DNA of 35,435 nucleotides from Prevotella sp. (GTDB lineage Bacteria; Bacteroidota; Bacteroidia; Bacteroidales; Bacteroidaceae), in contig JAFTFG010000011.1 in NCBI GenBank assembly GCA_017449675.1, positions 1 through 35,435 of the forward strand. Reading direction: 5' to 3'. This document shows positions 1 through 35,435 of the stretch, one piece after another. Made by a program: the position numbers and the translations under genes. The notes beneath the pieces were generated by a model. That model worked only from the letters and a program-made list of their open reading frames with translations. It did not search any database and was not told where the DNA came from. Each line of letters begins with the position of its first letter. Within the stretch, counting starts at the first letter, position 1.

Positions 1-11
1 AAAGAAAAGCT

Positions 12-1196
12 ATGGCTAAAGAGAATTTTGTGCGCACCAAACCGCACGTAAACATTGGTACTATCGGTCACGTTGACCATGGTAAGACTACTTTGACTGC
101 TGCTATCACCACCGTTCTGGCTAAGCAGGGTCTTTCTGAAGTTAAGTCTTTCGACCAGATTGACAATGCTCCTGAGGAGAAGGAGCGTGGTATCACCATT
201 AACACTGCTCACGTTGAGTATGAGACCGCAAATCGTCACTATGCTCACGTTGACTGCCCGGGACACGCTGACTATGTGAAGAACATGGTAACTGGTGCTG
301 CTCAGATGGACGGTGCTATCCTTGTTGTTGCTGCAACTGATGGTCCTATGCCTCAGACTCGTGAGCACGTTCTGCTCGCTCGTCAGGTAAACGTTCCTCG
401 TTTGGTTGTATTCCTGAACAAGTGTGATATGGTTGATGATGAGGAGATGTTGGAACTCGTTGAGATGGAGGTTCAGGAGATTCTCTCTCAGTATGAGTTC
501 GAAGATGATACTCCTATCATCCGTGGTTCTGCCCTCGGTGCACTGAATGGTGTTGAGAAGTGGGAGCAGAAGGTTATCGAGTTGATGGATACCTGTGATA
601 CATGGATTCAGGAGCCTCCTCGTGCTACAGACAAACCTTTCTTGATGCCTGTTGAGGACGTATTCTCAATTACTGGTCGTGGTACTGTTGCTACTGGTCG
701 TATTGAGACTGGTGTTATCCACGTAGGTGATGAGGTTGAGTTGCTCGGTCTTGGTGAGGATAAGAAGTCAGTTGTAACTGGCGTTGAGATGTTCCGCAAG
801 ATTCTTGACGAGGGTCAGGCTGGTGATAACGTAGGTCTGCTGCTTCGTGGTATCGATAAGAATGAGATCAAGCGTGGTATGGTGCTCTGCCATCCGGGTC
901 AGATCAAGCCTTTCAAGAAGTTCAAGGCTTCTATCTACGTCCTGAAGAAGGAAGAGGGTGGTCGTCATACTCCATTCGGAAACAAGTATCGTCCTCAGTT
1001 CTATCTCCGCACAATGGACTGCACAGGTGAGATCACTCTGCCTGCAGGTGTTGAGATGGTAATGCCTGGTGATAACGTAGAGATTACCGTTGAGTTGATC
1101 TACGCTGTAGCCCTGAACCCAGGTCTTCGTTTCGCTATCCGTGAGGGTGGTCGTACCGTAGGTTCTGGTCAGATCACAGAGGTATACGAGGATTAA
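12..1196 (+). CDS. tuf: Elongation factor Tu
   Basis: GTPase that delivers aminoacyl-tRNA to the ribosomal A site; cytosolic. The 394-residue protein is full family length. Visible G motifs are the P-loop GHVDHGKT (residues 19-26), switch I around [11 protein letters not shown] (60-70), DCPGH (81-85) and NKCD (136-139), followed by the two C-terminal beta-barrel domains ending in [11 protein letters not shown]. Only 11 bases precede the start, so its promoter is outside the window; those bases are purine-rich (aaagaaaagct) with no clear Shine-Dalgarno site, as is usual in Bacteroidota. It leads a conserved block of tRNA-Trp, secE, nusG and ribosomal protein genes. The codon use is strongly biased, as expected for a very highly expressed gene. 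Confidence 0.99.
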
Positions 1197-1256
1197 TCCT
1201 AGGAACTAGGAAGACCTGGGATGTTCCCGGGAAATCCTAGAACTTAGCAACATACC

Positions 1257-1282
1257 AAGCCCCCGCTTTCGGGTGGGGGCTT
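1257..1282 (+). terminator. Hairpin after tuf, possible terminator or processing site
   Basis: Arms AAGCCCCC (1257-1264) and GGGGGCTT (1275-1282) pair perfectly around a 10-nt loop. No T-run follows, and the tRNA-Trp acceptor stem begins only 5 bases later. The hairpin could be a weak terminator for tuf, or a structure that separates tuf mRNA from the tRNA-secE transcript by processing. The sequence does not decide between these. Confidence 0.5.
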
Positions 1283-1286
1283 ACTT

Positions 1287-1359
1287 ACGGGAATAGCTCA
1301 GTTGGTAGAGCATCGGTCTCCAAAACCGAGGGTCGTGGGTTCGAGTCCTCCTTCCCGTG
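1287..1359 (+). tRNA. tRNA-Trp (anticodon CCA)
   Basis: A 73-nt cloverleaf. The acceptor stem pairs ACGGGAA (1287-1293) with TTCCCGT (1352-1358), and the discriminator is G1359. The anticodon stem TCGGT/ACCGA encloses the loop CTCCAAA, with anticodon CCA at 1320-1322. The T-loop is the standard GGTTCGAGTCC. The 3' CCA is not encoded and must be added by nucleotidyltransferase. Its place between tuf and secE is a conserved bacterial arrangement. Confidence 0.97.
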
Positions 1360-1376
1360 CAAGAAAAAGAAAAGAT

Positions 1377-1574
1377 ATGAGTATCATTAAGACATTTGTT
1401 AATTATTGCAAGGCATGTTATAGCGAACTTGCGCATAAGACGACATGGCCGACACGTAAGGAATTGACGCAGAGCGCAGTTCTGGTACTTTCGGCATCTC
1501 TTATCATTGCAGTAGTGGTATGGCTGATGGACGTTGTGTTCAAGGCAGTCATGAGTTCAATTTATCCTAATTAA
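1377..1574 (+). CDS. secE: Preprotein translocase subunit SecE
   Basis: Small essential subunit of the SecYEG channel in the inner membrane, where it clamps SecY. The 65-residue protein is the short single-span form. It has an amphipathic N-terminal helix with the family signature around ELAHKTTWPTRKEL (about residues 17-30), then one hydrophobic span at about residues 32-56. I chose the ATG at 1377 because an upstream in-frame start at 1302 would lie inside tRNA-Trp; the bases before 1377 are purine-rich. It sits 17 nt after the tRNA and 14 nt before nusG, so tRNA-Trp, secE and nusG are probably cotranscribed. Confidence 0.95.
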   Translation: MSIIKTFVNYCKACYSELAHKTTWPTRKELTQSAVLVLSASLIIAVVVWLMDVVFKAVMSSIYPN

Positions 1575-1588
1575 ACGTTGAAATAGAA

Positions 1589-2134
1589 ATGTCTGAGACA
1601 GGAATGAAGTGGTACGTGCTCCGTGCCGTTAGTGGAAAGGAAGGCAAGGTCAAAGAGTTCATTGATGCTGCTAAGAAGCATAATGATGTCCTTGATGCTC
1701 ATGTAGGTGAGGTGCTACTCCCTACAGAGAAATATGCCATGCTCCGTAACGGTAAGCGTGTTATCAAAGAGAAACTCTTCTTGCCAGGATATGTTCTGGT
1801 TCAGGCAAATTTACAAGGCGAAGTTGCTCATATGCTTCGTTTCATTCCTAATGTTTTGGGCTTCTTAGGAGGAATGGATAATCCTCAGGTAGTGCGCCAG
1901 TCGGAAATTAATCGTATTCTGGGTACTGCTGAGGAGACTACTATTGAGAGTACGGAAATTAATATTCCATACACCGTCGACGAGACCGTCAAGGTCACAG
2001 ATGGCCCGTTCAGTGGCTTTAGTGGTGTTATCGAAGAGGTTAATACCGAGAAGCATAAGTTGAAGGTGATGGTAAAGATATTTGGACGTAAGACTCCATT
2101 GGAGTTGGCGTTCACACAAGTAGAGAAAGAATAA
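1589..2134 (+). CDS. nusG: Transcription termination/antitermination protein NusG
   Basis: RNA polymerase processivity factor that links polymerase to Rho or to the leading ribosome. The 181 residues fit the standard two-domain form. The NGN domain begins at KWYVLRAVSGKE (about 7-18) and includes the region LFLPGYVLVQ (about 63-72). A C-terminal KOW domain shows VTDGPFSGFSGVIEEV (about 136-151). It follows secE by 14 nt and precedes rplK by 96 nt, the usual order in most bacteria. There is no insertion domain of the kind seen in NusG paralogues such as UpxY or LoaP, so this is the housekeeping copy. Confidence 0.97.
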   Translation: MSETGMKWYVLRAVSGKEGKVKEFIDAAKKHNDVLDAHVGEVLLPTEKYAMLRNGKRVIKEKLFLPGYVLVQANLQGEVAHMLRFIPNVLGFLGGMDNPQVVRQSEINRILGTAEETTIESTEINIPYTVDETVKVTDGPFSGFSGVIEEVNTEKHKLKVMVKIFGRKTPLELAFTQVEKE

Positions 2135-2170
2135 GGCGTAAGTTACGGTACGTCTATTCTTATATATACG

Positions 2171-2197
2171 GTCACAGGAGGCTTCCACTCCCAAGAC
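2171..2197 (+). promoter_or_regulatory. Hairpin in the rplK leader, possible L1 autoregulatory site
   Basis: In the 96-nt nusG-rplK gap, GTC (2171-2173) and GAC (2195-2197) flank a symmetric ACA/CAA internal loop, then GGAG (2177-2180) pairs with CTCC (2188-2191). In many bacteria ribosomal protein L1 represses the rplK-rplA mRNA by binding a stem with an internal loop at this location. Position and general shape agree, but I have not matched the specific L1 recognition bases, so this is a weak inference. Confidence 0.25.
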
Positions 2198-2230
2198 TTA
2201 TATAAAGAATCAAATTAATTATTTACAGAA

Positions 2231-2671
2231 ATGGCTAAAGAAGTTGCTGGATTAATCAAATTGCAGATTAAAGGTGGCGCTGCGAATCCTTCTCCCCCAG
2301 TAGGACCTGCTCTTGGTTCTAAGGGTATCAATATCATGGGATTCTGCAAAGAGTTCAACGCCAGAACCCAGGACAAGGCAGGTAAAGTATTGCCAGTCGT
2401 TATTACTTACTATGCAGACAAGTCTTTTAGCTTTGTTATTAAGACTCCTCCCGCTGCTATTCAGTTGATGGAGGCTGCTAAGGTAAAGGGCGGCTCTGCT
2501 CAGCCTAACCGTAAGAAGGTTGCTTCTGTTACTTGGGATCAAGTACGTGCAATCGCTGAGGATAAGATGAGCGACTTAAACTGCTTCACTGTGGAGTCGG
2601 CTATGAAGTTGGTTGCCGGTACAGCAAGAAGTATGGGTATCACTGTAAAAGGGGACTTCCCTGGTAAATAA
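2231..2671 (+). CDS. rplK: 50S ribosomal protein L11
   Basis: Binds the GTPase-associated region of 23S rRNA with the L10-L7/L12 stalk; needed for factor-dependent GTP hydrolysis and for stringent RelA activation. The 146 residues are within the usual length. The N-terminal domain shows the signature [21 protein letters not shown] (about 9-29) with the conserved proline pair, and the C-terminal RNA-binding domain ends [12 protein letters not shown]. It starts 96 nt after nusG and is followed 21 nt later by rplA, with which it is expected to be cotranscribed and coregulated. Confidence 0.98.
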
Positions 2672-2692
2672 CAAATAACTTCAATTAGAAAA

Positions 2693-3385
2693 ATGAGTAA
2701 ACTGACAAAAAATCAAAAGTTGGTAGCTGATAAGGTTGAAGCAGGGAAAGCATACTCTTTGAAGGAGGCCGCACAACTGGTGAAGGAAATTACCACCACT
2801 AAGTTTGAGGCTTCACTTGATATCGATGTACGCTTGGGCGTAGATCCGCGTAAAGCCAACCAGATGGTTCGTGGCGTCGTATCGCTGCCGAATGGTACTG
2901 GTAAGGTGACTCGCGTACTCGCTCTCTGTACTCCCGACCAGGAGGCTGCCGCAAAAGAGGCAGGTGCCGATTATGTTGGTCTTGACGAATACATTGCTAA
3001 GATCAAGGGCGGTTGGACTGATGTTGATGTTATCATTACAATGCCTTCTTGTATGGGTAAATTAGGTCCTTTGGGTCGTGTTCTCGGTCCTCGTGGTCTG
3101 ATGCCAAACCCGAAGAGTGGCACTGTAACTATGGACGTTGCTAAGGCAGTTAAAGAGGTAAAGCAGGGTAAGATTGACTTTAAGGTTGACAAGGCCGGTA
3201 TCGTGCATACGTCAATCGGTAAGGTGACCTTCACTGCCGATCAGATTTATGAAAACGCTAAGGAGTTTATTCAGACGATCATCAAACTGAAACCTGCTGC
3301 TGCCAAGGGTACATACATTAAGAGTATCTTTATCTCAAGCACAATGAGTGCAGGTATTAAGGTAGATCCTAAATCAGTTGAATAA
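2693..3385 (+). CDS. rplA: 50S ribosomal protein L1
   Basis: Forms the L1 stalk of the large subunit and helps release deacylated tRNA from the E site; in many bacteria it also represses its own operon. The 230 residues match the family. The signature around [29 protein letters not shown] (near residues 117-145) is intact, and domain I resumes in the C-terminal third. It lies between rplK and rplJ with short gaps of about 20 nt. No deviation from the family is visible. Confidence 0.98.
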
Positions 3386-3405
3386 CTCCGTAAAAGTTTA
3401 GTAAA

Positions 3406-3921
3406 ATGAAAAAGGAAATTAAAGATACTATTATTGTAGAACTCGGAGAGAAACTGAAAGAATATCCTCATTTCTATCTGGTAGACGTTACTGGCTTGAA
3501 TGCTGAGCAGACGAGTAATCTTCGTCGTAAGTGTTTCAAGAATGAGGTTAAGATGGTCGTTGTGAAGAACAAACTTCTGCACAAGGCTTTTGAGGCTTCT
3601 GAGATTGATTTCGAACCGCTCTATGGTTGCTTGAAGGGTAACACTGCCTTAATGTTTACGACACAGGCAAATGTACCTGCAAAGTTGCTGAAGGAATACA
3701 AGAAGGAAGGCATCCCAGCCCTGAAGGCTGCATATGCAGAGGAGGGTTTCTTTGTAGGTGCTGATAAACTTGATGAGTTGGTTGCAATCAAGAGCAAGAA
3801 CGAGTTGATTGCCGATGTTGTGGCTTTGCTGCAGTCTCCTATCAAGACTGTTGTCTCAGGCCTGAATGCTGGTGGCAAGATCCATGGACTGCTTGACGCT
3901 ATCGCTGAGCGTAACAAATAA
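3406..3921 (+). CDS. rplJ: 50S ribosomal protein L10
   Basis: Base of the ribosomal stalk: it binds 23S rRNA and carries L7/L12 dimers on its C-terminal helix. The 171 residues are a typical length. The N-terminal part shows the L10 pattern of a strand followed by LNAEQTSNLRRKCFKNEVKMVVVKNKLL (about 29-56), and the helical end SGLNAGGKIHGLLDAIAER is where L7/L12 dimers attach. It is 20 nt after rplA and 48 nt before rplL. No strong L10-type leader structure was recognised in the short rplA-rplJ gap. Confidence 0.97.
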   Translation: MKKEIKDTIIVELGEKLKEYPHFYLVDVTGLNAEQTSNLRRKCFKNEVKMVVVKNKLLHKAFEASEIDFEPLYGCLKGNTALMFTTQANVPAKLLKEYKKEGIPALKAAYAEEGFFVGADKLDELVAIKSKNELIADVVALLQSPIKTVVSGLNAGGKIHGLLDAIAERNK

Positions 3922-3969
3922 GCGAGAAGTATAACAATTAACATTAAAAACATTAAAATTTTAAATAAA

Positions 3970-4350
3970 ATGGCAGATATTAAAGCTATTGCTGAAGAGT
4001 TGGTAAACCTCTCAGTTAAAGAAGTACAAGAGTTAGCTACAGTCCTGAAGGACGAGTATGGAATTGAGCCCGCCGCTGCAGCCGTTGCAGTTGCTGCCGG
4101 TCCTGCTGCTGCAGGTGCTGCTGAGGCCGCTGAGGAGAAGTCTTCTTTCGACGTAGTTCTGAAGGAAGTAGGTGCAAACAAACTCCAGGTTGTTAAGGCT
4201 GTTAAGGAGGCTTGTGGTCTTGGTCTGAAAGAGGCTAAGGATCTCGTTGATGGTGCTCCCGCTACTATCAAGGAGGGTCTGGCAAAGGCAGAGGCTGAGA
4301 ACCTGAAGAAGGCTATCGAAGAGGCTGGTGCCGTTGTTGAGTTGAAGTAA
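3970..4350 (+). CDS. rplL: 50S ribosomal protein L7/L12
   Basis: Flexible stalk protein, present in several copies, that recruits translation GTPases. The 126 residues show the three expected parts: an N-terminal dimerisation region (about 1-32), an Ala/Gly-rich hinge (about 36-60), and a C-terminal domain beginning [21 protein letters not shown] and including [19 protein letters not shown]. It is followed by a strong terminator or attenuator at 4375-4413, which would let ribosomal proteins be made in excess over RNA polymerase. The 48-nt rplJ-rplL gap is AT-rich with loose attaaa-type repeats. Confidence 0.98.
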
Positions 4351-4374
4351 TTCAAGCACAGAACAATAACAATG

Positions 4375-4413
4375 GGTTAGGGACTCCCCAGTCGGGGGTT
4401 CCTAGCCTTTTTA
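4375..4413 (+). terminator. Rho-independent terminator or attenuator between rplL and rpoB
   Basis: The long stem runs from GGTTAGGGACTCCCC (4375-4389) to GGGGGTTCCTAGCC (about 4394-4407), followed by a run of five T. Pairing is nearly complete with a few wobbles or bulges. No promoter of the TAnnTTTG type is visible between it and rpoB, so partial read-through is the likely source of rpoBC mRNA, as in the well-known attenuator at the same place in other bacteria. Confidence 0.85.
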
Positions 4414-4420
4414 TATTTTC

Positions 4421-4465
4421 ACTAGTATTTCTAGATTCTCTAGACTTACTAGATGGTCTAGAAAA
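4421..4465. repeat. Five-unit 9-bp-phased CTAG array upstream of rpoB
   Basis: CTAG occurs at 4422, 4431, 4440, 4449 and 4458, exactly 9 bp apart each time. Several units are extended to CTAGA or TCTAGA. Apart from the core the units are degenerate (actagtatt, tctagattc, tctagactt, actagatgg, tctagaaaa). The array fills the space between the rplL terminator and the rpoB start at 4477. A looser CTAG-rich stretch follows tuf at 1199-1247. Confidence 0.85.
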
Positions 4466-4476
4466 ATAAACAATAT

Positions 4477-7400
4477 ATGGCTTCAAAAGTAATTGATAAC
4501 AGAGTAAACTTTGGCAGCGTCAAGAATCCGATGCCGTTTCCGGATTTCCTCGATGTGCAATTAAAGTCATTCAGAGACTTCCTGCAGTTGGATACTCCCC
4601 CTGAGGAACGCAAGAATGACGGCTTGTATAAGGTGTTCGCAGAGAACTTCCCTATCACCGATACACGTAATAATTTCGTTCTTGAGTTCTTGGATTACTA
4701 TATCGACCCTCCCCGCTACACAATTGATGAGTGTCTGGAGCGTGGTCTGACCTATAGTGTACCCTTGAAGGCTAAGTTGAAACTTTATTGCACTGATCCG
4801 GACCATGAGGACTTCGGTACTGTCATCCAGGATGTTTTTCTGGGTCCGATTCCTTATATGACTTCCAATGGTACCTTTGTTATCAATGGTGCAGAGCGTG
4901 TAGTAGTATCTCAGTTGCATCGTTCTCCGGGTGTGTTCTTCGGACAGAATGTTCATGCCAATGGTACATTGCTTTATAGTGCCCGTATCATTCCTTTCAA
5001 GGGTTCTTGGATTGAGTTTGCTACAGATATCAATAATGTCATGTATGCTTACATCGACCGTAAGAAGAAGTTACCTGTAACGACCTTGCTCCGTGCTATT
5101 GGTTATGAGAACGACAAGGACATCCTTGAGATCTTCGAACTCGCAGAGGAGGTGAAGGTCAACAAGGCTTCCCTAAAGAAAGCCTTGGGACGCAAACTTG
5201 CCGCTCGTGTGCTGAAGAGTTGGAATGAGGATTTCGTAGATGAGGATACCGGTGAGGTTGTTTCTATTGAGCGTAATGAAGTCATGATGGAACGTGAGAC
5301 GGAAATCACGGAAGAGAATATGAATGATATCCTGGAAAGCGGTGCCCAGACAATTCTTGTTCATAAGGATGAGGCTGTGGCTCAGGATTATTCTATCATC
5401 TTCAATACATTACAGAAAGACCCCAGTAACTCTGAAAAGGAAGCAGTATTGTATATCTATCGTCAGTTACGTAATGCTGATCCTGCAGATGACGCTAGTG
5501 CCCGTGAGGTTATTCAGAACCTTTTCTTCTCTGATAAGCGTTATGACTTAGGTGATGTGGGTCGCTATCGTATCAACAAAAAGTTAGGTTTGAATGCGGA
5601 GACAGATGTTCGTGTCCTGACCAAAGAGGATATCATTGAGATTATTAAATACCTTATTCAGTTGGTGAACTCCAAGGCAACCGTCGATGATATTGACCAT
5701 CTGTCAAATCGTCGTGTTCGTACCGTTGGAGAACAGTTGAGTAATCAGTTCTCTATCGGTCTGGCACGTATGAGTCGTACGATCCGTGAGCGAATGAATG
5801 TTCGTGATAATGAGGTATTCACACCAATGGATTTGATTAATGCAAAGACGATATCCAGTGTGATTAATTCTTTCTTTGGTACGAATCCGCTGTCGCAATT
5901 TATGGATCAAACGAATCCATTGGCAGAGGTGACTCACAAGCGTCGTCTGTCTGCCTTAGGTCCTGGCGGTCTGTCACGTGAGCGTGCCGGTTTTGAGGTA
6001 CGTGACGTACACTATACCCACTACGGACGTCTCTGTCCTATTGAGAGCCCTGAAGGTCCGAATATCGGTCTGATCTCGTCTCTCTGTGTGTATGCGAAGA
6101 TTAATGAACTTGGTTTCATCGAGACTCCTTATCGTAAGGTGGAGAAGGGTGTTGCCAATCTTAATAATGATGATGTGGTATATCTGACCGCAGAGGAAGA
6201 GGAAGACCATATCATTGGTCAGGGTAATGCCCCCTTGCGTGACGATGGTACGTTCATCCGTCCTGTTGTCAAATGTCGTCAGGATGCAGACTTCCCTGTC
6301 GTTCCTCCTACAGACGTTGACCTTATTGATGTCTCTCCACAGCAGATTGCCTCTATTGCGGCATCGCTCATTCCTTTCTTGGAGCACGATGATGCTCACC
6401 GTGCGCTGATGGGATCAAACATGATGCGCCAGGCAGTGCCTCTGCTTCACAACGAGGCTCCTATTGTAGGAACAGGTATTGAGAAGCAGGTTTGTGAAGA
6501 TTCTCGCACAATGATTACCGCAGAGGGTGATGGTGTCATTGACTATATCGACGCAACGACGATTCGTATATTATACGATCGTACAGAGGATGAGGAATTC
6601 GTAAGTTTTGAACCTGCCCTTAAGGAATATCGTATTCCTAAGTTCCGTCGTACCAATCAGAACATGACTATCGACCTTCGTCCTATCTGCGAGAAAGGCC
6701 AGCGTGTCAAAAAGGGAGATATCCTGACAGAGGGTTATGCTACAGAAAATGGCGAACTTGCATTAGGCCGTAACCTTTTGGTCGCTTACATGCCTTGGAA
6801 GGGATACAACTATGAGGATGCCATCGTGCTCAACGAGCGTATCGTCCGTGAAGATATCCTGACCTCTGTACATGTTGACGAGTATACCTTGGATGTGCGT
6901 GAAACCAAACGCGGAGCAGAGGAGTTTACCGCTGATATTCCTAATGTCAGTGAGGAGGCTACCAAGGATCTTGACGAGAATGGTGTTATCCGTGTTGGTG
7001 CTCGTGTAGAGCCGGGAGATATCCTGATTGGTAAGATATCTCCGAAGGGTGAGAGCGATCCTTCACCGGAAGAGAAGTTGTTGCGTGCCATCTTTGGAGA
7101 CAAGGCCGGTGACGTGAAAGACTCTTCATTAAAGGCTAATCCGTCCCTTTCAGGTGTTATTATCGACAAAAAACTCTTTACCCGTGCCACAAAGACCCGT
7201 GCCACAAAGCAGCAGGACAAGATTCTGCTTGCTAAGATTGACGAGGAGCATGAGGCTAAGATTGGCGATCTGAAGGATATTCTGGTGGAGAAGTTGATGA
7301 CCCTGACTAAGGGGAAGACCTCTCAGGGTGTGAAAGATTACACAGGTGCAGAGATTATCTCCAAAGGCAGCAAGTTTACTATTGCCGCTCTCAAGAACCT

Positions 7401-8289
7401 GGAATATGGTGATATTCAGATAAGCAATTGGACCAATGATGAGCATAAGAACCAACTCATAGCCCAATTGATTATCAACTACATGAAGAAGTTCAAGTTG
7501 TTGGATGCAGAGACAAAGCGTAAGAAGTTTGCTATTACGATTGGTGATGAGTTACCTTCTGGCATCCTGCAGATGGCTAAGGTCTATGTTGCCAAGAAAC
7601 GTAAGATCGGTGTAGGTGATAAACTGGCAGGTCGTCACGGTAACAAGGGTATTGTCTCTAAGGTAGTGCGTCAGGAGGATATGCCGTTCCTTGAGGATGG
7701 TCGTCCTGTTGATCTGGTACTGAACCCGTTGGGTGTGCCTTCTCGTATGAACCTCGGCCAGATCTTTGAGGCTATTCTCGGTGCTGCTGGTAAACGTCTT
7801 GGTGTGAAATTCTCTACTCCTATCTTTGATGGTGCGAAACTCGAAGACCTTGCGGAGTGGACTGATAAAGCAGGACTTCCTCGCCTCTGTTCTACTCATC
7901 TGTATGATGGTGAGACGGGTGAGAAGTTCGACCAGCCGGCGACGGTAGGTATCACCTACTTCCTGAAACTCGGTCACATGGTAGAGGATAAGATGCACGC
8001 CCGTTCTATCGGTCCATACAGTTTGATTACCCAGCAACCGCTCGGTGGTAAGGCACAGTTCGGTGGACAGCGTTTTGGTGAGATGGAGGTTTGGGCTCTT
8101 GAGGCATTCGGCGCCAGTCATGTACTCCAAGAGATTCTGACCATTAAGTCAGATGATGTGGTAGGTCGTTCGAAGGCTTATGAGGCCATCGTCAAGGGTG
8201 AGCCTATGCCTACTCCTGGTATTCCTGAGTCTCTCAATGTGCTGTTGCATGAGTTGAAGGGTCTTGGTCTCAGTATCAAGATGGATTAA
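4477..8289 (+). CDS. rpoB: DNA-directed RNA polymerase subunit beta
   Basis: Catalytic-core subunit of RNA polymerase. The 1270 residues are the usual Bacteroidota length. The rifampicin-binding cluster reads [20 protein letters not shown] followed by [19 protein letters not shown] (near residues 470-510). Residues equivalent to E. coli D516, H526 and S531 are wild type, so a rifampicin-sensitive form is expected. Conserved [12 protein letters not shown] and the C-terminal [24 protein letters not shown] are present. The start ATG follows an AT-rich leader without a Shine-Dalgarno site. The gene is preceded by an attenuator and the CTAG array, and followed 28 nt later by rpoC. Confidence 0.99.
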
Positions 8290-8317
8290 TTAATTAATGA
8301 ATTAAGCATTACAAAAT

Positions 8318-12646
<4,329 letters not shown>

Positions 12647-12661
12647 GTATTAACCTGATAG

Positions 12662-12697
12662 AAGCGCCGCTGCAAGATTCTTGTAGCGGCGCTTTCA
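12662..12697 (+). terminator. Rho-independent terminator of the rpoBC operon
   Basis: AAGCGCCGCTGCAAG (12662-12676) pairs with CTTGTAGCGGCGCTT (12680-12694) with a single G-T wobble around a 3-nt loop. The T-run is short (ttt, then c). It ends only about 20 nt before the next start codon. Confidence 0.85.
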
Positions 12698-12713
12698 ACT
12701 AAAAACCTTTTAA

Positions 12714-15764
<3,051 letters not shown>

Positions 15765-15781
15765 TTTTCTGTGGGAATAAT

Positions 15782-15812
15782 TTGGTCGTTATACCTTTTC
15801 TTCGTATCTTCG
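15782..15812 (+). promoter_or_regulatory. Bacteroidota-type promoter for the DUF1460 amidase gene
   Basis: TTG at 15782-15784 is followed by exactly 20 bp and then TATCTTCG at 15805-15812, one base from the TAnnTTTG consensus. Transcription would begin near 15818, giving a leader of about 20 nt before the ATG at 15839. This also supports starting the gene at 15839 rather than at an in-frame upstream codon. Confidence 0.7.
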
Positions 15813-15838
15813 CAGTCGATAAGAATAAGTGGAAAGGT

Positions 15839-16699
15839 ATGATAAGAAGAATGATATGTATGTTCATCTGTGGGTTGTTGGCATCCTATGCTCAGGCCCA
15901 GCAGGTGGAATATACCAAGGCCGACAGTGCGTTGGTGGTGAGGCTGTTGAAGGAAGCCAAGACCAAGCGGGGCAAAGAGAACCGGATGATGTATTTCGGT
16001 AAGAAGTTCTTAGGACTGCCTTATGTGGGGCATACCCTGGAGAATGGTGATAAGGAGCACTTGATTGTCAACCTGCATGCGCTCGACTGTACCACCTTCG
16101 TGGAGACTGTACTGGCACTGACGTTATGTGACAAGGACGATACCCGTACGTTCAAGGACTATTGTCGTAACCTCACAAAGATTCGCTATCGTCATGGGAA
16201 GATGACGGACTATACCTCCCGTCTGCATTATTTCACATGGTGGGGAGACGATAATGTCGAGTTGGGACTGGTGAAGGATATCGGTATCATGGATAATCCT
16301 TTCAGGGGTGTGCAGACCGTCCAAATTAACTACATGTCGACACATCCCAACTTGTATAAGCAACTGAGGAACCATCCGGAGTTCGTACCCATCATCAAGG
16401 CGTATGAGGAGGAAATGAATGGTAAGAAATATCCCTATATCCTCAAGAAAGACCTGAACTGGCATCCGTCGACACCGTTGTCGATGGTTCGAAGCGGGGA
16501 TATCGTCGCCATGCTGACTGATAGTGACGGACTAGATACTCGTCATATCGGCATCGCCTTCTGGCAGAACGGGAAACTGCACCTGCTCCATGCCTCCAGC
16601 CTCTATAAGAAGGTGCTGATGAGCAAGGAGACTTTCTATGAGTATGAGGCGAAACAGCCTAAGCATATCGGTATCAGAGTGTGGAGAGTGGTGGAGTGA
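15839..16699 (+). CDS. Secreted DUF1460 family cell-wall amidase
   Basis: Predicted NlpC/P60-fold peptidoglycan amidase of the DUF1460 (PF07313) family. A Bacteroides member is described as cutting the bond between (anhydro)MurNAc and L-Ala, so a role in muropeptide turnover or recycling is likely. The 286-residue protein has a signal peptide, MIRRMICMFICGLLASYAQA, then the mature enzyme. The likely catalytic cysteine is Cys84 in HALDCTTFVE and the likely histidine is His236 in DTRHIGIAFW; the histidine assignment is by position. The start at 15839 lies 27 nt after a good -7 element. The stop overlaps the LicD start (GTGA), so the two are probably translationally coupled. Confidence 0.85.
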   Translation: MIRRMICMFICGLLASYAQAQQVEYTKADSALVVRLLKEAKTKRGKENRMMYFGKKFLGLPYVGHTLENGDKEHLIVNLHALDCTTFVETVLALTLCDKDDTRTFKDYCRNLTKIRYRHGKMTDYTSRLHYFTWWGDDNVELGLVKDIGIMDNPFRGVQTVQINYMSTHPNLYKQLRNHPEFVPIIKAYEEEMNGKKYPYILKKDLNWHPSTPLSMVRSGDIVAMLTDSDGLDTRHIGIAFWQNGKLHLLHASSLYKKVLMSKETFYEYEAKQPKHIGIRVWRVVE

Positions 16700-17478
16700 G
16701 GAAGATTACGGATATACAGGAACTGCGAAGCATCCAGATGGGAATTCTGGATGACGTGCATCGCTTCTGTGAGGAGCAGGGACTGCGCTATTCCCTCAGT
16801 AGCGGTACCCTGATAGGGGCCGTGCGTCATCAGGGCTATATCCCTTGGGACGATGATATTGATATCTATATGCCACGTCAGGACTATGAGCGGTTCCTCA
16901 AGACCTACCATGACCCAGAGGGACACTACAGGGTGTTGGATCCCAAGAAGGAGCCCCACTATTACTATACCTTCGCCAAAGTGGTCGACCAGCGCACAAA
17001 GATGGTGGAAAAGGAGACGGAGGGCTACGAGATAGGGGTGTATATCGACGTTTTCCCTGTGGATTACGTAACGGAAGACCTGCAGGAACGTGCCCGTATT
17101 TTCCAGATGAAGAAACTGCTCTATAAGATTCGTCGTTGTAAGATATCCAATAGTAATCCCTTGCATTCCCGTCTTGCCTATTGGTGCTATCGGAGTCTGC
17201 CTGTTACGGTGGGGATGCTGAACCATTGGATTGAGAGACTGATAGTACGGAAAGAGCCTACCCAGACACTCTGTCACATGACGGAGGCGGGACCATCTAT
17301 CAGAGGCTGTTTCCCTGCCAAGGATATGGAGACGTATACCGAACTACCTTTTGAGGATCGGGTATATAAGGTGATGGCAGGTTATGACGACCATCTGACA
17401 AGGACCTATGGCGACTATATGCAACTGCCGCCTGAAGACCAGCGTACCACGCATCAGTTTGAAGCGTACTGGATTTAA
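16696..17478 (+). CDS. LicD family phosphotransferase
   Basis: LicD proteins transfer a phospho-amino-alcohol such as phosphocholine from a CDP-activated donor to a glycan. The 260 residues show GTLIGAVRHQGYIPWDDDIDIYMP (about 37-60): the GTLLGAVRH box and the acidic metal-binding WDDDID (51-56) define the family. I chose the GTG at 16696, which overlaps the upstream stop as GTGA and gives the typical family beginning (M)RKITDIQELRSIQ; an upstream GTG at 16681 adds only five residues. No membrane span is visible, so it probably acts in the cytoplasm. The gene converges with, and overlaps by 3 bp, an opine-dehydrogenase-like gene, two genes from a LicC-like nucleotidyltransferase. Acceptor and donor are unknown. 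Confidence 0.88.
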   Translation: MRKITDIQELRSIQMGILDDVHRFCEEQGLRYSLSSGTLIGAVRHQGYIPWDDDIDIYMPRQDYERFLKTYHDPEGHYRVLDPKKEPHYYYTFAKVVDQRTKMVEKETEGYEIGVYIDVFPVDYVTEDLQERARIFQMKKLLYKIRRCKISNSNPLHSRLAYWCYRSLPVTVGMLNHWIERLIVRKEPTQTLCHMTEAGPSIRGCFPAKDMETYTELPFEDRVYKVMAGYDDHLTRTYGDYMQLPPEDQRTTHQFEAYWI

Positions 17479-17495
17479 TTATTAATAGTTAACAT
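17475..17495. repeat. Heptamer repeats across two convergent stop codons
   Basis: Units ttaatta (17475-17481), ttaatag (17482-17488) and ttaacat (17489-17495) are contiguous. The first contains both stop codons: TAA of licD (17476-17478) and TAA of the minus-strand dehydrogenase (17477-17475). The repeat supplies the last codons (LTINN) of the dehydrogenase. No terminator hairpin is visible between these convergent genes. Confidence 0.7.
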
Positions 17496-18518
17496 GGTTT
17501 TGCCCCATTCATATACCTTATTAATATGAGGGCAGTCGATGTGATGCTCGTGCATCAGCCGGTGGATGATGGCAAGACCATAAGGGAAGTCTTCCGTGAA
17601 ATAACGGCTCTGGAAATCAGGGATGAAAGCGTTACCGACAGCCTTCATAGGGGAGGGAATCTCCTTGAAGGCTTCAATACTATGAAGTTTGTGGGTCAGA
17701 GAGGCAGCGTCCGTACTCTCATAATAATCCAGGATAGAGGGAATAGCACCAGGGGTGACAGGGAGGACAGCCAATAGGCGGAAGAACTCCTCATCCATAT
17801 CAATCAACAGTTGGGAGGCCTCATCCGTCCAGTCGTAATAGAACATGCTCCGAATGGGGTAGGTAACACCTTCATGCCAGTCGTTCCACATACTATAGAG
17901 CCGTGAGGTATGCAACAGAGGATTACTGTTTGTCAGACTGACCTCGTAGTGGCTGCCTAACAGTCGGACCGGGGTATTCAGTATCTCCCCAATCTCCTTG
18001 GCCAGTCGCTCTCCACTCTTCTCTCCTCTTTCCACTGCCATACTGAGTGAGGGCTTATAGCCCAACAGGTGGGCGGAGTGGCCGTAATCCTCCAGACGGG
18101 CAATAAACGGGACTCGCTGAAATCCGAAAAGAGGGGTCGATACAGGTAGTATCTGTAGTGCCTCGAAGAAGAATCCTGTACTGCTGACGACACTGCCTAC
18201 TGCTGTTTGTGGGCGTAGGAAGGGACGGATGGCGTGTAGGGTATCGGCAATACCATAACCGGGAAGACAGAGCAGGACGATGTCTGCCTGCGGGATGACC
18301 TCCTCCGGACGGTTGGAGATACGGGAGAGATGACCGATGAAAGAACTGCCATCGGGGGTATGGATGGTGATATTGTCGCTCCATTGCTCCGGATGACGTG
18401 TGAATAACTGTACGTTATAGCCGCGATGAGCAGCAAAGGCTGCTATCACATGTCCCAGGTTACCGCCTCCGCAAATAACTATTTGCTTTTGGATTTTGGC
18501 TTTCGACTTGTCCTCCAT
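17475..18518 (-). CDS. NAD/NADP octopine-nopaline dehydrogenase family protein
   Basis: Predicted NAD(P)-dependent oxidoreductase resembling opine dehydrogenases, which reductively join an amino acid to a keto acid. The 347 residues open with a Rossmann motif CGGGNLGHV (about 16-24), followed by LFTRHPEQW and DIVLLCLPGYG. The C-terminal half is all-helical and contains GSHYEVSLTNSNPLLHTSRLY, the conserved His-Asn region of the opine dehydrogenase C-terminal domain. The gene starts 13 nt after the fusion gene ends on the minus strand, so it belongs to the metG-fusion operon. The substrate cannot be read from the sequence; the context suggests processing of a small amino compound used with the neighbouring transferases. 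Confidence 0.8.
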   Translation of the reverse strand: MEDKSKAKIQKQIVICGGGNLGHVIAAFAAHRGYNVQLFTRHPEQWSDNITIHTPDGSSFIGHLSRISNRPEEVIPQADIVLLCLPGYGIADTLHAIRPFLRPQTAVGSVVSSTGFFFEALQILPVSTPLFGFQRVPFIARLEDYGHSAHLLGYKPSLSMAVERGEKSGERLAKEIGEILNTPVRLLGSHYEVSLTNSNPLLHTSRLYSMWNDWHEGVTYPIRSMFYYDWTDEASQLLIDMDEEFFRLLAVLPVTPGAIPSILDYYESTDAASLTHKLHSIEAFKEIPSPMKAVGNAFIPDFQSRYFTEDFPYGLAIIHRLMHEHHIDCPHINKVYEWGKTMLTINN

Positions 18519-18523
18519 ATCCT

Positions 18524-18551
18524 CTAAAGGGCTAACTGCTAAAGGCTAATA
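18524..18551. repeat. Heptamer repeats across the stop codon of the fusion gene
   Basis: On the plus strand the units are ctaaagg, gctaact, gctaaag and gctaata (18524-18551). They cover the last codons and TAG stop (18534-18532) of the nucleotidyltransferase-aminotransferase gene and part of the 13-nt gap to the next gene. The gctaaxx units resemble the gccaaxx units at 14882 and 20118. Confidence 0.7.
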
Positions 18552-20364
18552 ACGCCTCTGCCAGTCTGGTATTGTCTTCATGGTTACGTACGGCGATGCG
18601 CATATATTGACGCTGTGGGTCGAGACCGGGTTTCCCGCTACAGTCACGGGTCAGGATATTATGCTGCTTGAGCATCCTGATCACGATCTCACTGGCCTTG
18701 AAGGGAGGCAGTACCTCACAGAGGAAATAGTTGGCCTCGGTAGGCATCACTCTCAGGAAAGGTATCGTACGCAACTGTTGCTCGAAACTGTCACGTTCGG
18801 CGATGAACTTAGCACAAGCACGCTGGTAGTCTTTCTCATGTTTGTTGTATATCTGCATGAAGAACTCTGCAAATGAGTTGAGGTTCCAGATAGACACTTC
18901 CCGTTTGGCACGGGCTATCAGGGTAGTATCGGCAGAGGCCATGATACCCAGACGGAGCCCCGGGACACCATAACTCTTCGAGATACTCTTCATCACCGCC
19001 ATGTGTGGATAGGCGGTAAGTATCTCGTCACTGAGCAGTGAGTTGGTGGCATAGTCATGACTGAAATCGACGAAGGATTCGTCAACCACAAGACGAAAAC
19101 CTTTCTCTTCTGCCCATGCTGCCAGGCGTAGCACATCATCCTTAGGAATGAAATTGCCAGAGGGATTGTCGGGATTGATCAGCATCAGTTGACTGATATC
19201 CTTATCGGCAAAGAATGCCATCAAGTCGTCGGCGGTATAGCGATAATCTTCGTTTTGCGGAACAAAGGTCACCTGATGCTCTTTATCGTAGCGGTTAGGA
19301 TATTCCTCGAAAGTGGGGCGGACGAAGCCGACTTTCCCCTGTGAGTCCTCCATTAAGATCTTGATGAGTTCTGCAGCACCATTGCCTGGGACGATATAGG
19401 GTTCGCTCACGCCGAAGCATTTGCTGGCGATGAGGGTATTCACCTTCATACCGGAGGGGTATTCCGTCAATAGCGTGTCGAAATTAGCCCTTAACTCGTC
19501 TTTGAGACGGCTGGAGGGGAAGTAGGGATTGACGAGATAGCAGAAATCAAGCATCTGGGGAAAACGCCAGAAGCCGCCATAGCGTCCGTAGTATTTACGG
19601 ATGACATCTTTCTCATCGGCAAAGAGGGCCTCTGCGATGTCCAGGTCTTGTTTGTCGTCAATCTCATACCATTTCTCATCTCCGATGGGGAGTGCTTTCA
19701 ACTCATGCTCATTCAACAGGGAGATGATGCGCAGCACGTTCTCGTAGTATTCGTTCAGTCCTACGGCCTTCGTATAGGCATCGAGGAAAGGCACGTATTT
19801 CTCTTGGAGGAACATGCGACTGAACTTATAGATGTTCACCGTTTTATAATAGGTGTCGACATCGTTGTAGTTAAAGGCGTTCTTCGAAATGAAATTAACG
19901 ATATTATGGTCTTCGTCGATCTGTACCATCGTACCGTCCATCCAGGTCTCGTATTTGGCTACCAATGCCAGATTGGGTTGTGGATTCTCTAGAATCATCG
20001 GGATGAGACGGTCGCTGAAGATGAGGTCGCTCTCCAACAGGATGGTGTCGTCTTTTTGTAACTCGTCTTTTACGATAGAGAGCGAGTAGATATTGTTGGT
20101 CTTGTCGTAGATGGGGTTCTCGGCATATTGCAGTTGGCAATTGGCTGTTAGCATTTTGCCATATTGCGCCTCAATATATTCGCGCAACTCTTGTCCCTTA
20201 TAGCCGACTACGATGATGACACGTTGGAGCGAGAGTTTCGACAACTGGTCTAACAGACGGTCTATCAGTCGCACACCATTCACGGGGACCATGCATTTCG
20301 TCTGGTCCTTCGTCAGTTCTCCGAGTCTGCGACCCATACCGGCCGCCAAGATAATTGCCTGCAT
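18532..20364 (-). CDS. Bifunctional LicC-like nucleotidyltransferase / PLP aminotransferase
   Basis: A 610-residue fusion. Residues 1 to about 245 are a sugar-phosphate or choline-phosphate type nucleotidyltransferase: ILAAGMGRRL (5-14), LTKDQTKCMVPVNG (17-30), KTNNIYSL (88-95) and ESDLIF (111-116). Residues about 275-610 are a class I/II PLP aminotransferase similar to HisC/CobD: NPDNPSGN (398-405), DES (428-430), and the PLP lysine most likely Lys463 in SISKSYGVPGLRLG. The NIYSL signature is typical of LicC-like CTP transferases. Such fusions are known in activation of aminoethylphosphonate and related compounds, so one protein may make an amino-phosphate by transamination or decarboxylation and then activate it with CTP. 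The start overlaps the metG stop (TAATG). A heptamer run encodes residues about 66-82. Confidence 0.87.
   Translation of the reverse strand: MQAIILAAGMGRRLGELTKDQTKCMVPVNGVRLIDRLLDQLSKLSLQRVIIVVGYKGQELREYIEAQYGKMLTANCQLQYAENPIYDKTNNIYSLSIVKDELQKDDTILLESDLIFSDRLIPMILENPQPNLALVAKYETWMDGTMVQIDEDHNIVNFISKNAFNYNDVDTYYKTVNIYKFSRMFLQEKYVPFLDAYTKAVGLNEYYENVLRIISLLNEHELKALPIGDEKWYEIDDKQDLDIAEALFADEKDVIRKYYGRYGGFWRFPQMLDFCYLVNPYFPSSRLKDELRANFDTLLTEYPSGMKVNTLIASKCFGVSEPYIVPGNGAAELIKILMEDSQGKVGFVRPTFEEYPNRYDKEHQVTFVPQNEDYRYTADDLMAFFADKDISQLMLINPDNPSGNFIPKDDVLRLAAWAEEKGFRLVVDESFVDFSHDYATNSLLSDEILTAYPHMAVMKSISKSYGVPGLRLGIMASADTTLIARAKREVSIWNLNSFAEFFMQIYNKHEKDYQRACAKFIAERDSFEQQLRTIPFLRVMPTEANYFLCEVLPPFKASEIVIRMLKQHNILTRDCSGKPGLDPQRQYMRIAVRNHEDNTRLAEALLAFSS
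20118..20167 (-). repeat. In-frame heptamer repeat run inside the nucleotidyltransferase domain
   Basis: Reading the minus strand, the units are GCAATAT, one extra base, then GCAAAAT, GCTAACA, GCCAATT, GCCAACT, GCAATAT, GCCGAGA. They encode GKMLTANCQLQYAE (about residues 69-82), between the conserved GYKGQELREY and ENPIYDKTNNIYSL blocks. The core gccaatt/gccaata is shared with the run at 14882. Confidence 0.75.
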
Positions 20365-22430
20365 TATCCTACCTGACTACCGGGTTTCACATCTTTCGTG
20401 GTGGTTACCACGCTGAGGCTCTCGTCAAAGTCGACGGCAGAGAGGATCATACCCTGACTCTCAATGCCCATCATCTGGCGGGGAGCGAAGTTGGCGACGA
20501 AGAGGATGCGTTTGCCGACAAGGACACTGGGGTCTTCATAGAAGGCGGCGATACCACTGAGGATAGTACGGTCGGTATCAGTACCGTCGTCAATGGTGAA
20601 CTGTAAGAGTTTCTTCGACTTTTTCACCTTCTCGCAGGCTTTAATCAGACCGACACGGATATCGAGTTTCTCGAAGTCCTCAAAACTGACGGTATCTTTG
20701 ACAGGGGCAGCCTGATAAGAGGCAGCCTCGTTTGCCTTCTTTGTTGCCTCTAACTTGTCGAGTTGTTTCTGAATTACCTCGTCCTCAATCTTTTCGAAGA
20801 GCAGACTGGGCTCACCCATCTGATGACCAGCCTTCAACAGGTTGGTACTGCCTAACTGTTCCCACTCAAAACTCTCAAGGTTCAACATCTCACGCAGTTT
20901 TTGACTGGAGAAGGGGAGGAATGGCTCAAAGGCAATGGCCAGGTTAGCCGTTAGTTGCAGACAGATATTCAGGATGGTCTCACAACGCTTTGGATCGGTC
21001 TTCCAGACCTTCCAAGGCTCGCACTCGGTGATGTATCGGTTACCGATACGGGCCAGATTCATCGCCTCAAACTGGGCATCACGGAACTTAAACTGGTCGA
21101 GCAGGGCCTCGACCTTCTGCTTCACGTCTTTGAACTCCTCCAGAGCCTGTTTGTCGACATCTTGCAAGTCACCGCAGGCAGGGACGATACCGTTCCAGTA
21201 TTTCTTGGTCAACTGGAGGGCGCGGTTGACGAAGTTACCATAGACAGCCACCAGTTCGTTGTTATTACGGTCTTGGAAGTCCTTCCAAGTGAAGTTGTTG
21301 TCTTTTGTCTCAGGGGCATTGGCTGTCAGCACATAGCGCAGCACATCCTGTTTACCGGGCATGTCCACCAGATATTCGTGCAACCATACCGCCCAGTTGC
21401 GGGAGGTGGAGATTTTATCGTTCTCCAAGTTCAGGAACTCATTGGCAGGTACATTGTCTGGCAGGATATACTTACCGTGTGCCTTCATCATCACAGGGAA
21501 GATGATACAGTGGAACACGATATTGTCCTTTCCGATGAAATGCACCAGACGGGTGTCCTCGTCCTGCCACCACTTCTGCCAAGAACCCCACTTCTCGGGT
21601 TCACGGTCACAGAGTTCTTTAGTGTTGCTGACATAACCGATAGGTGCATCAAACCATACGTACAATACCTTGCCGTCGGCTCCCTCCACAGGAACGGGGA
21701 TTCCCCAGTCCAGATCACGGGTCATGGCACGGGGCTGCAAGTCCATGTCCAACCATGACTTACACTGCCCATAGACGTTTGGACGCCATTCTTTGTGGTC
21801 CTCCAGAATCCATTGCTTCAACCAGTCCTGATACTCGTTCAGGGGCAGGTACCAGTTCTTGGTCTTTTTCAGTACAGGAGTAGAGCCACTGATGGTCGAC
21901 TTGGGGTTGATGAGTTCCGTAGGACTCAGGTCACGTCCGCATTTCTCACACTGGTCACCATAGGCACCCTCGTTATGGCAATGGGGACATTCTCCCGTCA
22001 CATAGCGGTCGGCGAGGAACTGCTTCGCCTCCTCATCGTAGAGTTGCTCCGTAGTTTCCTCTACCAGTTTCTCCTCGTCGTAGAGTTTACGGAACCACTC
22101 TGCGGCAAACTGGTGGTGTGTCGCACTGGTCGTGCGACTATAGATGTCAAACGAGATACCGAACTCCTTGAACGAGTCCTTGATCATCTTATGATAGCGG
22201 TCTACCACATCCTGTGGGGTGATTCCCTCTTTACGGGCACGGACGGTAATGGGTACACCATGCTCATCGCTACCGCCAATAAACAGTACCTCTTCTTTCT
22301 TCAGTCTCAGATAACGTACATAGATGTCGGCTGGTACATACACACCAGCCAAGTGACCGATATGCACACCGCCATTAGCATAGGGCAGTGCGGATGTCAC
22401 GGTCGTTCGCTTAAACTTCTTTTCAGCCAT
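20364..22430 (-). CDS. metG: Methionyl-tRNA synthetase with C-terminal tRNA-binding domain
   Basis: Charges tRNA-Met with methionine. The 688 residues fit the long form. HIGH is at residues 23-26, the zinc knuckle is CPHC...CEKC (Cys148, 151, 161, 164), and the KMSKS equivalent is KISTS (339-343) before RNWAVW. Residues about 585-688 form the EMAP II/Trbp111 tRNA-binding domain, opening [17 protein letters not shown]. It is transcribed divergently from a BASS transporter gene, from a promoter within a 15-bp inverted repeat at 22459-22499. Its TAA overlaps the next ATG by one base (TAATG), which couples it to the nucleotidyltransferase-aminotransferase gene, an unusual partner for a tRNA synthetase. 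Confidence 0.98.
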
Positions 22431-22458
22431 TATTTCCTTACCTTATTTATTATTTGGG

Positions 22459-22499
22459 TGCAAAATTACAAAATAATTGAGAATTTTTGTAATTTTGCA
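22459..22499. promoter_or_regulatory. Divergent promoters inside a perfect 15-bp inverted repeat
   Basis: TGCAAAATTACAAAA (22459-22473) and TTTTGTAATTTTGCA (22485-22499) are perfect inverted repeats. Each arm holds a -7 element TAATTTTG: minus strand 22468-22461 for metG, plus strand 22490-22497 for the BASS transporter. Each has TTA 21 bp upstream, which overlaps the opposite -7 element, so the two promoters share DNA and probably exclude each other. The plus-strand start codon at 22502 lies 4 bases after its -7 element. Confidence 0.75.
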
Positions 22500-22501
22500 T
22501 C

Positions 22502-23476
22502 ATGAAATTGAAAATCATACAGAACATCAGTCGCTGGCTGTCGGCAAATGCATCACTGACGGTGATTGCCGTTGCCGTGTTTACCTTCTTCGTACCTGAT
22601 GCTTTCAACTGGGTGAGGGGGAATACGCAGACCATTATCTTGGGAATTATCATGCTGACGATGGGATTGACGCTGACAACAGAGGATTTCCGAATTCTCG
22701 CCCATCGTCCTATGGACATCTTCATCGGAGCCTGTGCGCAGTTTATCATCATGCCTTGTGTCGCCTACCTGTTGGTACATGTGTTCCGTCTGGAGCCTGC
22801 CCTTGCCTTGGGTATCTTGTTGGTGGGCTGTTGCCCTGGAGGTGTGTCAAGTAATATTATGTCTTATCTCTGTCATGGTGACGTTGCCTTTTCTGTCGGA
22901 ATGACTTGTGCCTCCACCTTACTGGCACCTGTGATGACCCCTTTGTTGATGGAACTGACGGCAGGGGAGATCATAGAGATTGACGCTATTGGTATGTTCC
23001 TGAATATCCTGATAGTAACGATCATCCCTGTGGGTATCGGTTGCTTCCTCAATTACACCTATTCCAAGAAAGAAGTGTTTCCCACGATCCAGTCTTTGAT
23101 GCCGGGACTGAGTGTTACGTGTCTTTCCTGTATTGTAGGTGGCGTGATCTCTACGGTCCATGATGATTTGGTGGCTCGTGGCTTATTATTGTTCCTATGG
23201 ACCTTTGCGGTGGTGTTCTGTCATAATACCTTAGGTTATCTGTTGGGATGGGCATCAGGACGTTTGGCGGGATTTAATACTGCAAAGAAACGAACCATCT
23301 CTATTGAGGTGGGCATGCAGAATGCAGGACTTGCCACAGTCCTTGCCGGCACTTTCTTTGCTGCCCAGCCTCTTGCCGTCCTGCCCTGTGCCATCTCGTG
23401 TGCCTGGCATAGCATCAGTGGTACCATCCTTGCAGGACTTTTCCAACAATACGATAGGAGAACGGGAAAACAATGA
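22502..23476 (+). CDS. Bile acid:sodium symporter (BASS) family transporter
   Basis: Inner-membrane secondary transporter of the BASS superfamily; members carry bile acids, pantothenate, pyruvate or other organic anions with sodium. The 324 residues contain roughly nine or ten hydrophobic spans. The family signature GCCPGGVSSNIMSYLCHGDVAFSV (about 109-132) is clear, and a second crossover-like stretch near EVGMQNAGLATVLA (about 271-284) supports it. The start ATG lies only 4 bases after the -7 element, so the mRNA has almost no leader. The stop overlaps the next start (ATGA), linking it to a methionine-sulfoxide reductase. Substrate unknown. Confidence 0.87.
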   Translation: MKLKIIQNISRWLSANASLTVIAVAVFTFFVPDAFNWVRGNTQTIILGIIMLTMGLTLTTEDFRILAHRPMDIFIGACAQFIIMPCVAYLLVHVFRLEPALALGILLVGCCPGGVSSNIMSYLCHGDVAFSVGMTCASTLLAPVMTPLLMELTAGEIIEIDAIGMFLNILIVTIIPVGIGCFLNYTYSKKEVFPTIQSLMPGLSVTCLSCIVGGVISTVHDDLVARGLLLFLWTFAVVFCHNTLGYLLGWASGRLAGFNTAKKRTISIEVGMQNAGLATVLAGTFFAAQPLAVLPCAISCAWHSISGTILAGLFQQYDRRTGKQ

Positions 23477-23922
23477 AAAAGGACGAGAAATACAGATTGC
23501 TGACCGCACAGGTCAAGTCATTGACAGAAGGTGAGACCGATTCTGTCTCCGTCATGGCGAATGTCAGTGCTGCCATCCATGAGGAGATGGGCTTCTTCTG
23601 GACAGGTTTTTATATCGTACATGGTGATGAGTTACGATTAGGCCCCTTCCAAGGCAGTGTTGCTTGTATGCATATTCCCTATGGACGTGGGGTCTGTGGT
23701 ACGGCTTGGCAGCGTAAGGCTACCGTTATCGTTCCTGATGTCGAGGAGTTTCCGGGGCATATCGCATGCAGCAGTCTTTCCCGTTCAGAGATTGTCGTCC
23801 CAGTCTTCGATACCGCAGGTACTGTCAGGGCAGTCCTTGATATTGACAGCCGTGACCTCAATACTTTTGATGAGGTCGACCGGAAATGGCTAGAGGAAAT
23901 TGTAAAAGGACTACCGATATGA
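23473..23922 (+). CDS. Free methionine-(R)-sulfoxide reductase (GAF domain)
   Basis: Reduces free L-methionine-(R)-sulfoxide, part of oxidative-stress repair; cytosolic. The 149-residue protein is a single GAF domain. The three family cysteines are present at Cys65 (GSVACMH), Cys75 (GRGVCGTAW) and Cys99 (HIACSS). Their spacing of 10 and 24 matches Cys84, Cys94 and Cys118 of the E. coli enzyme. It overlaps the BASS gene by 4 bp (ATGA) and is followed by a bidirectional terminator. Pairing with a transporter may be for shared transcription only; uptake of an oxidised substrate is possible but unsupported. Confidence 0.92.
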   Translation: MKKDEKYRLLTAQVKSLTEGETDSVSVMANVSAAIHEEMGFFWTGFYIVHGDELRLGPFQGSVACMHIPYGRGVCGTAWQRKATVIVPDVEEFPGHIACSSLSRSEIVVPVFDTAGTVRAVLDIDSRDLNTFDEVDRKWLEEIVKGLPI

Positions 23923-23951
23923 AAAAAGAGACCTTCTAAAGGTCTCTTTTT
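23923..23951. terminator. Bidirectional terminator between fRMsr gene and tRNA-Lys
   Basis: AAAAAGAGACCTT (23923-23935) and AAGGTCTCTTTTT (23939-23951) form a perfect 13-bp stem with a 3-nt loop. It gives T-runs on both strands. It can end the plus-strand transporter-reductase transcript and the minus-strand tRNA-Lys transcript, whose 3' end is at 23954. Confidence 0.9.
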
Positions 23952-23953
23952 CG

Positions 23954-24026
23954 TGATCCGTTTGGGGCTCGAACCCAAGACCCCAACATTAAAAGTGTTG
24001 TGCTCTACCAACTGAGCTAACGGATC
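23954..24026 (-). tRNA. tRNA-Lys (anticodon TTT)
   Basis: A 73-nt cloverleaf on the minus strand. Acceptor stem GATCCGT/ACGGATC with discriminator A (position 23954). The anticodon stem CAACA/TGTTG encloses loop CTTTTAA, with anticodon TTT at 23993-23991. The D-arm has GCTCAGTTGGTAGAGC and the T-arm GGTTCGAGCCC. CCA is not encoded. Confidence 0.97.
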
Positions 24027-24056
24027 AACCTTCATGATTTCTGTGGAAATCGGCTG

Positions 24057-24087
24057 CAAAGGTAGGCATATTTTTTGAATCTGCCAA
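24057..24087 (-). promoter_or_regulatory. Promoter of tRNA-Lys
   Basis: On the minus strand, TTG (24087-24085) is followed by exactly 20 bp and then TACCTTTG (24064-24057), a full match to the Bacteroidota consensus. Transcription would start about 24 nt upstream of the tRNA 5' end at 24026. It is one of the best promoter matches in the window. Confidence 0.8.
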
Positions 24088-24109
24088 ATTTATCGGAAAG
24101 TATTTTTCA

Positions 24110-25318
24110 CTAGTGCTCATGTATATGCCATACTTGTGTCACTTTTTGGCGGATGGCAAGGAAGTTAAGAAGGGAGATCAGTGCATAGAGAGCCAGTCCT
24201 GTGAGAAGGGTGGGTGTCATGCTGTCGGCACTGAAACTGGGATAGAGTTGCCCGAACAGAGGGAGGTAATAGTTTCTGAGTATCAGGACGAGGATAATGG
24301 AAAACACGAGAACCAGTGTGTTGAGGCTGATGGTTAACAGGTGATACGGCCGTGCCACCGCTGTCGGTGAATAGCCGATCAGTAGAAGGTTGTCGATCTT
24401 CTGTGTGTTCTTCTGTAGTAATAGGAAAATACTGAGCAGGAGCACATAGAAGGCAAGGACACTGATGATCAGTCCTATTACGAGAACGATACTGATGATG
24501 ATTCTCAGGAAATGGGCAGTCTTCGCTGCCTCGGCATCATCAGCCTCTGTCTCATATCCGTTCTTCTCGAGGTAATCGGACAGTTGCTCGTCAGCAGGAT
24601 TACTGACTGTGACGATGAGGCGGGACGGCTCGGGCTGTCGGTCGGGGGAGAGCGTGGCGTTCATCACATCCATGAAATGCTGAGGGACGAGAATGGTGTT
24701 GAGTTTTTTCGAGAAGGCGACGACACGTCCTGATAACTCACGACGTTCTGCCGTACCACGGAGAATGAAATGGATTTTCACCATCGAGACCAATCCCTCA
24801 GAGAGGGCCGGTAGTCCTTGACTACTGGCGAACCCGAAATTATAGAGATTAAGATAGTTACGGGGCAATATGATAGGCACTTCTTCATCGCCCTCTTCCC
24901 ATTTCCAGTGTGACAGGTCTACATCGATGAACGCATCAGGGACAGCCTCGAAGAACATGTCAGTGGAGAATTGCACACCCAGTCGTTGACTACCCAGGGT
25001 GGCCACGACACTGAATAGGGAGGGCGTGAAAGTCCCGACATCACTGACAAACGACTGTTGGCGGACATTGTCAATCTCTTCTGTGGTGAATGTAGGAGCC
25101 TTGCCTGTCAGGGTGCGAACGGTACTTACATGCTTAGCCATCACCATCTGTCCTGGTTTCATAAAACTGTCACTGCCAGTAAACATCGGGATGATATCGG
25201 TGGCAAACTGGATGGCGGCCAGTACGATGGTCATACCACACAGGTTGGCGAGCACGAAGCCCGCCAACTGTCCTGCGTTGATATGTCGGCTTAATAGCCT
25301 GTAGAGTAATTTGTTCAC
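24110..25318 (-). CDS. FtsX/MacB-like ABC transporter permease family protein
   Basis: Inner-membrane protein with the FtsX-like layout: one N-terminal span (about residues 18-46), a large extracytoplasmic region (about 47-270) and three C-terminal spans (about 272-302, 326-350, 370-393). The 402 residues are the usual length for a MacB-type permease. The start is GTG (25318-25316), giving MNKLLYRLLSRH. It begins 7 nt after the DUF4836 lipoprotein stop, so the two form an operon. No ATPase gene is nearby, so it either shares a distant ATPase or works in another way. Transported substrate and role are unknown; involvement with the neighbouring lipoprotein is an inference from position. Confidence 0.75.
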   Translation of the reverse strand: MNKLLYRLLSRHINAGQLAGFVLANLCGMTIVLAAIQFATDIIPMFTGSDSFMKPGQMVMAKHVSTVRTLTGKAPTFTTEEIDNVRQQSFVSDVGTFTPSLFSVVATLGSQRLGVQFSTDMFFEAVPDAFIDVDLSHWKWEEGDEEVPIILPRNYLNLYNFGFASSQGLPALSEGLVSMVKIHFILRGTAERRELSGRVVAFSKKLNTILVPQHFMDVMNATLSPDRQPEPSRLIVTVSNPADEQLSDYLEKNGYETEADDAEAAKTAHFLRIIISIVLVIGLIISVLAFYVLLLSIFLLLQKNTQKIDNLLLIGYSPTAVARPYHLLTISLNTLVLVFSIILVLILRNYYLPLFGQLYPSFSADSMTPTLLTGLALYALISLLNFLAIRQKVTQVWHIHEH

Positions 25319-25325
25319 AGGGGAA

Positions 25326-26741
25326 TTACATGATTTGTTTCAGGAAAAGATCCAAGAAATACTGTAGGGGATCTTTCTCCTGGTCTTTCATCTTAAGGAC
25401 TAACTCACAAGAGGTGTCACTAGTATCATACCACTCGGCAGCACTGATATGGTCGGCAGCCATCTTGGCACTGCTGCTGGCAGTACGGTTGATCATACTG
25501 GCAAGATTGGAGATCAACTCAATGTCACAAGCCAGGTAGAAACGGCGGCCCTTAACGTTGCCTTTGTCATAGCCTTCCTTCGCTTCTGTGAAAGCACCTT
25601 TCTCACCGATAGCCAAGTAGGTGGTGCCATCCTTGAAACCGAAGTCTATACCTTTCTCCGGCTTCAAACCGTTTTGCTTGGCGAGATCCAGAATGCTCTG
25701 GTCCTTGGTGTTGATATAGATAGCAGCCTCCGGCATAAGTCCTTTGACCTCACTGACACCTATAACGAAGTCACCGTCAATAGACTCCAGTACTTTCTTT
25801 GCCAGTTCTTTCTGACTGTCAGCACCGATATTCTTCAAAGCATCGTTCTTCTCTAATAACTCATAGAGTTTCTTACCGTCGAAGTTGGCATACATCACAA
25901 AGGCACCCTTGGCAATGTATTTCAGGTAATCGCCGTCAATCGTTCCACAGATGTCAGTACTTTGTTTGATGGCTTTCTTCCATGCGTCCGATTTTGCCAG
26001 TGTCTCAGCAGAGAGTTTGGCGACACCCTTGTCGGAAGTAAGGTCCAGGAAAAGACTCAGGTCTTTTAACTCAGCACCTTCTGGAAGTGACTGCTTGGCT
26101 TTCTCGTTGACAAGTTCCTCAAAAGCCACCATAGGAATCAGTGCCTTGATGAAGCCCTTGCCTTCAGAGAACTTTCCGAAGTCGTCATTCTCGGCCATGG
26201 TATTCTGGGTATCGTCGTTCTTGAAGAGTGCTACCACTTCGTCGAGGCTGTAAGACTCTGTGTAGAAGAAATTAGCGTCATCGAATGCGATGATGTCCCT
26301 CTTGTTCTGGATATACTGGATACCGTCTTTCTCCTGGGTTGCCTCCAGGCCGCCTTCTTTCGCTACGGTATTCAGCAACTGGGCGAAGTCGTCTTTGTCA
26401 AGAAGGGTACCTGTCGCACCGCTCTTTTGCTCTTTCGTGACGAAAGCGAAAATAGGCTCGCGCAGGTCGACACCGGCTTTGGCGGGATCCTCGACAATCT
26501 TCTTGATCAGGTCTTTGGTCTCTTGGTTCTTGGCATTTTGCTCAATAGTCTCCAGCAACTTGTTCTTTGCTTCCTCGTTGTCGCTGACTTTGCTCTTCTC
26601 GAACATCTGCTTCACATCAATGCTGACAACAGCAGCGTCAGCAGGAATAAACTTAGCACTCTTGGGCACTTTTGAACACGATGCAAGTACGAATACCGCC
26701 ATTAGCAGCAGATACGTCCAGTTGAATTTCCTTTGATTCAT
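25326..26741 (-). CDS. DUF4836 family lipoprotein
   Basis: Predicted lipoprotein of unknown function. A lipoprotein signal peptide ends in LASC, with the modified cysteine at residue 22. The 471-residue protein then reads PKSAKFIPADAAVVSIDVKQMFEKS, which together with the overall length resembles the DUF4836 family of Bacteroidota; the family name is from recall of the pattern. The body is a mix of strands and helices without catalytic motifs that I recognise. It has its own -7 element (26798-26791), about 50 bases upstream of the start. It is followed after 7 nt by the FtsX-like permease gene, so the two proteins may work together at the envelope. Confidence 0.78.
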   Translation of the reverse strand: MNQRKFNWTYLLLMAVFVLASCSKVPKSAKFIPADAAVVSIDVKQMFEKSKVSDNEEAKNKLLETIEQNAKNQETKDLIKKIVEDPAKAGVDLREPIFAFVTKEQKSGATGTLLDKDDFAQLLNTVAKEGGLEATQEKDGIQYIQNKRDIIAFDDANFFYTESYSLDEVVALFKNDDTQNTMAENDDFGKFSEGKGFIKALIPMVAFEELVNEKAKQSLPEGAELKDLSLFLDLTSDKGVAKLSAETLAKSDAWKKAIKQSTDICGTIDGDYLKYIAKGAFVMYANFDGKKLYELLEKNDALKNIGADSQKELAKKVLESIDGDFVIGVSEVKGLMPEAAIYINTKDQSILDLAKQNGLKPEKGIDFGFKDGTTYLAIGEKGAFTEAKEGYDKGNVKGRRFYLACDIELISNLASMINRTASSSAKMAADHISAAEWYDTSDTSCELVLKMKDQEKDPLQYFLDLFLKQIM

Positions 26742-26790
26742 AAGTTAAGTATTATTGGGTTAAAGATTGATATAAATTCAAATCATGGTA

Positions 26791-26798
26791 CAAAGATA
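26791..26798 (-). promoter_or_regulatory. -7 element for the DUF4836 lipoprotein gene
   Basis: TATCTTTG on the minus strand (26798-26791) matches TAnnTTTG exactly. No TTG is found at the usual 19-21 bp upstream, where the AT-rich heptamer repeats of 26804-26838 lie instead. The leader would be about 40 nt. Confidence 0.6.
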
Positions 26799-26803
26799 CA
26801 AAT

Positions 26804-26838
26804 AATTCATAATTCATAATTCATAATTGATAATTATT
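26804..26838. repeat. Heptamer tandem repeat between two divergent promoters
   Basis: Five contiguous 7-bp units: aattcat (26804, 26811 and 26818, all exact), aattgat (26825) and aattatt (26832). The run fills the space between the minus-strand -7 element (26798-26791) and the plus-strand -7 element (26842-26849), where the -33 regions of both promoters should be. Confidence 0.9.
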
Positions 26839-26841
26839 TTT

Positions 26842-26849
26842 TATCTTTG
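26842..26849 (+). promoter_or_regulatory. -7 element for rsmI
   Basis: TATCTTTG is an exact TAnnTTTG match. The rsmI ATG is at 26859, nine bases after the last G, so transcription starting 5-7 nt downstream would give a leader of only a few bases. No clear -33 TTG is present at the normal spacing. Confidence 0.65.
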
Positions 26850-26858
26850 CACAAAATT

Positions 26859-27533
26859 ATGGGTATATTATATATTGTACCCACGCCTGTGGGGAACATG
26901 GAAGATATGACTCTTCGAGCCATTCGTATCCTGAAAGAGGCCGATCTTGTATTGGCCGAGGATACACGTACATCGGGCATTCTGCTGAAGCATTTCCAGA
27001 TTCAGCAGCATCTTCTTTCCCATCATAAGTTCAATGAGCATGGTACCAGTGCGTCTGTGGTGGAACGGCTGAAGGCCGGACAGACCATTGCCTTGATCAG
27101 TGATGCGGGTACGCCAGGCATCTCTGATCCGGGGTTCTTCCTGGTGCGTGAGGCCGTCAAGGCAGGTATTGAGGTTCAGACGCTTCCCGGTGCTACGGCT
27201 TTTGTCCCAGCCTTGGTCAATAGCGGTTTGCCTTGTGACCGTTTCAGTTTTGAGGGTTTCCTGCCTCAGAAGAAAGGCAGACAGACCAAACTGCAAAGTC
27301 TTGTTGACGAGGAGCGTACGATGGTGTTCTATGAGTCCCCTTATCGGGTCCTGAAAACGCTGCAGCAGTTCGCGGAGGTGATGGGTCCTGACCGGCAGGT
27401 CAGCGTGTCTCGTGAGATAAGTAAGGTACATGAGGAGACTGTCCGTGGAACGCTAGAGGAGGTGATCACTCATTTTACGGAGCATGAGCCTCGTGGTGAG
27501 TTTGTGATTGTCCTGGCGGGGAAGGAAAAGTAA
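26859..27533 (+). CDS. rsmI: 16S rRNA (cytidine-1402-2'-O)-methyltransferase
   Basis: Methylates the ribose of C1402 in 16S rRNA at the decoding centre, using S-adenosylmethionine. With the ATG at 26859 the protein is 224 residues: MGILYIVPTPVGNMEDMTLRA at the start, AEDTRTSG (33-40) and SDAGTPGISDPG (81-92), which are signatures of the tetrapyrrole-methylase fold of RsmI. It is shorter than the E. coli protein because the C-terminal extension is absent, which is common in Bacteroidota. An in-frame TTG at 26847 is rejected because it lies within the -7 promoter element. It is followed 37 nt later by a lipoprotein gene without its own visible promoter. Confidence 0.95.
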   Translation: MGILYIVPTPVGNMEDMTLRAIRILKEADLVLAEDTRTSGILLKHFQIQQHLLSHHKFNEHGTSASVVERLKAGQTIALISDAGTPGISDPGFFLVREAVKAGIEVQTLPGATAFVPALVNSGLPCDRFSFEGFLPQKKGRQTKLQSLVDEERTMVFYESPYRVLKTLQQFAEVMGPDRQVSVSREISKVHEETVRGTLEEVITHFTEHEPRGEFVIVLAGKEK

Positions 27534-27535
27534 AT

Positions 27536-27567
27536 AAGGTAAAGAAGTAAAAAGGTAAAAAAGTAAA
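27536..27567 (+). repeat. Four-unit 8-bp repeat before the coiled-coil lipoprotein gene
   Basis: Units aaggtaaa (27536), gaagtaaa (27544), aaggtaaa (27552) and aaagtaaa (27560) are contiguous. They fill the 37-nt gap between rsmI and the next ATG at 27571 and end 3 bases before it, so they occupy the ribosome-binding region. Confidence 0.85.
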
Positions 27568-27570
27568 GAT

Positions 27571-28422
27571 ATGAAAAAGTTATTGATTTTGGCACTTGGT
27601 GCCGTAGCACTGGTAGCCTGCAAGCAGCAGGGACCGAAGGCAGAGGAGTTGATGATGGCACAGCAGGCTGACTCGCTGAACCGCATCATCCAACAGAAAG
27701 ACAATGAGATTAACGACATGCTGGGTACGCTGAACGAGATTGAGGAGGGCTTCCGGGCCATCAATGCGGCTCAGGATCGTGTGACCCTGGCCAAGGATGG
27801 AGAGGGTGCTAACCGTACACAACGTATCCGTGACAATATCGTACAGATTCAGCAGACCATGCAGCACAACCGTGAACTGATCAACAAGTTGAAGAATCAG
27901 TTGCGGCAGAGTTCGGTGAAGGGTGATGAGTTGCGTAAGACCATCGAGAATCTGGCTCAGCAGATGGAAGAGAAAGATAAGGAGATCAACCAACTCCGTC
28001 TGGATTTGAAGTCAAGGGATATCCGTCTGGCAGAACTGGGTAATGAGGTCGCTGATCTGACCGTAGAGACCTCTCAGCAGAAGGCGGAGTTGTCACAGAA
28101 GTCGGAGACGATTTCCGCTCAGGACAAACAACTCAATACCGCTTGGTTCGTGTTTGGTACGAAGAGTGAGTTGAAGGAACAGCATATCATCGAGAACGGT
28201 AAGGTACTACAGTCGAATTTCAACCGTGAGTACTTCACCAAGATAGACATCCGTGTTGACAAGGAGATCAAACTGTATTCTCGTTCAGCCAAGTTGTTGA
28301 CGGCCCATCCTTCTTCCAGTTATGTCTTGGAGCGTGATGCCAATAAACAGTATGTGCTGCGCATCACCAATCCGCAACTGTTCTGGTCAACCAGTAAGTA
28401 TCTCGTCATCCTGGTCAGTTAG
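27571..28422 (+). CDS. Coiled-coil lipoprotein, resembles Cbp1-type collagen-binding adhesin
   Basis: Predicted lipoprotein of 283 residues. The signal peptide ends LVAC, with the lipid-modified cysteine at residue 17. Residues about 25-190 are a long heptad-patterned, charged coiled coil (SLNRIIQQKDNEINDMLGTL onward, and QQMEEKDKEINQLRLDLKS). A small globular C-terminal domain begins near LNTAWFVFGTKSELKEQHII and may bind an envelope ligand. Overall layout and the NEIEEGFRAINAAQDRV stretch resemble a family annotated in Bacteroides as Cbp1-type collagen-binding adhesins; that name is from recall. Surface location is likely, but collagen binding is not shown here. It is probably cotranscribed with rsmI. 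Confidence 0.72.
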   Translation: MKKLLILALGAVALVACKQQGPKAEELMMAQQADSLNRIIQQKDNEINDMLGTLNEIEEGFRAINAAQDRVTLAKDGEGANRTQRIRDNIVQIQQTMQHNRELINKLKNQLRQSSVKGDELRKTIENLAQQMEEKDKEINQLRLDLKSRDIRLAELGNEVADLTVETSQQKAELSQKSETISAQDKQLNTAWFVFGTKSELKEQHIIENGKVLQSNFNREYFTKIDIRVDKEIKLYSRSAKLLTAHPSSSYVLERDANKQYVLRITNPQLFWSTSKYLVILVS

Positions 28423-28502
28423 TCGCAGGCGGGTGCAACCGTTTGCATGACGGGAAACGTGATATTTGGGGAGTGAGGTAAAGACTGCAAGTATAATTGT
28501 TG

Positions 28503-28510
28503 TACCTTTG
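28503..28510 (+). promoter_or_regulatory. -7 element for the alpha-amylase gene
   Basis: TACCTTTG is an exact consensus match. The start codon chosen for the amylase is at 28536, leaving a leader of about 20 nt. An in-frame ATG-less upstream extension beginning at 28497 would overlap this element and is therefore unlikely. No -33 TTG is seen at the normal distance. Confidence 0.65.
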
Positions 28511-28535
28511 CATCAAACTAAAAATCATAGATGCA

Positions 28536-30341
28536 ATGAAACAGTTCTTTACCTCACTTCTCATGTGTTTTGTATCTCTGACCACGATGGCTCAGGGATG
28601 GCCCGCCAACTATAGCGGTGTGATGTTACAAGGGTTCTATTGGGATTCATATACGGATACCAAGTGGACGAATTTGGAATCGCAGGCTGATGAACTCTCC
28701 CAGTTCTTTAACCTGATCTGGGTGCCACAGAGTGGCTATTGTAATACATTGTCCAACCAGATGGGCTATTCGGATATCTGGTGGCTCGATCACAAAAGCG
28801 CTTTCGGAACTGAGGATCAGTTGCGTGCTATGATTGCGACCTTCAAAGCCAAGAATGTAGGTATTATTGAGGATGTCGTCATCAACCACAAGAAAGGTAA
28901 CACCAGTTGGTGTGACTTCCCCAACGAGTCGAAGAACGGTTATACGCTGACGTGGGACAACACCAATTTCTCCGGTATCTGTCAGGATGACGAGTGTAAC
29001 AATGCTTCCAATCTCAGCAAATGGAGTACGGGTGGTAAGAAGACAACAGGTGCCAAAGATACGGGTATCAACTTCGACGGATGCCGTGACCTGGACCATA
29101 CCAATGCTACTGTCCAGCAGAATATCAAGACCTATCTTGATTTCTTGTTGAAGGACTTAGGTTATACTGGTTTCCGCTATGACATGGTGGGAGGCTATTC
29201 TCCAACGTATACAGGAATATACAATACCTCGGCAAAACCCGAATTCTCTGTTGGTGAGTACTGGATGAGTGATGGTAAGGCAGGACTGGTGAACTGGATT
29301 AACGGGACAAAGGTAGAGAATGTCATTCAGAGTGCCGCTTTCGACTTCACCATGAAATGGAACATCAATAATGCCTTTGAGAATAGTAATTGGGCGTCAC
29401 TCAATAGCGAAGCCTTGGCTAACGATGCCTCCTATTCCCGCTATGCCGTGACCTTCGTGGATAACCATGACACTTATCGGGAGACGAATAATAAATTGGA
29501 TGCCAATGTATGTGCCGCTAATGCCTATATCCTGACGATGCCGGGAACCCCCTGCCTGTTCTTGCCTCACTGGATGGACTATAAGGGTTCTCTGAAGAAG
29601 ATGATAACTGTCCGTAAGGCTGCGGGTATCACCAACCAGAGTACTATCCTGGAGTCATCTGTCAAGGGTGCCGGCTATGTCGTGAAGGTTCAGGGAACCA
29701 ACGGTACGGTCATGCTGATACTGGGTGGTTCACAGGGAGTGGACACCTCTGGTTTCCAACTGGCAGTGGAAGGTAGGAAATATAAGATGTACGTGAGTGA
29801 CGGTGTTGATATCTCTGCCGTCAGTGCGATCACTGATGTTGATGCGAAGACAGAGGCTACCACCACCATTCCGTCCTTCTGTACGGTAGAGGAGGGGGAG
29901 ACCTGTGCATTCTTCGAGGCTCCTGTCTCATGGGGCTCTACCACGGTAAACTGCTGGCGCTGGGATACCCAGTATAACTACACGGGTGGTTCATGGCCTG
30001 GAGTCGCTTGTACCAAGGTAGGTGTCGTCAATGGGAAGAACGTATGGAAATGGACTTACAAGGTGTCTGAGAGGAAGACTGTAACTGGTAATACCAATGA
30101 AGGTATCATCTTCAGTGCTAGTGGAAAACAGACTGGTGACATGATGTTCGTCAATGGTGGCTATTATCAGGAGGATGGCTTATGGGACACCGTAGGGTCA
30201 CCAACAGGTATTCAGATGGTGAAAGCAACAGACAACTCCTCAGCGGATACTTATTGGTACGACCTCTATGGCAGGCGACTGCCGGGTGAGCCTACTGCCA
30301 AGGGTATATACATCTACCAAGGAAAGAAATACGTGAAGTAA
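28536..30341 (+). CDS. Secreted GH13 alpha-amylase with C-terminal starch-binding-like module
   Basis: Endo-acting alpha-1,4-glucan hydrolase. The 601-residue protein has a signal peptide (MKQFFTSLLMCFVSLTTMAQ) and then the catalytic barrel. GH13 regions are DVVINH (113-118), GFRYDMVGG with nucleophile Asp216, SVGEYW with acid/base Glu241, and FVDNHD with Asp312. A C-terminal beta module (about 480-555), with WRWDTQYNYTGGSWPGVACTKVG, looks like a CBM26-type starch-binding domain. The last about 35 residues (YWYDLYGRRLPGEPTAKGIYIYQGKKYVK region) resemble the tail common on Prevotella exported proteins and related to type IX sorting domains. It has its own promoter and terminator. No Sus-like transporter is nearby, so it appears to be a stand-alone starch enzyme. 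Confidence 0.92.
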   Translation: MKQFFTSLLMCFVSLTTMAQGWPANYSGVMLQGFYWDSYTDTKWTNLESQADELSQFFNLIWVPQSGYCNTLSNQMGYSDIWWLDHKSAFGTEDQLRAMIATFKAKNVGIIEDVVINHKKGNTSWCDFPNESKNGYTLTWDNTNFSGICQDDECNNASNLSKWSTGGKKTTGAKDTGINFDGCRDLDHTNATVQQNIKTYLDFLLKDLGYTGFRYDMVGGYSPTYTGIYNTSAKPEFSVGEYWMSDGKAGLVNWINGTKVENVIQSAAFDFTMKWNINNAFENSNWASLNSEALANDASYSRYAVTFVDNHDTYRETNNKLDANVCAANAYILTMPGTPCLFLPHWMDYKGSLKKMITVRKAAGITNQSTILESSVKGAGYVVKVQGTNGTVMLILGGSQGVDTSGFQLAVEGRKYKMYVSDGVDISAVSAITDVDAKTEATTTIPSFCTVEEGETCAFFEAPVSWGSTTVNCWRWDTQYNYTGGSWPGVACTKVGVVNGKNVWKWTYKVSERKTVTGNTNEGIIFSASGKQTGDMMFVNGGYYQEDGLWDTVGSPTGIQMVKATDNSSADTYWYDLYGRRLPGEPTAKGIYIYQGKKYVK

Positions 30342-30344
30342 AGA

Positions 30345-30387
30345 AAACGAAGAAACTCCATCTCAATCGGGATGGAGTTTCTCGTTT
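30345..30387. terminator. Terminator between convergent amylase and pectinase genes
   Basis: AGAAACTCCATC (30351-30362) pairs with GATGGAGTTTCT (30371-30382) around an 8-nt loop, extended by AAACG/CGTTT with one bulged A. It could act in both directions. Its right arm ends at the stop codon of the minus-strand pectinase gene (30388-30386). Confidence 0.85.
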
Positions 30388-32491
30388 AATAGGCGACGAC
30401 CTTCCACAGGTCACGGATGCGAGCCTCGGGGTCCCAGCGGTCTCCGAAGGTCCATCGTGCAGTGACCGTATGGTATTCAGGTTTTCCTGGTGCCTTTTGC
30501 AGGTTATCCCTCAGCCAGCCGCTGTCACCTCCGTCTCGCCAACAGGCCCAGTAGTATGTGCGTTTCCCCCAAGGACAGGGATCGAGCACCTTGTCGGTAT
30601 AAGCATAGTGGATATCCTCGTCCAGGATGTTGGAGGATAACTGGCAGTGAACCAGATAGAACTGCGAGTCGTGATGGTAACGTCCCAGTGTCGTGGGACT
30701 CTTCGCATCAAACTGGGAGTCGACAATCACCAGTTTTTTGTCCGGGTCTCCTCGTCCGTCATGCCAGATGATGGCATGACCGTCTCCTTCGAAGCGGCAG
30801 CGGGTGGCATAGCACCAGCCGCGAGGACAGAGGAAGTCTACTCCTGAGCACCGTACGAAGAGGTCGGCATGGTAGTACATACCATTACCTTCTGGTGCCC
30901 AGAGTGATAAGGCATCATTACCATCGGAACAGACATTGCTATTGATAATAATGGTACGTGTAGCACGTCCATAGACGGCAAACTGGTGGGAGGTCGTTTT
31001 CTCTACCGTTGTCCCGTAGTTGTTATAGATGGTCAGACCGCTGATCAGGCAGTCGTCGGCTCCTTCCAATAGTTCTACAACACCGTGCTTGACGGGTTGT
31101 CCTTGGTAGGTCGTCACACGGGGCTTACTGCTCAGTTCCGCCCATTGGATGATAGTACTATCACGCTGTTCACCTACTAATACGATATTCGGACGGTCGA
31201 TGATGACCTTCTGGTCATAGATTCCTTTCTTGATCAGGATCTTATAAGGCTGGGCAGGTTGTGCGGGAGCCTTCTCGATGGCAGCCTGAATACTTTGTCC
31301 CGCTTCGACGATAGCATCGAAGTCAGAGAGATGGATGGCGGGACGGGCATACATATCATAGGTGCCGTTCTCGTTCATTCCCTTTGTCGTCAGACTGATC
31401 GTGACTTTATGTTGAGGATCATACTTGTCTGCCCATGCTTCATAGCGTGGGTATAGGTCGGCGATGCGGTCGACATACCAGCCATAGCCGTTGCGACGCT
31501 CATGACCGATCTGTTCTATCCGTCGACGGGGAATCCCGTCACGGTCGCAGACAAACGGTTCGGCGTGTTTCAGGTCATAGTAGCGGGCCCATAAGGGCTT
31601 CCGGGCAGTGGCATCCTCCACCAATACACGGTCGTGGTTGGGACTGCGCCAGTCTCCTCGAAACTCTTGTCTTACCCCTGTCAGTTTATGGTTGTCCAAC
31701 CAACGCATGGCTGCATGGACGGCTTTCTTGACACGCTCGTCAGGGTTGGGCAGTGTCATCAGCAGACGTACGATGGCTCCGCTCTCTGTCGAACAGTAGG
31801 AGGGTAACTCGAAGGCACGGGCGGGAGCCGGGAGATAGGTCTCACGGTCGTGTTGCTGGCACCATACTGTCAGTTCTCCGTCAGTCACTATCTGTGTTTT
31901 CAGGATACACTCCACCCCTTTCTCCAAGGCTTGGTGCATGCGTTTCTTCATGTTCTTGTCGGCAACATCCTGATAGGGAGTCTTGTCGTCGGCCATGTCA
32001 CGCAGTACTTCCAGTGTCCTGATCATGGCATCATCATTATAAGTGATGTGTATCTGATAGCCTTTGGGGTCGGGCCAGAACTGGGGCCATCCGCCATTGT
32101 CGTATTGTCCGCTGAGCAGGTATTCGGCTCCCCGCAGGACGGCATCACGGTATTTGGCATCTTTCGTTGCCTGGTAGAGGCGGGCCAGGTATGCCATCTG
32201 CATCGTGGTGGCTCCATTGTCGGTGGTGGAGTCGTCCCGTCGTTGTTGGTCCTTCAGAACTTTCTCTCTTTCCTGGTCGTTAAGCGGACGTGCCATATTG
32301 ATATTCTTAGGCCATCCTCCTGTTACTCGCTGGTACAGCAGAACCTGTTCACCGATACGGCGGGCTTCATCGGTTTTGAAGAACGCTGGGTGTGTCTCCC
32401 TCAGTCCTCTTTCCCGCTCTTTGAGTTGTGCGGATGTTGTTGTGCATACTGTCAATAACAGTAATGCCCACAAAATAGATTTCGTTTTCAT
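30386..32491 (-). CDS. PL10 pectate lyase - CE8 pectin methylesterase fusion
   Basis: Exported two-enzyme pectin-degrading protein, 701 residues, with a signal peptide (about 1-21, ending TSAQ). Residues about 30-355 are a family 10 polysaccharide lyase: VTGGWPKNI (56-64), DNGATTMQMAYLARLY (91-106), NGGWPQFWP (132-140) and the CQQHD...AFELPS region (211-231). Residues about 385-700 are a CE8 pectinesterase beta-helix with Asp526 (GNDAL), Asp552 (GVDF) and Arg604 (LGR) in the catalytic positions. Most CE8 enzymes have Gln before the first Asp; here it is Asn525. The enzyme would demethylate and then cleave pectin. It starts 15 nt after a glycosyltransferase gene and shares no visible promoter of its own. 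Confidence 0.88.
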   Translation of the reverse strand: MKTKSILWALLLLTVCTTTSAQLKERERGLRETHPAFFKTDEARRIGEQVLLYQRVTGGWPKNINMARPLNDQEREKVLKDQQRRDDSTTDNGATTMQMAYLARLYQATKDAKYRDAVLRGAEYLLSGQYDNGGWPQFWPDPKGYQIHITYNDDAMIRTLEVLRDMADDKTPYQDVADKNMKKRMHQALEKGVECILKTQIVTDGELTVWCQQHDRETYLPAPARAFELPSYCSTESGAIVRLLMTLPNPDERVKKAVHAAMRWLDNHKLTGVRQEFRGDWRSPNHDRVLVEDATARKPLWARYYDLKHAEPFVCDRDGIPRRRIEQIGHERRNGYGWYVDRIADLYPRYEAWADKYDPQHKVTISLTTKGMNENGTYDMYARPAIHLSDFDAIVEAGQSIQAAIEKAPAQPAQPYKILIKKGIYDQKVIIDRPNIVLVGEQRDSTIIQWAELSSKPRVTTYQGQPVKHGVVELLEGADDCLISGLTIYNNYGTTVEKTTSHQFAVYGRATRTIIINSNVCSDGNDALSLWAPEGNGMYYHADLFVRCSGVDFLCPRGWCYATRCRFEGDGHAIIWHDGRGDPDKKLVIVDSQFDAKSPTTLGRYHHDSQFYLVHCQLSSNILDEDIHYAYTDKVLDPCPWGKRTYYWACWRDGGDSGWLRDNLQKAPGKPEYHTVTARWTFGDRWDPEARIRDLWKVVAY

Positions 32492-32506
32492 GTAGTTTTG
32501 TTGTTT

Positions 32507-33265
32507 TTATTTGATGAATGCTCTGATGACAAACCAGCCGTGCATGACACAGGTGGTGAGGAGCCCGTAGTGATGTCGCATCACACGGAAGCGCTCTTTC
32601 AAAGAGTCGCGGTGATTCTGGGTGGAGTCTCCTCCTTCCAGGAAGTCCGCCAGTATCTCGTTGGTGTTCACAAGTGGCAACTGTTGCTGTTCCGCCCGTT
32701 TCATGACTCGTATGCACCAGTCGACATCGGCGGAATGGCGATACTGTAAGTCATATTCCTCTTGTCGGGCGATATCTGTACGGACATAAAAGGCCTGATG
32801 GCAGACGAGCATGCCTTGTCGGAATGATTTCCAGGTGAGATGACGGGGAGGACGCAGCCGACGCAGATGGAGGAAGGTGCCTTCATTGTCGACGATGGCG
32901 GTATCACCGTAGATGACGGCGGGGGATGGAGATGTAAGATGTGAGAGGTGAGAGGTGAGAGTGGATAACGTATCCGCTGCATGAAGGGTGTCTCCTGCAT
33001 TGAGGAAGACCAGATAGTCGCCCGTTGCCTTACGCAGTCCTTTGTTCATCGCATCATAGAGTCCTTTGTCCGGCTCTGACAGGATGGTGACCTCGTAGGG
33101 ACATTCCTTCCGATAGGTCTCAGCGATAGCCACTGTCTCGTCTTTCGAGGCTCCGTCAATAATCAGGTGCTCTATCTGCTGATAGGTCTGATGCCGAATA
33201 CTGTCAAGTGTCCTTGGCAGTACGCTGGCAGCGTTATAGGTGACGGTAATAAGGGTAATCTTCAT
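32507..33265 (-). CDS. Family 2 glycosyltransferase (WcaE-like)
   Basis: Inverting GT-A glycosyltransferase, probably for a surface polysaccharide. The 252 residues show the GT2 start ITLITVTYNAASVLPRTLDSI (3-23), LIIDGASKDET (34-44), the metal-binding region LNAGDTLHAADT (88-99, standing in place of DxD) and a C-terminal RHSADVDWCIR acceptor-side motif. It begins 6 nt after the GT4 gene ends, so these two are cotranscribed. A heptamer repeat run (32924-32965) encodes STLTSHLSHLTSPSP (about 101-115) in the loop before VIYGDTAIV. Sugar donor and acceptor are unknown. Confidence 0.88.
   Translation of the reverse strand: MKITLITVTYNAASVLPRTLDSIRHQTYQQIEHLIIDGASKDETVAIAETYRKECPYEVTILSEPDKGLYDAMNKGLRKATGDYLVFLNAGDTLHAADTLSTLTSHLSHLTSPSPAVIYGDTAIVDNEGTFLHLRRLRPPRHLTWKSFRQGMLVCHQAFYVRTDIARQEEYDLQYRHSADVDWCIRVMKRAEQQQLPLVNTNEILADFLEGGDSTQNHRDSLKERFRVMRHHYGLLTTCVMHGWFVIRAFIK
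32924..32965 (-). repeat. In-frame heptamer repeat run inside the GT2 gene
   Basis: Plus-strand units are ggatgga, gatgtaa, gatgtga, gaggtga, gaggtga, gagtgga, all contiguous. On the coding strand they give a Ser/Thr/His/Leu-rich loop (about residues 101-115) that is not part of the conserved GT2 core. This is the third protein gene in the window with such a run, using a different sequence family from the gccaaxx runs. Confidence 0.8.
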
Positions 33266-33271
33266 GTGATC

Positions 33272-34549
33272 CTAATTCTTTTTCATCTCTTTCGGGCGCA
33301 AGGCAGCCTCATATACCTCTATGTAATGCATGGCGACACTTTGTTGGGAATAGTGCCGGGCTACTTTCTTCAGACAGGCTTTCCTGACAGCCTCCGTGTC
33401 GGCCTCGTCAAGGGCCCATCGGATACCTTTCGCCAGATCAACGGCATCACGGTAGTCTGCCACATAACCGTTCTCCAGATGGTCAATCTCCTCAGGAATA
33501 CCTCCTATGCGGAAACCGATAGAGGGAATACCGCAGGCCATCGCCTCCATGATGGTATTGGGGAGGTTCTCAGAGAGAGAGGGGAGTACAAAGACATCTG
33601 CTGCATTATAGACTTTGACAATCTGCTGCTCATTGTTCACATAGCCTAGGGGATGACTCTCGAAGGGCAACTGACTGGTGACCTCCTCGGCATGACCGCC
33701 CAGGATGGCGATATGGGTGTTCTTGATCATGTCTGGATATTGCCGCACCAGCCATTGACAGGCTTCTTCCAGATACTGCATTCCCTTATAGGGGTTGGTG
33801 GCTCGCTGCGATACAAAGAGGATCAGTCTGCCGTCAGTGGGTAGTCCCAGTTCCTCTCGTGCTTTCTGCTTGCCGAGTGGATGGTACAGACGGGTGTCGA
33901 TAGGGTTGGGGACACTGGTGATCGTCTGTCCTTTGAGTAAGGCACTCTTCCGGGCCTCTTCTGACAACCATCGGCTACAGGCGACGAAGGTGATGCGCTG
34001 CCCTTCCAGCATCTGTTGTTTCCTATGCCATACCTTGGTCGACAGGTCGTTGGCTGACCCGCCTCCGGGAAGTAGTCGGCATTGCTGACAGGTGGTCTCA
34101 AAGCGGCGACAGTCCAGTGTGAGGTGACAGATGGCTGTAGCCGGCCAGATGTCATGCATCGTCCATACGACATGCTTACCGCTATCCAGTATCTTACGGA
34201 TATTCCTCAGCGAGAGCATGCCTTGGTTGACCCAGTGCAGGTGTATCACGTCAGCCTCTTGGAACTCCCGCAACTTGGTGATGTCCGTTCCAGTATTGGC
34301 GATATCTATATCAAATAGATGGGGACGGCGCAGGTGCAGGTGTAGCCAGACACAAAAGCGCTCCCATAGAAAATTCCAGTGCAACCGCCAACTCTTGGGG
34401 AGTGCCACGACGGAGAGATGGTTGGTCTCCTTGTCGCGCACCAGCATCTTCACCTTGACTCCGTTGTTGTTCAGAGCCTCCATCAGACGGTGGGCTGCCA
34501 CAGCGGCTCCACCGGTTCGTTCACTTGTGTTGATGATCAATACTCGCAT
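33272..34549 (-). CDS. Family 4 glycosyltransferase
   Basis: Retaining GT-B glycosyltransferase, likely for a cell-surface glycan. With the ATG at 34549 the protein is 425 residues: MRVLIINTSERTGGAAVAAHRL, then the donor-site pattern SLSENLPNTIMEAMACGIPSI, which has the usual Glu-x7-Glu. In between are HWVNQG and WTMHDIWPATAICH, typical of mannosyl/glucosyl-type GT4 proteins. A longer reading frame from 34624 is rejected because it crosses a perfect -7 element. Its mRNA would have nearly no leader. It is followed 6 nt later by the GT2 gene. Confidence 0.88.
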   Translation of the reverse strand: MRVLIINTSERTGGAAVAAHRLMEALNNNGVKVKMLVRDKETNHLSVVALPKSWRLHWNFLWERFCVWLHLHLRRPHLFDIDIANTGTDITKLREFQEADVIHLHWVNQGMLSLRNIRKILDSGKHVVWTMHDIWPATAICHLTLDCRRFETTCQQCRLLPGGGSANDLSTKVWHRKQQMLEGQRITFVACSRWLSEEARKSALLKGQTITSVPNPIDTRLYHPLGKQKAREELGLPTDGRLILFVSQRATNPYKGMQYLEEACQWLVRQYPDMIKNTHIAILGGHAEEVTSQLPFESHPLGYVNNEQQIVKVYNAADVFVLPSLSENLPNTIMEAMACGIPSIGFRIGGIPEEIDHLENGYVADYRDAVDLAKGIRWALDEADTEAVRKACLKKVARHYSQQSVAMHYIEVYEAALRPKEMKKN

Positions 34550-34557
34550 AGTCCTTC

Positions 34558-34565
34558 CAAAGGTA
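34558..34565 (-). promoter_or_regulatory. -7 element for the GT4-GT2-pectinase operon
   Basis: TACCTTTG on the minus strand (34565-34558) is an exact consensus match. The GT4 ATG is at 34549, so the transcript would start within a few bases of it. No matching TTG at about -33 is visible. Confidence 0.65.
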
Positions 34566-34680
34566 CGAAGAAATATGTAAAAACGTATCATTTTACACGA
34601 TATTTTCATTGTTTGCGCACACAAACCATTGATTTAGGTCAAGAATAGGGCATTTTTATGCAGGAAAACCTCAAAAAATG

Positions 34681-34710
34681 TTGTGGGTCATGAAAATCGT
34701 CGTACCTTTG
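34681..34710 (+). promoter_or_regulatory. Promoter of the candidate structured RNA
   Basis: TTG (34681-34683) is followed by 19 bp and then TACCTTTG (34703-34710), a full Bacteroidota promoter match. Transcription would begin near 34716, and no convincing reading frame follows for the next several hundred bases. Confidence 0.75.
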
Positions 34711-34747
34711 CAGTGTCAAAAGACAAGAGGTCTTTAAATGACATTCG

Positions 34748-34812
34748 GTTAATAGATTGTTTTAGGTTAGTAGTAATATTTATAGTTTTAGGTTTTTAGT
34801 TATTGGTAATTA
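34748..34812 (+). repeat. Heptamer repeats in the candidate ncRNA
   Basis: Units gttaata (34748), gttttag (34759), gttagta (34766), gtaatat (34773), then gttttag (34785), gttttta (34792), gttattg (34799) and gtaatta (34806) are nearly contiguous, with two short 4-5 nt interruptions. They share a G-T-T-A or G-T-T-T core. Confidence 0.75.
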
Positions 34813-34981
34813 AGAAAGTTTTAAATGTGTTAGGATAACAGTGGGCACCGTGAGGCGGTCATAACTTTCTTTTTAAAACGAAAGGTTAGTATTAGTTTAG
34901 ATAGTCTGTCGAAAGACAGATCCTCCAGTCTGAAAGGCTGGATTCATTTTGAAAGGATTTTTAGTTAAACATAGGCTTTGG

Positions 34982-35017
34982 ATGTCGCTGCTCGTTGATG
35001 AGTAGCGGCATTTTTTT
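34982..35017 (+). terminator. Rho-independent terminator of the candidate ncRNA
   Basis: ATGTCGCTGCTC (34982-34993) pairs with GAGTAGCGGCAT (35000-35011), with two G-T wobbles and a 6-nt loop, followed by seven T (35011-35017). It is a very strong intrinsic terminator. Confidence 0.9.
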
Positions 35018-35027
35018 GTGACCTCAA

Positions 35028-35246
35028 GCAGATGCCACCTTCAAGGTCTGCAGGTACCACCTCCCGGGGTCGAAGATGCCGCCTTCGGGGTCAGGAGGTG
35101 CCGCCTCCGAGGTCAGGAGGTACGGGCTTCGAGGGCCGCAGGTGCCGCCTCCCTGATTGTTCCCCACAGGGGAACAAGTTGCTTCGTACAGGGGAACACT
35201 TTGTTCCATACGGGGGAACAAGTTGTTCCAGTATCTGGTTACTACC
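35028..35246. repeat. Ten-unit 22-bp palindromic repeat array in two sequence flavours
   Basis: Six units begin at 35028, 35050, 35072, 35094, 35116 and 35138 with consensus gcaggtgccgcctccggggtc. The sixth is one base short. Four more begin at 35159, 35181, 35203 and 35225 with consensus gttccatacaggggaacaagtt; the last is degenerate. Most units hold a small hairpin: GGAGG/CCTCC, GAAG/CTTC, AGGT/ACCT in the first group and GTTCCCC/GGGGAAC or GTTCC/GGAAC in the second. Stem bases change in both arms together. A 22-bp period cannot hold a single reading frame, so the array is not coding. Confidence 0.88.
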
Positions 35247-35435
35247 TTAAAGTGCCATCTCTTTCAAACGTACCTATACCTGGAACGACTCATCCCACCC
35301 GTTTTTTGGTGCTTTCCCGGTCGATTTTAGCCCCGATCTTACACATCTGCAACACATCTGCAACGCATAACTCCCTGACTTTCAATAAGTGTTGCAGAAT
35401 GGCAGATGTTGCAGAGGATTAAAAATCTGTAGTAG
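35247..35435. other. Non-coding window end with a direct and an inverted repeat
   Basis: No convincing gene. Two perfect 11-bp units acacatctgca lie at 35341-35351 and 35352-35362. Further on, tgttgcag (35390-35397) and cagatgttgcag (35403-35414) are the same words in inverted orientation, giving an imperfect inverted repeat around about 25 bases. The sequence runs off the window edge, so a gene may begin beyond it. Confidence 0.5.

Follow-up and report, generated by a model that had tools for sequence, protein, structure and literature searches.

What task could a dehydrogenase perform between an enzyme that would activate a phospho-amino compound and one that would transfer it to a glycan? 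The question is raised by three genes in a 35,435-nt stretch of Prevotella sp. DNA (hereafter, the window), part of a genome assembly that is 54% complete. A sequence-only reading had described a nucleotidyltransferase-PLP fusion, a dehydrogenase gene 13 nt away, and a convergent licD. All three were located at the positions first reported in the list of open reading frames (ORFs) of the window, and that arrangement was confirmed by the ORFs and domain matches. The features used in this analysis were as follows.

16681..17478, forward strand: LicD-family phosphotransferase (PF04991, 154 bits; start uncertain)
17475..18518, reverse strand: octopine/opine-dehydrogenase-like enzyme, ODH (PF02317, 103 bits)
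18532..20364, reverse strand: nucleotidyltransferase and PLP fusion, 610 aa, in a single frame (NTP_transf_3, 47 bits; Aminotran_1_2, 92 bits)
19660..20364, reverse strand: LicC-like nucleotidyltransferase domain, fusion residues 1-235 (1jyk and 6pd1 matches)
18532..19614, reverse strand: CobD-like class I/II PLP domain, fusion residues 251-610 (CobD profile; 6oux and 1lc5 matches)
20364..22430, reverse strand: metG, immediately preceding the fusion (methionine--tRNA ligase at 866 bits vs. a cut-off of 587)
32507..33265, reverse strand: family 2 glycosyltransferase, possible acceptor builder (PF00535; 54% identity to L055:13559-14338)
33272..34624, reverse strand: family 4 glycosyltransferase (PF00534; 54% identity to L055:12331-13599)

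The LicD and ODH genes overlap by 4 nt. Three candidate start codons were noted for LicD (GTG 16681, GTG 16696, and ATG 16738). The protein matched PF04991 across the entire profile (1-227 of 227; cut-off 22.6) and no second LicD match was present in the assembly, which is 54% complete.

The nucleotidyltransferase domain of the fusion matched LicC (1jyk, E = 1.3e-11) over residues 2-108 only (107 residues) and 6pd1 (E = 5.8e-8) over residues 2-183. Two overlapping sets of fusion sequences were pooled, the window's own included, and the nucleotidyltransferase positions R13, K23, D113, and D236, as well as K463, N400, D428, R471, R589, and R593 of the PLP domain, were invariant in 124 of 124. 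The solved relatives closest to the PLP domain were the CobD-like 6oux (E = 9.5e-42) and CobD 1lc5 (E = 1.2e-29). Against the NCBIfam CobD model (TIGR01140) the domain scored 183 bits (HisC, 133); because this fell under the equivalog cut-off of 290.55, it is termed CobD-like rather than CobD. The class V aminotransferase domain found in PntC-type fusions was absent, Aminotran_1_2 being class I/II, and assignment as an aminoethylphosphonate (AEP) transaminase was ruled out on both the class and the CobD-like profile. The sequence-only reading had let the PLP domain supply the amino compound by either transamination or decarboxylation. A supply role is still predicted, with decarboxylation of phosphoserine (or phosphothreonine) the most likely reaction given the CobD-like, class I/II character of the domain; transamination is not favored. 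The fusion is best read as a predicted phosphoserine decarboxylase joined to a CTP:phosphoethanolamine cytidylyltransferase, i.e. a CDP-ethanolamine synthase. A comparison of two subtypes of the PLP domain (69 and 55 sequences), made in case they marked a switch of substrate, gave one notable difference at positions that align with the catalytic residues of CobD, namely Arg/Lys at 573.

The same CobD-like character, and the standing of 6oux (which we take to be a norcobamide enzyme) as the best PLP relative, could place the fusion in cobamide (norcobamide) side-chain synthesis. This is highly improbable, as a fused nucleotidyltransferase and a LicD partner do not fit such a role and a second, better CobD (266.7 bits) is encoded next to an ABC-transporter ATPase on contig C23 of the same genome. 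For the latter reason, identification of the PLP domain as the cobamide CobD itself was rejected.

ODH exceeded the cut-off of its family (Octopine_DH, 30 bits) by a wide margin, and its nearest relative of solved structure was octopine dehydrogenase 3c7a. In the alignment, ODH residues H203, R305, and D310 paired with H212, R324, and D329 of 3c7a (Asp329 being the number of the Asp in octopine dehydrogenase) and were invariant across alignments of 16 and of 33 sequences. The positions of the His-Asp proton relay and the Arg sensor of octopine dehydrogenases are kept in ODH by this alignment. The dyad and Arg324 are described in PMC2924402, where octopine dehydrogenase is also reported to be inactive on agmatine, an amine without an α-carboxylate; an opine enzyme that used a simple phospho-amine would therefore differ from that relative. 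It had been suggested that the dehydrogenase contributes to a new substituent, and this gains support, in that opine chemistry would N-alkylate the amine: ODH is predicted to N-carboxyalkylate the nitrogen of ethanolamine (or of aminoethylphosphonate). Plasmid-borne ODHs of Proteobacteria had 25-31% identity to ODH among the matches listed (best 20 of 47 records). In the annotated context of four of these records there was no LicD or LicC; the genes instead adjoined those for tyrosinase/oxidase or for siderophores, which suggests opine enzymes of other kinds. A search of IMG/VR limited to close relatives yielded none.

Conservation of the neighborhood was examined in 80 ODH loci on named contigs, all relatives of the window locus. 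In 78 of them the fusion (an ORF with both domains) was no more than 600 bp from ODH, on the same strand in 76 of the 78 (L089 and L091 had opposite strands), and 41 of the 76 same-strand pairs overlapped by 4 nt. A fusion was likewise present at 45 of the family's 50 ODH loci. The pairing of fusion and ODH is far beyond chance, and the trio is indeed a conserved neighborhood in other genomes. LicD was not found within 2.1 kb in 13 of the 80 loci, some of which are short contigs. A single ORF encoded both ODH and LicD in 14 of 80 loci; in the family set, which overlaps with these, the count was 5 of 50. One such ORF, in L112, had no adjoining nucleotidyltransferase-PLP fusion. The module recurred outside the family: among the 11 loci covered there, three had ODH, two had the alternative enzyme described below (OCD), and three had LicD only. 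Together with the domains and catalytic residues, this conservation supports the earlier proposal that a phospho-amino compound would be activated and transferred.

The family survey covered 301 genomes, of which 51 had ODH and 72 had the fusion. The alternative enzyme, OCD, is of the mu-crystallin/tauropine-dehydrogenase family (PF02423), which includes tauropine dehydrogenase and also reductases that make no opine. The 72 fusion genomes comprised 47 with ODH, 17 with OCD, 8 with neither, and none with both (P values for co-occurrence leave the shared ancestry of the genomes out of account). In 12 of the 17 with OCD, the fusion was directly followed by it.

In a simpler scheme, the fusion would furnish CDP-ethanolamine to LicD for plain phosphoethanolamine decoration, and ODH or OCD would have a separate job, such as amino acid synthesis or cofactor recycling. 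The eight genomes with neither enzyme accord with this, as do L193 (one such genome) and L208 and L209 (from other families), in which LicD directly follows the fusion; an untailored donor is thus probably used in some species. As an account of the whole cassette, however, the scheme is unlikely, since the dehydrogenase is tied to the donor by the ODH-LicD fusions and by the mutual exclusivity of ODH and OCD.

The amine source may also be exchanged. Eight genomes had ODH or OCD without the fusion; three were excluded (contig ends, and one divergent ODH), and all five retained had pepM, Ppd, and AEPT, the aminoethylphosphonate pathway, vs. pepM in 32 of the 224 remaining fusionless genomes. The gene row was NT-PepM-Ppd-AEPT-ODH, with ODH last, in L067 and L069; in G501, OCD began 33 nt after pepM, and in G469 and G601 it was away from the AEP genes. 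A phosphonate route had been considered at the outset. It does accompany ODH in L067 and L069, two relatives that lack the fusion; in the window's genome, no pepM (PF13714) was found at an E threshold of 0.001, at an assembly completeness of only 54%. Given that the amine source and the opine-type enzyme each come in two alternatives, a product of the N-(1-carboxyalkyl)-phosphoethanolamine type or its phosphonate twin would be expected. Tailoring by ODH of another amino phosphate is rather improbable; examples would be serinol phosphate, if dihydroxyacetone phosphate were transaminated, and aminopropanol phosphate, if phosphothreonine were the precursor. Phosphothreonine is the substrate of CobD itself (from the name of 1lc5), and in Campylobacter related PLP enzymes serve serinol phosphate; on the other side, the PLP domain's best solved relatives are the CobD-like 6oux and CobD 1lc5, and an amine of two carbons is indicated by the five retained genomes, where the aminoethylphosphonate route takes the place of the fusion.

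The location of the cassette bears on the acceptor. In PMC12871550, the general O-glycosylation locus of Bacteroides (LFG) is given as metG, the published starting anchor, followed by a wzx flippase, a variable middle, and two conserved glycosyltransferases. In the window this anchor adjoins the cassette, the last base of metG being the start of the fusion. Elsewhere, 41 of 80 loci had metG no more than 3.5 kb away, and in 22 of 79 it immediately preceded the fusion, with both genes on one strand. The order in L055 was metG-O-glycosylation flippase (834 bits)-...-fusion-ODH-LicD-...-GT4-GT2, and homologues of its penultimate and last glycosyltransferases are found in the window (32507-34624), 12 kb from the cassette. 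The most probable acceptor is the outer chain of the general protein O-glycan of Bacteroidota, which is carried by their exported proteins. A different glycan or a (glyco)lipid in this role, which would be compatible with the same donor, is possible but doubtful. It would accord with a match of the window's LicD to a diacylglycerol cholinephosphotransferase model, at 87 bits vs. a cut-off of 225, and with the window's lack of a flippase adjacent to the cassette; the single homologue detected in the genome was on contig C30, at 588 bits vs. a cut-off of 720. None was present within 9 kb in 26 of the 80 contig loci or in 37 of 48 countable family loci (11 had one; some stretches are short). Against this stand the L055 locus and the 54 of 80 contig loci that have a flippase of the superfamily no farther than 9 kb away.

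Our answer to the opening question is that the cassette probably makes an opine-type phosphoethanolamine and transfers it to a glycan, most likely a protein O-glycan, every reaction, the keto acid, and the acceptor being deduced from sequence. L-serine O-phosphate (possibly L-threonine O-phosphate) would be decarboxylated by the PLP domain to phosphoethanolamine, which the nucleotidyltransferase domain would convert with CTP to CDP-ethanolamine. ODH would join the amino group to an α-keto acid, probably pyruvate, with reduction of the imine by NAD(P)H, to yield N-(1-carboxyalkyl)ethanolamine phosphate. This step could precede activation, use the CDP donor as its substrate, or follow transfer; the ODH-LicD fusions favor the donor or transfer stage. 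LicD would pass the (N-carboxyalkyl)ethanolamine phosphate from the CDP donor to the glycan, most likely that outer chain. In relatives, aminoethylphosphonate would replace the amine supply and the mu-crystallin-type enzyme the opine enzyme, with the logic unchanged. The broader proposition, that in Bacteroidales LicD delivers head groups of this kind and their phosphonate twin, combined from two amine sources and two opine-enzyme families, to the general protein O-glycan or to a surface glycan related to it, is put at an even chance.

If true, this would be a previously unrecognized class of zwitterionic/acidic surface decoration; such groups alter surface charge and antigenicity. Opine chemistry would enter surface-glycan tailoring, and a dehydrogenase without a place in LicC/LicD routes would gain a job. 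For Prevotella of the gut and rumen, the proposal predicts O-glycan masses that can be tested. The phosphate/phosphonate supply swap would be a case of glycan decoration evolving through module replacement. No paper on this pathway was found in the CC-licensed literature among the matches listed (titles and abstract starts), and as far as this limited search shows, the route would be the first assigned to a group of the carboxyethyl-ethanolamine-phosphate type.

The cassette resembles LicC/LicD, known for phosphocholine decoration in Haemophilus and pneumococcus, in LicC-like CTP activation of a small amino-alcohol phosphate followed by LicD transfer; it differs in that it is predicted to make the amine phosphate de novo, with the fused PLP decarboxylase, and then to N-modify it with an opine-type dehydrogenase. 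As in 6pd1, which we take to be PntC (a phosphonate cytidylyltransferase and an AEP transaminase in one protein), a nucleotidyltransferase is fused to the PLP enzyme supplying its substrate; the PLP part of 6pd1 is a class V aminotransferase, however, and only its nucleotidyltransferase part is matched. Sponge tauropine dehydrogenase is an opine-forming enzyme of the same OCD/mu-crystallin family that replaces ODH, and it acts on taurine, in which a sulfonate stands where aminoethylphosphonate has its phosphonate, but it belongs to animal opine metabolism and involves no glycan. N-[(R)-1-carboxyethyl]ethanolamine phosphate belongs to Proteus O-antigens; the predicted product is the same kind of substituent, and the route would explain how a group chemically known from enterobacterial glycans is made. 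It is named in a figure legend of PMC9630907 for P. mirabilis O-polysaccharides and Klebsiella capsules. Biosynthetic genes for it are not given in the available portions of PMC9630907 or PMC5560731; the latter, on Proteus O-antigen gene clusters, does not contain ethanolamine, opine, licD, or nucleotidyltransferase in the main text available and neither supports nor refutes the proposal. As in the LFG of Bacteroides, metG, a flippase, and two glycosyltransferases frame the cassette in L055, whereas the flippase block of the window's genome is on another contig. Finally, ODH shares PF02317 and the His, Asp, and Arg positions with octopine dehydrogenase (3c7a) and CENDH (1bg6); unlike them, it is predicted to use phosphoethanolamine or aminoethylphosphonate as the amine in place of an amino acid, and it adjoins LicD, to which it is at times fused.

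The window is the whole of contig C22 (35,435 bases), and its source assembly is 54% complete. An ORF and Pfam search found the three enzymes (fusion, ODH and LicD) as the sequence-only reading had described them:

16681-17478, + strand: LicD phosphotransferase (Pfam LicD, 154 bits)
17475-18518, - strand: ODH, the octopine-dehydrogenase homologue (Pfam Octopine_DH, 103 bits)
18532-20364, - strand: fusion, one 610-aa frame (Pfam NTP_transf_3, 47 bits; Aminotran_1_2, 92 bits)

The fusion starts at the final base of metG. The gene for an AmiA-like (PF07313) protein, 15686-16699, shares its last 19 nt with the longest LicD frame; such a gene is also LicD's neighbour in eight close relatives (L086, L088-L092, L094 and L149). 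Elsewhere in the window, one protein (30386-32491) combines a pectate-lyase domain with a pectinesterase-like domain (30 bits, cut-off 27).

The PLP part of the fusion scored higher with CobD (183 bits) than with HisC (133 bits), yet fell under the CobD cut-off of 290.55. Its closest solved structures were 6oux (threonine phosphate decarboxylase-like; a phosphoserine decarboxylase) and the CobD 1lc5. Because a separate, better-scoring CobD (266.7 bits, likewise below the cut-off) is encoded on contig C23 of the same genome, beside an ABC-transporter ATPase, the fusion is a paralogue, probably doing a different job. The nucleotidyltransferase part matched LicC 1jyk (E 1.3e-11, residues 2-108) and the corresponding part of 6pd1. 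We predict with good confidence that the fusion is a CDP-ethanolamine synthase. Two subtypes of PLP domain (69 and 55 sequences) can be told apart in the fusions of the window and of loci L032-L165. Compared across subtypes (e.g. L093 and L086), the PLP domains share about 60% identity where the nucleotidyltransferase domains share about 80%, a gap that suggests domain exchange inside the fusion.

Among solved structures, ODH was closest to octopine dehydrogenase, at E 8.4e-28, or 6e-45 when a profile was used. Residues H203, R305 and D310 of ODH did not vary in either of two alignments (16 and 33 sequences) and align with H212, R324 and D329 of that enzyme, D329 being the relay aspartate. A His-Asp relay and an Arg324 sensor are described for octopine dehydrogenase (PMC2924402). 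Close-set pairs of ODH paralogues were also seen with tyrosinase and oxidase genes on Burkholderia, Paraburkholderia and Mesorhizobium plasmids (L082, L083 and L084).

Genome contigs were scanned with 16 ODH sequences as queries; 458 of 482 pattern matches were confirmed, and the best 80 of the 458 were taken as contig loci (L086-L165). Their titles name Prevotella, Hoylesella, Xylanibacter, uncultured Prevotellaceae, Bacteroidaceae or Bacteroidales, and one uncultured bacterium. The grouping noticed in the window is conserved: in 78 of the 80 loci a two-domain fusion ORF lay no more than 600 bp from ODH. LicD formed a single ORF with ODH in 14 loci and was a separate gene within 2.1 kb in 53. 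LicD was absent within 2.1 kb in 13 loci, several of them short contigs. Fusion and ODH shared a strand in 76 loci and were opposed in L089 and L091; the exceptions to adjacency were L087, with the fusion in two frames, and L112, in which no fusion was seen. The two-frame breaks in the L087 fusion (L087:4902-6836) and in the aminoethylphosphonate (AEP) transaminase of L069 (L069:7452-8541) reflect assembly error or a pseudogene. Most LicD proteins of these 80 loci are convergent and 65-88% identical to that of the window; the others, downstream or ODH-fused, are about 30-35% identical, and the two classes may serve different acceptors. At L056:9587-11827, ODH and the fusion are separated by genes for a second nucleotidyltransferase and for an amino-acid permease that somewhat resembles ethanolamine permease (66 bits, cut-off 382); at L165:8690-10431, a second, partial fusion and ODH copy follows the complete one.

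A second set comprised 50 other ODH matches among 301 family genomes; these are partly common to the 80-locus set, so the counts are not additive. The fusion was inside the fetched stretch in 45 loci, and ODH was fused to LicD in five. The five loci without a nearby fusion were L067 and L069 (AEP gene rows), L077 (contig end), L078 (divergent ODH) and L040, whose genome carries a fusion elsewhere. Across the order, 13 of 374 genomes had the fusion, the window's included. Eleven others were fetched and the weak match G740 was left out; the fusion was beside ODH in three (as two ORFs in L218), beside OCD in two, with LicD only in three and in other contexts in three. A phylum-wide sample searched for ODH at E 1e-15 returned the window's genome only (1/395).

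OCD, the PF02423 protein directly downstream of the fusion in ODH's normal place, was used as a query alongside the others in the 301 family genomes (ODH, E 1e-15; fusion, E 1e-60; OCD, E 1e-20; PEP mutase, E below 1e-45). ODH was found in 51, the fusion in 72 (as two ORFs in G554 and G635, only partial in G603 and G646), OCD in 21 and PEP mutase in 49. Among the 72 fusion genomes, 47 had ODH, 17 had OCD, none had both and eight had neither (G451, G511, G525, G554, G603, G635, G639 and G680). OCD directly followed the fusion in 12 of the 17 (in G646, the PLP half) and was on a separate contig in the other five. Tauropine dehydrogenase is placed in PF02423 (PMC3840593, PMC4113996). The OCD profile likewise picks up pyrroline-carboxylate reductase and alanine dehydrogenase, so OCD by itself is no proof of opine formation.

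ODH or OCD occurred without the fusion in eight family genomes. G417 and G679, whose gene abuts a contig end, were set aside, as was G465, whose ODH (28% identity) is probably of a different kind. All five retained genomes (G469, G501, G565, G601 and G633) had pepM, against 32 of 224 other fusionless genomes (Fisher P 9e-5, ignoring shared ancestry; 5/8 if none is set aside), and all five had phosphonopyruvate decarboxylase (Ppd) and AEP transaminase (AEPT). G633 and G565 carry a one-strand row of nucleotidyltransferase, PepM, Ppd, AEPT, ODH, PF04464 phosphotransferase and flippase. Family searches were made on the G633 row (PepM 419 bits, cut-off 320; Ppd 513, 312.5; AEPT 469, 361); that of G565, with a split AEPT copy, was assigned by similarity. 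In G501, OCD lies 33 nt after pepM; the remaining nucleotidyltransferase, Ppd, AEPT and LicD genes of G501 and G469 are on other contigs. OCD adjoins no AEP gene in G469 or G601. The G601 OCD-LicD pair (L196) adjoins metG, some 200 kb from a PepM-Ppd-nucleotidyltransferase-AEPT-LicD row without a dehydrogenase (L206:7895-13153). The fusion, ODH and a pepM occur together in G607.

The predicted products of the interchangeable supply modules are phosphoethanolamine and AEP, which are one oxygen apart. The interchangeable downstream modules are two dehydrogenases of different families, each family having members that couple an amine with a keto acid by reduction, and LicD is the usual end. Given these three features, N-carboxyalkylation of the amine by the dehydrogenase would be the simplest reaction common to both swaps, and opine-type tailoring of the head group is fairly likely. 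Calculated mass increments on a glycan would be 123.009 Da for phosphoethanolamine, 195.030 for its N-carboxyethyl form, 107.014 for AEP and 179.035 for N-carboxyethyl-AEP. N-[(R)-1-carboxyethyl]ethanolamine phosphate belongs to Proteus O-antigens. Against N-carboxyalkylation counts the reported inactivity of octopine dehydrogenase on agmatine, an amine without the carboxylate (PMC2924402). At the AEP loci, an alternative order would join phosphonoacetaldehyde to an amino acid and give the identical product. For N-carboxyalkylation of the amine, the ODH-LicD fusions favour ODH acting at the donor or transfer stage.

According to a review, the general O-glycosylation locus runs from metG and the wzx flippase through a variable middle to two conserved glycosyltransferases; phosphate and amino groups are among the rare decorations that it names (PMC12871550). 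Locus L055 fits this layout with the cassette inside: metG (876 bits), flippase (834 bits, O-glycosylation cut-off 720), two further ORFs, fusion-ODH-LicD, two more genes, GT4 and GT2. Of the 80 contig loci, 54 had a superfamily flippase within 9 kb and 41 had metG within 3.5 kb; in 22 of 79 the fusion came immediately after metG on its strand. Among the 48 family loci that could be counted, 11 had a flippase and eight had metG; for the 47 fusion/OCD loci both figures were two. None of the 80 contig loci, one of the 48 family loci and two of the 47 fusion/OCD loci showed a GT4-GT2 pair resembling that of the window. The window's own cassette is next to metG; its GT4/GT2 pair, 12 kb off, is 54% identical to the last two L055 genes. 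The flippase homologue of this genome (588 bits) is on contig C30, away from the cassette; it is 62% identical to that of P. ruminicola KHT3, and its block has the same gene kinds as the cassette-side block there, two in swapped order. Two tandem paralogous proteins, possible O-glycosylation factors, lie beside an O-glycosylation flippase block at L226:11850-14628 and L145:13267-16033, in the window's genome and P. ruminicola; the one tested is DUF6080.

On balance, protein O-glycan is slightly more likely than not as the putative acceptor. A P. intermedia O-glycan is reported to bear a phosphate-linked side group, HexNAc-HPO3-C6H12O5 (PMC10897501), though this differs from the group predicted here. 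The predicted substituent is already known chemistry: a figure legend on P. mirabilis O-polysaccharides and Klebsiella capsules includes N-[(R)-1-carboxyethyl]ethanolamine phosphate (PMC9630907).
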